NCBI GenBank assembly: GCA_003140175.1
Contig: PLJD01000007.1
Coordinates: 1 to 64,000, forward strand
DNA: 64,000 bases
Origin: Actinomycetota bacterium
GTDB lineage: Bacteria; Actinomycetota; Acidimicrobiia; IMCC26256; PALSA-555
Direction: 5' to 3'
Shown piece after piece: positions 1 to 64,000 of this stretch. Position numbers and translations under genes: made by a program. How positions within the stretch are numbered: the first letter of the stretch is position 1; every line of letters starts with the position of its first letter. The notes under the pieces are model-generated. The model was not told the origin of the DNA. It did not search any database and saw only the letters and a program-made list of their open reading frames with translations.

Positions 1-108
1 TGGGAGCACGACGCGCACCTGTTCTACAAGCGGCTCCTGACCCTGCAGCGCTGCGGGGGTGGCAGCGTCGACCAGCTCGGCGAGCTCGCCTCGATCCTGC
101 TCGACTGA
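1..108 (+). CDS. C-terminal end of a CDS that starts before the window (…WEHDAHLFYKRLLTLQRCGGGSVDQLGELASILLD*), family unknown
   Basis: Open frame from base 1 to TGA at 106-108. Confidence 0.4.
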   Translation, partial: WEHDAHLFYKRLLTLQRCGGGSVDQLGELASILLD

Positions 109-274
109 CACCCTCACCCGGACGCCCCGGCGCGCCGTGGGGTTCGCCAACCCGGGTCGCGTGGGGCGGCGAGACCCGAGATGGTTGGGGTGGCGATGCT
201 CAGCGCGACGCGGTGGCGTCGACGGCGGCGGGTCGCGGCTCGGAGTTCGGTAGTGGCTCAGTTTGGGGTTCCGG

Positions 275-943
275 CTACCAGTCGTCCGGGTGTTTCCAGG
301 AGCCTGGCGGGGTAAGCGGAAAGCCGTTCACCGTTGCGTCCACAATGCCGGGTAGCGGCGAGTAACGCAGGTGGCGCTTCCCGACCCGGAGGTACTTGGT
401 GGCGATGTTGCCGAAGACCTCCTGGCCTCGTCGGGGGGGAGCGGCGACGACAACCGGTAGGCCGTACGCCTCTTTGACTGCCTTGATCGTGGGGATGAGG
501 TCCGTGTCACCCGTCACGAGGATCTGGATTTGGGGAAGCGCAACGCCCTCTTCGGTGGGGTGGCCTGCCGCGTCGCGCATCATCTCGACCGCCAGGTTCA
601 CGTCCGTTTGCTTCTCTTTGTGGAACGTGACGGGAGTGCCACATTTGGGGCATTCCTCGGTCTTGGGGTCGTATTTGCCAAATCGCATGCTCAGGTTGGG
701 CGAGTGGGAGGCCACGGCTTCCAGCCACGTGTCTTGATGGGCACGCTTCTGCGAATCGAGCACGAAGCTTGTGCAGTATGTGACGCGCACAAGTCGAATG
801 GCCTCACCCATCTTGCTGCCGGCGTCGTGGGCGAGCATCTGGCACATGTGCTCGATATCCAGCCAGCGGTAGTCGAGGAGCTCAGCATCTTCCATGCCGT
901 GGTAGAGGTTTAGGCCATCGACATAGGCCACGGCTTCCAGCAT
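275..943 (-). CDS. NYN/PIN-like domain protein (LabA/DUF88-type putative RNase)
   Basis: N-terminal VAYVDGLNLYHGM, internal VTGDTDLIPTIKAV, internal CPKCGTPV; typical NYN layout. Confidence 0.75.
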   Translation of the reverse strand: MLEAVAYVDGLNLYHGMEDAELLDYRWLDIEHMCQMLAHDAGSKMGEAIRLVRVTYCTSFVLDSQKRAHQDTWLEAVASHSPNLSMRFGKYDPKTEECPKCGTPVTFHKEKQTDVNLAVEMMRDAAGHPTEEGVALPQIQILVTGDTDLIPTIKAVKEAYGLPVVVAAPPRRGQEVFGNIATKYLRVGKRHLRYSPLPGIVDATVNGFPLTPPGSWKHPDDW

Positions 944-1247
944 TTGGGCTCCACCCTTGGTGTGTGGCTAGGTGACTTATTTCGCAGGCAGGTCTATGAT
1001 TGTGGGTACATCCCCCAGGCGGGAGTCTGGGGACTCAGCGGGCCCCGCTTTGCGGCGGGGTCCCGCCGCGTTCGGGGCTAGTCCAGAAGCTCCGCCAACT
1101 GGGTCAGAGAAGCCCCTGGGGTTGCCGCCCCGGGGGTTTCCTCGTTCCCGAGGCTACTCCGCCTGTCTCCATCCATCAAGACACGGGAGACAGAGGGGTG
1201 GTGTTTTATCTCTTGTTTTGTCTCCGGGGGTCTGCTAGTTTGACTGC

Positions 1248-2057
1248 ATGGTCAAGACGACCCCGACGAAGAAGCTCAGGAGCCCTAGCTACCCATCCAT
1301 TGGCCTAGAGGAGGCGCTGAGGCGGGGGCGAGAGTTCTACGACCATGAGCGTCGGAACCCTGCGCCCGTAGACACCGTGCTCCACCATTGGGGGTACAAG
1401 CCCGGCAGCGGAGCGGGCGTTCTCGCCATCGCAGCGCTGCGGAAGTTCGGGCTGATCGAATATATCGGTACGGGTGCCCAGCGCAAAGCGCGACTCACAG
1501 ACCTCGCATTTCGCATCATTCTCGACCAGCGGGAGCCGTCGCCTGAACGTGACGAGGCCCTCCGCCAAGCCGCACTAACCCCAGCGATTCATTCGGACAT
1601 TCGGCGGAAGTTTCCGACTCCACCCCTGCCCTCCGACTCCACCCTGAGGCACTACCTGGTCTTCGACCGTCAATTCAATGAGAACGCGGTGACCCTCGTT
1701 ATCGACGAGGTCAGAGGTACATGGGCCTTCGCGAAGCTCGACGAGTCTGGTACCCTGCCTGACGGTGACGCGAGCATGGAGTCTCAAGTGACCCAACCCG
1801 TGAATTCCACCGTGGACCGGATTCTTGGCCGGGAAGGTGTTCCGCCCATGCCGGCGACTGCCCATGCTGGCCGCTCGCTACAGATCCCGCTTCCTGGTGG
1901 CGGAGCAGCCACCTTGGTGACCTCCCGCCCGATTACCAGCCAGGAATGGGCGACACTCCGTACCGTGATCGACGCGATGGAAGCGAGCTTTGTGGAGGCG
2001 CCGCCGCCGGTCCATACCAATGACGCCGACCACTCCACAGGAGCGGACGAGGACTAG
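1248..2057 (+). CDS. Hypothetical protein, accessory-type
   Basis: 269-aa ORF, balanced composition unlike antisense high-GC ORFs; no family recognised. Confidence 0.6.
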   Translation: MVKTTPTKKLRSPSYPSIGLEEALRRGREFYDHERRNPAPVDTVLHHWGYKPGSGAGVLAIAALRKFGLIEYIGTGAQRKARLTDLAFRIILDQREPSPERDEALRQAALTPAIHSDIRRKFPTPPLPSDSTLRHYLVFDRQFNENAVTLVIDEVRGTWAFAKLDESGTLPDGDASMESQVTQPVNSTVDRILGREGVPPMPATAHAGRSLQIPLPGGGAATLVTSRPITSQEWATLRTVIDAMEASFVEAPPPVHTNDADHSTGADED

Positions 2058-2279
2058 CTACTTCCCGTCAGTTGCCTCACGCACCGTGCGGGCAGCCGCC
2101 TGGTTGGCATCCTCGGGAGCAGCCTGGCACGTGCACGGGTTCGGGCCCATGTAGATGGCCTCGCGCTCGCCGGTGTCGGGGTCGACATGGAAGTTGCCTC
2201 CGCATGTCGCGCACTCCCGAATCTCAAGGTGCTTCACAACCACCACGATACCCCGGCAGCGTGCGGCGGAAATCCTCAA
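2058..2279 (-). CDS. Small zinc-ribbon-like hypothetical protein
   Basis: CATCGG…NPCTC cysteine pairs; convergent with preceding ORF. Confidence 0.45.
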   Translation of the reverse strand: MRISAARCRGIVVVVKHLEIRECATCGGNFHVDPDTGEREAIYMGPNPCTCQAAPEDANQAAARTVREATDGK

Positions 2280-2289
2280 AACTGAGCCA

Positions 2290-3576
2290 CTACCCGGAGT
2301 TCGGGGCGCGACGACTCGACCAGTGCCGCCATCCGGCGTCGAGCGCGACCGCGGCGAGCACCACGATCGAGACCTCGGCCGGGGCGCGGAAGCGGATGAT
2401 GCCGTACGCGCCGGCAGCCAGCAGGGTCACGAGCACGACCGGCATCACCAGGGGCCAGCGGGTTCGCCGCTGCCGGCCGAGCACGACGAACCCGACGATC
2501 GCGAGGGGCGCCAGGAGATAGAAGGCGCCGATCCCCGCCCACGACGCCTCGACCGGGCGCCCCTCGACTCGGTCGAAGCGGGCGGTCTGGAACGGCTCGT
2601 AGAGATCCCAGATCCGCCCCACCCGGGCCGCGACCACGACCGGGAGCCGGCCGAGGTGGTCACGCATGTAGGTCAACGCCGCGTGATCCTGGCGGGCCGA
2701 CAGGACCGAGGGGTCCGTGGACGGCGGGACGGCGGTCGAGCAGCCCAGGCTCCAGTAGCCGAGCTCGGGGCCGTGGTAGGTGGCGTCGCAGTTGGCGCCG
2801 AGCAGCAGGCCGCCGTCGCCGGTCGACAAGGTGGTGGGCTTCTGGAAGGTGACGAGGTTGCGCACCACCCAGGGGGACACGACCACCCCGGCCACGACGA
2901 TTCCGAGGACCGCGAGCCCGACCCGGGCCCGGCCGGACCGCGAGCGGGTGATGACCACCGCGGGGACGAGGATCAACAGGACGAAGAACGACAGCTCGGA
3001 GCGGGTCAGCGCGGCGAGGCCGCACCCGACCCCGAGGAGCGTGGCGCTCACCCAGCTCGGCGAGCGCAGGAACCGGTACGTCGCGAGCAGGATCAGCGCG
3101 GTGAAGAGGATCGCCAGCGTCTCGGACATCACGATCCCGCTCGGGATCCACAGGTTCGGGTACAGCGCGGCGAGCACCGCGGCGATGATCCCCACCCGGC
3201 GACTGACGACGACCTCGCCCAGCCAGCCGATGACCCCGACTGCGACCGCGCCGAGGACCGCCATCGTCATGCGCTGGGGCACGGTCCCGCCGTGGATGCC
3301 GAACAGCCAGGTGGCCGGGACCTCGACGAGCGCGGTGAGGGGCGGGTGCAGCGCGCTGACACCCCCCACGACCGGGGTCTGGAACCCGTGCCCGGCGACG
3401 AGTTCGCCGGCCTGACCGACGTAGTAGAAGGCGTCGTAGAAGTTTCTGGTGTCGTACCGGGTGACCGTGAGCACGTACACGACGCGCAAGACCAGCCCGA
3501 CGACGCTGATCCCGAGCAGCGCCGCGACGAAGCGGCGGGACCCCGCGTCGCGGGTCGGCGGGTCTGCTCCCGTCAT
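2290..3576 (-). CDS. Multi-pass membrane glycosyltransferase, family 39/ArnT-like
   Basis: Many TM segments, N-terminal RVVYVLTVTRYDTRNFYDAFYYVGQAGELVAGHGFQTP resembling GT39 proteins. Confidence 0.65.
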   Translation of the reverse strand: MTGADPPTRDAGSRRFVAALLGISVVGLVLRVVYVLTVTRYDTRNFYDAFYYVGQAGELVAGHGFQTPVVGGVSALHPPLTALVEVPATWLFGIHGGTVPQRMTMAVLGAVAVGVIGWLGEVVVSRRVGIIAAVLAALYPNLWIPSGIVMSETLAILFTALILLATYRFLRSPSWVSATLLGVGCGLAALTRSELSFFVLLILVPAVVITRSRSGRARVGLAVLGIVVAGVVVSPWVVRNLVTFQKPTTLSTGDGGLLLGANCDATYHGPELGYWSLGCSTAVPPSTDPSVLSARQDHAALTYMRDHLGRLPVVVAARVGRIWDLYEPFQTARFDRVEGRPVEASWAGIGAFYLLAPLAIVGFVVLGRQRRTRWPLVMPVVLVTLLAAGAYGIIRFRAPAEVSIVVLAAVALDAGWRHWSSRRAPNSG

Positions 3577-4790
3577 CGCCCGCGGGTCAACAGCAGGGCT
3601 CCGGCCAGCGGCCCCCCCCCCGCGCAGGCGACCCCGATCTCGGGGTCGCCGGGGACCTGGCGCTCACCGCCCTCCCCCCACAGCTGCAGGCACGCCTCGT
3701 GCAAGAACCCGAACCCGTGGAGGCGGCCGGCCGAGAGCTGCCCGCCGTGGGTGTTGAGCGGCAGCTCACCCTCCCGGGCGATTCGCTGGCCCCCTTCGAC
3801 GAACGGGCCGGACTCCCCCTTGCCGCAGAACTGCATCGCCTCGAGCCAGCACATCGTGATGAACGAGAACCCGTCGTACATCTCCGCCAGCTGGACGTCA
3901 CTGGGCCGCAGGTCGGTGCGCTCCCACAACTGGGTGCCGGCGTCCTGGCACGCCATCGTGGCGAGGTCGTAGTACTGATCCCACGCCGGTCGGCCGTGGA
4001 ACGCGGTCCCGACCGCCTCGACCTCGATGGGGGGCTTGCGGAGGTCGGCCACGGTGTCGCGACGCGACACGATCATCGCCGTCCCGCCGTCACAGGGCAC
4101 GTCGCAGTCGAAGAGGCACAACGGCGACGAGATCATCCGCGCCGACAGGTAGTCGTCCATCGTCATCGGATCGCGATAGATCGCCTTCGGGTTCACCGTC
4201 GCGTTGCGTCGGGCGTTGAGCGCGATCTGGGCCAGCTGCTCGCGGGTGGTGCCGTACTCGTGGAAGTGGCGGTTGGCGAACATGGCGATCCACACCGCGG
4301 CGGACGGTGCCGAGAACGGCAGGAGCCATTCCATGAACCCGGTGGCCCGGAATCCGCCGCTGCGGCTATCGCCGCCCGGCATCACCGCGGCGCGGCCCTT
4401 CGTGCCTTGCGCGCTGCCTTCGAAGACGGTCCGGAAACACAAGACATGACGGGCCAGCCCGGCGGACACGGCCAGGATCGCGTTGATCACCGCACCGAGC
4501 TGACCGGGAAGCTCAAGCCCGCCGGCGTACCAGCTGAGGTTCAGGCGCAGCGCTTCCTGCACGTCGGTGACGCCCGCCCCCGAGAACCCGGCCGGGTTCT
4601 CCATGCCACCCGGGTACGTCGAGATTCCGTCGATGTCGGTCGGGTTCAGTCCGGCGTCGGCGATCGCGCCGAGGCAGGCGTCGACGGTCAGTTCGAGCGG
4701 GTCTCGGTAGAGGCGTCGCCCGATGTCGGACTGTCCAATGCCGCTCAGGACGGCTCGGCGCTCGCCGAACAGCTCGTCGGACTCGGTCAC
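3573..4790 (-). CDS. Thiolase-fold protein (Ltp2/SCPx-like acetyl-CoA acetyltransferase family)
   Basis: From GTG at 4790: AVLSGIGQSDIGRRLYRDPLELTVDACLGAIADAGL… and NTHGGQLSAGRLHGFGFLHEA. Confidence 0.8.
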   Translation of the reverse strand: MTESDELFGERRAVLSGIGQSDIGRRLYRDPLELTVDACLGAIADAGLNPTDIDGISTYPGGMENPAGFSGAGVTDVQEALRLNLSWYAGGLELPGQLGAVINAILAVSAGLARHVLCFRTVFEGSAQGTKGRAAVMPGGDSRSGGFRATGFMEWLLPFSAPSAAVWIAMFANRHFHEYGTTREQLAQIALNARRNATVNPKAIYRDPMTMDDYLSARMISSPLCLFDCDVPCDGGTAMIVSRRDTVADLRKPPIEVEAVGTAFHGRPAWDQYYDLATMACQDAGTQLWERTDLRPSDVQLAEMYDGFSFITMCWLEAMQFCGKGESGPFVEGGQRIAREGELPLNTHGGQLSAGRLHGFGFLHEACLQLWGEGGERQVPGDPEIGVACAGGGPLAGALLLTRGR

Positions 4791-4848
4791 GCGGGTGCTC
4801 CTCGTCTCGGGGGACGCCGGCTCAGGCTCGCCGGGGTCGGGGCGTCGC

Positions 4849-5277
4849 TCACGGCGCGGGCTCGAAGAGCGGGATCCACACCTCGTCCTCAACGTGGGGT
4901 TCGAAGATGACCTGCACCGCCATGCCGATGCGGACGTCGTCGGGCGCACAGTTGACGATGTTGGTGGTCAGGCGCAGATCGTCCTGCTCGACCGGGTGAA
5001 CGATGGCCAGCACGAACGGGACCTCCGGGCCGGGCATCCAGGGCTGATAGTTGATCGAGAACGCCAGCACCTCGGCCCGCCCGGACACCGCCTCGACGCC
5101 GATGTCCTTCGACCAGCACTTCGGGCAGATCACCGCGGGGGGATGCAGGTAGTAGCCGCACTGGCGGCACCGTTGGAAGCGCAGCTCGTCGTCGCGCCCG
5201 CCCTGCCAGAAATGGGCGTTGCGGTCCGTGATCCGGGGCAGGATCCGGAACGGGACGTCACCGGTGGTCGTCGTCAT
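4849..5277 (-). CDS. DUF35 OB-fold / zinc-ribbon acyl-CoA-associated protein
   Basis: CRQCGYYLHPPAVICPKC rubredoxin-like zinc ribbon then OB fold. Confidence 0.85.
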   Translation of the reverse strand: MTTTTGDVPFRILPRITDRNAHFWQGGRDDELRFQRCRQCGYYLHPPAVICPKCWSKDIGVEAVSGRAEVLAFSINYQPWMPGPEVPFVLAIVHPVEQDDLRLTTNIVNCAPDDVRIGMAVQVIFEPHVEDEVWIPLFEPAP

Positions 5278-5635
5278 CAGACTCCTCTTCGAGGTCACGC
5301 TCGGGGTCTCGGGCCGACTTGAAACCTCGGCGGGCGTGCGGGATCGCCTCGACCGCGGGCAGCAGCCCGAAACCGGGGCACGACAGCATGATCGAGCCGA
5401 GGATCTCATCCCAGGTGGCGCCAACCTCACCAGCGAGGCGGGCGTGGCGCTCGACCCCCTCGTGGTTGCGGAGCACGACCGTGCAGACGAGGCGGATGAG
5501 CTCGTGGGTCTTTCGATCGGGGGCCGAGAGCGAATCGATCTGGCTCATCCACGAGTTCTGGGCTTCGTGGAGCGCAGGGAAGACCGCGTGGAGCGGCTCC
5601 TCGAAGGGGAAGGTCCAGTCGTCGCGGGGCGCCAT
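5258..5635 (-). CDS. Carboxymuconolactone decarboxylase family protein
   Basis: LSAPDRKTHELIRLVCTVVLRNHEGVERHARLAGEVGATWDEI, CMD/AhpD-like. Confidence 0.7.
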   Translation of the reverse strand: MAPRDDWTFPFEEPLHAVFPALHEAQNSWMSQIDSLSAPDRKTHELIRLVCTVVLRNHEGVERHARLAGEVGATWDEILGSIMLSCPGFGLLPAVEAIPHARRGFKSARDPERDLEEESDDDDHR

Positions 5636-5637
5636 GA

Positions 5638-6036
5638 TCAGGCGGGGACGAAGACGGGGACGGTGGTCGACTCGTCGAGCTCGCGATAGGCGACCCGCAG
5701 CGCCATCCCCACCGTGAGCGCGTCGGCGTCGCAGTCGACGACGTTGGTCATCATCCGAGGTCCCTCGGCGAGGTCCACCACGGCGGCAACGTAGGGGACC
5801 CGCTCACCGAACGGCGGCAGGTCGTTTTCGTGCACGACCGACCAGGTGTACAGGGCGGCCTGGCCGCTCGCTTCCTCCCAGTCCACGGCGGTGCTCCAGC
5901 ACGCGGGGCAGAACGGACGAGGGTAGAAATGGGCTGCCCCGCAGTCCGCGCAGCGCTTGATGAGCAGCCTGCCGTCGCGGGCCGCGTCCCAGAAGGGCTC
6001 GGTCTCGGGATCGGGCGCCGGAAGGTCGAAGCGCAC
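5638..6036 (-). CDS. DUF35 OB-fold / zinc-ribbon protein
   Basis: CADCGAAHFYPRPFCPAC plus OB-fold sequence. Confidence 0.85.
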   Translation of the reverse strand: MRFDLPAPDPETEPFWDAARDGRLLIKRCADCGAAHFYPRPFCPACWSTAVDWEEASGQAALYTWSVVHENDLPPFGERVPYVAAVVDLAEGPRMMTNVVDCDADALTVGMALRVAYRELDESTTVPVFVPA

Positions 6037-6045
6037 GCCCGGGCG

Positions 6046-6474
6046 CTACCGGGTCGGCAGCGCGGCGACGGCCACGCCACTGACCTTGGCCTCGCCGTTC
6101 CCGTTCACCACCTCGCAGTCGAGGTCGACCCGATGCTCACCGTGCTCGTCGTACTTCTTCTTCACGGTGATCCGGGTCGCGAGCTGCTCGCCGGGCCAGG
6201 TCTGCTTCGTGAAGCGCACCTTGTAGACGCGCAGGCTGCCGACCCCGACGTAGTCGGTGAGCGCCTTGCCGAGCATCCCCATCGTGAACATGCCGTGACC
6301 GAAGACGCTGGGCAGGCCGGCGGCTTGGGCCTGGACCTCGTCGTGGTGCATCGGGTTGAAGTCCCCCGATGCGCCGGCGTAGCGCACCAGATCGGTGCGG
6401 GACAGCTCGTGGCTGAACTCGGGCGCCTGGTCCCCTTCGTGGATGTCATCGAAAAACAGCGGGTTGTCGGCCAT
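6046..6474 (-). CDS. MaoC-like hotdog dehydratase
   Basis: YAGASGDFNPMHHDEVQAQAAGLPSVFGHGMFTMGMLGKALTDY hydratase-2 motif. Confidence 0.9.
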   Translation of the reverse strand: MADNPLFFDDIHEGDQAPEFSHELSRTDLVRYAGASGDFNPMHHDEVQAQAAGLPSVFGHGMFTMGMLGKALTDYVGVGSLRVYKVRFTKQTWPGEQLATRITVKKKYDEHGEHRVDLDCEVVNGNGEAKVSGVAVAALPTR

Positions 6475-6497
6475 GACGGCGCAGCGTGCTCGTCCCC

Positions 6498-6511
6498 TGA
6501 CAGCCCTGTCA
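6498..6511. promoter_or_regulatory. Candidate operator palindrome TGACAGCCCTGTCA
   Basis: Inverted repeat in 57-bp gap between divergent MaoC and P450 genes. Confidence 0.55.
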
Positions 6512-6531
6512 ACTCGTGGGAGGCTCGCGCC

Positions 6532-7842
6532 GTGGGGCAGGCCGGGCCGGTCGACGTCGAGCCGATGCCGCCCCGGGTCGCGGGGCATCTGCCCTGGGTG
6601 GGGTCGGGCGTGGCCCTGCTGCGCGACCCAACCCGGTTCTTCGCTGCCGCTCGCCAGCGCCTCGGCGACACGTTCGTGGCCGACGTGTTCGGCTTCCGCC
6701 TGTTCTGCGTGTTCTCGCCGGATGGGGTGCGGCGCGTCTACGAGGTCCCCGAGCGCGAGGCGAGCTTCGGGCTCGCCACCTACCGGCTCATCGGGTTCAA
6801 GCTCCCGCCCGAGCTGCTCGCCGGGCGCCGGACGACGCCCCATCACCTCTTCGGGGCGCAGCGGGTCGAGGGCTACCTGGCCGACCTGGAGCGGGCAGTC
6901 GACCTCGAGCTCGACGCGTTGGGCGACGGAGGGACCTTCGAGGTGTTCGCGGAGTGCCGCCGCCTCGGGCACCGGCTCGGGTTCGCGTCGTGGGCCGGGA
7001 TCGAAGCCGCGTCGCCTCGCTACCTCGAACGGCTGGTCCGTCTCTTTGACCGCATCGACAGCAGCGAGGCGTTCGTCCGTCCCGCGCAGGCGTTTCGCAC
7101 CTGGGCGACCCGCCGCGCCGGCGAGCGGCGGGCGATGCACGGGATCGAGGCGGTCGTCGCCGAGATCTGGGCGCAACGCCAGGCGCAGCGCGCAACGCGG
7201 GGCGACTTCCTCGAGCAGCTCGTCGCCTCCTACGCCGACCTGGCACCCGACGAGCAGCTGGTCGGCGCAGCCCGCGACGTGATCATGCTCCACGTCGGCG
7301 CCCAGTCGAACCTGTACGCCGCGTTGGCGTGGACCCTCGTGCACGTCCTCGCCGATCCGGAGGTGCTCGACCGGGTCCGCGGCGGCGACGACGCCTACCT
7401 GGAGCGCTGCGCGAGCGAATCGATCCGCCTCGCCCAACGGTCGATCACGCTGCGCGAGGTGCTGCGCCCGATCGAGGTCACCGACGAGGAGCGGACCTAC
7501 CGGCTGAGCCCGGGGACGTTCCTCACCACCATGCTGAGCGTGACGAACACCACCGCGGCGCCCGGCCTCGACCGCTTCGACCCCGCCCACTACGACGGGC
7601 GTCGCCTCGCACCGAGCGTCGCGGTGCCCACCAAGGAGGTGGTGAGCACGTTCGGGCACGGGCCGCACGCCTGCCCCGCGGCTCGCTTCTCGATCTCGGC
7701 GATCCGCATCGCGGTGCGGCGTCTCGTCGACGCCTACGACCTCACCTCCGACGGTGCACACCCCGAGCCGCGCCGCCGGCAGCTCGGGGGCGTCGCACGC
7801 GCCGCACGGCCGCTCTCGGTCCGGTACCGGTCCCGCGCGTAG
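6532..7842 (+). CDS. Cytochrome P450
   Basis: Heme-binding FGHGPHACPAARF; I-helix-like region; GTG start at 6532. Confidence 0.85.
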   Translation: MGQAGPVDVEPMPPRVAGHLPWVGSGVALLRDPTRFFAAARQRLGDTFVADVFGFRLFCVFSPDGVRRVYEVPEREASFGLATYRLIGFKLPPELLAGRRTTPHHLFGAQRVEGYLADLERAVDLELDALGDGGTFEVFAECRRLGHRLGFASWAGIEAASPRYLERLVRLFDRIDSSEAFVRPAQAFRTWATRRAGERRAMHGIEAVVAEIWAQRQAQRATRGDFLEQLVASYADLAPDEQLVGAARDVIMLHVGAQSNLYAALAWTLVHVLADPEVLDRVRGGDDAYLERCASESIRLAQRSITLREVLRPIEVTDEERTYRLSPGTFLTTMLSVTNTTAAPGLDRFDPAHYDGRRLAPSVAVPTKEVVSTFGHGPHACPAARFSISAIRIAVRRLVDAYDLTSDGAHPEPRRRQLGGVARAARPLSVRYRSRA

Positions 7843-7852
7843 CCTGCCCGCT

Positions 7853-8476
7853 GTGCCCGTGGACCTCGCCGAGCTCCTCGACCCGCCCCACACCGCGGTG
7901 CTGACGATGGAGCTGCAGCGAGGCGTGGTCGGCGACCGCGCCACGATCGCCGCCCTCGCCGAGGTCGTCGAAGCACGCGGGGTGGTCCCCGCCGCGGCAC
8001 GGGTCGTGCGGGCCGCCCGGGGAGCCGGCGCCAAGGTCGTGCACTGCATCGCGGAGTTCCGCCCCGACCGGGCCGGCTCCAACGACAACGCGCCGCTGCT
8101 GCGCGCGATCGCGAAGGGCCCAGCCCATCTCCTCACCGGCAGCGAGGACACCGAGCTCGTCGCCGAGCTGGGCCCCGAGCCGTCCGACCTCGTCGCGGCG
8201 CGCCGCCACGGCCTCACCCCGTTCCCCGGCACGAGCCTCGACCAGCTCCTGCGCAACCTCGGCGTGCGAACCATCGTCGCCACCGGCGTGTCGCTGAACA
8301 TCGGCGTGACCGGGCTGGTGATGGTGGCCGTCGACCTCGGCTACCGCTGCGCCGTCGTCACCGACGCGGTGGCCGGCGTCCCCGTCGACTACGCCGACGC
8401 CATGCTCCAGCACACGGTCGCGCCGCTCGCCACGCTCGTCACGAGCGAGCAGGTGACGGCGACGTGGACCCGATGA
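7853..8476 (+). CDS. Isochorismatase-family cysteine hydrolase
   Basis: AVLTMELQRGVVGD…GVRTIVATGVSLNIGVTGLVMVAVDLGYRCAVVTDAVAG. Confidence 0.75.
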   Translation: MPVDLAELLDPPHTAVLTMELQRGVVGDRATIAALAEVVEARGVVPAAARVVRAARGAGAKVVHCIAEFRPDRAGSNDNAPLLRAIAKGPAHLLTGSEDTELVAELGPEPSDLVAARRHGLTPFPGTSLDQLLRNLGVRTIVATGVSLNIGVTGLVMVAVDLGYRCAVVTDAVAGVPVDYADAMLQHTVAPLATLVTSEQVTATWTR

Positions 8477-8540
8477 CCCGGCGGACCCGCCACCGCCGGC
8501 CGGCACCCGCGCGTCCGGACGCTCAGACTGCGAGTCGCGC

Positions 8541-9329
8541 ATGAGCACCGCCGCCAACCTCGATTTCGACCGGCTCCTCGCCGACCAGGTGGCGCTCATC
8601 ACCGGCGCGGCGTCGGGTCAGGGCCGAGCCGCGGCGCTCCTGTTCGGCGCGCAGGGGGCGAAGGTCGTGATCGCCGACGTCAACGACGACGGCTCGGCCG
8701 AGACGGTGCGTCTGCTCGAAGAGCGCGGCGCGGAGGGAATCGCGGTGCACGCCGACGTGTCCCTGCGGCCCGACATCGACCGCATGGTCGAGGCGACCGT
8801 GGAGCGCTTCGGCCGCCTCGACGTCCTCTACAACAACGCGGCCGTGCAGATGAGCGGCCGCCTGGTCGACTGCACCGAGGAGGAGTGGGATCTCACGATC
8901 GCCACCAACCTGTCGGCGATCTTCTGGGCGTGCCGGGCGGCGCTGCCCGCCCTCCTCGACGGGGGCGGGAGCATCATCAACACCGCGTCGACGCTCGGCC
9001 TCATCGGCTCGGAGGGCTACGCGGCGTACGGCGCCGCGAAAGCCGGCCTCGTCCTGCTCACCAAGCAGCTCGCGGTCGAATACGGCCCGGCCGTGCGCGC
9101 CAACGTCATCGCACCCGGCTCGATCGACACCCCCCGGTTCCGCAAGGTGCTCGAGAAGACCCCCGGCGCCGCGCAGTTCGTCGAGGGCCTCGAGCGCACG
9201 ATCCCGGTGCGCCGCCTCGGCACCGCCGAGGACGTCGCGGCGATCGCCCTGTTCTTGGCCAGCGACCAGTCGGCCTACATCAGCGGCGCCGTACTACCCG
9301 CCGACGGTGGACTGGCGGCGCTGCGATGA
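8541..9329 (+). CDS. SDR family oxidoreductase
   Basis: ITGAASGQGRAAALLFGAQG…NNAA…YGAAKAG. Confidence 0.9.
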   Translation: MSTAANLDFDRLLADQVALITGAASGQGRAAALLFGAQGAKVVIADVNDDGSAETVRLLEERGAEGIAVHADVSLRPDIDRMVEATVERFGRLDVLYNNAAVQMSGRLVDCTEEEWDLTIATNLSAIFWACRAALPALLDGGGSIINTASTLGLIGSEGYAAYGAAKAGLVLLTKQLAVEYGPAVRANVIAPGSIDTPRFRKVLEKTPGAAQFVEGLERTIPVRRLGTAEDVAAIALFLASDQSAYISGAVLPADGGLAALR

Positions 9330-10087
9330 GCCTCACCGGGGTGGCGCTAGTCACCGGCGGCGCGGCCGGACTCGGCGAGGCGATCGTGCACCGGCTCGCC
9401 CGCGAGGGTGCGACCGTCGTGGTCGCCGACGTCGACGGTCCCGGTGCCGAGCGGGTCGCCGCCGCGGTCACCGCCACCGGCGGGCACGCGGCCGCGGTCT
9501 CCTGCGACGTCACCTCCCGGGCGCAGGTCGACGACGCGGTGCGCGTCGCCGCGAACCTCGGTCCGCTGCGGGTGTTGATCTTGTCGGCCGCGATCGAGAG
9601 CCGCCGGAGCGTCCTCGACTGCTCCGACGCCGACTGGCAACAGATCCTGGACGTGAACCTCAAAGGCCCGTTCCTCTGCATGCGCGCCGCGATCCCGCAC
9701 CTGGTGGCCAACGGCGGCGGCTCGGTCGTCGCGCTGGGCTCCACGCTGGGTCTCATCGTGGCGCCCGGCCACCCGGCGTACTGCGCGAGCAAGGGCGCGC
9801 TCGTGAACCTCTGCAAGCAGGCGGCCATCGAGCATGCGCCGGACAAGGTGCGCGTGAACGTGGTCGCCCCTTCGGCGACCGACACCGGGCTGTTCATCCG
9901 CTTCTCCGAGCAGGCACCCGACCCCGAGGGGCTCCGCCGCCACATCGCGGAGCTGAACCCGATGCACCGGCTCGGCACCGCGCAGGAGGTGTGCGACGCG
10001 GTCATGTTCCTGGCGTCCGACGCGTCGACCTACACCAGCGGGTGCGTGATCCCGATCGACGGCGCGCTGGCCGCCCGACGGATGTGA
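9326..10087 (+). CDS. SDR family oxidoreductase
   Basis: VTGGAAGLGEAIVHRLA…YCASKGALVNLCKQ; ATGA overlap with upstream SDR. Confidence 0.9.
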   Translation: MSLTGVALVTGGAAGLGEAIVHRLAREGATVVVADVDGPGAERVAAAVTATGGHAAAVSCDVTSRAQVDDAVRVAANLGPLRVLILSAAIESRRSVLDCSDADWQQILDVNLKGPFLCMRAAIPHLVANGGGSVVALGSTLGLIVAPGHPAYCASKGALVNLCKQAAIEHAPDKVRVNVVAPSATDTGLFIRFSEQAPDPEGLRRHIAELNPMHRLGTAQEVCDAVMFLASDASTYTSGCVIPIDGALAARRM

Positions 10088-10120
10088 ACCCGATCAGGCC
10101 CCGCTCGGAGGCAGCTCACG

Positions 10121-11191
10121 GTGCATAACGGGCTGCGTATTCTCGACGCGGACGCACACGTCGTCGAGCCCGGCGAGCTGTTCCGCGCGTGGACGCCGGC
10201 CGGCCGAGCGGTCCTGGATCTACCCGCGACGACCCCGATCGAGCTGTGCGGCGACTCGTCGCGGCTCGCCGACCAGCTCGAGCACGGCTTCGACGCCGCG
10301 TCGTACCTGCGGGCCATGGATGCCCAGCACATCGACGCCGCGGTGCTGTTCCCCTCGATGGGACTCTTCGTCCCGTTCCTCCCCGAGCTCGACGCGCAGG
10401 AATCGGCCGGCGCGTGCCGCGCCTACAACGAGTGGGCCGCGAGCTACTGCGCGGTCGCCCCGCGTCGCCTGAGCGCGATCGGGGTGGTGCCCCAGCGCGC
10501 ACCGGCCGCGGCGGCCACCGAAGCCCGCCGGGCCGCCCAGCTCGGGCTCGTCGGCGTCCTCGTGCGCCCCAACCATCTGGCCGACGAGTATCTCGACCAC
10601 GCCGCCTACGACCCGCTCTACGACGTCTTGGAGGAGACGGGTCTGGTGCTCGGCGTCCACGAGGCGCTCGGGGTGCGTGCCCCCACGATCGGGCGCGACC
10701 GGTTCGAGGGCTTCGCCGCCCGCCACGCCTGCTCGCACCCCCTCGAGCAGATGGCGGCCGCCACGGCGTTGCTGCTCGGCGGGGTCTGCGAACGTCACCC
10801 GAGCCTGCGGATCGCGTTCTTAGAGTCCGGAACGGGCTGGCTCCCGTACTGGCTCGCCCGCCTCGACGAGCACCGCGAGTGGATGCAGACCAGCGAGTGC
10901 TCCGGGCTCTCGCTCGCGCCGAGCGAGTACTTCGACCGCCAGTGCGTCATCTCGTCCGATCCCGAGGACACCCTGGCCGGGTTCGTCATCGACCGGGTGG
11001 GCGCCGACCACGTCATGTGGGCCAGCGACTTCCCCCACCCCGACGCCGCGTTCCCCGACGCGGTCGAGCAGTTCCTCGCCCACCTCGGCGGCGTCGACCT
11101 CGACGCCGCCGCCCGTCGGGTGCTCTGGGACACGCCCCTCGCCTTCTACCGACTCGCCGACCGCTTCGAGCCCCAGGAGGCGCGCCCATGA
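10121..11191 (+). CDS. Amidohydrolase family (amidohydro-rel 2) metal-dependent hydrolase
   Basis: DADAHVVEPGELF…VLGVHEALG…VMWASDFPHPD. Confidence 0.85.
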   Translation: MHNGLRILDADAHVVEPGELFRAWTPAGRAVLDLPATTPIELCGDSSRLADQLEHGFDAASYLRAMDAQHIDAAVLFPSMGLFVPFLPELDAQESAGACRAYNEWAASYCAVAPRRLSAIGVVPQRAPAAAATEARRAAQLGLVGVLVRPNHLADEYLDHAAYDPLYDVLEETGLVLGVHEALGVRAPTIGRDRFEGFAARHACSHPLEQMAAATALLLGGVCERHPSLRIAFLESGTGWLPYWLARLDEHREWMQTSECSGLSLAPSEYFDRQCVISSDPEDTLAGFVIDRVGADHVMWASDFPHPDAAFPDAVEQFLAHLGGVDLDAAARRVLWDTPLAFYRLADRFEPQEARP

Positions 11192-12156
11192 CCGCTGACC
11201 CTGCGCCGTGGCGGCGGCGATCGACGCGCCGCCCCGCCGAGACCGAGACTGCGTCGGCGTCACCGACGCCGGCCGACCGGCCGGCGCCCGTCGCCCCGAC
11301 CAGCCCGGCTCGGCCGGAGGCCGCCGGGCGTCGGCTCCCGCTGCTCTCCGCGCTGCCCCTCGTCGCGCTCGTCGTCGCGGGCGGCCTGCTCCCCGCCGGC
11401 GTGGTGTCGCGCCAGACTCGGAGCCAGGCCACCCGGGTCTGCACCCAGGCCGGCGCCTCGTTCGCGGCCCTGCCCGCGCCCACCACCCTCGCCGTCGCCG
11501 AGGCCGGAATCGCCAGCTGGCTGACCGGCAAGTACTCCAAGCAGCTCGACCCGAACGCGTTCAGCCCCCTGCCCGCCGCGGTCTTCGACGTCGAGACCAG
11601 CTTGGGGGACGTGAGCACCGCCTTGAGTGCCAGCGACGGGCCGGGGGCGACCCACGCGATCCGCCAGACCCGCGCCGGCCTCGCCAACATCGACCACGCC
11701 GCCAAGAAGTTGCGGCTCCTACGGTGCTCGAGCCCCGCGTTCGGTCGCACCTACGTGAACCAGCTCGCGTCGCTGGTCACCTCGACACTCGCCCTGACTG
11801 GGAACTTCACGACGGACGCCAACGCCGCCTGCCTTCGTTTCGACACCAAAGCGGTGCAGCTCGAAAAGACCCTGAATCCCAGCAGCTCGTCGAGCATCCA
11901 TGCCTACCTCGCGCGACTGCAGGGGCCGTACCAGGCCCTGCAGGTCGACCTCGCGGCGGTACGGCCGCCGGCGGGCTCCGAGCAGCGGTTCTCGACGTTC
12001 CAGGCGTCGATCACCCGGGCGATCCAGGAGCTCGAGTCGGACAGCTCGGCGCTGAGCTCGGGGAACGAGACCCAGTTGCGCCAGCTCGGCACCGAGCTGA
12101 ATACGCTGGGCGACACGGTCAGCCAGGAGGCGAGGGCCCTCGGCCTGACCTGCTGA
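11188..12156 (+). CDS. Membrane-anchored hypothetical protein
   Basis: Pro/Ala-rich N-terminus then TM LPLLSALPLVALVVAGGLLPAGVV; ATGA overlap with upstream gene. Confidence 0.6.
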   Translation: MTADPAPWRRRSTRRPAETETASASPTPADRPAPVAPTSPARPEAAGRRLPLLSALPLVALVVAGGLLPAGVVSRQTRSQATRVCTQAGASFAALPAPTTLAVAEAGIASWLTGKYSKQLDPNAFSPLPAAVFDVETSLGDVSTALSASDGPGATHAIRQTRAGLANIDHAAKKLRLLRCSSPAFGRTYVNQLASLVTSTLALTGNFTTDANAACLRFDTKAVQLEKTLNPSSSSSIHAYLARLQGPYQALQVDLAAVRPPAGSEQRFSTFQASITRAIQELESDSSALSSGNETQLRQLGTELNTLGDTVSQEARALGLTC

Positions 12157-12293
12157 GTTGACCGTCGGCGCTACCCATGACCGACGCGCGCGGCACGTGA
12201 CCGCGCTCGACCGCCCTGCGGGGTCGACGCCTCGACCCAGCCGGCTGGCCCGCCGCCAATGGAACCCGGGGCGCCTCCGGTACGGTGACCCCC

Positions 12294-13034
12294 GTGTCGA
12301 AGAAGAGCAAGTCTCGCCAAACCCGGCGGTACTCGTCGCCGTCCCGCCCGAAGGGCGGCGGCGCAAAGGGCGGCACCTGGCGCAAGATGGGCTCGAAGCG
12401 GCAGCGATCAGCCACCTGGCCGTGGGCGCTGGCGCTGTCCATCGTGATCGCCGGAGGCGTGGCGCTCATCGCGCTCGGTGGCGGATCGACCTCGTCGTCG
12501 TCGTCCTCGTCCGGCAGCGGGAGCAACGGCCCGCTACTCGCCACGGTCGCCAGCTTCGACAACGGCTCGCCGGGCCCCAACACGACCGTGGACGGCATCA
12601 AGTGCGAGACCAGCGAGCAGCTGCTCTTCCACGTCCACTCGCACCTGGCGATCTTCGTCGACGGTCACCAACGCAGCATCCCGATGGGGATCGGGATCGC
12701 GCCGCCCCGCCAGACCGAGGCCGGTGCCACGGGCTCGTTCGTGGTCGCGGGCACCTGCTTCTACTGGCTGCACGCCCATACCTCCGACGGCATCATCCAC
12801 ATCGAGTCCCCGATCCAACGCACCTACACGCTGGGGAACTACTTCGACATCTGGCGCCAGCCGCTCGGCCCGAACCAGGTCGGGCCGGCGCACGGGAAAG
12901 TCACCGCCTATCGCAACGGGCAGCTCTTCACCGGCAACCCGCGCAACATCACGATCGGCGCCCACATCGTGATCCAGCTCGACGTCGGCACGAACGTGCC
13001 GTTCAAGAACTTCACCGCCTGGGACGGCCTGTAG
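12294..13034 (+). CDS. Membrane-anchored His-rich hypothetical protein
   Basis: TM WPWALALSIVIAGGVALIALGG; HVHSHLAIFVDG and WLHAHTSDGIIHIE. Confidence 0.65.
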   Translation: MSKKSKSRQTRRYSSPSRPKGGGAKGGTWRKMGSKRQRSATWPWALALSIVIAGGVALIALGGGSTSSSSSSSGSGSNGPLLATVASFDNGSPGPNTTVDGIKCETSEQLLFHVHSHLAIFVDGHQRSIPMGIGIAPPRQTEAGATGSFVVAGTCFYWLHAHTSDGIIHIESPIQRTYTLGNYFDIWRQPLGPNQVGPAHGKVTAYRNGQLFTGNPRNITIGAHIVIQLDVGTNVPFKNFTAWDGL

Positions 13035-13092
13035 GCACCCGACGCCATGGTCCGCGGCGGCGCCGAGAGCCCGCACACGGGCGGCGGGTGGG

Positions 13093-13929
13093 TCAGGACT
13101 CCGAGCGTTGGGTGGCCGCGAACGTCGCGGAGAGGGCCCGCGCCTGGTCGATGCGAGGCATGGCCGACAGCATCCGGTAGCCCTCATGGTTGGCGGCCCC
13201 CGGCATCATTTCCATCTCATGGCCGAGCGCGTCGAGGACCTCGACCGCCACCTCGTCGGGCGACATCGCGGGGCGGGGCAGCTGGTTGGGGTCGTGGTCG
13301 AAGGACCGCCGGAAGTTCGGCGTGTCGATCGCGGGGCCGACCACGCCGAGGACGTCGATCCCCCGTGCCCGCCATTCTTCGTGCAACGCCTGGGCGAGGG
13401 TGAGCATGAACGCCTTCGTCGCCGAGTACACGGCGAGGCCGGCCGTGCCCGCGACCCCCGCGCCGGAGCCCATCAGCACAATTCCGCCCCGCCCGCGCTC
13501 CACCATGGACCGGCCGAAGTGGTCGCAGCACGTGATGGGCGCCTCGACGTTGATCGCCACCTGCTCGGACGCGTGGTCACGGCCCTCGTCGAGGAAGGGG
13601 CCGACGAAGGATCCGGTGCCGTTGAAGATCACGAGGCCGACGTCGACGTCGTCGGTCACCGGTCGCAGACCGGCGAGGAAGTCGGGGGAGCCGAGGTCCA
13701 GCACGGCGGCGCGCGCCTCCACTCCGAAGTCGGAGCGCAGCGCGGCCGCCACGGACTCGATCGGCCCGGCTCGTCGGGCCGCGACGACGACGTTCAGACC
13801 GCGCCCAGCCGCGTCGCGCGCAAACGCCTCCCCGAGGCCCTCCGAGGCACCCAGGACGACCGACCAGGGCCCGTAGCACGCTCGAAACGGCTCGGTTCCC
13901 GGCTCGACCGCTGCCATGAAAGACCCCAT
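13093..13929 (-). CDS. SDR family oxidoreductase
   Basis: VLGASEGLGEAFARDAA…YSATKAFMLTLAQAL. Confidence 0.85.
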   Translation of the reverse strand: MGSFMAAVEPGTEPFRACYGPWSVVLGASEGLGEAFARDAAGRGLNVVVAARRAGPIESVAAALRSDFGVEARAAVLDLGSPDFLAGLRPVTDDVDVGLVIFNGTGSFVGPFLDEGRDHASEQVAINVEAPITCCDHFGRSMVERGRGGIVLMGSGAGVAGTAGLAVYSATKAFMLTLAQALHEEWRARGIDVLGVVGPAIDTPNFRRSFDHDPNQLPRPAMSPDEVAVEVLDALGHEMEMMPGAANHEGYRMLSAMPRIDQARALSATFAATQRSES

Positions 13930-14063
13930 TCGTCGCTCGCGCGCGGTGGTCTCGCGCTCGGCGCGCAGCATACGCAGGGGCACCCGAGGACGGGCACCGG
14001 AGACCCCGTCCCGAGCGCCCGGTGGAACGCGGCGGCGCGGGCTCGGTGCCATGCTGGGTTTCC

Positions 14064-14744
14064 GTGCTCGTGCAGCTCTATGGGATCACCACCATCGATG
14101 ACGCGCTGCTCTGCGTCGACGCGGGCGCCGATCACGTCGGCCTCGTGGTGCGCGAGGGCCACGAAGCCTGGGACGAGATCGACCTCGAGACCGCGCGCAC
14201 GATCCTCGCCGCGCTCGAGGGACGCGTGCAGCGCGTCGTGTGCACGCTGGCCACCGGGCTCGACCAGGTCCGTCACACCGCCCGGACGACCCGACCGGAC
14301 ATCCTCCACCTCGCGCGAGCCACCCGCTTCGAGCCCGACGAGCTCGCTGACCTTCGACGGGAGACCGGCCTACGCCTCATGTGCACGGTGCCGGTCACGG
14401 GCCCCGAGGCGGTGGGCCTCGCCCGCCGGTACGCGCCCGTGGCTGACTACCTGCTGCTCGACACCACGCACCCCACCAGCGGGGTCGTCGGCGCGACTGG
14501 GTTGACCCACGACTGGGCGCTGAGCGCGGAGATCGTCCGCGCAGTCCAGACTCCGGTGATCCTCGCCGGCGGCCTCGGGCCCGACAACATTGGCGAGGCG
14601 GTACGGCGCGTCCGTCCCGACGGCGTGGACTCGGAGACGAACACCAGCCGGCCTGACCACCGACGCGGCAAGGATCCCGACCGGGTTCGGCGCTTCGTCG
14701 GGCGAGCCCGCTCGGCGGGGCAGGAGACCTCTTACGAGGCGTGA
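14064..14744 (+). CDS. Phosphoribosylanthranilate isomerase-like (TrpF-like) TIM barrel protein
   Basis: LYGITTIDDALLCVDAGADHVGLV…PVILAGGLGPDNIGEAVRRVRPDGVDSETNTS. Confidence 0.7.
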   Translation: MLVQLYGITTIDDALLCVDAGADHVGLVVREGHEAWDEIDLETARTILAALEGRVQRVVCTLATGLDQVRHTARTTRPDILHLARATRFEPDELADLRRETGLRLMCTVPVTGPEAVGLARRYAPVADYLLLDTTHPTSGVVGATGLTHDWALSAEIVRAVQTPVILAGGLGPDNIGEAVRRVRPDGVDSETNTSRPDHRRGKDPDRVRRFVGRARSAGQETSYEA

Positions 14745-15340
14745 TGGGCGCGCCCGAACACGGAGCTCTCCACGACATAGAACACCGTGATCGCCCCGTA
14801 GAGGACGCAGGCGCTGGTGGCGCTCACCAGCGCCACCACAGTCGCCGCGAGGTACATCCCGGGGCCGGGCAGGTAGCTGCGCGTGATGCCGCGCACGACC
14901 GCCTCATCGCGGTCGGCGCGCAGCAACCGGCCGCCCCGCGACGCGTAGAGCCAGATCACGTTGAACATGACCGCCGTCACGGTCAAGGTCACGCCGTAGG
15001 TGACCGCCGCGGTGGACGCGCCGTGCATCCGGATCTGTTCGGCGAGGAGGCGGGTCGGGAACGGGATGAACGCGACACAGAGCAGGAACAGCACGTTCTG
15101 GAGCAGGAAGGCTCGGTCCACGATCCGGAGCTGGTTGAACAGCGTGTGGTGATTCACCCAGATCACCCCGATGGTCACGAAGCTCACCGCGTACGCGGCG
15201 TAGGACGGCCAGATCCGGAGGAGGTCATGGCCCAGGTGGGTCGTGCCACTCGAGACTTGCGAGTCGACGCTCAAGATGAGCAGCGTCGCCGCGATCGCGA
15301 ACACCCCGTCGGCAAACGTCTCCAACCGGCTCGTCCCCAC
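14732..15340 (-). CDS. TMEM175 family (DUF1211) predicted potassium channel
   Basis: FADGVFAIAATLLILSV motif, multiple TM segments. Confidence 0.85.
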   Translation of the reverse strand: MGTSRLETFADGVFAIAATLLILSVDSQVSSGTTHLGHDLLRIWPSYAAYAVSFVTIGVIWVNHHTLFNQLRIVDRAFLLQNVLFLLCVAFIPFPTRLLAEQIRMHGASTAAVTYGVTLTVTAVMFNVIWLYASRGGRLLRADRDEAVVRGITRSYLPGPGMYLAATVVALVSATSACVLYGAITVFYVVESSVFGRAHHAS

Positions 15341-15477
15341 CCGGGGAGGCTACGGCGCACCCGGCGGACCATCGGATGGGGCGGGTGAGCCGCCCGGTCC
15401 CCGCGGGCTCACCCGCCGTCGGTTGCCGACGGACCGCACCCCGCGCCAGCATCGCCACCCACCCCGAGGAGCCCGGC

Positions 15478-16275
15478 ATGGACACCGTCATGATCGACGA
15501 GCTTGCCCCCCACGTGCAGCGGATCACGCTGAACCGCCCCGAGCGCCTGAACGCCCTCGACTACCCGCTGGCCGGCGACCTGCACGACGCGCTCGACGAG
15601 GTCGGATCCGACAGTGACTGCCGCGTCGTCGTCCTGACCGGTGCGGGTCGGGGCTTCTGCGCCGGCCTCGACCTTCAGGACTTCGGCCAGCCACCCCCGC
15701 CGGGGACGCATCGCAGCGCCCACGCCGGCGTCGACGGCCAAGCCTTCCTCGCCAATCTGCCCATCCACATCCGCGGCACACCCCAGATGGTCATCGCGGC
15801 CGTGAACGGACCCGCCTTCGGTGGCGGCCTGTCGCTCGCGCTGGCCGCCGACCTGCGCATCGCGGCGCGATCGGCGACCTTCTGCTCGGCGTTCATCAAG
15901 ACCGGGTTGACCGGAACCGACATCGGCGTGACTTACCTGCTCCCCCGCCTGATCGGAGCGTCGCGCGCCTTCGACTTGATCGTCACGGGGCGGACCGTGG
16001 GCGCCGACGAAGCCGACCGGCTCGGCCTGGTCTCGCGAGTGGTCGACGACGCCGCGCTCGGCGACGCGACGTTCGAGCTCGCCACCCAGATTGCGTCGTA
16101 CACAAAGCTCGGGCTCTTCATGACGAAGGAAGTGATGTGGGCGAACCTCGACACGCCGAACATGGCCACCGCGATCGCGCTCGAGAACCGCAACCAGATG
16201 ATCGCGGCCCAATCGAGCGAAGTGCGGGACTACATGCAGGCCTATTCGCAGCGGCACCGCGACAAACGGAGATGA
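15478..16275 (+). CDS. Enoyl-CoA hydratase/isomerase family protein
   Basis: ITLNRPERLNALDYPLAGDL…AAVNGPAFGGGLSLALAADLRIA. Confidence 0.9.
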   Translation: MDTVMIDELAPHVQRITLNRPERLNALDYPLAGDLHDALDEVGSDSDCRVVVLTGAGRGFCAGLDLQDFGQPPPPGTHRSAHAGVDGQAFLANLPIHIRGTPQMVIAAVNGPAFGGGLSLALAADLRIAARSATFCSAFIKTGLTGTDIGVTYLLPRLIGASRAFDLIVTGRTVGADEADRLGLVSRVVDDAALGDATFELATQIASYTKLGLFMTKEVMWANLDTPNMATAIALENRNQMIAAQSSEVRDYMQAYSQRHRDKRR

Positions 16276-16279
16276 CCCG

Positions 16280-16395
16280 ATGAGCGGACCCAGGGTGCGG
16301 GCCGGCGTCTTCCTCGGCGACGGCACCTACGAAGTGCGCGAGTTCCCCGCCCCGATCGCCCCGCCGGGCGGCGCGGTCCTGGCGGTCGAGGCCGT
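16280..16395 (+). pseudogene. N-terminal remnant of a zinc-type alcohol dehydrogenase
   Basis: RVRAGVFLGDGTYEVREFPAPIAPPGGAVLAVEAV matches MDR/ADH N-termini, then loses similarity. Confidence 0.5.
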
Positions 16396-16431
16396 CGAGG
16401 CCCGGCCGAGCCGAGTGGGCCGGTCCGCGGC

Positions 16432-16750
16432 CAGCTGTCGTCCCTCCAGATCCCCGCGATGGACGTGGTCGAGTTCGGCGCGTTCTACGAACGGATCTTC
16501 GGCTGGCGCATCGAACGACCCCATCCCAGCCTCGAAGCACCCGGCCTCATCGGCCAGTGGGTGACCGACCGGCCCGCGGCCCCGGGCCTGCTGGCATGGA
16601 TCCACGTCGATCGCATCGACGCCAGCCTGGAGCTGGTTCGCACCAACGGGAGTGAAGTCCTCGACCCTCCAGTCCCCGACGGGCCGAACCGCTGGCTCGC
16701 CACCGTCCGCGATCCGGGAGCGAACCCGCTGGGGATCTGCAGCACGGAAC
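16432..16750 (+). pseudogene. VOC/glyoxalase-family fragment without its own start or stop
   Basis: GQLSSLQIPAMDVVEFGAFYERIFGWRIERP…DRIDASLELVRTNGSEVLDPPVPDG…VRDPGANPLGI; frame runs on antisense to the next gene. Confidence 0.55.
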
Positions 16751-16791
16751 TCGCTGAGCCGAGCATCGCCTGCCCCTCGACCGCCGGGCGC

Positions 16792-17196
16792 TCACGAGGG
16801 CGCCGCTGCGTCGTCGATCCGAGCCGCGCCGCGCCGGACCCGCAGCGCCCACCACACGAGCGGCAGTTGCAACGGGAGCCGTCCCCACGCCAGGAATTGG
16901 TCCAGCGTCGAGGCTCCACGCGAATCCACGGCCATCTGCAGGTTCGCGGGGAACACCACGACGAACAGCACCGCGGCCAACGTCGCCCCGACGCGGCGGG
17001 TGCGGCGATTCGCGACCGCCGCGGCGCACGCGAGCTCCGCCGCACCGCTCATCAGCGTCCAACTCCTCGCGGAACCAGGAAGCACCCGAGGGACGATCGA
17101 GTCGTAGAAGCCGGGCGCGACGAAATGCGTCGTACCGGCCGTGGCGAGGAGCGCGGCGAGCGTCGATGCCGCCGACGGTCGCCAGCCGATTCCCAT
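16792..17196 (-). CDS. DoxX-like membrane protein
   Basis: ~135 aa, four TM; GTTHFVAPGFYDSIVPRVLPGS…AELACAAAV. Confidence 0.7.
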   Translation of the reverse strand: MGIGWRPSAASTLAALLATAGTTHFVAPGFYDSIVPRVLPGSARSWTLMSGAAELACAAAVANRRTRRVGATLAAVLFVVVFPANLQMAVDSRGASTLDQFLAWGRLPLQLPLVWWALRVRRGAARIDDAAAPS

Positions 17197-17385
17197 GATG
17201 CAGGATCCCACACCCGTGACGGCCCGGCGCGTCGCCGATCGACCCGGGACGCGGTGAGTAACTCGCGAGTGAACGCCGGCCGAAGTGGTCGGGCTGACCT
17301 GGCCCGACCCGTCGACGACCGGCAATAATCCCCCGATGCAGCATGAGGCAGGTTCGACGATGCTGGCTGGGTCGGCGCGCTAGCC

Positions 17386-18771
17386 ATGGGCCGACCGATC
17401 TCTCGTCGTCAGTTCGTCCAAGCCGGCGCGGCGCTCGGTGCAGGCCTCGGAGCGTCGCTGGCCCTCCCCCCCGGGATGGCCGGGGCGCTCGACGCGGCCA
17501 CCCACGCGCCGCTTCGCCGCCCGGGCTCGCTGCCCAATCGGCACCTCCCGGCCGGCACGAACGCGGTACCGCAGATCGACCACATCATCGTCTTGATGAT
17601 GGAGAACCATTCCTACGACAACTATCTCGGCCTGCTCGACCGCGGTGACGGCTTCACCCTCGACAAGGCGCATCAGCCGACCGCCGCGAACGCCGAGACC
17701 ACCGGGGACTTCGTCCACGCGTTCCCGATGGCGAACGCGTGCCAGTCCAATGGCCCGAGCCAGTCGTGGAACAGCAGCCACGTCTCCTACAACGGCGGCC
17801 GCAACGACGGGTTCGTGCGAGGCAGCGGCCCCGTCGCGATGGGCTACTTCTCAAGCGAGCAGATTCCGTTCTACTACAGCCTCGCCAAGACCTTCCCGCT
17901 CTGTGACCGGTGGTTCTCCTCGGTTCTCGCCCAGACCTACCCGAACCGGCGCTTCCTCATGGCCGGAACCGCGTACGGAATCGTGAGCACGGATACCAAG
18001 TATCTGCTCGGCCCGTCACCGGCGAACGGGACGATCTTCGACCAGTTGAACGCGCACGGGATCTCGTGGCGGGACTACTTCAACGACCTGCCCCAAGTCG
18101 GCCTCTTCAAATCGGTCTTCACCGGCAACCAGGACAAGATCCACCCGATCGCCCAGTACTACGCCGACGCCGCAGCTGGGACCCTGCCCGCGGTGAGCTT
18201 CGTCGACGCCGAGTTCGAAATGGAGTCCGAAGAGGACCCCCAGGACATCCAAGTCGGGGAAGCCTTCGTGTCGCGGGTCATCCACGCCGCCATGCAAGGC
18301 CCGGGCTGGGACAAGACCGTCCTGATCTGGACCTACGACGAGGGCGGCGGCTACTACGACCACGTGCCCCCGCCGCGAGCGGTCAAACCGGACAACATCC
18401 CGCCCGATATCCAGGTCCCTCCCGATCAGCCGGGCGGCTACGACCGGTACGGGTTCCGGGTTCCCGCCGCCATCGTGTCGCCCTACGCGCGGCGCGATTA
18501 CGTGTCGCACGTCGTTCACGACCACACGTCGATCTTGAAGCTGATCGAGACCAAGTGGAACCTGCCGGCGCTCACCTACCGTGACGCCAACGCCGACGAC
18601 CTCCTGGACGCGCTCGACCTGCACGGCACACCGGCGTTCCGTGAGCCGCCCAAGCTGGCTGAGCCCGGCGCCACCTCACGACCCTCGAATTGCCTCCCGG
18701 GTCAACCCGGGCCGATTCCGCCGCCGGGTGCGGTGACTCCACCCCCGCGGGCGCACGTCAAAGCCGGCTGA
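17386..18771 (+). CDS. Secreted phosphoesterase / phospholipase C family protein
   Basis: Tat-like signal SRRQFVQAGAALGAG; IDHIIVLMMENHSYDNYLG. Confidence 0.9.
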   Translation: MGRPISRRQFVQAGAALGAGLGASLALPPGMAGALDAATHAPLRRPGSLPNRHLPAGTNAVPQIDHIIVLMMENHSYDNYLGLLDRGDGFTLDKAHQPTAANAETTGDFVHAFPMANACQSNGPSQSWNSSHVSYNGGRNDGFVRGSGPVAMGYFSSEQIPFYYSLAKTFPLCDRWFSSVLAQTYPNRRFLMAGTAYGIVSTDTKYLLGPSPANGTIFDQLNAHGISWRDYFNDLPQVGLFKSVFTGNQDKIHPIAQYYADAAAGTLPAVSFVDAEFEMESEEDPQDIQVGEAFVSRVIHAAMQGPGWDKTVLIWTYDEGGGYYDHVPPPRAVKPDNIPPDIQVPPDQPGGYDRYGFRVPAAIVSPYARRDYVSHVVHDHTSILKLIETKWNLPALTYRDANADDLLDALDLHGTPAFREPPKLAEPGATSRPSNCLPGQPGPIPPPGAVTPPPRAHVKAG

Positions 18772-18818
18772 ACCAATCGGTGCGGTCGCGCCGAGGCTGC
18801 CACGGCCGCCCGGGCGCC

Positions 18819-19688
18819 TCACGAGCCCCGAGCGAGTGTCACGGCGAAGGCGTCGGCGCGGTCACGAAGCGTCGCGACGTCCAAGCGCGCGCCCAACGTG
18901 TTGAAGGCGAGCACCCCCGAGAAGTCGTCGTCGAACCCGACCAGGTCGGCGGCGTCCCACCACGCGGCGTGTCGATAGGACGGGACCCGCGCGGTGTAGG
19001 CCGCCAGATACGCCGCGGCGGCATCGACGCCGTCGACGAGGGCCAGGTTGGTGCGGGTGTGCGCGACGTCGATGCCCGGCGGGCCCAGGCTCGCGGACGC
19101 CCAATCCACGATCCCGCTGATCGCGCCATGTGACCAGAGCACGTTGCCCGGGTGATAGTCGCGGTGCAGGAACACGGCCGACGCAGCCGGCTCCGGACCT
19201 CGCACGATGTCGAGGAGGGCCGCCCACGCGGCCGGCGCGCTCGTCCACGCCGGGATGGCAAGCCCACCGGGGTCGAACCAGTGCTGGGATGTTGGCAGGT
19301 CGCGGGGCACGGTCGCCGTGTGGAGCGCCGCCGCCGGCGCCGCGAGCCGACCGACGTCGAGGTCGCGCACGACAGACGCCCCCGGGACCCGGGTCATCAA
19401 CACTGCGGGACACCCGGCCCGGCGCCCTGACCGGTCCCCCGCGATCGGCTCGGGAACAACACCTCCGAGGACCGCCCGCCCGGCCTTGAGTGCCCGCATC
19501 TCGTTGCTCACCACGTCCGGGTCTTGGTCGAGGAGGTCGGGGCGATCCCAGCGGCGAAGAACCAGCGCTCGACCGTCGGCCTCGACCAGGGTGAGATCGG
19601 AAGAGACGCCGAAGTTCAGGGAGCGAACAGCTCGAACGTTGCTGGTCCCGGTCGCCTGCACGATCCAGGCCCGCCCGGCCTCGTCCAC
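18819..19688 (-). CDS. Aminoglycoside phosphotransferase-family protein
   Basis: FLHRDYHPGNVLWSHGAISGIVDWASASLGPPGIDVAH. Confidence 0.85.
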   Translation of the reverse strand: MDEAGRAWIVQATGTSNVRAVRSLNFGVSSDLTLVEADGRALVLRRWDRPDLLDQDPDVVSNEMRALKAGRAVLGGVVPEPIAGDRSGRRAGCPAVLMTRVPGASVVRDLDVGRLAAPAAALHTATVPRDLPTSQHWFDPGGLAIPAWTSAPAAWAALLDIVRGPEPAASAVFLHRDYHPGNVLWSHGAISGIVDWASASLGPPGIDVAHTRTNLALVDGVDAAAAYLAAYTARVPSYRHAAWWDAADLVGFDDDFSGVLAFNTLGARLDVATLRDRADAFAVTLARGS

Positions 19689-19751
19689 GAATGCAGGGTA
19701 CGACCGATCCGCCGGCGGGCCAGTCGACGGTCGCCTCTCCCCGGGTGGTCG

Positions 19752-19993
19752 TTACCGGGGGTCGACTCGGTCGAGATTCCACTGCCGGCCGACCGAGCAC
19801 AGCCACGCCGAGTCGTCGTCGGCGGGGGGTAGCACGAAGCGGCTGATAGGGCGCTGGCCGCCTTCGTGGTCGCTGTACAGCAGATGGATCGTCAGGCGAT
19901 CTCGCGCTGCGATCGCGTCGCGGAGCTGGCGATAGCCAGGACGAGCGTGCCGCCGGCGGTCGCCAGCGAGGAGATCGTTGACCAGTCCGCCAT
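19752..19993 (-). pseudogene. Internally deleted, frameshifted remnant of a small membrane protein
   Basis: N-term MADWSTISSLATAGGTLVLAIASSATR in one frame, C-term RDRLTIHLLYSDHEGGQRPISRFVLPPADDDSAWLCSVGRQWNLDRVDPR in another. Confidence 0.5.
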
Positions 19994-20058
19994 GGTCCCC
20001 CTGGAGGTTACGGGCCGGCCGCCCCGTCCGACCCGCTCGAGCGGCTGGCGCGCCGAGG

Positions 20059-21519
20059 TCACCCGAGCGGCAAGGGCGCGACGTAGTAGGCGGCGGCGGC
20101 GGTCCGGAGATAGCCGCCATCATCGTCGGACACGGTGGCGACGTGGGTGTTGCACGCCGTTCCGGTGCTCAGTCCGTCGGTTGTGCAGAAGGAGGACGGG
20201 TTGGTGATTCCGTCGTGGTCGGCGTCCGTGTTCGTGGTGCTTCCCGTGGTGGCTTGCCCGTACAGCACCGCGATCGCGCCGACGGTGGTGAGCTCGTTCG
20301 GATGGGCGAAGAAGTACTCGGCTTTGTTGTCCTGGTAGTGGCCGGGGGTGTTGTTCTCGGATCGTGACCACTGGTTGCCGAGCGGGACCTGCCAGACGAT
20401 GGCCCGTCGTCCGGTCGTCGAGGTCACCGCGCTGAGGTACTGCTCCCAGCGAGTGAAGTCGGGCAGGGTGACGTTGCGCTGGTCCCAAAACGCGTTGGAC
20501 TGCCCGAGCACGTACTTCGCGTAGCCCGCGTCGCGGTTGGCGACGTCGTTGAAGACGAGGTTATACGTGGAGGTCCCGGCGGGCGCCGACGTCACCCCGC
20601 TGGCCGCCGCGAACGATCCCGCGAGGTCACCTTGTGTCGTGCCGTTCAGCGCGGCACTGGGGTCGCTGCCGATGTCCGGTCCGGTGGACCAGTTGCTGAC
20701 GTGGAACCCGAGCTCGACGTTGGGGGCGTACCGATCGCGGAGATGCAAGAGCGCGAGGTTAAAGCCGCGCCACGTGTTGGGGTAGGCGGCGACGTCGGCG
20801 TTCCCGCTGCTGGCAACCGAGGCGCGCAGCAGGTTCGGATCATTCCCGGTACCGGTGCAGTACCCGTAGCAGTTATCGGCTGGGTCGAGCACCGCCTGTT
20901 CGGCGTAACCCGACAGGTCGGGTTCCACCTGGACAATGACCGTGCCGCCGTACCCGGCGAGGCCACCGACCGTGGTCGAGCCCAGTCGCTGCAGCAGCGT
21001 GGTGAAGTCCTGGTAGTAGGCCGCCATCAACGCAGTGGTGTTGAGGTTGGTGAGGTCCTGCCGGGCCTCGCCGCAGCTCCCGCATGGGCCGGTCGACTGC
21101 AGGAGCATGTAGTAGGTGAGAACGGGGATCGCGCCGCGTGCTTTGGCCGCCTGGGCGTAGAGCAGCGGGAACTGCGCGTTGGCGTTCCAGGTCTGCCAGC
21201 CCCCGCCGGTGTTCACCCCACCGGCTAGGTACTGATACGCGTAGTCGAACGGCACGCCGGTGCTCGCGACCCATCCGGAGGGGGCGAGGTCGTCGGTCGA
21301 GGCGGCCAGACCGATTCCGAGCCGGTCCGGCAGCCCGGCCGGCAGCGCCCCGGGAGGGGTCATCGCCGGTGGCGTGGTGGGCGGGGGCGTCGGCGGCGGT
21401 GTCGTCGGTGGCGGGGGCAGCGGGGCGCAGGCCGTGACCAGGATCCCCAGCAGCCCGAGCGCGACCGCGACCCGCCGGCCGGCGGAGCCGGTCAGCCGGC
21501 GGGGACGAGGCACGGGCAT
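20059..21519 (-). CDS. Secreted lipoprotein, TIM-barrel glycoside-hydrolase-like
   Basis: Signal plus lipobox LVTAC, Pro/Thr linker, long Trp/Tyr-rich globular domain. Confidence 0.6.
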   Translation of the reverse strand: MPVPRPRRLTGSAGRRVAVALGLLGILVTACAPLPPPPTTPPPTPPPTTPPAMTPPGALPAGLPDRLGIGLAASTDDLAPSGWVASTGVPFDYAYQYLAGGVNTGGGWQTWNANAQFPLLYAQAAKARGAIPVLTYYMLLQSTGPCGSCGEARQDLTNLNTTALMAAYYQDFTTLLQRLGSTTVGGLAGYGGTVIVQVEPDLSGYAEQAVLDPADNCYGYCTGTGNDPNLLRASVASSGNADVAAYPNTWRGFNLALLHLRDRYAPNVELGFHVSNWSTGPDIGSDPSAALNGTTQGDLAGSFAAASGVTSAPAGTSTYNLVFNDVANRDAGYAKYVLGQSNAFWDQRNVTLPDFTRWEQYLSAVTSTTGRRAIVWQVPLGNQWSRSENNTPGHYQDNKAEYFFAHPNELTTVGAIAVLYGQATTGSTTNTDADHDGITNPSSFCTTDGLSTGTACNTHVATVSDDDGGYLRTAAAAYYVAPLPLG

Positions 21520-21646
21520 GGCGACTCCGGATGGACGATCTCCCCACTCTTGTCGGCCGGGACAGGCCCCAGACTGAAGCCCTGATCGAGAGCCGAACCC
21601 AACCGGCGATGCCCGTCCGCTCGGGCCGCCCCCTCCGGCGGGCGCC

Positions 21647-22684
21647 TCACAGGGGGAGGTCGAACACCTCCAGGACCTCGATCGCTCGGATGCTTCGAAC
21701 CAGCAGCGCCCGACACAGCTCGACGTGGCGTGGGTCCTCGACGGTCAGCGCGCCGGCGGCAATGACGGGATAGACGAAGCCCAGCATGGCCCCGTGCCGA
21801 TACATGTCCCACGCCCAGCGTTCGTCGGGCTTGATGCCATGGTCGGCGAGGTCGGCGAGATAGGTGGAGAACGCGTCCTCGTACCCTTCGCTGCCCCCGA
21901 TGTTCACGCTCTGCGTGATGAGGTACGCGAGATCTCGCGGGGCCGCTGAGCGGTCGACTAGCTGCCAGTCGACGGCGATGACCTCACCGTCCGGCGTGAA
22001 GAACAGGTTGTCGAGGCGCCAGTCGGCGTGCGAGAGCACGAGCGGAGGTTCGGAGAGCCGTGCGAACAACGCCGGGATCTTTGCGACGTAGGTGTCGCCG
22101 AAGGTCTGGACGGCGGGGCTGATCGCGTCGGGGAACAGCTCTTGTAGGCGTGGCCAGGCGAGCTCGTAGGCCATCGCGACGGCCCCGGGGTACGGGTCGT
22201 CGCAGAGGCGGGAGAGCCAGCCGACCTCCGCGAGGGTGGGATCATCCCAGAAGCAGGCATGCAACCGCGCCAGGGTGCGGATCGCCGCCCGCGCCTCGCC
22301 GAGGGTGCAGCCGACCACTTGATCCAGCGCCCGGCCGCGCGGCGCGACGTCTTCGAGGAGTAGCACCGTGTCCTGCGTCCCGGGATCGTGAGCGGCGTAG
22401 TGACAGGCCGGATGTCCGATCGTGGTGCGGTCCGAGAGCTCGGTGTAGAACCCGACCTCGCGCCCGTACATGTTCAGCACCGCCGCGACGAACCGAGTCT
22501 CGTCCGTCGGCGCGGCCAGCTTGGCGATGACCGTCGACTCTCCGTCGAGGTCGAGTCGGAAGAGCTGCCCGACCAGGCCCACGCCGACCCCGAGTGGTGT
22601 CGGCGTGACGCGCGTGATCGGGCGTCCCAGCGCCTCGCTACACCATTCCGGGGTGAGCTCGGCGACCGTCGTGGGAATTTTCAC
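21647..22684 (-). CDS. Phosphotransferase (APH-like) family protein
   Basis: LVLSHADWRLDNLFFTPDGEVIAVDWQLVDRSAAPRDLAYL. Confidence 0.85.
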   Translation of the reverse strand: MKIPTTVAELTPEWCSEALGRPITRVTPTPLGVGVGLVGQLFRLDLDGESTVIAKLAAPTDETRFVAAVLNMYGREVGFYTELSDRTTIGHPACHYAAHDPGTQDTVLLLEDVAPRGRALDQVVGCTLGEARAAIRTLARLHACFWDDPTLAEVGWLSRLCDDPYPGAVAMAYELAWPRLQELFPDAISPAVQTFGDTYVAKIPALFARLSEPPLVLSHADWRLDNLFFTPDGEVIAVDWQLVDRSAAPRDLAYLITQSVNIGGSEGYEDAFSTYLADLADHGIKPDERWAWDMYRHGAMLGFVYPVIAAGALTVEDPRHVELCRALLVRSIRAIEVLEVFDLPL

Positions 22685-23442
22685 TCGGGGTCGAGTCCGG
22701 TGAGCAGCCACTCGGTGAGCCGTCGGGGGGTCTCGGTGAAGAGCGGAAACACCGCGTCCCGCCGGGGAAGCCGGACGTGGCGTCGGCCGTGCTCGATCGC
22801 CTCGACCAGGGAGACGGCGACGCGGTCCATGTCGAGATCAGCCGCCAGATGCAAGGTTTCGAGGCGCTGCAGGGCACGACGGGTCGGCTCGTGGACACGC
22901 AGACTCTCCATCATCGTGCTGTCCACCGGGCCGATCTCAACCAACGTCGTCGTGATCGGCGTTCCTTTCAGCTCGGCGCGCAACGATGCGGTGAAGTGGC
23001 TGAGTCCGGCCTTCGACGTCGAGTATGGAACGAGACCGGGCAGCGCGTTGGTCCCCGCGAGCGACGAGACGTTCACGATGTGGCCTCGGGCCTGGGTACG
23101 CATGTATGGGATAGCGGCGCGGCTCATCAGCATCGGTGCGAGCAGGTTGACCATGATCAGCTCACAGATGCGTTCCGACGCCAGCTCGGTGAACGTCCCG
23201 GTGAGGTCGAGCCCGGCGTTGTTCACGAGGACATCGATGGGACCGTCGGCCGCGATGCGGCGGACGAGTTCGGTGATTCCCTCCGCTTCGGCGAGATCGG
23301 CCGGATACGCGTCGCCGCCGAGGTCGGCGGCCAGTTTCGCGATCGGATCCTGCGACCGGGCGACGAGCGCCACCCGCGCGCCTCGGTCCGCGACGAGTGC
23401 GGCGAGGCGGGCCCCGAGACCGCGAGACGCGCCGGTGACCAC
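22681..23442 (-). CDS. SDR family oxidoreductase (true start probably slightly upstream, see findings)
   Basis: VTGASRGLGARLAALVADRG…YSTSKAGLSHF. Confidence 0.9.
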   Translation of the reverse strand: MVTGASRGLGARLAALVADRGARVALVARSQDPIAKLAADLGGDAYPADLAEAEGITELVRRIAADGPIDVLVNNAGLDLTGTFTELASERICELIMVNLLAPMLMSRAAIPYMRTQARGHIVNVSSLAGTNALPGLVPYSTSKAGLSHFTASLRAELKGTPITTTLVEIGPVDSTMMESLRVHEPTRRALQRLETLHLAADLDMDRVAVSLVEAIEHGRRHVRLPRRDAVFPLFTETPRRLTEWLLTGLDPE

Positions 23443-23462
23443 GCCCCGAGCCCCCGCCAGCT

Positions 23463-24602
23463 TCAGACGGGTGCTCCCGCTTGGCGATCGCTCTCGATCG
23501 CGTTCAGCTCGGAGTATTCAGCGCTGGTATCGACAAAGTCCTCGTACTCGATCACACCCATGTCACGGAAGCGGTCGCGCAGCCAGGGCCGGCGTTCGTC
23601 GAGCAGCCCGAGCTTCTTGCAGTTCGGCACGATCTTGGAGAACAGCATCCGCTGGAACAGGAGCTCCTCCTCGTTGTTCTGCCGAATAAAGTACGGGACG
23701 ATCGCCCGAGCGGACACGCCGAGGCGCTCCCAAACCTCCTGATGGAGAAACCGGTCGCGCATTCGCAGTGTCCCGTCGTAGACGAACTCCTGGCGCTCAC
23801 GAAGCTCGGGTCCGGTCAGGTCCCGGTATGCCTCTTGCAGCGAGAGGACGCCGAACGCGACGTGGCGAGCCTCGTCGCTCATCACGTATCGGATCAGCTG
23901 CTTCAACAATGGCTCGGAGGTCGTCTTGTACATGGCACCGAACGCCGCGAGGGCGAGGCCCTCGATGAGGATCTGCATGCCGAGATAGGTGATGTCCCAG
24001 CGGGAGTCGGCGAGCACGTCGTCGATCAACGCTCGTAAGTGGGCGTTGATCGAGTAGCGGGTGGCGGTCTTCTCGTCGAGGTAGCGGGCGAAGACTTCGA
24101 CGTGGCGCGCCTCGTCCATCACTTGCGTCGAGGCGTAGTACTTGGCGTCGATCCACGGGACGGTCTCGACGATGCGGGCCGTGCACAACAGGGCGCCTTG
24201 TTCGCCGTGCAGGAACTGGCTGACCCGGTGTGAGAGGTTCTCCATGGCGTAGCGGGTGATCTCTGGTTCGCCCCACGAGGCGACCGGTGACCCCGGCTCC
24301 TCGACGAGCGACCGGACGTACTGCATGCGGCGGTCGTTGCGCGAGAGCTCGACCGCGGTTCGCTCCGGATCGACGTCGATCGACCAGTCCAGGTCGACCG
24401 TGCCGTTCCATTGCGCGATCTTGGCTTTCTCGTAGAGCTTGTCGAGCGCGGGTCGGGAGCCCTTCGCGTAGTCCCAGGTGAAGGTGGCATCGAACGCCGC
24501 GCCGACCGGGTGCAGCAGCTCCCCGTCGTCGGCGGTCGCAAGGGCGAGGATGGCCTCGAGATCGTCGTGGGCACGCGGGCTCGGCACCCCGATCACCTCC
24601 AC
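23463..24602 (-). CDS. Ferritin-like (diiron) domain protein
   Basis: QVMDEARHVEVFARYL and MSDEARHVAFGVL paired ExxH motifs. Confidence 0.8.
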   Translation of the reverse strand: MEVIGVPSPRAHDDLEAILALATADDGELLHPVGAAFDATFTWDYAKGSRPALDKLYEKAKIAQWNGTVDLDWSIDVDPERTAVELSRNDRRMQYVRSLVEEPGSPVASWGEPEITRYAMENLSHRVSQFLHGEQGALLCTARIVETVPWIDAKYYASTQVMDEARHVEVFARYLDEKTATRYSINAHLRALIDDVLADSRWDITYLGMQILIEGLALAAFGAMYKTTSEPLLKQLIRYVMSDEARHVAFGVLSLQEAYRDLTGPELRERQEFVYDGTLRMRDRFLHQEVWERLGVSARAIVPYFIRQNNEEELLFQRMLFSKIVPNCKKLGLLDERRPWLRDRFRDMGVIEYEDFVDTSAEYSELNAIESDRQAGAPV

Positions 24603-24911
24603 CCCCAGCTTCAGGTCACCCGATCCTCGCGCGTGTCCCTGCCCGCGTCGATAGCTCGAGCCAGGCCACGAGTCCGATCATCGCTGCGTGGCTGATCGGT
24701 CATCGCACGCGGGGTCGCGGGAGCCGACCCACGATCTCGGGCCCCGACCAGGGGCCGGGTCTCCCACCTCGACGGACGGACGCGTGGGGTTGTCAAGCCG
24801 GGGTTCGGTCCGTGCCCCCGGCCAGGCGTCGTGACCGCCGGGTCGTCGCGATCTGCTCGCGCCGACCGCCGAAACGTCTATTGGCCAGTCACGGCCCGTC
24901 CGGCGCGGCCC

Positions 24912-25481
24912 TCAGCTGGTGTTGTCGCTGTGCTTGATGTCCGTCTCGGACTTGTGCCAGACCGGGCTGTCGCCGGCTGTCTCCACGTTGAACCCGTAGT
25001 CGAAGGCCAGCGAGCCGCCGAGCGTGCCGCCCATGATGGTCAGGAAGGCAGCGACGAGGGACAGCACGAGCGAGACGACCGGGGTGGAGGAGTGGCCGGG
25101 GTAGGCGAGGATGCGGGTGCCGAGGTTGGCCAAGACCAGCACGGTGACGGTGACCATCGTCAGCGCGTGGGCGTTGGCAGTGCGGCGGGCCTGCGTTCCA
25201 GCCTCGGTGGAGCGCAGCCAGTCCCAGAATCCGGTCAGTGCTGCGAGGAGGGAGACGGCGCCGCCCGCCACGAGGACGAACGTGCCCGCCCGGTAGAAGT
25301 CGCGGGCCCAGCGCTCATGCTGTCCGGCGACGGAGATGACGTCGAAGGCGGCGGCGATCATGTATGCCCCGACGGGCACATCGGTGAGCGGCGGGTGCAG
25401 GGGCTTGCCGGCCCAGCCTCGTAGTCCCTTGAAGGTGCGGCCGCGAAGGGTCAGTGCCGGACGGAACGAGAGGTGACGCAT
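24912..25481 (-). CDS. DUF2231 membrane protein
   Basis: GKPLHPPLTDVPVGAYMIAAAFDVIS, four TM. Confidence 0.8.
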   Translation of the reverse strand: MRHLSFRPALTLRGRTFKGLRGWAGKPLHPPLTDVPVGAYMIAAAFDVISVAGQHERWARDFYRAGTFVLVAGGAVSLLAALTGFWDWLRSTEAGTQARRTANAHALTMVTVTVLVLANLGTRILAYPGHSSTPVVSLVLSLVAAFLTIMGGTLGGSLAFDYGFNVETAGDSPVWHKSETDIKHSDNTS

Positions 25482-25927
25482 TGTGATCTCCTGTCACGGG
25501 ACAGCGGTTCGGCGTTCTCGGTCGGGGTTGGAGGTGGCGTGAGCTCGTGCGCAGAGTTCCTGGCGGGGGCGGGGGTCGACTCGGAGCCCGCCGCGGAGCG
25601 CCGACGTGACCGTACGCGACCCGACGGCTTGGGCGACGCCGTCGTGGACGACAACACCACCCGGCTCCCCGACTGCCTGTTCTCCGCCGTCTCCGGGGGG
25701 CGATCGCGATCTCGTCTGGCCCAAGCCTGGCGCTGAGTGTCTCCCGGCACCGACCCTCGCGGCTGATCTGCGGCCGACCACCGACTGGGGCGCTCTCCGG
25801 GCGGCCCACTCAGCGACCGAGACCACCCAGTTGTGGGCGGAGCTGACCGAGCAGCCCGTGAGGTCCCGAGCCAGGAGAATTCACGCTTGACCTTGCCACG
25901 GTGTGAGGGCGGATCACTGAGGTCGTC

Positions 25928-26766
25928 ATGTTGAACATCGGAGAGTTCGCCCGACTCGGACAGGTCTCGCCCCGGATGCTGCGCCACTACGACGAGCTGG
26001 GATTGCTCCAGCCCAGCCGGGTCGACGCGGCAACGGGATATCGGTCCTATGCCGTGGCCCAGCGGAGCCGGCTCCACCGGCTCCTGGCGCTGCGGGATCT
26101 CGGCTTCAGCCTCGAGCAGATCGGCGGGCTGCTCGATGCGGAGCCTCCGCTCGATCAGCTGCGGGGCATGCTGCGCATTCGCCAGGCCCAAATCGAGCAG
26201 ACCGTGGCCGACGAGCAAGCCCGACTCCGCCGAGTCGAAGCGCACCTCCGAGCACTCGAAGGGAGCACCATGATGAACAGTCCCAACGTCGTCGTCAAGA
26301 CCACCGAGGCGATGCGGATCGCACAGGCCTCCGCCACTGCGCCCGGGTTCGGGTCTGAGAACCTGGGGCCGGTCTTCGGCCGACTGCTTCCGGATGTGTT
26401 GGCCCACCTCGACCGGGCTGGTGCCCGACCCGGTGTCTGCGTCGGATGGTATGAGGAACCCAACGACGACAGAGTGTCGTGCTCCACGCCGGCTTCGATC
26501 TCGGCGACCAGACTGTCTCTGACGATGGCCCGGTCCGGGTGGAGGAGCTGCCGAGCATTGAGGTGGCATCAGTCCTGCACCATGGGTCTATGGAAAACGT
26601 CGAGCCGGTCTACGAGGCCTTGGTGGGCTGGAGCGAAGACAGCGGCGATCGCCTCGCCGGGCGCAGCCGCGACCTCGATCTCGATCTCGATCTCGATCTC
26701 GAATGGCACGATAACAACCCCGCGGCGAATGTGACCGAGCTCCAGATGCCCATCGCCCGCCCGTAG
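25928..26766 (+). pseudogene. MerR-family regulator with GyrI-like C-terminal domain, frameshifted near 26475
   Basis: MLNIGEFARLGQVSPRMLRHYDELGLLQPSRV… then GyrI-like part continues in another frame (LHAGFDLGDQTVSDDGPVRVEELPSIEVASVLHHGSMENVEPVYEALVGW). Confidence 0.7.
26674..26703 (+). repeat. Hexanucleotide tandem repeat (CTCGAT)4 plus CTCGAA
   Basis: Read directly: ctcgatctcgatctcgatctcgatctcgaa. Confidence 0.95.
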
Positions 26767-26832
26767 CCACCCCAGCACCGAAGCCCCGGTGGTCACCTCG
26801 TTCACGAGCACCGAACAACCGGCCGCGATCGG

Positions 26833-29499
26833 CTAGTCACCAAGCGTCGTCGATCGTGCGACGGGCTCCACCGGCACGCTCCTGCGAGCCAGCAGGGCAG
26901 CGGCGTGATCGAGTTCTGACCCCCCACCGGGTTCACCGGCACGGCGGATGCGCCGGCGGGATCGGCCCGGCCGGGCTCCGAGGTCTCGGGACCCGACGGT
27001 GCTGGTCGCGGACCGCCGACGACGCGGGCTCGTCGGTAAGGAACTGGTCGCGGCCAGCGCCGAGCCCCGTTCGGGGGCGCTGGCCGCAGCGCCGACGCCA
27101 GCGCGGAGCAGCGTCGGGAGTATCGCGAGCGCGATGAGGTAGATGCCCAGCGCCAGGGCCAGCACGACACCGAAGCCGAACGTCATGGCGAGGATGGTCG
27201 ACAGCACCGAGCCGATGACCGACGCGAAGCCGCTCACCGCCCATCCCCACGCGACGTACTCGCGGGCGTGGTCGGTGGTGCGGGCGACCGCTCCGAGGCC
27301 GAGCGGCATGAACATGCCCAGGCAGACACCGAGGGGGGCGAGCACCGCGAGCGCGACCAGGATCCGGGCCGCCAACGGCCAGCTCAACAGCGCGGTGGTC
27401 AGCGGCATCAGCCCGAAGAGGTAGAAGAGCGTCAGCGCCGTGATCGCTGCGACCAGCACTGGTGCGACGCTCGCGCCCCGGTCCTTGAACCGCTCGCTCA
27501 GGTACGCGCCGACGCCGGTGAAGATCAGGAGCGACATGAGCGTCACGGTGAGCGAGTAGGTCGGGTAACCCAGGAAGAGGGTGAGCCGCTCGATCAGCGT
27601 CACCTCGAAGAAGATGAACCCGAGGCCCAGCAGCCCGAAATAGGTGGCCGACCGACGTTTGTGGGGCAGCGCCGACCAGGTCTTTCGAATGGCCAGGAAC
27701 GGCAGGAGGAGGAACACGGCCGCGAGCAGCACCGAGATGCCGAGCAGGAGGACAAGGACACGTTCACCGATCGCCTCTTCAAAGTCGTGGGGATCGATCG
27801 GCTTGGTGAAGTCGCGCAGAACCTGGGTAAAGGACGTGAAGTGCCAGAAGAACGGCTGGTTGTCGGTGACGGGCCGCACGTCGAACGGGTAACTGTCATA
27901 GAAGGAGTCGATCCGGCTGCCCGGCGTCCGCACGAGCTTGCTGACCTCGTTCGCCTTGCCCGCATGACCGGGGGCGTAGAGGAGCGAAGCCCCGGGAATG
28001 GTCGGAATCGCGGCCAGGAAGCGGTCCACGTCGGTCGCCGTGAACGCCTGCCGCTTGACGAGGATGGTGGTGAGTGACCGGCCCAGCACATCAGCGGATG
28101 AGGTCGCGACGAGGATATGGTCGGTCGGGTCGTGGATCCCGAGCTTGCCAAGCGCGCTCCTAGCGGTCGCGACGTAGCGCAGGGTCCGATTTGGCTTGTC
28201 GAACTCGCCGAACTGGACGGCCAGGATCCCATTCGGGGCGAGGTGGTTGAGGCTGCTGACCACGGCGTTCGTCGTGTACAGATAGCTCTCCGAGAGCACG
28301 AACGCGTCGGCGGTGGCCGCGTTCGTTGCTGAGTAGCTGTCCGGGGCGGGGAACCAGACGAGGTTGTACTGCTTGTCGCTTCGCGCGAGGTAGGAGCGAC
28401 CGTCGCCGTTGACGTAATGGACCTTCGGATTCTGTGCCAGATGGCCGTCGTACGACGCGTACTTGTCAGTGACCAGCGAGTAGGTCACGGGGTTGAGCTC
28501 TACCGCGTCGATGTGGCCGGCGTTGAAGTAGAGGGAGGTGAGGATCTCGTTGCCGCCCGCGGCACCGATGATCAAGACGCGGCGGGGCGGCTTGCCTGCC
28601 ACCGCGAACGGGAGCTTGCGGGGGTCCGTATTGAAACGGGTCAGCGTGGCCGGGTTGCCGTCGTAGCGGTAGATGGCCGAGCCGAGCAGCCCATCGTGGA
28701 AGAGCAGCCGCTCGTTACCCAAGTTGGTGACGTCAACCCGGAAGATTGGGCTCCAGGCGGAGTAGATCGTGTTGGCCGACGTGAGGCTGGTCTTAGTGGC
28801 GTCGTCGCGCTGCTCGGGTAAGAGCTGGGGCTGAACGACGAGCGTGCCGAGGACGACGACGAGGACGGCACCGACGCCGATGGTTCGTCGGTAGTCGCGG
28901 ACGGCGATCAAGAGTCCCGCCAACGCGAGGATGAGGCCGGCGAGCATGATCGTGGCGGGCGGGCCGATCGACCCGATCAGCGCGACGACGACCGCGCAGG
29001 CCAGACCCGCGCCGAGTAGGTCGGCGAAGTAGAGGCGACCGATCCGGTCCGAGCGTCGCGCGAAGAGCGTCGCCACGATCACGCCCACGGCGAGGAACGA
29101 GCCGAAGATCGCGACGCAGATCACCAGCAGCCGGACCACACTCGAGACCTGCGCCCGTGTGCCGGAGCTCCAGATGTTCAGCGTGTCGATCGACACCCGG
29201 GCGACGACGATGTAGCCGATCACGACCGTGACCGCGCCGCTCAGAAAGCTCCAGAGCAGGACGGTGTTCGTCTTTGCACGCCGGATGCGCCCCGAGATGG
29301 TGACGATGACACCGCCGGATCCAATGCCGAGCAGGGCGAGGCCGATGACGAGATACGTGTAGTAGTAGAAGAGCTTGAAGGAGATGACCCGCGTGTAGCT
29401 GATCTCGAGCAGCAGCGCGGCGAAGCTGGCCGCGAAGATCTCGAGGCCGTAGGCGCGCAGCCCCGACTCGGCAGGCTCCGTGCCGGGGTTTGCGGTCAT
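26833..29499 (-). CDS. Large multi-pass membrane protein with spermidine-synthase-like (methyltransferase-fold) domain
   Basis: ASFAALLLEISYTRVISFKLFYYYTYLVIGLALLGIGSGG; RRVLIIGAAGGNEILTSLYFNAGHIDAVELNP. Confidence 0.8.
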   Translation of the reverse strand: MTANPGTEPAESGLRAYGLEIFAASFAALLLEISYTRVISFKLFYYYTYLVIGLALLGIGSGGVIVTISGRIRRAKTNTVLLWSFLSGAVTVVIGYIVVARVSIDTLNIWSSGTRAQVSSVVRLLVICVAIFGSFLAVGVIVATLFARRSDRIGRLYFADLLGAGLACAVVVALIGSIGPPATIMLAGLILALAGLLIAVRDYRRTIGVGAVLVVVLGTLVVQPQLLPEQRDDATKTSLTSANTIYSAWSPIFRVDVTNLGNERLLFHDGLLGSAIYRYDGNPATLTRFNTDPRKLPFAVAGKPPRRVLIIGAAGGNEILTSLYFNAGHIDAVELNPVTYSLVTDKYASYDGHLAQNPKVHYVNGDGRSYLARSDKQYNLVWFPAPDSYSATNAATADAFVLSESYLYTTNAVVSSLNHLAPNGILAVQFGEFDKPNRTLRYVATARSALGKLGIHDPTDHILVATSSADVLGRSLTTILVKRQAFTATDVDRFLAAIPTIPGASLLYAPGHAGKANEVSKLVRTPGSRIDSFYDSYPFDVRPVTDNQPFFWHFTSFTQVLRDFTKPIDPHDFEEAIGERVLVLLLGISVLLAAVFLLLPFLAIRKTWSALPHKRRSATYFGLLGLGFIFFEVTLIERLTLFLGYPTYSLTVTLMSLLIFTGVGAYLSERFKDRGASVAPVLVAAITALTLFYLFGLMPLTTALLSWPLAARILVALAVLAPLGVCLGMFMPLGLGAVARTTDHAREYVAWGWAVSGFASVIGSVLSTILAMTFGFGVVLALALGIYLIALAILPTLLRAGVGAAASAPERGSALAATSSLPTSPRRRRSATSTVGSRDLGARPGRSRRRIRRAGEPGGGSELDHAAALLARRSVPVEPVARSTTLGD

Positions 29500-29911
29500 G
29501 GGCCCTCCGTCGAGGCGCTATCACAGCCACCGCCGCGCGCCAACTCATGGGTGACCGTGGCCGCGGTCCCCCAGGATGGCCGACGGTCACTCCCACGCGG
29601 CGACGACACGGGGCGGTGATTATGGCAGACCGAGCGCAGTTCGTCCCGCCCCGCGGTGCCGGCACGGCGGCCGCTCGCCACCCGGTCAGCCGAGGGTTTG
29701 TGCTTCCGGGCAGTCGAACGGGCTCTCCAGTCCGGAGCAACGACCAGCAGCCACACTGTCCGGGGATCGAGCCCTACCCCGGGCCGAGATGAGGTCACGT
29801 TACGCCTCAAACATATTTACCAGGCTGCCGAGCAAGGGATGTTCCGGGAAACACGTGACGCCGAGCCGACCAGCGGGTCACGAGACCCGGGTTCGGACGG
29901 GCACCGGTCGG

Positions 29912-30469
29912 TTAGCAGGGCAGTTTGGTCGTCTCGACACCGGACACGCCCTGCAGCCCCAAGGCGCGGAGGTCCCGCAGACCCTTCGCGGTTGACCCCG
30001 AGCCATTGACCCCGGCGAAGATGTGTAGGTACTTGCCCTTGACGCCTTCGGCGTAGGCAGCCCCTCCGGCTTTGCAGATCACGTGGAGTTGAGCAACGAG
30101 ATAGGGGGAGTTGAAGGCGAGTGGTGCTCCCTTCTTCGCGTTGACGATCGCGAAGATCTGGAGTGTTCCGTCACTCGATTCGCACGACGCCAGGTAGGTG
30201 TTGTGCTTGTTGAAGAAGGCGCTCTGGGTCTTTGTGCCGCAGGTTTCCCCTAGAAGGTTCCCGTTCTCGAGGGCGCCCCCGTGCGTGCTCGCATAAAGGT
30301 AGGTCGCGATGAACCCATCACCGGTGGCCTGCGCGTTCGCCCGAGGGCTGCTCGTTGCCGCCGCGGCACCGCCAGCGACCGTTACCGCGCCGAGCGCGAC
30401 CGCCACGCAGGCGACCAAACGTCGCTTTATCCCGCACCCCCGAAGCCGTCGCCCGTCGCCCCCGACCAT
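29912..30469 (-). CDS. Secreted hypothetical protein
   Basis: Signal peptide RRLVACVAVALGAVTVAGGAAAA, Cys-containing mature region. Confidence 0.55.
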   Translation of the reverse strand: MVGGDGRRLRGCGIKRRLVACVAVALGAVTVAGGAAAATSSPRANAQATGDGFIATYLYASTHGGALENGNLLGETCGTKTQSAFFNKHNTYLASCESSDGTLQIFAIVNAKKGAPLAFNSPYLVAQLHVICKAGGAAYAEGVKGKYLHIFAGVNGSGSTAKGLRDLRALGLQGVSGVETTKLPC

Positions 30470-30540
30470 AGGCCCCAGCAGCGCATGTGCGAGGACCAGG
30501 CCGCGAGGTTCGAAACCCCGCTTGAGCAGGGAAGACAGCT

Positions 30541-30582
30541 TGGAGGCGGCGGTGGGAATTGAACCCACGTCCAGGGTTTTGC
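30541..30582 (-). repeat. Distal attachment-site copy: displaced 3' half of tRNA-Cys (42-bp direct repeat)
   Basis: TGGAGGCGGCGGTGGGAATTGAACCCACGTCCAGGGTTTTGC identical to 43660-43701. Confidence 0.9.
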
Positions 30583-30721
30583 CGGGCGCTCCGGATCGTC
30601 CAGACCGTCTGTGGCGTCGCGTTTGGGCTGGTCACGCCCGGGTTGGCGTCCGGCTGGTCGGTCGAGTCCTTGCGCGTCAATCCCAGTCCGTGATTACTCG
30701 CGTGATTAGTCGAAGGCCCTC

Positions 30722-30859
30722 TCACCTGACGCTGAGCGGTTGCTCGACGGGGCGCTGCAAGGTGGCCCGGGCGACGAGTTTGCGCCACCCTGGGATCGCC
30801 AACACCGGGATGGACCCGCCGGCGACCAGCTCGTAGGTCTTGGAGCGGGACCGCCCCAA
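30722..30859 (-). pseudogene. Excisionase/HTH_17-like remnant
   Basis: Reverse strand reads EAA*LGRSRSKTYELVAGGSIPVLAIPGWRKLVARATLQRPVEQPLSVR*, with an in-frame TAA at 30860-30862. Confidence 0.6.
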
Positions 30860-30934
30860 TTAGGCGGCCTCGAGAGGCTCGCGTCGCAAGGCCGCCAGCA
30901 AGGGAGGCCTCAACGGGCGACAGCCCATCACCAG

Positions 30935-30947
30935 TGACATAGTGTCA
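30935..30947. promoter_or_regulatory. Candidate operator palindrome TGACATAGTGTCA
   Basis: Perfect 5-3-5 inverted repeat 32 bp before first gene of the island operon. Confidence 0.5.
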
Positions 30948-30979
30948 GCGGCGACTCGCGCCGCCCAGCGGGGAGCGCT

Positions 30980-32206
30980 GTGAAGATCAATCCCGACGCT
31001 GCCGGGTTCGACGGCAGCCGACTCGAGCGGATCGACGAGCACCTGCGCACGCGGTACCTCGAACCGGGAAAGCTCGCCGGCTGCCAGGTCGTCGTCGCCC
31101 GCTCTGATCAGATCGCGCACTCCAGCTCGCTCGGCCTGATGGATCGCGAACGGGCGCGCCCCGTTCTCGACGACACCATCTGGCGGCTCTACTCGATGAC
31201 CAAGCCCATCACCGGCGTCGCGCTCCTCACGTTGTACGAGCGGGGCCTGTTCCAGCTCAATGACCCCGTGGACCGCTTCCTTCCGGAGTTCCGCGACATG
31301 AAGGTGGTCGAGCGGCTCGACGGTGAGACGAAGCGCTTGGTGGACGCCGAGCGGCCGATCTCGGTGCGAGACGCGATGATGCACATGACCGGCATCGGCT
31401 ACGGCCCGCCCGAGGCCCGTCTCGACCTCGCCGCCATCGCCGGCGGGAAGCCCGCGCGGGGTCTCGGCAAGGGTGCCACGCTCGAAACCCTCGTCGCCGC
31501 TCTCGCCCAGGAGCCGTTGCGATTCCATCCTGGCGCCCATTGGCTGTACTCGTGGTCGACCGACGTGTGTGCGCGTCTCGTCGAGGTGATCTCCGGCGAG
31601 CGCTTCGACCGCTACCTGCAGACCACGATTTTCGACCCGCTCGGCATGGTCGACACCGGTTTCTTCGTGCCGGAGGGGAAGGCGGACCGTCTCGCCGCGC
31701 TCTACACCCGCGACGCGAGCAAGCAGCTCACCCTGCTCGACGACCCCGAGCGGAGCCGCTCGTTGCGGATGCCCTCCCTCTTGTTGGGCGGAGGAGGACT
31801 CCTCGGCACGACGGCTGACTACCTGCGGTTCTGCCAGATGCTGGTGAACGGCGGGCAGCTGGGTGGGGCCCGAGTGCTCGGGCGCAAGACCATCGAGCTG
31901 ATGGCCGGAAACCACCTGCCCGGCGGCGGGACGCTGCGCGACTTCGCGTTCCGGGGTGGTTACGGCGAGGTCGGCTTCGACGGCATGGGCTTCGGGCTCA
32001 CCGTCGCCGTCAGCGACGGGCCGGTCGCGACGGCGGCCGAGGGCACCCGAGGTGAGTACATGTGGGGCGGGGCAGCCTCGACCCTGTTCTGGATCGATCC
32101 AGTCGAGGAGCTCGTCGTGATCTTCATGACCCAGCTGATCCCGTCCGGCACGTTCAACCTCCGGGGCCAGCTGAAGGCGCTCGTCTACTCGGCGATCGCG
32201 CATTGA
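30980..32206 (+). CDS. Serine hydrolase / class C beta-lactamase-like esterase
   Basis: SxxK motif LYSMTKPITGVALL, YSWSTDV. Confidence 0.9.
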   Translation: MKINPDAAGFDGSRLERIDEHLRTRYLEPGKLAGCQVVVARSDQIAHSSSLGLMDRERARPVLDDTIWRLYSMTKPITGVALLTLYERGLFQLNDPVDRFLPEFRDMKVVERLDGETKRLVDAERPISVRDAMMHMTGIGYGPPEARLDLAAIAGGKPARGLGKGATLETLVAALAQEPLRFHPGAHWLYSWSTDVCARLVEVISGERFDRYLQTTIFDPLGMVDTGFFVPEGKADRLAALYTRDASKQLTLLDDPERSRSLRMPSLLLGGGGLLGTTADYLRFCQMLVNGGQLGGARVLGRKTIELMAGNHLPGGGTLRDFAFRGGYGEVGFDGMGFGLTVAVSDGPVATAAEGTRGEYMWGGAASTLFWIDPVEELVVIFMTQLIPSGTFNLRGQLKALVYSAIAH

Positions 32207-32337
32207 GCGGGGCAGCTGATGGTGGACCTCGTTTCATTGCTCGTCGCGGCGCTACAGCTCCCGCCCGCTGAACGTGACGACTCCTCGGTCGGCATCGAGC
32301 GTCTCGTCGACACCTTCCGAACCACGGAGGACCAATG

Positions 32338-33096
32338 ATGGACGCGCCGATGATGGCCGACACCGTGACCTTGGTGGGCGCCGGCGGCGACGATATCGAG
32401 GCGTACTTCGCTCGCCCGCTCGGCACTGGTCCGTATCCGGGCGTGGTCGTCATCCACCACATGCCCGGCTTCGACCGCTCGATCAAGGAGATCGTGCGAT
32501 CGTTCGCGGTCTCGGGGTATGCGACGGTGTGCCCGAATCTCTTCCATCGCTACGCGGCAGGCGCCACGGCGGGCGATGCTGCGGCGGCGGCGTTCGCAGC
32601 CGGCGGGGTGCCGGATCCGCGGTGCGTCGCCGACGTCGACGCCGGTGTGCGCTACCTGCGCGCGCTGCCGTATTCGAACGGGCGCGTCGGCGTCGTCGGT
32701 TTTGCTCCGGAGGACGGCAGGCGTATCTGGTCGCGTGCAGCCTCGATCTCGACGCCGCCGTCGACTGCTACGGGGGCCGCGTCATCGCCGCCGACGACGA
32801 GCTCACGCCGCAGCGGCCGGTCGCGCCGATCGATCTCACGCCGCAGCTTCACTGCCCGCTGCTCGAGCTGTTCGGCGCCCAAGACGAGAATCCGTCGCCT
32901 ACACGTTGCGCGCATCGAGCGGGAGCTCCGGGTGCACGGCAAGACGTTCGAGTTCCACACCTTCGAGAACGCCGGTCATGCCTTCTTCTCGAGCGAGCGC
33001 CCGAGCTATCGCGTCGAGGCAGCAAAAGAAGGATGGAAGCGCCACTGGGCCTTCTTCGGGCAGAACCTCGCCAACGGGGTCGCGTCCAGATCATGA
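32338..33096 (+). pseudogene. Dienelactone hydrolase-family gene with two compensating frameshifts
   Basis: Family-like N- and C-terminal parts in frame 32335; middle part (AYLVACSLDLDAAVDCYGGRVIAADDELTPQRPVAPIDLTPQLHCPLLELFGAQDENPSP) in another frame. Confidence 0.7.
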
Positions 33097-33172
33097 AGAC
33101 GATGCAGTGGCCAGACCCGCCCACAACCCATACGTTCCGCGCCGCTGGCGCGAGATTCGCCTGAGCGGGCCC

Positions 33173-34342
33173 GTGACCGAGCACGCGCTGCGCGCCGCAG
33201 CCGCCATCGTCGGGGTCGCCGACGCCGTGTCCCCGACTGGTGAGCTCGACCTCCACGGCCGGGTCCTCGAGGCCAAGGTGGTCCGTGAAGCACTCGCCGA
33301 CGCCGGTCTCACGATCGGCGACGTCGACGGCATCTGCTACGGCGGTTCGGCGCCAGGCGTCGCGGAGTATCTCGGGATCCAGCCGCGCTTCATGGACGGG
33401 ACGATGACGGGAGGGTCGAGCTACGAACTCCACGTCGAGCACGCGGCCGCGGCGATCGCCTCCGGGTTGGGTGACGTCGTCGTCGGGCTGTACGCCGCGA
33501 CGCCGCGCTCGGATCGCGCCCGCCGAGGCGCACGCGGGCGCCTCGGCACTCCGCCCGGGCCGAACCCCATGTTCGAATGGGAGATGCCGTACGGATTGCG
33601 GCTGCCCATTGGAGCCTACGCACTCGCGGCGAGCCGCCACATGGCCGTGTACGGCACGACGTCCGAGCAACTCGCGCAGATCGCGGTCGACGCCCGCCGC
33701 TGGGCGTCGATGAACCCGCGCGCGCGATACCAACAGTCGATCACGATCGACGACGTGCTCGCGTCACCGATGCGGGCGTCGCCGTTGCACCGGCTCGACT
33801 GTTGTCTCGTCACCGACGGCGCGGGCGCGTTCGTGATGACTTCGGCGGCGCGAGCTCATAGCCTCGCGAAGCCTCCCGTCTACGTGCTCGGCGCGGCGTC
33901 GTGCAGCGATCACTCGATGATCACCGCTATGCCCGACCTCACGGTCACCGCCGGCGCCATCTCCGGTCCGGCCGCGTTCAAGCAGGCGGGGATTACGACG
34001 GCCGACGTCGATGTGCTCATGAGCTACGACTCGTTCACCATCACGGCACTGTTGCACCTCGAAGACCTCGGATTCTGCGCCAAGGGCGAGGGTGGCGCGT
34101 TCGTCGAGGACGCCAAGCTCGGCCCAGGCGGCGCGCTGCCGATGAACACAAACGGCGGCGGATTGTCGTACACGCACCCTGGGCAGTACGGCATGTTCTT
34201 GCTGGTCGAAGCGACGCGGCAGTTGCGCGGTGAGTCCGGCGAGCGCCAGCTGCGCGGTCCACAGATCGCCGTCGCGCACGGATCGGGTGGGGTACTTTCG
34301 ACCATGGGGACGGTCGTGCTCGGCGCAGAGGCGACGAGATGA
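33173..34342 (+). CDS. Thiolase-fold protein (Ltp/SCPx-like)
   Basis: AAAIVGVADAVSPTG…VVREALADAGLTIGDVDGICYGG…YGTTSEQLAQIAVDARRWASMNPRA. Confidence 0.85.
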   Translation: MTEHALRAAAAIVGVADAVSPTGELDLHGRVLEAKVVREALADAGLTIGDVDGICYGGSAPGVAEYLGIQPRFMDGTMTGGSSYELHVEHAAAAIASGLGDVVVGLYAATPRSDRARRGARGRLGTPPGPNPMFEWEMPYGLRLPIGAYALAASRHMAVYGTTSEQLAQIAVDARRWASMNPRARYQQSITIDDVLASPMRASPLHRLDCCLVTDGAGAFVMTSAARAHSLAKPPVYVLGAASCSDHSMITAMPDLTVTAGAISGPAAFKQAGITTADVDVLMSYDSFTITALLHLEDLGFCAKGEGGAFVEDAKLGPGGALPMNTNGGGLSYTHPGQYGMFLLVEATRQLRGESGERQLRGPQIAVAHGSGGVLSTMGTVVLGAEATR

Positions 34343-34743
34343 GCCCGCTGCTCGAGCCGCCGGCGTCGGACGAGGTCGCGCCGTTCTGGGACGCGACGCG
34401 ACGCGGCAAGCTCGTCCTGCCCTGGTGCCGGTCGTGCGAGCGGCCGTTCTGGTATCCACGCGCCACGTGTCCACGATGTCTCGGCGATACCGTGGAATGG
34501 CGCCAGGCGCGCGGCGACGGCACCGTGTATGCGGTGAGCGTCCAGCACCAGCCCGGACCTGGACGCGACGCCGCCGACGGGCCGTACGCGGTCGCGCTCA
34601 TCGACCTCGACGAGGGCGTGCGCGTGATGGGCAACGTCCTGGCGTGCGCGGCCGCGGACGTCCACGTCGGCATGTCGGTTCGCGTCACTTGGCAGGCCCT
34701 GTCTGACGGAAGGCAGCTCCTGCAATTCGCACCCCGAGAGTAA
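34339..34743 (+). CDS. DUF35 OB-fold / zinc-ribbon protein
   Basis: CRSCERPFWYPRATCPRC. Confidence 0.85.
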   Translation: MSPLLEPPASDEVAPFWDATRRGKLVLPWCRSCERPFWYPRATCPRCLGDTVEWRQARGDGTVYAVSVQHQPGPGRDAADGPYAVALIDLDEGVRVMGNVLACAAADVHVGMSVRVTWQALSDGRQLLQFAPRE

Positions 34744-34752
34744 GGAGGAACC

Positions 34753-35964
34753 ATGCCGATGCAGATCGACCTCGGCCCGACCGCGAGCCACTTCCGCGAG
34801 GAGGTGCGGCAGTGGCTGCGAGTGAACCGTCCATCCAACGTGGAGGCGGTGCAGTCGGAAATCATCGGTGGTGGGCCCGACTACGACGACTGGGCGAAAC
34901 GTCTGCACGAGGCGGGGCTGATGTGCGTGGGTTGGCCGAAGGAGTACGGCGGACGCGGTCTCGGTGGGGTCGAGGTCGCGGTGATGAACGAGGAGTTCGG
35001 CCGCGCGGGTCTGCCCCGCGCCACCCGCGGAATGGGCGAATGGCTCGTCGGCCCGTCGATCATCGTGCACGGCACCGAGGACCAGAAGGCGCACTTCCTA
35101 TCGCGGATCGTCGACGGCACGGACCGCTATTGCCAAGGCTTCTCCGAACCCGACGCGGGGTCGGATCTGGCCGGGCTGAAGACGCGCGGCATCGTCGACG
35201 GCGACGAGATCGTGGTGACCGGCCAGAAGGTGTGGACGTCGGGAGCACACCGGGCGACCATGATGTTCTGTCTTTGTCGAACCGATCCCGACGCGCCGAA
35301 GCACCGGGGTATCTCGTACGTGCTCCTGCCCATGAAGAAGCCCGACGGCTCCTCCAATGGCTTCGAGCTGCGACCGATCCGCCAGATCACCGGCAACAGC
35401 AACTTCAGCGAGACGTTCATCACGGAAGCGCGCGCCCCATTGTCCAACGTCATCGGTGGGGTGAACAACGGCTGGCGCGTCACGATGACGACCCTTGGGA
35501 ACGAACGGGGCGGCAACGCCACGACGCAGCATGCGCAGTACGAGCGCCAGTTTTGGCGGATCGTCGACGAGGCGCGGCGTCTCGGCCGCGCCGACGACTC
35601 GATCGTCCGCCAGGAACTGGCATGGGCGTACACACACGTCGAGATCATGCGGTTCGCGGGTTTGCGCACCCTCTCGGAGGTCGTCGCACACAAGGAGCCT
35701 GGGCCCGCGGCGTCGATCAACAAGATGTTCTGGTCGGAGTACGCGCGCGACCTAAACGAATGGGTGATGAACCTCCGCGGCGCGCACGCGATGGTGAGGC
35801 CGGACAATGAGGGATACGCGCTCGACCGTTGGCAAAGCGACTTCCTCGGCAGCCGCTCGAGCACGATTTGGGGCGGAACGGCCCAAGTGCAGCGCAACAT
35901 TGTCGGCGAGCAGGTGCTCGGTCTCCCGAAGGAGCCGAGCGGCGACGAGGAGCGGACCCGGTGA
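34753..35964 (+). CDS. Acyl-CoA dehydrogenase
   Basis: [18 protein letters not shown]…[12 protein letters not shown]…[20 protein letters not shown]. Confidence 0.95.
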
Positions 35965-37514
35965 CCGACGAAGCCTTCGTGCAGGCCGCGCAGTGCGGTA
36001 TGACGCTCGCGTACTGGGCCGCTCGTCAGCCCGATCGCGTTGCGATCGTCTCCGAGCAGGGCAACCGGACCTTCGGTGAGCTGAACGCGAACGCGAACCG
36101 GCTGGCCCGAGCGCTACAGGCACGGGGGATCGGCAGTGGCGACGCGATCGTGCTCATGATCGCGAACCGGGCGGAATTCGCGGAAGTGGTTGCCGCCTCG
36201 CAGCGCAGCGGCTTGCGCTACACGCCGCTCAACTGGCACCTGACCGCCGACGAAGCCGCCTACATCGTCGGTGATTGTGGAGCGCGCATCCTCGTGGCCG
36301 ATGAGCGCTTCGCCGGCGTCGCGCGCGCGGTCGCGACGCGCGTCGCCGGGCTGCGCGTCCTTCTTGCCGTGGGCGGTGAGATCGAACCCTTCGAGCGCTA
36401 CGACGATGTGATCGCAAATGAGGCGGGCGTCGACATCGGCGACCCGGTGCTCGGCGGGTCGCTGCTGTACACGTCGGGCACGACCGGGCGACCGAAGGGT
36501 GTCCACCGTGCGCGACCGATGGCCGACGCCGTCACGCCGTTCGGCTACGTGCCTGGCGAGACCCTGCATCTCTGCACGGGGCCGCTGTACCACGCAGCGC
36601 CGCTGGGTTTCTCGCTCGCGGTTCCCTTGAGCGCCGGCGCGGGTGTCGTGTTGATGGACGGCTGGTCAGCCATGGAGACCTTGCGCTTGATCGAAGCGCA
36701 TCGGATCACGCATACGCACTTGGTGCCGACGATGTTCCACCGGCTGCTCTCGATGCCCGCCGAGGTTCGCGACCGCGCCGACGTGTCGTCGCTGCGGCTC
36801 GTGCTGCACGGCGCTGCACCATGTCCCACCTGGGTGAAGCGGTCGATGATCGAGTGGTGGGGTCCGGTGTTGTTGGAGTACTACGCCGCGACTGAAGGAC
36901 TTGGCACCTGGGTAACGAGCGCGGAATGGCTGGGCAAGCCGGGCACGGTCGGCAAGCCCAGACCGCCGGACACGATTCGTGTGCTCGACGAGCAAGGCCA
37001 GGATTGCCGCCCCGGTGTCGTCGGCGCCGTGTATCTGAAGGCTCCCGCAGCGACCCGCTTCGAGTACCACAACGCTCCCGCGAAGACGGATGCGAGCTAT
37101 CGCGGCGATCATTTCACGCTCGGCGACGTCGGATATCTCGACGACGACGGCTACCTGTTCCTCACCGACCGCTCCGCGAACCTCATCATCTCGGGCGGCG
37201 TCAACATCTATCCAGCGGAGGTCGAGGCCGATTTGCTCGCGCATCCGGCCGTCGGCGACGTCGCCGTGATCGGTGTGCCCGACCCCGACTGGGGCGAGAT
37301 CGTGCTGGCGGTCGTCGAGCTGCAAGAGGGCAGCGTACCGTCGGAACGGCTCGCACGGGAGCTCATCGAGCATTGTCGGGAGCGCCTGGCGCACTTCAAG
37401 TGCCCGCGCCGCGTCGACTTCACCGATCAGCTGCCGCGTCACGACAACGGCAAGCTCTACAAGGAACGGCTGCGTGACGAGTACCGAACCGATGTGCTAG
37501 GGATCGCTCAATGA
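35961..37514 (+). CDS. AMP-dependent acyl-CoA synthetase/ligase
   Basis: [19 protein letters not shown]…YYAATEG…[21 protein letters not shown]. Confidence 0.95.
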
Positions 37515-38395
37515 GCTGCATCTGCGAAGGTCGCGTCGCGATCGTCACGGGCGCCGGCCGCGGCATCGGGCGGAGCCACGCGCTCGAGCTCGCCAGGGAG
37601 GGCGCGCACGTCGTCGTGAACGATCTCGGTAGCGCGGTCGACGGCATGGGAACCGACCGCGGGCCGGCGCAGGTCGTTGTCGAGGAGATCCGTGCCGCGG
37701 GCGGCATGGCGATCGAGAACATCGACGACGTCTCGACCTGGCCGGGCGCGCAAGCAGTAGTTGCGAGCGCGATCGAGTCATTCGGTCGGCTCGATGTCGT
37801 CGTCAACAACGCGGGCATCCTGCGCGATCGCATGATCGTGAACATGACCGAAGAGGAGTGGGACGACGTCATTCGAGTGCACTTGAAGGGCACGTTCGGC
37901 CCGACCCACTTCGCCGCCGCGTACTGGCGCGAGCGCTCGAAAGCTGGTGAAGCGGTCGACGCGCGCGTGATCAACACATCGTCGACCTCGGGACTGTTCG
38001 CGAATCCCGGACAATCGAACTATGGCGCAGCCAAATCCGGAATCGCCACGTTCTCGATCATCGCGGCGAAGGAGCTCGGCCGTTACGGCGTGACCGTCAA
38101 CGCGATCGCACCGGGAGCGCTCACCCGGATGACCGAGGCCCTCTCGGGATCGCGTGCCGCGCCCCAGGTTGGTGAGTGGAACGAGCGCGCGCCCGAGAAC
38201 ATCGCGCCCCTCGTGACCTGGCTCGCCAGTCCGGAGTCTGCCGCCGTCACCGGTCAGGTGTTTCTCGTATCAGGAGGCCGAATCGCGATCTCGACGGGAT
38301 GGGGCCGCGGCCCGGGCGTCGACCGCGGTGCCCGCTGGGAGCCCACCGAGCTGGGCGCCGTGGTCCAGAAGCTGATCGCGGAGGCACAGAGCTGA
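37511..38395 (+). CDS. SDR oxidoreductase (MFE-2 / 17-beta-HSD4-like)
   Basis: [29 protein letters not shown]…[10 protein letters not shown]…YGAAKSG. Confidence 0.9.
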
Positions 38396-38417
38396 TGCGG
38401 ACGTTACGGTCGGCGCC

Positions 38418-38921
38418 ATGACGCTCGAGCGCTTTCCGATCGAAGCCGGGCACGTGATGCTGTTCGCCCGGAGCATCGGAGACCCAAATCCGATCTACCG
38501 CGACGACGAGTACGCAGGCGCGAGCGAGGTGGGCGCGATCATCGCACCGCCGACGTTCGTGCAGGCGGGCGCGCAGTTCGACGACAGCTACCCGTTGCGA
38601 CCCAAGATCGGCGTCCCGTGGTTCGGCTCAGGCCGAGCGCCGACGAGCGCGCCGCGTGAGTCGCGCCCCGGCGGCGGCAGTGGTGGTGGCGGCGGCACCG
38701 GCTTGCACGCGGAGCAGCACTACCTCTACCACCGGGCGCTCCGCGTCGGCGACGTGCTCACCGCCACCAGCCGTCCGGGCGAGCGATGGGAGAAGGAGGG
38801 CCGACGCGCAGGAAGGCTCCTGTTCTCCGAGACGATCACGGAGTTCCGTGACCAGAACGGCGAGCTCGTCGTGACAGCCCGCGCTGTCGGGGTGCGGACC
38901 GAGCGAGTAGTGGAGGCGTGA
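38418..38921 (+). CDS. MaoC-family N-terminal hotdog (FAS1-like) dehydratase subunit
   Basis: EAGHVMLFARSIGDPNPIYRDDEYA…APPTF; Gly-rich insert. Confidence 0.85.
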   Translation: MTLERFPIEAGHVMLFARSIGDPNPIYRDDEYAGASEVGAIIAPPTFVQAGAQFDDSYPLRPKIGVPWFGSGRAPTSAPRESRPGGGSGGGGGTGLHAEQHYLYHRALRVGDVLTATSRPGERWEKEGRRAGRLLFSETITEFRDQNGELVVTARAVGVRTERVVEA

Positions 38922-39344
38922 ATGGCGTTGTCGGCGAGCAAGCTCCAAGTCGGGCAGACGTTCTCGGCCGTCGTCGTCGAGGATCTCAGCCGCACGCAGA
39001 TCGTGCAGTACGCGGGCGCGTCGGGCGACTACAACCCGTTGCACACCGACGAGACCTTCGCGACGGAGGTGACGGGATACCCGAGCGTCTTCGCGCACGG
39101 AATGCTGACCATGGGCATGACGGGCCGCATGGTGACCGACCTCGTCGGCGACGGACGGCTCCAGAGCTTCGGTGGCCGTTTCCTCTCGCAGGTGTGGCCG
39201 GGTGACGATCTGACGACGACGGCGAGCATCGATGCGATACATGGCGAAGCGGGGGGGCCGGTGGTCGAGTTGTCGTTGCGCACCGTGAACCAGGACGGTA
39301 TGCAGGTCTTCACCGGCTATGCGACGTCGCGGGTCGACCCGTGA
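38922..39344 (+). CDS. MaoC-like dehydratase
   Basis: YAGASGDYNPLHTDETFATEVTGYPSVFAHGMLTMGM. Confidence 0.9.
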   Translation: MALSASKLQVGQTFSAVVVEDLSRTQIVQYAGASGDYNPLHTDETFATEVTGYPSVFAHGMLTMGMTGRMVTDLVGDGRLQSFGGRFLSQVWPGDDLTTTASIDAIHGEAGGPVVELSLRTVNQDGMQVFTGYATSRVDP

Positions 39345-40126
39345 AGCTCGACGCGCGAGTCGCACTCGTCACCGGCGCGAGCCGCGGGATCGGCGAAGCG
39401 ATCGCGCGGCGCTTCGCCGCCGAAGGGGCGGCCGTTGCGGTGTCGGCACGAACCATCAACGAGGGAGACCATCCGCTGTCGGGAAGCATCACGAGCACCG
39501 TCACGTCGATCAAGGACGCCGGCGGTCGCGCCGTTGCCGTGGCGGCCGACCTGGCCAGGCCCGAGGATCGCCGCGTTCTCATCGATTCGGTTGAGCGAGA
39601 GCTTGGCGCGATCGACATTCTCGTCAACAATGCCGCTGTTACCTACTTCGAACCCACCGAGACGTTCTCGGCGCGTCACTACGCCTTGATGCTCGAAGTA
39701 CAGGTTCGAGCGCCGTTCGAGCTCGCGCAACTCGTTCTCCCGGGCATGCGCGCCCGCAAGCAAGGGTGGATCCTGAACATCTCCTCGGGCGCGGCTCGCC
39801 ATCCGGAGGGCCCGCCCTATAACCGGCGCATGGGCGCCGGCACCGTGTACGGCATGTGCAAGGCCGCGCTCGAGCGATTCACGTCGGGTCTCGCGGCAGA
39901 GATGTACGAGGACGGGATCGCGGTCAACGCGCTGTCGCCCTCGGGTCTCGTGCCCACACCCGGCGTCGTGTACCACGGTCTCGATCGCGGCGTACCCGCG
40001 GACGCATTGGAACCTGCCGAGGTGATGGCAGAAGCGGCGCTCGCGCTGTGCAGCGGCGATCCGGCCGCGTTGACCGGTCGAATCACCTATGCCCGACCCC
40101 TCCTCGCGGAGTTCAGCACCAGCTGA
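39341..40126 (+). CDS. SDR family oxidoreductase
   Basis: VTGASRGIGEAIARRFAAEG…YGMCKAALERF. Confidence 0.9.
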   Translation: MKLDARVALVTGASRGIGEAIARRFAAEGAAVAVSARTINEGDHPLSGSITSTVTSIKDAGGRAVAVAADLARPEDRRVLIDSVERELGAIDILVNNAAVTYFEPTETFSARHYALMLEVQVRAPFELAQLVLPGMRARKQGWILNISSGAARHPEGPPYNRRMGAGTVYGMCKAALERFTSGLAAEMYEDGIAVNALSPSGLVPTPGVVYHGLDRGVPADALEPAEVMAEAALALCSGDPAALTGRITYARPLLAEFSTS

Positions 40127-40155
40127 TCGCCGGGCACCTTAGGTTGTCCTCTCCC

Positions 40156-40445
40156 CGTGTTCTAGCGACACATGGGGTATCCGCGCTCCAATAGAACGGG
40201 CGGCGCACCCTTCTGCTTGTCCACCACAGACGAGCTGAAGGAGTACGCCGCCTTGACTGTCGATGATGCCCTGTTTCGGTTCCGGCTTCGGGTCTTCGCG
40301 TTGGCTGAGGAGCTGGGCAATGTCCGGTTGGCGTGTCGGATCATGGGGGTTGGTGCACCCCTCGACGTATTACCGCTGGCGAGCCCAGGCGTTGCGCTTC
40401 GGGCTCGAGATCTTGCGGCCTCGGGACCCGGTTCGAGTCGACGCC
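40156..40445 (+). mobile_element. IS481-like transposase 5' remnant (frameshifted, truncated)
   Basis: VDDALFRFRLRVFALAEELGNVRLACRIMGV (frame 40172), then HPSTYYRWRAQALRFGLEILRPR (frame 40263); preceded by TGTTCTAGCGACACATGGGG-like end. Confidence 0.65.
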
Positions 40446-40605
40446 CTGCGCCGTCGCAACTGCGCGCGACGTGACTCCGTCCCGCGATCAGCGATGGGCA
40501 TCCAGTCCGTAGCGATCGAGCGCTGCTCGGATCTGGCTGAGCCACTCTGTGCCCAGTTTGGCCCGTTCGGGAGTTGGTCGTCTCGAGAGGAGGGAGGTGG
40601 AACGG

Positions 40606-40857
40606 GTGACCGAACTCGATATCGATCTGATCGCCGACCTCAACGCACAGGACGACGAAGGGCTTGGCTGGACCACCCTCGCGGACGCACGCGAACCGGA
40701 CCGTGTCCAGCCCGGCGTTCTGCTCTTGGCGGGCAACCCGTCCGGCCGAGCTGTCGTGCGTGTCGTGACCGTCGACGACGACGGTCAGGTCCACTTCGAG
40801 GTCCTTCCTGGGCCGGTAGCCAAGGACCTTCACCTGATCGACCGCACGGTCGCCTGA
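40606..40857 (+). CDS. Small hypothetical protein
   Basis: TELDIDLIADLNAQDDEGLGWTTLADAREPDRVQPGVLLLAGNPSGRAVVRVVTVDDDGQVHFEVLPG; purine-rich AGGAGGG upstream. Confidence 0.5.
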   Translation: MTELDIDLIADLNAQDDEGLGWTTLADAREPDRVQPGVLLLAGNPSGRAVVRVVTVDDDGQVHFEVLPGPVAKDLHLIDRTVA

Positions 40858-41231
40858 CTCGGTTCGAAGAGGACTGGGCTCCGGCGCGAGCCCGATGATG
40901 GCCGTCGGTAGCCCAATCACCGTCCGAGGGCGTCCCGGCCGCGAAGTTTCGGAAGCACTCGACCGATGGCTTCTGCGGCGGCGCGATCGTTCAACCTGGA
41001 GCGGCGCGTGTATGAAGGCCATCGGGTAGTCCGCGAGCGGCGGGTAGCGGGCTCCGAGTCGGCTGCGGATGCCTTGGCCGAACCGCTACGAGGGCTGGAC
41101 CGAATCGCCGTGGCGGTAGCCCGGGACGATCCCGAGTCGCGCGTCGCTGCGTGTCGGGCTATCGACGTGAGTGTCCGGCGGCGTCCCTTTTGGCCCTCAG
41201 GGTGGCCGGTGGTCGGGTCGACATAGGGGGT

Positions 41232-43010
41232 ATGACAACTGAGGTCCGGCAGGCGGCACTCGAGGCGCCCCGGCCGGTGGGGGTTCGCCGGTGGTGGCCG
41301 CGGGGCAGCGCCGCCACCGATGACCGCCCGGTGCAGCACGAGATGACGCCGCACCGCCAGGTGCAGCTGTTGTGGCTAGTCACAACCTTCGCCGTCGTGG
41401 CCGTCGCGGTCGTCACGCCGCTCGCCCTGCACGGCGCGAAGAACGGCCTGAACACCGACACCCAACGGCTGGTACCCGCGTCGACGGAGCTGACGAACAC
41501 CATCGGGAACTACACCGCCGGGGCCGCGGAGCTGTTGATAGTCGCCCAATCGACGGATGCCGCGACACGCTCGGATGGACTCAATGAGCTGACCACCTTC
41601 GACACCGCTGCAAACGCGGCGTGGAGGAACTACCAGCGCTTCGCGGCCAACCTGCCCGGAGAGACGAAGCTCCAGACACGGGTCAAGCTCGACACCCAAC
41701 AGCTCTCAGCAGCGGGCCTCGCGTTGCTCACCACGCAGACGAACTCGCCCGCCGCGGTGGCCGCGTTCACCGCTGTCGGCGACCGTCAACACCAAGACCT
41801 GGACCAGATCCAGAGGCTCTATCAGGCGCGCATCAACGCATCGGTGACCAGCGCAGATCACCAGTTCAATACGAGCCAGGCCGCCCTGCTGATCGTCCTC
41901 ACGATGGCGCTGGTCCTCATCATGATCGGGTTCCACATCAGAACTCACAGGGTCCGGCGTCGAGAACGCATTCAGGTCGAGGGGAATCGCATCGTCAAAC
42001 TCGAGTCGGGACTCCAACGGGCCCTCGAGATGGCCCACTCCGAGCAGGACTGCTACACGCTGATGCAGAACGCCATCCAGCGGAACTCGCCGAGCCTCCC
42101 GTCCGAGTTCCTCGTCGCCGACTCGAGTCGAGCCCACTTCCGCCAGGTCATCATCACCGGCGCCGAGGGCGGACCGGGCTGCCCCGTCATGTCGCCCTAC
42201 GACTGCCCAGCCACCGACCGGGGACAGACCCAGACGTGGCCCAGCAGCTCCGCGATCGACACGTGTCCCTATCTCCGGGACCGCGACACCGGCCCCTGCT
42301 CGGCGGTGTGTGTCCCGGTGAGCATCGCGGGTCAGACCGTCGGCGTCGTGCACGCCACCGGGCCCGACCACGATCCGCCCGTCCCGTCCACGACCGCGGA
42401 CCTGGAGCTCATCGCCCGCAAGACGGGTGAGCGCATCGGCATCCTCCGGGCGTTCAACCGCAGCGAAAACCAAGCTCGCACCGACCCGCTGACCGGTCTG
42501 TTGAACCGTCGCAGCCTCGAAACCGCGGTCCGCGACCTCACCGCGGAGGCCCATCCGTACGCGGTCGCCTACGGAGACCTCGACCACTTCAAGTTGCTCA
42601 ACGACGTTCATGGCCACGACACCGGCGACCGAGCCCTGCGCCTCTTCGCTCGGGTGCTGCGCGACAGCGTGCGACCCAACGACATCGCCGCCCGGTACGG
42701 CGGCGAGGAGTTCGTCGTCGTCCTACCCGACTGCACCATCGCCGACGCATACGCAGTCATCGACCGGGTTCGGGCCCGACTCGCCGACGCTCAGCACGGC
42801 GGGACCGTCCCCTCGTTCACGGTCAGCTTCGGACTCGCGCCCGGGGAACCCAACCTGGCCTTCGGAGAGATCGTCGAGCAGGCCGACGCCGCGCTCCTCC
42901 AAGCGAAAGCCGAGGGCCGCGACCGAGTCATCCTCGCCGGCCAGCACGACCAAACGCCAGACCCGGGGTCGGCACCCAAGCCCGCCCCCGAACTGCACGC
43001 GACCGCCTGA
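41232..43010 (+). CDS. Membrane GAF-GGDEF diguanylate cyclase
   Basis: Two TM segments, GAF-like region, DPLTGLLNRRSLE and RYGGEEF. Confidence 0.9.
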   Translation: MTTEVRQAALEAPRPVGVRRWWPRGSAATDDRPVQHEMTPHRQVQLLWLVTTFAVVAVAVVTPLALHGAKNGLNTDTQRLVPASTELTNTIGNYTAGAAELLIVAQSTDAATRSDGLNELTTFDTAANAAWRNYQRFAANLPGETKLQTRVKLDTQQLSAAGLALLTTQTNSPAAVAAFTAVGDRQHQDLDQIQRLYQARINASVTSADHQFNTSQAALLIVLTMALVLIMIGFHIRTHRVRRRERIQVEGNRIVKLESGLQRALEMAHSEQDCYTLMQNAIQRNSPSLPSEFLVADSSRAHFRQVIITGAEGGPGCPVMSPYDCPATDRGQTQTWPSSSAIDTCPYLRDRDTGPCSAVCVPVSIAGQTVGVVHATGPDHDPPVPSTTADLELIARKTGERIGILRAFNRSENQARTDPLTGLLNRRSLETAVRDLTAEAHPYAVAYGDLDHFKLLNDVHGHDTGDRALRLFARVLRDSVRPNDIAARYGGEEFVVVLPDCTIADAYAVIDRVRARLADAQHGGTVPSFTVSFGLAPGEPNLAFGEIVEQADAALLQAKAEGRDRVILAGQHDQTPDPGSAPKPAPELHATA

Positions 43011-43039
43011 CCTGCGCCGCCCTTCGGGAAGCAGAACCC

Positions 43040-43489
43040 TCAGTTCCGCCCCGCACGCTGGGAATGGACCTTTCGGATCGTCAACGCCGACAAAGGTTGG
43101 GTAGCTACGCGCGCCTCATCGTCGAGAAGCTGGGCGGAGCAACGGTCCAACTCGGCTGGCGTGATCCGATCGATCCACCGATGCCCGAATGTGGGCACAG
43201 GATCCAAGATCCCTCGGTAGCCAATTCGGGTATTGGGACTTAGGTCACGCGTCGAAGCGTCCCACCACACCTCGACCAACTCAGCGAACCGAACGGTCCG
43301 GCTCGAGCCACCTTGGCCGGCAGCCGCGTCGCCGAGAAGCTCCGCGAGGCGCCGTTCGGCGTCGCGTCTGGACCCGCGTGCGGTCTCGTATCGGTATCGG
43401 CGCTTTCGATTGGCGTCGAGGCCCGCATACACCGCCACTTGGTACGTCGTTCCCTGGGGCCCTCGCCGTGCTCGGATGTATCCCCGCAC
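43040..43489 (-). pseudogene. Tyrosine integrase, N-terminal and core-binding domains only (catalytic domain missing)
   Basis: RGYIRARRGPQGTTYQVAVYAG…RDAERRLAELL…FAELVEVWWDASTRDLSPNTRIGYRGILDPVPTFGHRWIDRITPAELD; ends abruptly at TIRKVHSQRAGRN*. Confidence 0.8.
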
Positions 43490-43659
43490 TTCGCCTCCCG
43501 AGCCGCGCGTCTGGCAAGCGCCTCAGACACCGCCGACTCGAAGACATCACCCGGACTCCCGCCACGTGATGGGCAATTGATGGGCAGACGCCGGCCGTCG
43601 CCAGCCGATTCAGCCCGCTCAAACGGCATGAAAACTGCCGCTGAGCAGGACGAATGCTG

Positions 43660-43701
43660 TGGAGGCGGCGGTGGGAATTGAACCCACGTCCAGGGTTTTG
43701 C
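43660..43701 (-). repeat. Proximal attachment-site copy overlapping intact tRNA-Cys 3' half
   Basis: 42 bp identical to 30541-30582. Confidence 0.9.
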
Positions 43702-43734
43702 AGACCCTTGCCTGGGCCACTCGGCTACGCCGCC
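43663..43734 (-). tRNA. tRNA-Cys (anticodon GCA)
   Basis: Cloverleaf by eye: acceptor GGCGGCG/CGCCGCC, anticodon arm AGGGT-CTGCAAA-ACCCT, T arm GTGGG-TTCAATT-CCCAC; no encoded CCA. Confidence 0.93.
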
Positions 43735-43825
43735 GTCACGCCACCCGGTCGGGCGGCAGGACCGATGAGGCTATCGCTTCATTGCGAGCGGCTCCCTGCC
43801 GATGATTTCGTCCGTGGAACAACCC

Positions 43826-44743
43826 ATGTCCGTCGAGCTCGTGGGTGTTCGACGCAGCTTCGGACCGGTGGTGGCAGTCGACGAGCTCTCGCTGAGCATC
43901 CCGTCGGGCTCGGTCACCGTGCTGTTGGGACCCAACGGAGCCGGCAAGACCACGGCGGTCCGGCTGGTGACGGGCGCGCTCGGCGCGGATGGGGGGACCG
44001 TGCGGGTATTCGGGCTGGACCCGGGCGGAGCGGACGGCACCGCGGTCCGACGCCGTTGCGGTGTGGTCCCGGCCCGCCCGGCCCTCTACGACCGGCTTAG
44101 CGGCTACGACAACCTGCGCTACGGCGCGGAATTGTTCGAGGTGGAGCCCTCGCTCGTCGACGACCGAATCCACGACGCGGCAACGCGCTTCGGGATCGCC
44201 GACGTCTTGGCGACACGGGTGGGCGGGTACTCGACGGGTATGCGCGCCCGGCTCGCGCTCGCCCGGGCCGTGCTGCACGAGCCGGATCTGTTGTTGCTCG
44301 ATGAGCCGACGGCGGGGCTGGACCCTGAGTCGGCCCGGATCGTGCTCCACCTGATCGACGAGCTCGCGGAGCGGGGCACGGCGGTTCTGATGTGCACGCA
44401 TCTACTCCTCGAGGCCGAAGGCCTCGCCGACCAGATCGTGGTGCTCGACCGGGGCCGCACGCTCGTGTCGGGTTCCCCGGCCCAGCTGACCCGCCGTTAC
44501 TGGCCGGCGGCGCGGGTGGTGCTCGACGCGGACGACCCTGGCGTCCTTGATCGGGCGCGCACCCTGCCGTTCGTCCGTTCGTATCGGCGCAACGGCACGG
44601 CAACCGTGGACCTGAGCGAACCTGGCCGGATTCCGGACCTCGTCGATGCGCTCGTCGCCGCGGGCGCGCGGCTGCGCCGCGTCGAGCCTCAGACGCCAAG
44701 CCTCGAGCAGTTGTACTTCACGATCCGCGAGCAGGGATCGTGA
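43826..44743 (+). CDS. ABC transporter ATP-binding protein
   Basis: LLGPNGAGKTTAVRLV…YSTGMRARLALARAVLHEPDLLLLDEPTAGLDP. Confidence 0.95.
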   Translation: MSVELVGVRRSFGPVVAVDELSLSIPSGSVTVLLGPNGAGKTTAVRLVTGALGADGGTVRVFGLDPGGADGTAVRRRCGVVPARPALYDRLSGYDNLRYGAELFEVEPSLVDDRIHDAATRFGIADVLATRVGGYSTGMRARLALARAVLHEPDLLLLDEPTAGLDPESARIVLHLIDELAERGTAVLMCTHLLLEAEGLADQIVVLDRGRTLVSGSPAQLTRRYWPAARVVLDADDPGVLDRARTLPFVRSYRRNGTATVDLSEPGRIPDLVDALVAAGARLRRVEPQTPSLEQLYFTIREQGS

Positions 44744-45570
44744 GGGGCCGGGCTCGCCGGTCGCGAGCGCTCGTGATTGCCCGCACCGATCTGCGCCAGC
44801 TGCGTCAGGCGCGCGACTTCTGGGTGCCGCTGGCGGTGATCGCCGGCCTGTTCTTCGTGGTGATCCCGGCGGTGCTGCTCACGATCATCACCCATGTGTC
44901 CGACGTGCGTCTGGTCCAGCAGCTGAGCAGCGTCGTCGGCAGCCTGCCCAAGCAGCTCCGGGCGAGCGTCAAGGGTGACGCCGCCCCGGCTCAGGCGTCC
45001 TACGCGCTCGCCGTGTACCTCTTCGCCCCGCTGGCGATCATCGTCCCGCTCACCGTGTCGTCGGCGGTGGGTGCCAACACGGTCATCGGCGAGCGCGAGC
45101 GTGGCAGCGGCGAGTTCCTCGCCCACTCCCCCGCTCGGGAGCGCGACATCTACCTGGGCAAGCTCGTGGCCAGCCTGGTGCCGGGCTACCTCACCGCGGC
45201 CGTCGGGTTCGGCCTCTACTCCCTGGTCGTGAACCTCACCGTGGGCCCCCAGGTCGGCGGCTGGTTCTTCCCGACTCCGAACTGGTGGATCCTGGTCTTG
45301 TGGGTCCTCCCGCCGTTCATCGCCCTGGCGCTGGCGGTCATCCTTGCCATCTCGGCGAAGGTCTCGAGTGCGGCGGCGGCGCAACAGGCGTCGGCGCTCG
45401 TGACCCTGCCCCTGGTGCTGATCGCCTACACGGTGGCGAGCGGGACGCTGTTCCGCACCGAGCTGGCCGCGTTCCTGATCGGCGCGCTGGCGTGGGTCGG
45501 GGCGGGCTTGGCACTCTGGCAGGGTTCGCACGCGGTGCGACGGGAGCGGCTGCTCGGCCTGGGCAGCTGA
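44740..45570 (+). CDS. ABC-2 type permease
   Basis: Six-TM pattern; TGA/GTGA-coupled to upstream ATPase. Confidence 0.85.
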   Translation: MRGRARRSRALVIARTDLRQLRQARDFWVPLAVIAGLFFVVIPAVLLTIITHVSDVRLVQQLSSVVGSLPKQLRASVKGDAAPAQASYALAVYLFAPLAIIVPLTVSSAVGANTVIGERERGSGEFLAHSPARERDIYLGKLVASLVPGYLTAAVGFGLYSLVVNLTVGPQVGGWFFPTPNWWILVLWVLPPFIALALAVILAISAKVSSAAAAQQASALVTLPLVLIAYTVASGTLFRTELAAFLIGALAWVGAGLALWQGSHAVRRERLLGLGS

Positions 45571-45608
45571 TCGGCGACCTCCGCCGCCCGCGAGCCGGAG
45601 GGAGGAAC

Positions 45609-46601
45609 GTGGCGCGCGTCGTCGTCTGCGTGGCGATGCTCGGCGCGACGCTCACCGTCGCCGGGCCGGCCGCGGCGGCGACGAGCCCGAGCCGCGAACC
45701 CTTCGCGGTCGCGACCCGCGTCGTGACCTTCGTGGACACCACCCGATCGACGCCCGCGGTGGGGGCGACGCCGGCGAGCCCGCAGCGCCGTCTGGTCACG
45801 CATCTGTGGTATCCGGCGGCGGGAGCTCCGCTCGCCGCGGCGCCACCCAACAGTCCGCCGCTCCAGCGCCACGCGCCGTATCCGCTCATCGTCTTCGCCC
45901 ACGGCGACGCCGGCCATGCCCTCGATTACGACCCGATGCTGCGCCACTGGGCCGCGGCCGGCTACGTCGTCGCCGCGCCCGACTTCCCCGTCTCGAGCCG
46001 CAACGGGACGGCGGGGGTCGCCGACGTGGCGAACCAGCCCGGCGACCTGAAGTTCGTCATCCGCAGCGTGCTGCGCTTCGATCGAGCCAAGCGGGGGCTG
46101 GGCCGGGTGATCGACGCGCGCCGCATCGGGGTGGCAGGCCACTCGCTGGGCGCGGCGACCGTCGTCGCGCTCGTCGAGCGCTCCTGTTGTGCCGACCGAC
46201 GCGTCCGGGGCGCGATCTCGTTCTCGGGGCTCGCGCTCCTTCCCGGCGAGGACTACCCGCGCCCGTCGGTTCCGCTGCTCCTCGTGCACGGCACCGCCGA
46301 CCGGAACGTCCCCTACGCCGCCAGCATCCATCTCTATGCGGCCGTCGGCCCGCCCCGCTATCTCCTGACCCTCCTCGGGCGTGGCCATCAGTCCTGGCCT
46401 CGGGGGACCGGGCCCGTCGACGCCGCGGTGCTGCGCGCCACGCTGGATTTCTGGACGGTCTACCTGCGGGGCGACCACGCGGCGGTCCCCGCCCTCGAGC
46501 ACGACGCCGCAGTGGCGGACCGCACCACCATCCAGGCCGACCCGGCGTCCCCCGGGCGGTCCCACCGCTTCGCCAAGAGCCCCGGGGGGCGGGCCGCGTA
46601 G
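45609..46601 (+). CDS. Secreted alpha/beta hydrolase (chlorophyllase/lipase-like)
   Basis: Signal peptide; PLIVFAHGDAG, GVAGHSLGAAT, LLVHGTADRNVPY. Confidence 0.85.
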   Translation: MARVVVCVAMLGATLTVAGPAAAATSPSREPFAVATRVVTFVDTTRSTPAVGATPASPQRRLVTHLWYPAAGAPLAAAPPNSPPLQRHAPYPLIVFAHGDAGHALDYDPMLRHWAAAGYVVAAPDFPVSSRNGTAGVADVANQPGDLKFVIRSVLRFDRAKRGLGRVIDARRIGVAGHSLGAATVVALVERSCCADRRVRGAISFSGLALLPGEDYPRPSVPLLLVHGTADRNVPYAASIHLYAAVGPPRYLLTLLGRGHQSWPRGTGPVDAAVLRATLDFWTVYLRGDHAAVPALEHDAAVADRTTIQADPASPGRSHRFAKSPGGRAA

Positions 46602-46612
46602 CATCGAGGCCC

Positions 46613-48022
46613 GTGACCCCCGGTGTGCAGCTCCTCGCCGTCGGGGCGGCGGCGCCGAGCTGGCGCCTGGCCGCCACCGAGGTCGGCGCCGCGTGGGGCC
46701 GTCCGGGCGGACGGGGCCAGGCCGCGGTGTGCGCCCCCGACGAGGACACCCTCACGCTGGCCGCCGAGGCGGCCCGCCGGGCGCTGCTCGCCTCGGGCCT
46801 CCAGACCGACATCGTGGACGGGCTCTGGTGGGGCACCAGCCGGCCACCCTTCGCCGAGGGACCGAGCCACGCGGTGCTCGCCAGCGCGGTCGGCCTGTCG
46901 CACCGCTCGGGCGGCGCGCTCTTCGCCGGCTCGTCCCACGCCGGAATCGAGGCGCTGTTCGGCGCCGCCGACGCGGTCGGAGCCGGCACGGTCCGGGTGG
47001 CGCTGGTGGTCGTCTCCGACGCCATCGTGCCCGGGCTCGGGACGAGCTGGGAACCCCGCGCCGGGGCCGGCGCGGCGGCGCTCGTGCTCGTGTCGCACGG
47101 CGGCGCGGCGTCGCTGGGCGCCCGGGTCACCCGCACCCATCCCTACCTCGACCGCTACCGGGGCGACGACGAGACCGCCACCCGGGATCTCTACGACCCG
47201 CGCCTGTTCCGCGAGGAGATCTTCTTGCCCGCGATGCGCGAGCTCGGCGAGCAGCTCGGCACCAACGACATCGACCGGTGGTCGCTCCCCGACCCCGACG
47301 GGCGCCTCGGCGCCGCGCTGGCCCGCCAGCTCGACGCGGGGACACCGGCGTCCGCGTCGGTGTACGCGGCCCTGGGTGACACGGGAGCGGCCGCGGCGCT
47401 GCTCGGCGGGGTGTGCGCCCTCGACGCGGCGGGCACGGTCGGGATCGTCGGCTGGGGCGGCGGACGCGCGACCGGCGTCACCATCACCGCCCGCGAGCCG
47501 GTGCCGGGCGCTGCCGCGGTGGCCGACGTGCTCAAGGGTGGTCGACCCGCGACGTACGCCGCGGTGCTCCAGGCCCGACGTCAGCTCGTCGCCTCTGGCG
47601 AGACGGTCCCGATGGGCGTACCCCCTCAGAGCGCGCAGTTCGTGCGCGGCGCCGACGAGATGCTCGGCCTGCTCGGGGCCCGCTGCGTCGACTGCGGGAC
47701 GATCAACACGCCCCCGTCGATCCACCCCCACTGCATCAGCTGCGGCAGCGCCAAGTTCGTGCTCGAGCCGCTCGCCCGCCACGGCCGCGTCTACACCTTC
47801 GTCGTGAACCAGACCATGCCGGCCCCGTTCGTCGCACCCTTGCCGCTGGCGGTCATCGACCTCGACGACGGCGCCCGCGTCATGCTCCAGGTCACCGAGC
47901 ACGAAGGGACCCTCGAGATCGGCAGCGAAGTCGAGCTCGTCGTGCGCCGCTACGCGCACGAGCGGGGCGCCCCGGTCTACGGCTACAAGGCGCGCCCCTA
48001 CGCGATCCGGGAGGACCAATGA
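46613..48022 (+). CDS. HMG-CoA-synthase/thiolase-fold protein fused to C-terminal DUF35 domain
   Basis: HMGS-like N-terminal fold; C-terminal CVDCGTINTPPSIHPHCISCGS plus OB fold. Confidence 0.75.
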   Translation: MTPGVQLLAVGAAAPSWRLAATEVGAAWGRPGGRGQAAVCAPDEDTLTLAAEAARRALLASGLQTDIVDGLWWGTSRPPFAEGPSHAVLASAVGLSHRSGGALFAGSSHAGIEALFGAADAVGAGTVRVALVVVSDAIVPGLGTSWEPRAGAGAAALVLVSHGGAASLGARVTRTHPYLDRYRGDDETATRDLYDPRLFREEIFLPAMRELGEQLGTNDIDRWSLPDPDGRLGAALARQLDAGTPASASVYAALGDTGAAAALLGGVCALDAAGTVGIVGWGGGRATGVTITAREPVPGAAAVADVLKGGRPATYAAVLQARRQLVASGETVPMGVPPQSAQFVRGADEMLGLLGARCVDCGTINTPPSIHPHCISCGSAKFVLEPLARHGRVYTFVVNQTMPAPFVAPLPLAVIDLDDGARVMLQVTEHEGTLEIGSEVELVVRRYAHERGAPVYGYKARPYAIREDQ

Positions 48023-49197
48023 GCTGGAACCGGGTCGCGGTGGTCGGTGCGGGGCTCATCAAGTTTGGGGAGCTCTTCGACCAGAGCTACGAGCAGATGG
48101 CCGCCGGCGCGTTCGCCGCCGCGGTCGACTCGGTCGATCACGGCTTCGAGCCCTCGCAGGTTGAGGCGGCGTTCGTCGCCACCCAGCGGGGCACGCTCTG
48201 GGGCCAAGAAGGCATCGGTGGGAACACGGTGCCGTCGGCGATCGGACTGGCCGGGATTCCGTGCACGCGGATCGAGAACGCGTGCCCGTCGGGGTCGGAT
48301 GCATTCCGCGTCGGCGCGATGGCCGTCGCGAGCGGCGTCCATGACGTCGTCCTCGTCATCGGCGTCGAGAAGATGCGCGACAAATCGGCCGAGGAGGGTC
48401 TCCTCGCCCGCGCCGCGGCGGGCCACCCGATCTTCACCCGTGGTGAGACCGCGCCGGTGCTGTTCGCACCGTTCGCGACGCGTCACATGCACGAGTTCGG
48501 CACCACGCGCGAGATGCTGGCGTCGGTGGCGGTGAAGAACCACTACAACGGCGCCCGCGACCCGTACGCGCACTTCCAGAGCGAGATCACGGTCGAGGAC
48601 GTCCTGGCGTCGCCGTCGGTCTGCTCCCCCCTCCATCTCCTCGACTGCTGCCCGCAGACCGACGGGGCGGCAGCCACGCTGCTCGTGCGAGCCGACATCG
48701 CCGAACGCTTCACCGACCATCCCGTGTACGTAGCCGGCTTCGGTGTCGCCACCGACCATCCGTACCTGCACGAGAAGTCCAGCTTCGTGGGCCTCAAGGC
48801 GACCCAGCTCGCCGCCGAGCGCGCGTACGCGATGGCCGATGTCAGCCCGGCTGACATCGACTGCGCCGAGGTACACGACTGCTTCACGATCACCGAGATC
48901 CTCGACATCGAGGACCTCGGCTTCGTCGACAAAGGCAAGGGCGGCGTCGCCTCCCTGGACGGGGAGACGTCGCTCACCGGGCGGATCCCGATCAACACCT
49001 CGGGTGGGCTCCTCGCCAAAGGGCACCCGATCGGCGCCACCGGCGTCGCCCAGCTCACCGAGTGCTGGTGGCAGCTGCGGGGCGAAGCCGGCGACCGGCA
49101 GGTGGAACTCCGCCACGGCAACGCCCTCCAGCACAACGTGGGTGGGCGGGGCTCGGGCGTCTCGGTGATCAACATCTTGACGACGAACCAACCGTGA
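48019..49197 (+). CDS. Thiolase (SCPx-like)
   Basis: IENACPSGSDAF nucleophile motif, NTSGGLLAKGHPIGATGVAQ. Confidence 0.95.
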   Translation: MSWNRVAVVGAGLIKFGELFDQSYEQMAAGAFAAAVDSVDHGFEPSQVEAAFVATQRGTLWGQEGIGGNTVPSAIGLAGIPCTRIENACPSGSDAFRVGAMAVASGVHDVVLVIGVEKMRDKSAEEGLLARAAAGHPIFTRGETAPVLFAPFATRHMHEFGTTREMLASVAVKNHYNGARDPYAHFQSEITVEDVLASPSVCSPLHLLDCCPQTDGAAATLLVRADIAERFTDHPVYVAGFGVATDHPYLHEKSSFVGLKATQLAAERAYAMADVSPADIDCAEVHDCFTITEILDIEDLGFVDKGKGGVASLDGETSLTGRIPINTSGGLLAKGHPIGATGVAQLTECWWQLRGEAGDRQVELRHGNALQHNVGGRGSGVSVINILTTNQP

Positions 49198-49988
49198 TCC
49201 GCTACGACGTGGGAGACGACCACGTCGCACGGCTCACCCTGGACCGTCCTGAGGCCAAGAACGCGCTCACGATCGAGATGCGCGACGAGATCGTGGCCCG
49301 CGTCCAGGCGGCACGCGCCGACGCCGCGGTGCGGGCCTTGCTCATCACCGGCGCCGGTGACGCCTTCTGCGCCGGGATGGATCTCAGCGCCTCGACGATG
49401 TCGAAAGCCGCCGAGCCCGGCTTCGAGACCCGCAGCACCGCCGAGGCGCTGCGCGTCGGAGTGCAGCGCTTCATTCAGGAGCTCTGGGAGCTCGACAAGC
49501 CGACCGTCGCCGCGGTCAACGGCGCCGCGGTCGGACCCGGCGCGCACCTGGCCCTGGCCTGCGACTTCGTCCTCGTGCACGACGACACCCGGTTCCTCTG
49601 GACCTTCGCCCGCTGGGGCCTCGTCGTCGACGCCGGCGGGGCCTACCTACTCCCCCGCCTCGTGGGCCTGCCTCGAGCGAAAGCGATGGTGATGCTCGGC
49701 GACGGCGCCCGCGGCGCGGAAGCCGTCGACCTCGGCCTCGCCTACCGCTGCGTGGCGAAAGACGAGCTCGGCGCGGTCGCGACCGACCTCGCGGCGCGCC
49801 TCGCCGCCGGTCCGACGCGCTCGCTCGGCCTCTCCAAACGGCTGCTCAACATGAGCTTCGAGACGTCCTTGGAGCGTTCCCTCGAGCTCGAAGGCGCCTA
49901 CCAGTCACTCGCCGCCACCTCCACCGACCTCGTCGAGGGCATGGCCGCCTTCCGGGACCGCCGCGACCCCAACTACACCGGCCGCTGA
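49194..49988 (+). CDS. Enoyl-CoA hydratase/isomerase family protein
   Basis: LTLDRPEAKNALTIEMRDEI…AAVNGAAVGPGAHLALACDF. Confidence 0.9.
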   Translation: MIRYDVGDDHVARLTLDRPEAKNALTIEMRDEIVARVQAARADAAVRALLITGAGDAFCAGMDLSASTMSKAAEPGFETRSTAEALRVGVQRFIQELWELDKPTVAAVNGAAVGPGAHLALACDFVLVHDDTRFLWTFARWGLVVDAGGAYLLPRLVGLPRAKAMVMLGDGARGAEAVDLGLAYRCVAKDELGAVATDLAARLAAGPTRSLGLSKRLLNMSFETSLERSLELEGAYQSLAATSTDLVEGMAAFRDRRDPNYTGR

Positions 49989-50043
49989 CGGCGCGGCCGA
50001 GGACCACCCAGCCGGTGCCGCGGCGGGGTTCCAGTAGGATCCC

Positions 50044-50057
50044 TGACGCCCACGTCA
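50044..50057. promoter_or_regulatory. Candidate operator palindrome TGACGCCCACGTCA
   Basis: Inverted repeat upstream of SDR-ACAD-ACAD genes, preceded by TAGGAT at 50035-50040. Confidence 0.55.
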
Positions 50058-50187
50058 GAGAGCCCGGGACGCGCCAGCGACCGGAGCCGACCTGGTGCGC
50101 TCCGAGCGGAGCGTGACGTCACCGACTGGCGGCGACAGGGCCGCGATCGCGCGCAGCGACGCGCCGAGGCGAGCAGGAGAGCCAAGC

Positions 50188-51105
50188 ATGGGAGTGTTCG
50201 ACGGGAAGGTTGCGGTCGTCACCGGCGCCGGCCGGGGCATCGGCCGAGCCGAGGCGCGCCTGCTCGCCGCGGAGGGCGCCGCGGTCGTCGTGAACGACCT
50301 CGGCGGGGAACGTTCCGGGGAGGGTGCGGACCAGCGGCCAGCCCAGCAGGTGGTCGACGAGATCACCGCCGACGGCGGTCGGGCGTCCGCGAACTACGAC
50401 GACATCTCGAGCTGGGACGGCGGTGCCGCGTTCGTGCAGCAGGCCGTCGACGAGTTCGGGCGTCTCGACGTCCTCATCAACAACGCCGGGATCCTGCGCG
50501 ACAAGATGAGCTTCAACATGACCGAGGAGGAATGGGACGCAGTCATCCGCGTCCACCTCAAAGGTCACTTCGTCCCCGCCCGACACGCCGCCGCCCACTG
50601 GCGGGCGGTGAGCAAGGAGACCGGCCAGCCGGTCGGCGGCACCATCGTGAACACCGCCTCCGAATCGGGCCTGTACGGCAATGCGGGACAGCTGAACTAT
50701 GCGGCGGCGAAGGCCGGGATCGCGTCGATGACGATCGTGCTCGCCCGCGAGCTGGACCGGATCGGTGTGCGGGTCAACGCCATCGCTCCGGTGGCGAGGA
50801 CCCGTCTCACCGAGGACCTCGCTGGCGGCGCGATGGAGGCCAAGGACGGCGGCTTCGACGCCTTCGCACCCGAGAACGCCGCCGCGGGTGCGGTGTGGCT
50901 CGCCTCGCCGCTGGCGGACGGCATTACCGGCCAGGTGCTGAAGATCCAGGGCGGCGTCGCGCAGATCATGGGGGGCTGGCGGCCGGTCACCGAGGTCACC
51001 GACGACCAGCCCTGGTCGGTCGCGACCCTGGCGGAACGCCGCGACGCGCTCTTCGCCCGCTCCGATCCGGGCGTGCCCCCGTTCTTCCCGCCGGTGGAGG
51101 CTTGA
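50188..51105 (+). CDS. SDR oxidoreductase (MFE-2-like)
   Basis: [29 protein letters not shown]…YAAAKAG. Confidence 0.9.
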   Translation: MGVFDGKVAVVTGAGRGIGRAEARLLAAEGAAVVVNDLGGERSGEGADQRPAQQVVDEITADGGRASANYDDISSWDGGAAFVQQAVDEFGRLDVLINNAGILRDKMSFNMTEEEWDAVIRVHLKGHFVPARHAAAHWRAVSKETGQPVGGTIVNTASESGLYGNAGQLNYAAAKAGIASMTIVLARELDRIGVRVNAIAPVARTRLTEDLAGGAMEAKDGGFDAFAPENAAAGAVWLASPLADGITGQVLKIQGGVAQIMGGWRPVTEVTDDQPWSVATLAERRDALFARSDPGVPPFFPPVEA

Positions 51106-51108
51106 GGG

Positions 51109-52290
51109 GTGCAGCTCTCGTTCGGGCCCGAGGTCGAGGACTTCCGGGTCGAGCTGGTCGCGTTCCTCGACGAGCACGTGCCCGTCGAGGCGCGGACCGG
51201 CTTCGACATGATGGACAGCGGCGCCGAGGACCGAACCGAGGTCATCCCCGAATGGGCGCGACGCTGGCAGGCCACCCTCTTCGACCACGGCTGGATGATC
51301 CCCGGCTACCCGGCCGCGCTCGGCGGGCGAGACGCGACCCCGATTCAGACCCTCGCGTATCTCGAGGAGATGGCCCGGCGTCGTGTGCCCCGGTCGTTGC
51401 ACTTCCCCGGGTACGCGATCGTGGCGCCGAGCCTCCTCGAGTTCGGCAACGCTGAGCAGCAGGCGCTCATCCCCGCCGCGATCCGAGGCGACACGATCTG
51501 GTGCATCGGGATGAGCGAGCCGGACGCCGGCTCGGACCTGGCCGGCCTCTCGACGCGCGCGGAGCTCGACGGAGACCGCTTCGTCGTGAACGGTCAGAAG
51601 GTCTGGACCAGCTACGCCACCGTCGCCCAGAAATGTTTCGTGTACGTGCGCACCGACCCGACCGCACCCAAGCACAAGGGCATCAGCCTGCTCATCGTGG
51701 ACATGGACACGCCCGGGATCGAGATCCGGCCCCTGCGCCATCTCAGCGGCGCGGCGAACTTCGCCGAGGTGTTCTTCACCGACGTCGAGGTCCCGGCCGC
51801 CAACCTGGTGGGGGCCCAAAACGACGGCTGGCGGATCACCCAGGGGTCCCTCGCCCACGAGCGAGCCGGACTCTGGGTCGAGGGCGTGTCGCGGCTCGAG
51901 TCGACGGTGCAGTCCCTCGTCGACCTGGTCCAGCGTCGGGGCCTCACCGCCGACGCGGGGGTTCGGCGGCGCGTCGCCGCGTTCTACGAGCAGGCGGCGT
52001 CGCTGCGCGCGCTGGGCTACAAGGGGTTCGCCAGCTTCGCGCAGGGCTCGTCCGCACCCGAGCACTCGTACATGAGGCTGGCGACCGCGGAGCTCGGCAA
52101 GGCGACCTACGAGCTCGGGATGGAGCTCCAAGGCGCCGACGCGGCCACCCGCGACTCGGAGCGGGGCGAGGAGAACGGTCGGTGGGTCAACATGTTCTTC
52201 ATGAGCTTCGCCAACACCATCGCCGGGGGCACCAGCGAGATTCAGCGCAACATCATCGCCCAGCGGGTCCTGGGCCTCCCCCGCGCGTAA
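51109..52290 (+). CDS. Acyl-CoA dehydrogenase
   Basis: [20 protein letters not shown]…GGTSEIQRNIIAQRVLGLP. Confidence 0.95.
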   Translation: MQLSFGPEVEDFRVELVAFLDEHVPVEARTGFDMMDSGAEDRTEVIPEWARRWQATLFDHGWMIPGYPAALGGRDATPIQTLAYLEEMARRRVPRSLHFPGYAIVAPSLLEFGNAEQQALIPAAIRGDTIWCIGMSEPDAGSDLAGLSTRAELDGDRFVVNGQKVWTSYATVAQKCFVYVRTDPTAPKHKGISLLIVDMDTPGIEIRPLRHLSGAANFAEVFFTDVEVPAANLVGAQNDGWRITQGSLAHERAGLWVEGVSRLESTVQSLVDLVQRRGLTADAGVRRRVAAFYEQAASLRALGYKGFASFAQGSSAPEHSYMRLATAELGKATYELGMELQGADAATRDSERGEENGRWVNMFFMSFANTIAGGTSEIQRNIIAQRVLGLPRA

Positions 52291-52295
52291 CGGCC

Positions 52296-53297
52296 ATGGA
52301 CTTCACCCTCTCCGACGAGCAGCAACTGCTGCGCGACACGGCCCGCACCCTCCTCGCCAAGGAATGCCCACCGTCACTGGTCCGCGCGCACATCGACGAC
52401 CCGGCCGCCGCCGACGAGCTGTGGCTGCGAGTCGCGGACTTCGTCGCGCTCGGCGGCGGACCACTCACCGATCTGTGCCTGTTTGTCGCCGAGACCGGCT
52501 CCGTCGCCGCACCCGGGCCGTTCTTCGCGACCGCCGCGCTGTTCGCGCCGCTGCTCGCGGCGATCGACCACGAGCTGACCCCGGCGGTGCTCGCCGGGGA
52601 GACGACCGGCACGGTCGCGCTGGCCGGCGCGGACGGGGTCTGGGCGGCCAACGACGAGCCGGTGAAACATTTTGTCCCCGAGTTGGACCGCGTCGACTGG
52701 GTCGCGGTCATCGAGGCGGGCCCGACGGTGCGGGTCGTGCCCACCGACGAGCTCCCCCACCGGCTGCTCGCCACCATCGACTGGTCGCGGCGGCTGTTCG
52801 AGCTCGACAGCGCGGCGCTGCCCGGCACCGCCGCTCGGCTCGACGCGGCCACGCTCGACGAGGTCGTCCGGCGCGCCACGGTCGCGCTGGCCGCCGAGCA
52901 GGTCGGGACGGCGCGGCGCCTCTTCGACATGGCGCTCGAGTACGCCAAGCAGCGCATCCAGTTCGACGTCCCGATCGGCTCCTTCCAGGCCATCCAACAC
53001 AAGCTGGCGAACGTCTCACTGGAGGTCGAGCGGGCCGACAGCGCGGTGCAGTACGCGGCGATGGCCGTCGATGCGCTCGACGACGACCGCCGGCGAGCCG
53101 CGCACGTCGCCAAGGCCGCGGCGGGAACCGCCGCGACCCACTCGGCGAAGGACAGCATCCAGATCCACGGCGGTATCGGGTACACGTGGGAGCACGATCT
53201 GCACCTGTTCCTGCGCCGCGCGTACGGCTCGGAGGCGTGGCTCGGCCCGACCGGGTGGCACCACGACCGTCTCGCCGACCTGCTCTTCAACGCCTGA
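52296..53297 (+). CDS. Acyl-CoA dehydrogenase (second, divergent subunit)
   Basis: MDFTLSDEQQLLRDTARTLL…QFDVPIGSFQAIQHKLAN…IQIHGGIGYTWEHDLHLFLRRA. Confidence 0.9.
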   Translation: MDFTLSDEQQLLRDTARTLLAKECPPSLVRAHIDDPAAADELWLRVADFVALGGGPLTDLCLFVAETGSVAAPGPFFATAALFAPLLAAIDHELTPAVLAGETTGTVALAGADGVWAANDEPVKHFVPELDRVDWVAVIEAGPTVRVVPTDELPHRLLATIDWSRRLFELDSAALPGTAARLDAATLDEVVRRATVALAAEQVGTARRLFDMALEYAKQRIQFDVPIGSFQAIQHKLANVSLEVERADSAVQYAAMAVDALDDDRRRAAHVAKAAAGTAATHSAKDSIQIHGGIGYTWEHDLHLFLRRAYGSEAWLGPTGWHHDRLADLLFNA

Positions 53298-53318
53298 CCC
53301 GCCATCTCGCCGGGTGGC

Positions 53319-54836
53319 TCAGATGCGGGCCGGGCGGTCCGACCAGTGCTGCTCGCGCAGCACCCGCTTGAGGACCTTGCCGTTGGGTTGGCGGGGCAGC
53401 TCGTCGACGAGCTCCACGAAGGCCGGAACTTTGAAATCGGCGAGTCGAGCCCGGCAGAACCCGATCAGCGCCTCGGCGCTGGTCGGGGTGCGGGTCTCGA
53501 CCACGGCCATCAGCACCTCGCCGAGCCGCGCGTCGGGCACGCCGAACACCGCGCAGTCCACGACGTCGGGGTGCGTGTAGAGGACCTCCTCGACCTCTCG
53601 CGGGTACACGTTCACGCCGCCCCGGATGACCAGGTCGACTGCCCGGTCGGTGAGGAACAGGTACCCGTCGGCGTCGACATGGCCGACGTCCCCGACTGTG
53701 AACGCGTCGTCGCGCCACGCGTCGGCGGTCTTGGCGGCGTCGTCGTGGTAGTGGAACCGGGTCCCGCCCGGCGGTCGCACGTAGACGACGCCGGTCTGAC
53801 CGACCGGCACCTCGTGCCCGTCGGGGTCGAGAACCCGGACCTCGATGCCGGGCCAGGGGGTCCCGACGCTGCCCGGCCGGGCCAGCCAGTCCGCCATCGA
53901 GATGCGGGTCGCGCCGCCCTCGCTCATCCCGTACAGCTCGGCGATCTCGGCCGGCGCGAGCGCGTCGATGATGCGCTGCTTCACCGGCACGGGGCAGGGC
54001 GCGCCGGCGTGGACGATGAGCTGCAGTGACGACAGGTCACGACGACGGCGTTGCTCCTCGGGAACCTCGAGGATGCGGATGAAGTGGGCGGGGACCATGA
54101 ACGTGCGGGTCACGCGGTGCCGCTCGACGAGGTCCAGCCAGGCGGCCGCGTCGAAGGACTCGAGGATCACGGTGGTCGCGCCGACGTAGAGCGCGGCCAT
54201 CGCCCAGCCGCCCGGGCCGGCGTGGTACGCCGGGCCGGTGACGATGTAGACGTCGTTGGCGCTCCAGCCCCACAGGGCGAGCTGGCCTCGCATGTTCTGC
54301 CCGGCGCGGCTCCGGTCGGGGCGGCCGTGGATCACCCCCTTCGGCCGCCCGGTGGTCCCCGAGGTGTAGAAGATCGGCGCGTCGAGCGCCTCGATCGTGA
54401 GGGGCGGCCCGTCACCGTCACGGGCGATGGCCGTCACGTACTCGTCGGGCACGAGCAGCAGCTCGCAGCCGGTCGCGCCGGCGCGGGCGGCGGCGGACAC
54501 CGCGGCGAGGTCGCGGTGCGCGACGAGCAGCCGAGCCTGGGAGTCCTCGAGGATGTAGGCGAGCTCGTCGGCCTTGAGGTGCCAGTTGACCAAGACCACC
54601 GGTGCGTCCAGCTTCGTGGCCGCCGCCCAGGTCTCGAAGAACTCGAGCCCGTTGGGCAGCATGATCGCCACCCGGTCCCCCGCCCCGACCCCTCGGCGGG
54701 CGAGCGCGTGGGCGAGTCGGGTCGTGCGCGCGTCGAAGTCGGCGAAGCTGCGAACCGTGTCGCCCGCCACCAGCGCGGGCCGCTCCGGGGTGGCGCGGGC
54801 GTGCGCGCTGATTCCGAGCCGGGGCTCGTCGACCAT
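53319..54836 (-). CDS. AMP-dependent acyl-CoA synthetase/ligase
   Basis: [19 protein letters not shown]…LYGMSEGG…DLVIRGGVNVYPREVEEVLYTHPDV. Confidence 0.95.
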   Translation of the reverse strand: MVDEPRLGISAHARATPERPALVAGDTVRSFADFDARTTRLAHALARRGVGAGDRVAIMLPNGLEFFETWAAATKLDAPVVLVNWHLKADELAYILEDSQARLLVAHRDLAAVSAAARAGATGCELLLVPDEYVTAIARDGDGPPLTIEALDAPIFYTSGTTGRPKGVIHGRPDRSRAGQNMRGQLALWGWSANDVYIVTGPAYHAGPGGWAMAALYVGATTVILESFDAAAWLDLVERHRVTRTFMVPAHFIRILEVPEEQRRRRDLSSLQLIVHAGAPCPVPVKQRIIDALAPAEIAELYGMSEGGATRISMADWLARPGSVGTPWPGIEVRVLDPDGHEVPVGQTGVVYVRPPGGTRFHYHDDAAKTADAWRDDAFTVGDVGHVDADGYLFLTDRAVDLVIRGGVNVYPREVEEVLYTHPDVVDCAVFGVPDARLGEVLMAVVETRTPTSAEALIGFCRARLADFKVPAFVELVDELPRQPNGKVLKRVLREQHWSDRPARI

Positions 54837-54858
54837 GGGCGCGGCCGCTGCCGACGGG

Positions 54859-55635
54859 CTACGCCCGCAGCGCGCCCGGCTCCTCCAGCCAATGGTTGAG
54901 CGCCACCGTCCGCGCGTTGCGACACATCAAGACGTGCTCGATGGCCCGACGGATGCGACGCTGCTGTCCCGCGGTGCTCGCCACCTGACGGAGAAGGAAG
55001 TCGGCCATCCGGCCGTGGTCCTCCTCGGCGTAGGCGTGCACCTTGAAGTTCTCGACCTCGATGTCGTAGTGCTGGCGCATGCCCTCGTACATCATCTTGG
55101 CGTAGTTCGTGGACGCCGCGAACCGCTCCCCGGCCCAGCCGAACGCGGCGAGGCCCTCCTCGTACGAGCGTCGCATGTAGTAGAGGGTCGTGAACACCGA
55201 CCCGACGCTCTCGGGCATCGCCCGGTACGAGGCCAGCTCGTCGTCGGTGATCCCGAGCTGGCGGGCCCAGGTGACCTTCATGTCGACGTGGTTGTGGTCG
55301 CCGGTGTAGCCGGTCTCGTCGGCGAGGTTCTGGAGCCAGTGGGCGAAATGCTGGCTGGAGCCGAGCTGGAGGGAATCGGCGTCGGGAGCGAGGCTCACGA
55401 TGGTCCCGAACTCGGTCGTGTACCACTTGCCGAGGAAGTAGTACTCCTTCGCGAGCCGCCCCAGGAGCTCGAGGGACAGGGTGCCGTCGGCGACGCGTTC
55501 CCACACCAGGTTCTTCTCGGTGGCGACCTCGGCCTGGAGCGCTTCGAGTGACGACATGAACTCGTCGACGCCCAGCGCCGGGCCGTTCTCGGCGTCGGCG
55601 CCCCGAATGTCTCGGAACTCACGGTGCTCGGACAC
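54859..55635 (-). CDS. Iron-containing redox enzyme, heme-oxygenase-like/TenA-like fold
   Basis: KEYYFLGKWYTTEF…ADETGYTGDHNHVDMK…VENFKVHAYAEEDHGRMADFLL. Confidence 0.7.
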   Translation of the reverse strand: MSEHREFRDIRGADAENGPALGVDEFMSSLEALQAEVATEKNLVWERVADGTLSLELLGRLAKEYYFLGKWYTTEFGTIVSLAPDADSLQLGSSQHFAHWLQNLADETGYTGDHNHVDMKVTWARQLGITDDELASYRAMPESVGSVFTTLYYMRRSYEEGLAAFGWAGERFAASTNYAKMMYEGMRQHYDIEVENFKVHAYAEEDHGRMADFLLRQVASTAGQQRRIRRAIEHVLMCRNARTVALNHWLEEPGALRA

Positions 55636-55703
55636 GGGCCCTCCCTCGATCCCGACCAGGCCCGGTCGGGCGCTCCTCGGCAACGTCGGGTTTAGGATAG
55701 ACG

Positions 55704-55717
55704 TGACACCGGCGTCA
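55704..55717. promoter_or_regulatory. Candidate operator palindrome TGACACCGGCGTCA
   Basis: Inverted repeat in divergent intergenic region, preceded by TAGGAT at 55693-55698. Confidence 0.55.
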
Positions 55718-55745
55718 GGTTCTGGGCCGGCCCGGGAGGAGCGCG

Positions 55746-57557
55746 ATGAACGTCGATCTGGTGCAGCTGGCAGGCAGCCGGGGTCGGCTCAGTGGGACGT
55801 CGGTCGACCCGGTCACCGCCGAGGTTGTGCGGGGCGCCATGGAGACCATCTGCTTCGAGATGGCGACCTACGTGTCGCGCACCGCGACGACCCCGATCCT
55901 GAACCAGAGCAACGAGCGCAACGCCACGGTCTTGGACGCCCGGGGCCGCCTCGCCGCCTTGTCGGTCGGGATCCCCCAGTTCATGCTCACCTCGACGCTG
56001 CCGGTCCGGTTCGCCCTCGAGTTCCTCGGCGTCGACGAGTTCCGGGAGGGCGACGTCTTCGCCGCCAACGACCCGTACCACGGCGGCGGGCATCTGCCCG
56101 ACTACAACGTCTTTGCGCCGGTGTTTGCCGACGACGGCCACGGCGGGCGCCGGATGGTGCTGATCGCGAGCATCCAGTGCCACCACGGCGACACCGGCGG
56201 CGGCGTCCCGGGCGGGTACAACGTGACCGCGGGTGACATCTGGGGTGAAGGAGTGCGCTGGCCGGTCGTGAAGGTTCTCGACCGGGGCGTCGAGCGTCGC
56301 GACGTGCTCTACGCGTTGCAGACCAACAACCGGATCCCCGACTACATCGGTGACCTGCGAGCCCAGATCGGCGCCGCGCAGCTGGGCGCGAAGCGCCTGG
56401 GCGAGATCATGGACCGCTTCGGCGTGTCCGCCGTGGAGGCCAGCGTCGACGTGATGATCGACTACGCAGCCAAGCGGTTCCGCGAGGAGGTCACGCTGTG
56501 GCCCGACGGGGTGTACGAGGCCGACGCGTACGTCGACCACGACCCGCTCGGCCACCCCGACATCCACCTCCACGTCAAGATCACGGTCAGCGGCGAGCAC
56601 CTCACCATCGACTACACGGGGAGCGACACCCGCCAGGAGATCCAGGCCTGGTCGACCTACGGCAACACCCGCGGGTACACGGTGGCGCAGATCGCCGCGA
56701 TGATGGATCCCGAGATCCCCAAGAACGAGGGGTTCTTCGACCAGATGGAGCTGGTCGTGCCCCAGGGCTGCGTGCTGAACCCGCATCCCGGCAAGCCGGT
56801 GAGCGCCGGGACCCACCATCCGGGCGCCGACGTGGGCGAGGTCATCGCGGTGGCGATGCAGAACGTGCTGCCCGACAAGGCGGTCCCCCAGACCTACAAG
56901 ACGGGAATTCCGACCATCATCGTGGGGATCGATCCCCGGACCGGTCAGTCCTTCACCGACCATTCGGCGGAGGTGTACGCGGGCTGGTGCAACGCGGCCC
57001 GAGGGATGGACGCCTGGGGTGCCCAGAACGCGTCGTTCGGCAATCTGTGGAAGGCGACCGCGGAGATCAACGAGAGCCTCTTCCCGCACGTGCAGTGGTC
57101 TCGTGACTACCGCACCGACTCGGGTGGCGCCGGGCAGTGGCGGGGCCTGTGCGGCAGCCACTATGAGAAGGAAGTGCTCGTCGACGCGAAGGTGTACACC
57201 TACGTCGTTGGGATGAAGTACCCGATGCCGGGGATCTGTGGCGGCCAGCCGGGTGCCCCCAACGAGATGGTGATCCGGTACGGCTCCGACGACCCGTACC
57301 CGGTGCGCCACACCGCCGACTGGGTTCCCCTCGGCGCCGGCCAGCGGGTCATGTACGACTACGGCGGCGGCGGCGGGTGGGGCGACCCGCTCGAGCGCGA
57401 CCCGCAGGCGGTCCTCGACGACGTGCTCGACGAGTACGTGAGCGTCGAGGGCGCGACCCGCGACTACGGGGTCGTGCTGAGCGGATCGCTCGAGGATCTC
57501 ACCTTGGCGGTCGACGAGGACGCCACGGCGAGCACGCGCGTCTCGCGACGCGCCTGA
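55746..57557 (+). CDS. Hydantoinase B/oxoprolinase (acetone-carboxylase-alpha-like) family protein
   Basis: FAANDPYHGGGHLPDYNVFAPVF…HHGDTGGGVPGGYNVTAGDIWGEG. Confidence 0.9.
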   Translation: MNVDLVQLAGSRGRLSGTSVDPVTAEVVRGAMETICFEMATYVSRTATTPILNQSNERNATVLDARGRLAALSVGIPQFMLTSTLPVRFALEFLGVDEFREGDVFAANDPYHGGGHLPDYNVFAPVFADDGHGGRRMVLIASIQCHHGDTGGGVPGGYNVTAGDIWGEGVRWPVVKVLDRGVERRDVLYALQTNNRIPDYIGDLRAQIGAAQLGAKRLGEIMDRFGVSAVEASVDVMIDYAAKRFREEVTLWPDGVYEADAYVDHDPLGHPDIHLHVKITVSGEHLTIDYTGSDTRQEIQAWSTYGNTRGYTVAQIAAMMDPEIPKNEGFFDQMELVVPQGCVLNPHPGKPVSAGTHHPGADVGEVIAVAMQNVLPDKAVPQTYKTGIPTIIVGIDPRTGQSFTDHSAEVYAGWCNAARGMDAWGAQNASFGNLWKATAEINESLFPHVQWSRDYRTDSGGAGQWRGLCGSHYEKEVLVDAKVYTYVVGMKYPMPGICGGQPGAPNEMVIRYGSDDPYPVRHTADWVPLGAGQRVMYDYGGGGGWGDPLERDPQAVLDDVLDEYVSVEGATRDYGVVLSGSLEDLTLAVDEDATASTRVSRRA

Positions 57558-57583
57558 CCCAACCCGGATCTCCGCTCCACACG

Positions 57584-59644
57584 ATGGGCTATCGACTCGG
57601 CGTCGACGTCGGCGGCACGTTCACCGACCTGCTCTGCATCACCCCGACCGGGGACGTCGTGTTGGACAAGACGCCGACGACACCCGAGGACCAGTCGGGT
57701 GGCGTGATGAACGGCCTCGCGCAGCTCGCGGACCGGTTCGGGATCACCGTCGGTGAGCTCTGCGGCGAGCTCGACATTCTCGTGCACGGCACCACCACCG
57801 CCGACAACACGATGATCGAGATGAACGGCGCACCCACCGGCCTGCTGGTGACGGAGGGTCACCGCGACGAGATCGAGATGCGTCGGGTCCACAAGGAGCA
57901 GATCTGGGATCCCTCCTACCCCGCGCCGACCCCCATCGCGCGCCGGCGGGCCCGGATCCCGATCTCGGAGCGGATGAACTATCGCGGCGAGGTGCTCCTC
58001 GAGCTCGACGAGGAGGCCGTCCGGCGAGGAGTGCGTCGGCTGCAGGCCCTCGGCGTTCGATCGATCGCGATCATGTTCTTGTTCTCGTTCGTGAACCCAG
58101 CCCATGAGCGCCGAGCGGCCGAGCTCGTGCGCGAGGAGTTCCCCGACGTGGAGCACGTGTCGCTCTCCCACGAGGTCATGGCTCGAGGCCCGGAGTTCGA
58201 GCGGGTCTCCACGACGCTCGTCAACGCCTACGTCGCGCCCCGCATCGCCAGCTACGTGGAGAGCCTCCAGAGCAAGCTGCGCGCCGCGGGCTACGGCGGG
58301 TCCCTGCTGATCATGCAGGCCACCGGGGGGGTGATGCCCCCCGAGTACGTCTCCCGGCGGGCGGTCTCGCTGCTGGCGTCGGGTCCGACCGGGGGCGTCA
58401 TGGGCGCGACGCTCGCCGCCCACAACGTCGGCGTCCACGACTTCGTCGCGGTCGACATGGGCGGGACGAGCTTCGACGTGTGCCTGGTGCGCGGCGGCCA
58501 GCCGGAGATCAAGACCGACTGGAACTGGCGGTACCGCTACTACCTGGGCTTGCCGATGGTGGACGTGCAGAGCGTCGGCGCCGGAGGTGGCTCCATCGCC
58601 CGGGTGCGCCAAGGCGCGCTGCTCGTCGGGCCCGACAGCGCCGGGTCCGCGCCCGGGCCGGTCTGCTACGGGCGGGGTGGGCAGCGAGCGACGGTGACCG
58701 ACGCCGACGCGATGCTCGGCTACCTGCCCGCGTCGGGCTTCGCGGGCGGGCGGATGCGCCTCGACCTCGACGCGGCCCGCCAGGCCATCGTCCGCGACGT
58801 GGCGGAGCCCCTCGCGGTCGACCCGGTCGACGCCGCGTGGGGCATCGAACGAATCGTGAACGCGAACATGGCGAACTCCACCCGGCGGGTCCTGGCGTCG
58901 CACGGCGCCGACCCCCGGACCTTGCAGATGATCGCCTACGGCGGCAACGGCCCGGTCCACGCCTGGGCGATCGCCACCGAGCTTGGCATCGAGCGGGTGT
59001 TGGTCCCGAAGGCCGCGCCGGCCTTCTCGGCGCTCGGCGTGCTCGTCGCCGACTACGTGGTCGACCTGGTGCGGGCCTACGTCGTGCCGCTCTCCCAGGT
59101 CGAGCTCGAACGGGTCCGGTCGCTGATGAGCGAGCTGCGCGAGGAGGCCGCCACGGAGCTCGCGCCGACCGGCCTGCGCGACGACGACGTCGAGCTCGAG
59201 CTGTTCGCCCAGATGGCGTACCCGGGTCAGAACTTCGACATGAGTGTCCCGGTCCCGGAGGCCGAGACGCTCGGCGACGCGGGACTCCTCGACCTCGCCG
59301 AGCGCTTCCACGACCAGCACGAGCGGGACCGCGGCTTCTCGTTCCGCAACCAGCAGCCGACCCTGCGGGGGATGCGGCTCGTCGCCCGCGGCCGCACCCC
59401 CAAGCCGGACCACCTCGGGGAGGTGGGGAAACTGGCCCTCGCCGAGTCGGCCCGCCACGGCACCCGTCCCGCCCATTTCGGGCACGGGTTCGTCGACGCC
59501 GCCGTCTACGACGGCGCCGCCCTCGGGGTCGGTGCCGAGGTGCACGGGCCGGCGCTGGTGGAGGAGCCCTTCACGGTCGTCGTCGTGCCCCCGGGCGCGC
59601 ACGCCCGGATCGACGACGAGGGCAACTACGAACTCGAGCTCTGA
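57584..59644 (+). CDS. Hydantoinase A/oxoprolinase family protein
   Basis: LGVDVGGTFTDLLCI…VHGTTTADNTMIE…AVDMGGTSFDVCLV. Confidence 0.95.
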   Translation: MGYRLGVDVGGTFTDLLCITPTGDVVLDKTPTTPEDQSGGVMNGLAQLADRFGITVGELCGELDILVHGTTTADNTMIEMNGAPTGLLVTEGHRDEIEMRRVHKEQIWDPSYPAPTPIARRRARIPISERMNYRGEVLLELDEEAVRRGVRRLQALGVRSIAIMFLFSFVNPAHERRAAELVREEFPDVEHVSLSHEVMARGPEFERVSTTLVNAYVAPRIASYVESLQSKLRAAGYGGSLLIMQATGGVMPPEYVSRRAVSLLASGPTGGVMGATLAAHNVGVHDFVAVDMGGTSFDVCLVRGGQPEIKTDWNWRYRYYLGLPMVDVQSVGAGGGSIARVRQGALLVGPDSAGSAPGPVCYGRGGQRATVTDADAMLGYLPASGFAGGRMRLDLDAARQAIVRDVAEPLAVDPVDAAWGIERIVNANMANSTRRVLASHGADPRTLQMIAYGGNGPVHAWAIATELGIERVLVPKAAPAFSALGVLVADYVVDLVRAYVVPLSQVELERVRSLMSELREEAATELAPTGLRDDDVELELFAQMAYPGQNFDMSVPVPEAETLGDAGLLDLAERFHDQHERDRGFSFRNQQPTLRGMRLVARGRTPKPDHLGEVGKLALAESARHGTRPAHFGHGFVDAAVYDGAALGVGAEVHGPALVEEPFTVVVVPPGAHARIDDEGNYELEL

Positions 59645-59645
59645 G

Positions 59646-60224
59646 GTGGCGGCGTCCGGGGGGCGTTTTCTCAGCGCCGAGGAGCACGCGGTCGTCGCGG
59701 CGGCCTGCGCCCGGCTGATCCCGGCCCGCGACCCGCATCCGGGTGGCGCGGCGGTGGGCTGCGCCGACTACATCGATGGGCTGCTCGGCGCGTTCGGCGT
59801 CGAGCCGCCGCGCATCTTCGCCGGTGGGCCGTTCTCGGGGCGCGCCGGGGGTGCGGCCGGGTTCGGCGACTTCCTCCCCCTCAGCCGCGTCGAGGAGCTG
59901 GCGTGGCGGACGCGGATCGAAGGCTCACGGGGGATCGCGGCGCGGGAGTTCAACGGGCCGGTGCGGGGCTGGCAGGAGGAGTACCGGGCGGGCGTCGCGG
60001 CGCTCGGCGCCGATTTCACGACCGTCGACGCCGCCATCCAGGACGCGCGCCTCGACGCGTTCCCCGACTTTCGGGCCGTGCTGTACCGCCACGCCTGCGA
60101 GGGTGCGTACGCCGCGCCGGAGTACGGCGGGAACCGTGACCAGGCGGGCTGGACCGCGATCGGCTTCCCCGGCGACGTGCAGCCCCGCGGGTACCGCGAC
60201 ATCGAGGTGAGCGGCCGTGCGTGA
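59646..60224 (+). CDS. Gluconate 2-dehydrogenase subunit 3-like protein
   Basis: FLSAEEHAVVAAACARLIPARDPHPGGAAVGCADYIDGLL; immediately upstream of GMC oxidoreductase. Confidence 0.7.
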   Translation: MAASGGRFLSAEEHAVVAAACARLIPARDPHPGGAAVGCADYIDGLLGAFGVEPPRIFAGGPFSGRAGGAAGFGDFLPLSRVEELAWRTRIEGSRGIAAREFNGPVRGWQEEYRAGVAALGADFTTVDAAIQDARLDAFPDFRAVLYRHACEGAYAAPEYGGNRDQAGWTAIGFPGDVQPRGYRDIEVSGRA

Positions 60225-60248
60225 CGCCGCCGCGGCCGGGCCCGTCGG

Positions 60249-61958
60249 GTGAGCGACGTCGACGCGGTCATCGTCGGGAGCGGACCCGCCGGCGCCACCG
60301 CCGCCGAGGTCCTCACCGGTGCCGGCTGGTCCGTCGTGATGCTCGAGAAGGGCCGGAACCACCTCTTGGCGCTCGACGAGCCGTACGGGCCGCTCGGCCA
60401 CGTCTCCAACGACGAGCTGAAGTTCCTGTCGCGTCACTTCCTCGGCCCCGACCCGTTCCTCGAGCCTCGCACGTTTCGCCACCGCGAGTCCGAGGGGGAC
60501 CGCATCTTCACCGGTGGCGTGAACAACTTGCCGTCCACGGTCGGTGGCGGCGGCTTCCACGCCGACGGCAAGCTGCCCCGCTTCCGAGAGGTCGACTTTC
60601 ACGCCCGCTCGGAGCTCGGCCCGATCGAGGACGCCGACATCGTGGACTGGCCGGTCGGCTACGACGAGCTCGAGCCGTACTACGCGGCCGCCGAGCGCCT
60701 GGTGGGCGTCGCCGGCGACCACACGGCCAACCCGTTCGCGGCGTGGCGTTCGGGGCCGTACCCGATGCCACCCGGGGCCGACATGTACTGCGCCGTCCTC
60801 ACCAGCGAGGCGGCGACGCGCCACGGCTTCCACCCGTACCGGGCGCCGACCGGCGTCAACAGCGTCGAGTACGACGGCCGCCCCGCGTGCAACAACTGCG
60901 GCTTCTGCGCGTTCTTTGGCTGCCCGATCGAAGCCAAGGGTGACCCGGTCGCGCCGCTGCGACGGGCGCTGCAGACCGGACGGCTCGAGCTGCGCACCGA
61001 GTCGTACGTCACCGACGTGCTCATCGAGCCGTCGGGTCGGCGCGCCCGCGGCGTGCGCTACCTCGACGCCGACGGGAGCCCCCACGAGGTCTCCGCCGGG
61101 ACGGTCATCTTGGGTGCGGGTGCGTTCGAGACCCCCCGGCTGCTCCTGCGCTCGGGGATCGGGAATCCCGACGTCGTCGGCCGCTACCTCATGTTCCATT
61201 TCCAGACCTATGTGCTGGGGATTTTCCCGTCCCGCCTCCACGGGCACCGGGGCCGCTCGGTCACTCACCTGATGGACGACCCGATCGTGCCCGACGACCT
61301 CGCCGCCGCCGCCGCTCGCGCCGCGGGCCTCCCCTACTTCCGGGGCGGCATCGTCGAGCACGGCAGCGGCTCCCACCCGATCGTCGAGGCGATCCATCTC
61401 CCGCCCGGCGCCGCGCACACGCGGCTGATGCTCGAGTCGCCGATGCGGGACCACATGGTCGCGTTCACGATGCAGGGCGAGGACCTGCCCCAGTCGACGA
61501 ACCGGGTCGACCTCGACCCGACGGTGCGCGACGTCTGGGGCGCCCCCGCGGGGCGGGTCACGTTCGCGCCGCACCGCCACGAGGCGGCGTGCGCGGCGCA
61601 CTGGGCGCCCCGCCTCGAGGCGGTGCTGCGCGACGCCGGCGCCGACTCGACCTTCTGGGTGACCTCGCCCCCCCTCGAGGACGCGCCGCGCCGGTTCGGG
61701 CGCGACCCGACGCCGATCTCGCGCCACATCATGGGCACCGCGCGCATGGGCACCGACCCGCGGACCAGTGTGTGTGACCCGTGGCAGCGGGTCCATGACG
61801 TGGAGAACGTGCTCATCACCGACTCGTCGGTCTTCCCGACGTCGACCGGCTACGGGCCGACGCTCACCATCGTGGCGCTCGCGCTGCGGGCCGCTCGAGC
61901 CCTCGCCGGACTCGACCCGCTGCGCTCCACGCGACCGCCCGACGCGCCGGGCTCGTAG
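60249..61958 (+). CDS. GMC-family FAD-dependent oxidoreductase
   Basis: DAVIVGSGPAGATAAEVL…CNNCGFCAFFGCPIEAKG…MGTARMGTDPRTSVCDPWQRVHDVENVLITDSSVFPTSTGYGPTLTI. Confidence 0.92.
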   Translation: MSDVDAVIVGSGPAGATAAEVLTGAGWSVVMLEKGRNHLLALDEPYGPLGHVSNDELKFLSRHFLGPDPFLEPRTFRHRESEGDRIFTGGVNNLPSTVGGGGFHADGKLPRFREVDFHARSELGPIEDADIVDWPVGYDELEPYYAAAERLVGVAGDHTANPFAAWRSGPYPMPPGADMYCAVLTSEAATRHGFHPYRAPTGVNSVEYDGRPACNNCGFCAFFGCPIEAKGDPVAPLRRALQTGRLELRTESYVTDVLIEPSGRRARGVRYLDADGSPHEVSAGTVILGAGAFETPRLLLRSGIGNPDVVGRYLMFHFQTYVLGIFPSRLHGHRGRSVTHLMDDPIVPDDLAAAAARAAGLPYFRGGIVEHGSGSHPIVEAIHLPPGAAHTRLMLESPMRDHMVAFTMQGEDLPQSTNRVDLDPTVRDVWGAPAGRVTFAPHRHEAACAAHWAPRLEAVLRDAGADSTFWVTSPPLEDAPRRFGRDPTPISRHIMGTARMGTDPRTSVCDPWQRVHDVENVLITDSSVFPTSTGYGPTLTIVALALRAARALAGLDPLRSTRPPDAPGS

Positions 61959-62179
61959 CCGGTCGGCTTCCCAAGGCCGGGTGCGCTCGGCGGACGGCGG
62001 GGACGCCCCTCGGGCCATCGGGATCCGGCACCCCCGTCCGGCCAACGTCCGTCCCGCTCCTGACCCTGGCGCGGCACCGCGAGGCGGTGCGGCGGGGACA
62101 TTTGGTGGGCCCCCGCGTGGTGCCGGGGCGGTCGAAGTCCGTAGGGTGTCGGCTTCGGGCCGGTTGGTTGGAGGTGGCG

Positions 62180-63103
62180 ATGATCGAGGCGCGTGGGCTC
62201 ACCAAGCGCTACGGGTCGACGGTGGCGGTCCAGGACCTGAGCTTCGAGGTCCAGCCGGGCCGGGTGACCGGCTTCCTGGGACCGAATGGCGCCGGGAAGA
62301 CGACGACGATGCGCCTCGCGCTCGGGCTCGACCACCCCAGCGCCGGGTCGATCACCGTGAACGGCCGACGCTTCGGCGACGTTCGCTTCCCCCTCCACGA
62401 GGTCGGCGCGCTCCTCGACGCCAAGTCCGTCCACGAAGGCCGCCGAGCCGTGGACCATCTGTGGTGCCTCGCCCAGAGCAACGGCATCTCCCGGGCCCGC
62501 GTGCGCGAGGTGATCGAGGCGGTCGGGTTGTCCAGCGTGGCTCGCAAGCGGGTGGGGACGTTCTCGCTGGGGATGAGTCAGCGGCTCGGCATCGCGGCTG
62601 CGCTGCTCGGCGACCCGCCCACGCTGCTGTTCGATGAGCCGGTGAACGGGCTGGATCCCGAGGGGATCGTGTGGATCCGCGAGCTCTTTCAGCGGCTAGC
62701 CGGCGAGGGGCGCACGGTGTTCGTGTCGAGCCACCTCATGAGTGAGATGGCAATCACCGCCGAGCACCTCATCGTGATCGGACGGGGGCGTCTCATCGCC
62801 GACGGTCCGATCCATGAGCTCACGAGCAAGACCGGCGGCCACGTCCAAGTCCGGTCACCGCACGCCGACCAGCTCACCACGCTGCTCGGCGAGCACGGGG
62901 CGCAGGTCGAACGCCAAAACGACGGCTCGCTCGCCGTGCGCGGCCTCGACGCCCCCGCCATCGGTGATCTGGCCGCCGAGCACCAGCTCGCCTTGCACGA
63001 GTTGACCCCCGAGCAGGCGTCGCTCGAGGAGACGTTCTTCGAGCTGACGAATGACACCGTCGAGTACCGCGCCGAACCCGCCGTGCCGACCCCAGGAGCG
63101 TGA
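62180..63103 (+). CDS. ABC transporter ATP-binding protein
   Basis: FLGPNGAGKTTTMRLALGL…FSLGMSQRLGIAAALLGDPPTLLFDEPVNGLDP. Confidence 0.95.
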   Translation: MIEARGLTKRYGSTVAVQDLSFEVQPGRVTGFLGPNGAGKTTTMRLALGLDHPSAGSITVNGRRFGDVRFPLHEVGALLDAKSVHEGRRAVDHLWCLAQSNGISRARVREVIEAVGLSSVARKRVGTFSLGMSQRLGIAAALLGDPPTLLFDEPVNGLDPEGIVWIRELFQRLAGEGRTVFVSSHLMSEMAITAEHLIVIGRGRLIADGPIHELTSKTGGHVQVRSPHADQLTTLLGEHGAQVERQNDGSLAVRGLDAPAIGDLAAEHQLALHELTPEQASLEETFFELTNDTVEYRAEPAVPTPGA

Positions 63104-63975
63104 GTCCCGTGGCGACGACTGTCGAGGCCAAGCCGCCCACTCCCCGCGACGCGCCCCACCCGAGCGCCGCCGCCGAGCTGCGGGCGGTGGTGGGCTCCGA
63201 GGCCACCAAGATCCGCTCGGTTCGCTCGACGATGTGGACGCTCCTCGTGGCGATCGCCGCCACCGCGGGGATCGGGTCGCTGATCTGTCTGGCCCGGGTG
63301 AGTCGCTGGGACCAGTTCGGACCACGCGAGAAGCAGATGTTCGACGCGACCATGTTCAGCCTCCGGGGCGTCTTCCTCGCCCAGCTGGCGATCGGGGTCC
63401 TCGGCGTGTTGGTCATCAGCTCGGAGTACAGCACCGGGATGATCCGCACCACGCTGGCCGCGGTTCCCCAGCGTCGCATCCTCCTAGTCGCCAAGGTCAT
63501 CGTGTTCGCGGTCGTCGCCTTCGTCGTCGCGCTGGTGGGATGCTTCGGCGCCTTTTGGGCCGGGCAGGCGATCCTGGCGGGCAAGACCTTCGTGACCGCC
63601 TCCGGCGCGACCATCCCGGCGGGGGTCTCGATCAGTTACCCGGGTGCGCTGCGAGCCGTCCTCGGTGGCGCGGTCTACTTGACCGCGATCGGCCTGCTGG
63701 GCCTCGCCCTGGGCGTGCTGTTGCGCCGCACCGCAGGTGCCATCGCGACCCTGTTCGGCTTGGTGCTCGTCCTCCCCGCGCTCGTCAGCGCGCTGCCGTC
63801 CCCGTGGAACACCGACGTCACCAAGTACCTGCCCAGCGACACCGGCATGGCCCTCTTCTCGGTGAAACACACCAGCGACCACCTGCACCCCGGGGCGGCG
63901 CTGGCCGTCCTGGTCGCCTACGTCGTGGCGGGGCTCGTCGTCGCGGGCGTGGCACTCGTCCGCCGGGACGCCTGA
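63100..63975 (+). CDS. ABC-2 family permease
   Basis: Six-TM pattern, coupled to upstream ATPase. Confidence 0.85.
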   Translation: MSPVATTVEAKPPTPRDAPHPSAAAELRAVVGSEATKIRSVRSTMWTLLVAIAATAGIGSLICLARVSRWDQFGPREKQMFDATMFSLRGVFLAQLAIGVLGVLVISSEYSTGMIRTTLAAVPQRRILLVAKVIVFAVVAFVVALVGCFGAFWAGQAILAGKTFVTASGATIPAGVSISYPGALRAVLGGAVYLTAIGLLGLALGVLLRRTAGAIATLFGLVLVLPALVSALPSPWNTDVTKYLPSDTGMALFSVKHTSDHLHPGAALAVLVAYVVAGLVVAGVALVRRDA

Positions 63976-64000
63976 CGCCCGAGGGGCCCGGAATCCGGCC

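Follow-up and report, generated by a model that had tools for sequence, protein, structure and literature searches.

The closest known relatives of the system described here are two side-chain aldolases, Ltp2-ChsH2(DUF35) of Thermomonospora curvata (PDB 6OK1), acting on the steroid C3 side chain, and Sal-Shy(DUF35) of Comamonas testosteroni (9MYR), acting on the bile-acid C5 side chain. In TcLtp2, Tyr294 serves as the base, Tyr344 as the acid, and His296 as the oxyanion residue; CtSal employs Tyr302 and Cys304, with Gln352 at the place of Tyr344 and Gly at the place of the thiolase nucleophile (PMC12329534). The igr operon is arranged in the order dehydrogenase-hydratase-aldolase, and its DUF35 is indispensable for the aldolase activity (PMC12502768). 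For DitF, encoded in the abietane diterpenoid (dit) cluster, the only annotation is that of a putative sterol carrier-like protein; strains with insertions in ditF cannot grow on resin acids (PMC13063091). Environmental actinobacteria have many thiolase-fold proteins that go by the names "lipid-transfer" or "thiolase family", most of them without an assigned role.

Organization of the locus

The window, that is, the whole stretch of DNA analyzed, covers the initial 64 kb of the 90.9-kb contig C6 in the genome of a soil actinobacterium (4.25 Mb, 128 contigs), whose nearest named relatives are Acidimicrobiia MAGs. The thiolase-fold gene, for which the earlier note had given the correct position, belongs to a tight minus-strand operon, MaoC-DUF35A-CMD-DUF35B-thiolase, in which DUF35B overlaps the stop codon of CMD (Table 1). 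The neighbors listed in that note were recovered: both DUF35 proteins carry PF12172 and PF01796, MaoC is PF01575, and the assignment to the CMD family, weak for the window protein alone (PF02627, E 0.01, below the cut-off), holds for its homologues, 17/17 of which match PF02627 (best 5.5e-9) and the profile of which finds PDB 2af7. In Acidimicrobiia, the CMD-like gene is conserved in the position immediately preceding DUF35B, and a CMD-family gene is also found near the member on a Caulobacter plasmid (L142). Linkage to the P450-like gene was observed in the nearest orthologue, L058, only.

Table 1. Genes of the thiolase-fold operon and its immediate neighbors in the window
Feature	Position	Strand	Remarks
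PMT_2 membrane glycosyltransferase	2290..3576	-	Overlaps the thiolase stop codon; near orthologues also have one downstream
Thiolase-fold protein, probable CoA-thioester retro-aldolase subunit	3573..4790	-	405 aa, GTG start; Y305-D-G307-F and R356; nucleophilic Cys absent
DUF35B zinc-ribbon/OB protein; probably the obligate partner that pairs with the thiolase-fold subunit	4849..5277	-	Adjacency and fusions
Small PcaC/CMD-like protein, CxxC missing	5258..5635	-	Homologue and profile searches
DUF35A zinc-ribbon/OB protein, probably MaoC-associated (ChsH2-like pairing)	5638..6036	-	
Single-domain MaoC (R)-hydratase, HadB-like	6046..6474	-	GDFNPMHHD motif intact
Cytochrome P450-like gene, divergent	6532..7842 (start 6532 or 6565)	+	Heme motif FGHGPHACPAAR (by eye)

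Predicted fold and active site

The AF2 model of the thiolase-fold protein (pLDDT 86, pTM 0.90) agrees with the fold that had been assigned from the sequence. Upon Foldseek search, the top match was Ltp2-ChsH2(DUF35) 6ok1 (E 1.9e-36, TMt 0.86), followed by 4u4e and further matches including CtSal 9myr (fourth) and 6esq. TcLtp2 (6ok1_A, 2.1e-58) was the best PDB match also by sequence, and the ChsH2 DUF35 of 6ok1 was the first PDB match for both DUF35A and DUF35B; among the PDB matches of the window proteins were also 6esq and 5m3k, which are DUF35-containing complexes. The gene content and the predicted fold together place the protein within the thiolase superfamily fold accompanied by a zinc-ribbon/OB partner gene.

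The active-site features of thiolases are, in contrast, replaced. In the alignment with Pyrococcus furiosus thiolase (IEAACASGG), Gly96 occupies the site of the nucleophilic Cys of CxSG and Arg356 the site of the His of GHPxG, and the HDCF/HDAF/NEAF motif is YDGF. The motifs ELPGQLGAVINAILAVSAG and NTHGGQLSAGRLHGF, in which the earlier note had seen no Cys and no GHPxGATG, respectively, are both present in the protein. Alignment with TcLtp2, consistent with its published numbering, pairs Y305 with Y294, G307 with H296, R356 with Y344, D230 with C215, and C389 with T375; the Tyr base is kept, while Y344 is replaced by R356 and H296 by G307. Y305, G307, and R356 are each conserved in 90/90 sequences of the clade and D230 is invariant in the same set, and six plasmid-borne members read afterwards and outside this set (Mycobacterium, Streptomyces, two Rhodococcus, Massilia, and Caulobacter) all carry YDGF and GGQLSxGR. 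This conservation indicates that the thiolase machinery is absent and that the acids of the known aldolases are replaced by invariant Arg and Gly. As judged from these alignments, the active site of the clade is different from those of both Ltp2 and Sal.

The claim that the protein lacks a catalytic Cys was challenged by a single candidate, Cys389, which had been missed earlier and which sits in a thiolase-like CxGGG motif. Its role as a retained thiolase acid/base was rejected because Cys is kept at this position in only 10/90 homologues.

Phylogenetic placement and distribution

The window protein scored 257 bits against PRK07855/NF005892, the curated cut-off of which is 469, and its identification as Ltp2 was rejected on this cut-off and on the two exchanged catalytic residues (Tyr344 to Arg and His296 to Gly, 90/90). 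Identification as Sal was also rejected, with Gly in place of the essential Cys304 of the YDCY motif. The same genome encodes a true Ltp2 (L012; 611 bits, above the cut-off; YDHF and GEAYIHG), preceded by a frame (L005) with a MaoC-like and then a DUF35 part as in ChsH2 (by eye), and therefore the window system is an additional one, distinct from the steroid C3 aldolase.

In a maximum-likelihood tree, made by a quick search and with some long outgroup branches, the proteins form a clade of their own (SH-aLRT 100, branch length 1.15), with TcLtp2 and four own-genome paralogues as the sister group (SH-aLRT 94). A 53% paralogue at C101:162014, a DUF35-thiolase fusion, falls in the same clade. The clade is present in 44 of 61 close relatives and in 11 of 297 genomes across the phylum, and also in Pseudomonas, Halopseudomonas, Marinobacter, Sphingobium, Rhodococcus, and Streptomyces; the frequency among the relatives and the conservation of the operon argue that the system is not a chance assembly. 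The fixed signature YDG[FY]...GGxLSxGR separates the clade from true thiolases, Ltp2, and Sal, and corrects the annotation of its members.

In the source genome (4.2 Mb), thiolase-fold genes and DUF35 domains each number about 20 (L010-L028). Paralogues with unusual active-site pairs, L015 (YDAF and GEGY), L017 (YDCF and AEGY), and L014 (YDHF and SEAY), may be other uncharacterised aldolases. Two further DUF35/thiolase-fold sets are located in the window, at 33281-34695 and 47768-49107: one is 4u4e-like (YDSF, THPG, nucleophile Cys absent) and has genes for acyl-CoA dehydrogenase, AMP-ligase, SDR, and MaoC nearby; the other includes an SCP2-like thiolase in which both CPSG and HDCF are intact. 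The "Bifidobacterium breve" titles of the MAGs with loci L061, L078, L079, and L109 look wrong, the genes being Acidimicrobiia-like.

Partner proteins and orthologous loci

Nearly every locus has DUF35B directly before or after the thiolase gene, and in about 14 of them, with Rhodococcus, Williamsia, Mycobacteriaceae, and Acidimicrobiia represented, the two are joined in one stop-free frame. This arrangement is the strongest evidence that DUF35B is the partner subunit, and the pairing is considered probable; an apparent fusion in L073 was dropped, with X's in the assembly at the joint. AF2 modeling of a natural DUF35B-thiolase fusion (L075), run for the interface with a 10-row alignment, gave a pTM of 0.32. 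A full set of zinc-ribbon cysteines is present in 74/78 DUF35B (CxxC-CxxC) and in 8/8 DUF35A. The pairing with two DUF35 proteins that had been suggested earlier is, therefore, borne out by adjacency and fusion for DUF35B, but not for DUF35A, which is confined to part of Acidimicrobiia and for which partner-level evidence was not found; fusion of MaoC with DUF35A was seen in none of seven loci tested.

The complete order MaoC-DUF35A-CMD-DUF35B-thiolase was found in the Acidimicrobiia loci L058, L060, L061, L063, L064, L068, and L089, among others. In L064, a gene near the operon, at 9240-10745 (+), encodes a thiolase-like protein that carries a TLP1/DUF35-like OB domain at its C-terminus. In most such Acidimicrobiia loci, acyl-CoA dehydrogenase genes flank the operon, and among these is a fused one of double length; the best PDB matches of the single-length enzyme were 4x28_A, which we take to be the cholesterol enzyme ChsE4-ChsE5, and 6wy9. 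The layout of the close orthologues is the dehydrogenase-hydratase-aldolase order of igr. In the source genome, the dehydrogenase pair is located on contig C89, unlinked to the operon in the assembly, and its assignment to the operon there was rejected. Some loci (L072, L093, and L139) have aldehyde dehydrogenase genes immediately downstream, in keeping with an aldehyde product. Many family members, those of the dit cluster included, are without an adjacent MaoC.

Relation to DitF

The locus L135 of Pseudomonas vancouverensis Dha-51 encodes, in this order, dioxygenase beta and alpha, FAH, SDR, DUF35, the thiolase-fold protein, IclR, MFS, FAH, extradiol dioxygenase, SDR, and ferredoxin (some by eye). 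This order corresponds to the published list of dit genes, ditA H G F R E D C B A3 (PMC12628601), indicating that, by its position, the Pseudomonas member corresponds to DitF. The gene directly preceding the ditF-position gene encodes a DUF35 protein (L135 5549-5983), likewise in other Pseudomonas and Halopseudomonas loci; a DUF35 between ditG and ditF is absent from the gene list in PMC12628601, and this protein may be the missing partner of DitF. The window itself contains no dit cluster.

Predicted function

The thiolase-fold protein together with DUF35B is proposed, with moderate confidence and on sequence-based grounds, to be a CoA-thioester retro-aldolase with Tyr305 as the base, acting after hydration by MaoC. 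MaoC, with DUF35A, would hydrate an enoyl-CoA to a 3-hydroxyacyl-CoA, and the thiolase-fold protein and DUF35B would assemble as a heteromeric acyl-CoA C-C lyase, in which Tyr305 of YDGF would deprotonate the 3-hydroxyl so that the C2-C3 bond breaks by retro-aldol cleavage, with a carbonyl compound and a shortened acyl-CoA as the products. Arg356, at the place of Ltp2 Tyr344, probably acts on the enolate, by stabilising or protonating it, or else binds a carboxylate of the substrate; the clade-specific Asp230 may assist. The known mechanism leaves no room for thiolysis, because the nucleophile site has no Cys. Since the acids Tyr344 and Cys304 and the oxyanion His296 are all absent, the chemistry need not match that of Ltp2 or Sal. 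The analogy to an aldolase module drawn in the earlier note is thus well supported by the fold, the gene layout, the fusions with the partner, and the Tyr retained in the YD motif, but the full catalytic set of Ltp2 is not inherited. The substrate would be a bulky terpenoid- or steroid-like CoA ester; the branched acyl-CoA proposed previously found no specific support.

Arg356 in place of the thiolase His, the acyl-CoA dehydrogenases and SDRs as frequent neighbors, and the dit-cluster members without an adjacent hydratase could also be explained by a water- or CoA-dependent retro-Claisen enzyme on 3-ketoacyl-CoAs (e.g., cyclic diketones), working without covalent acyl-enzyme and with Arg356 polarising the keto group. 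We regard this as unlikely, because the nearest characterised relatives, Ltp2 and Sal, are aldolases with the same Tyr-Asp motif, where thiolases carry His-Asp, and because the hydratase belongs to the operon in Acidimicrobiia. Decarboxylation of substrates of the malonyl-CoA or beta-keto-acid type, with the carboxylate held by Arg356, is quite improbable: the slow malonyl-CoA decarboxylase activity of TbSLP, a point in its favor along with a thiolase fold devoid of the nucleophile and the Arg and Asp invariant in the clade, was not shown by the closer relative CtSal (PMC12329534), and the neighboring genes give no sign of malonyl substrates. Equally improbable is a forward aldol/Claisen condensing enzyme or DUF35-using acyl transfer, as in PhlABC and the archaeal thiolase/HMG-CoA synthase, even though DUF35 partners are present in such complexes (the 6esq and 5m3k matches) and a PMT glycosyltransferase is included in the operon. 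PhlC and the HMG-CoA system work with Cys nucleophiles, which are missing here, and the linked genes are mostly catabolic (dioxygenases, acyl-CoA dehydrogenases, and CoA transferases). Least probable of all is a non-catalytic scaffold or lipid-binding protein, suggested by the loss of every classical thiolase catalytic residue and by the historical names "lipid-transfer" and "sterol carrier-like", since the active-site motifs are invariant (90/90) over phyla, unlike those of a decayed enzyme, and resin-acid growth is lost in ditF mutants (PMC13063091).

Within the retro-aldolase interpretation, the clade could, tentatively, represent a third independent solution to retro-aldol cleavage of CoA thioesters on the thiolase fold, based on a Tyr base and Arg and probably Asp230 instead of Tyr/His or Cys, with wide use on terpenoids and other polycyclic compounds, and could account for the missing reaction of DitF. 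The clade signature gives a concrete hypothesis for this reaction.

Comparison with known systems

Benzoylsuccinyl-CoA thiolase BbsAB (7PXP) has the thiolase fold and a DUF35 partner in common with the window system, but differs in its HDAF and GHPxG thiolase motifs and is distant in the tree. Ltp2-ChsH2 shares the fold, the DUF35 partner, the lack of the thiolase nucleophile, the base Tyr in Y-D-x-F, and an operon with dehydrogenase and MaoC hydratase. The window protein is, however, far under the PRK07855 cut-off and has YDGF instead of YDHF and Arg356 instead of Tyr344; in addition, its DUF35 is stand-alone and not a ChsH2 fusion, and the operon includes an extra CMD protein and a second DUF35. 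Sal-Shy likewise shares the fold, the DUF35 partner, and the Tyr base, and Sal and the window protein both have Gly at the nucleophile site and the NTHGGQLS motif. Sal is different in the required Cys304 (YDCY) and Gln352, where the window protein has Gly307 and Arg356, and Shy in the Cys3His1 set, where the window DUF35 has four Cys. With respect to DitF of the Pseudomonas/Burkholderia dit cluster, the Pseudomonas members of the clade are located exactly at the ditF locus, as assigned by gene order (ditA2 A1 H G - DUF35 - F R E D C B A3). The dit loci examined are different from the window operon in having no MaoC, DUF35A, or CMD beside the ditF-position gene, but the ditF-position members of Pseudomonas are about 52% identical to the window protein and carry the same YDGF/GR signature.
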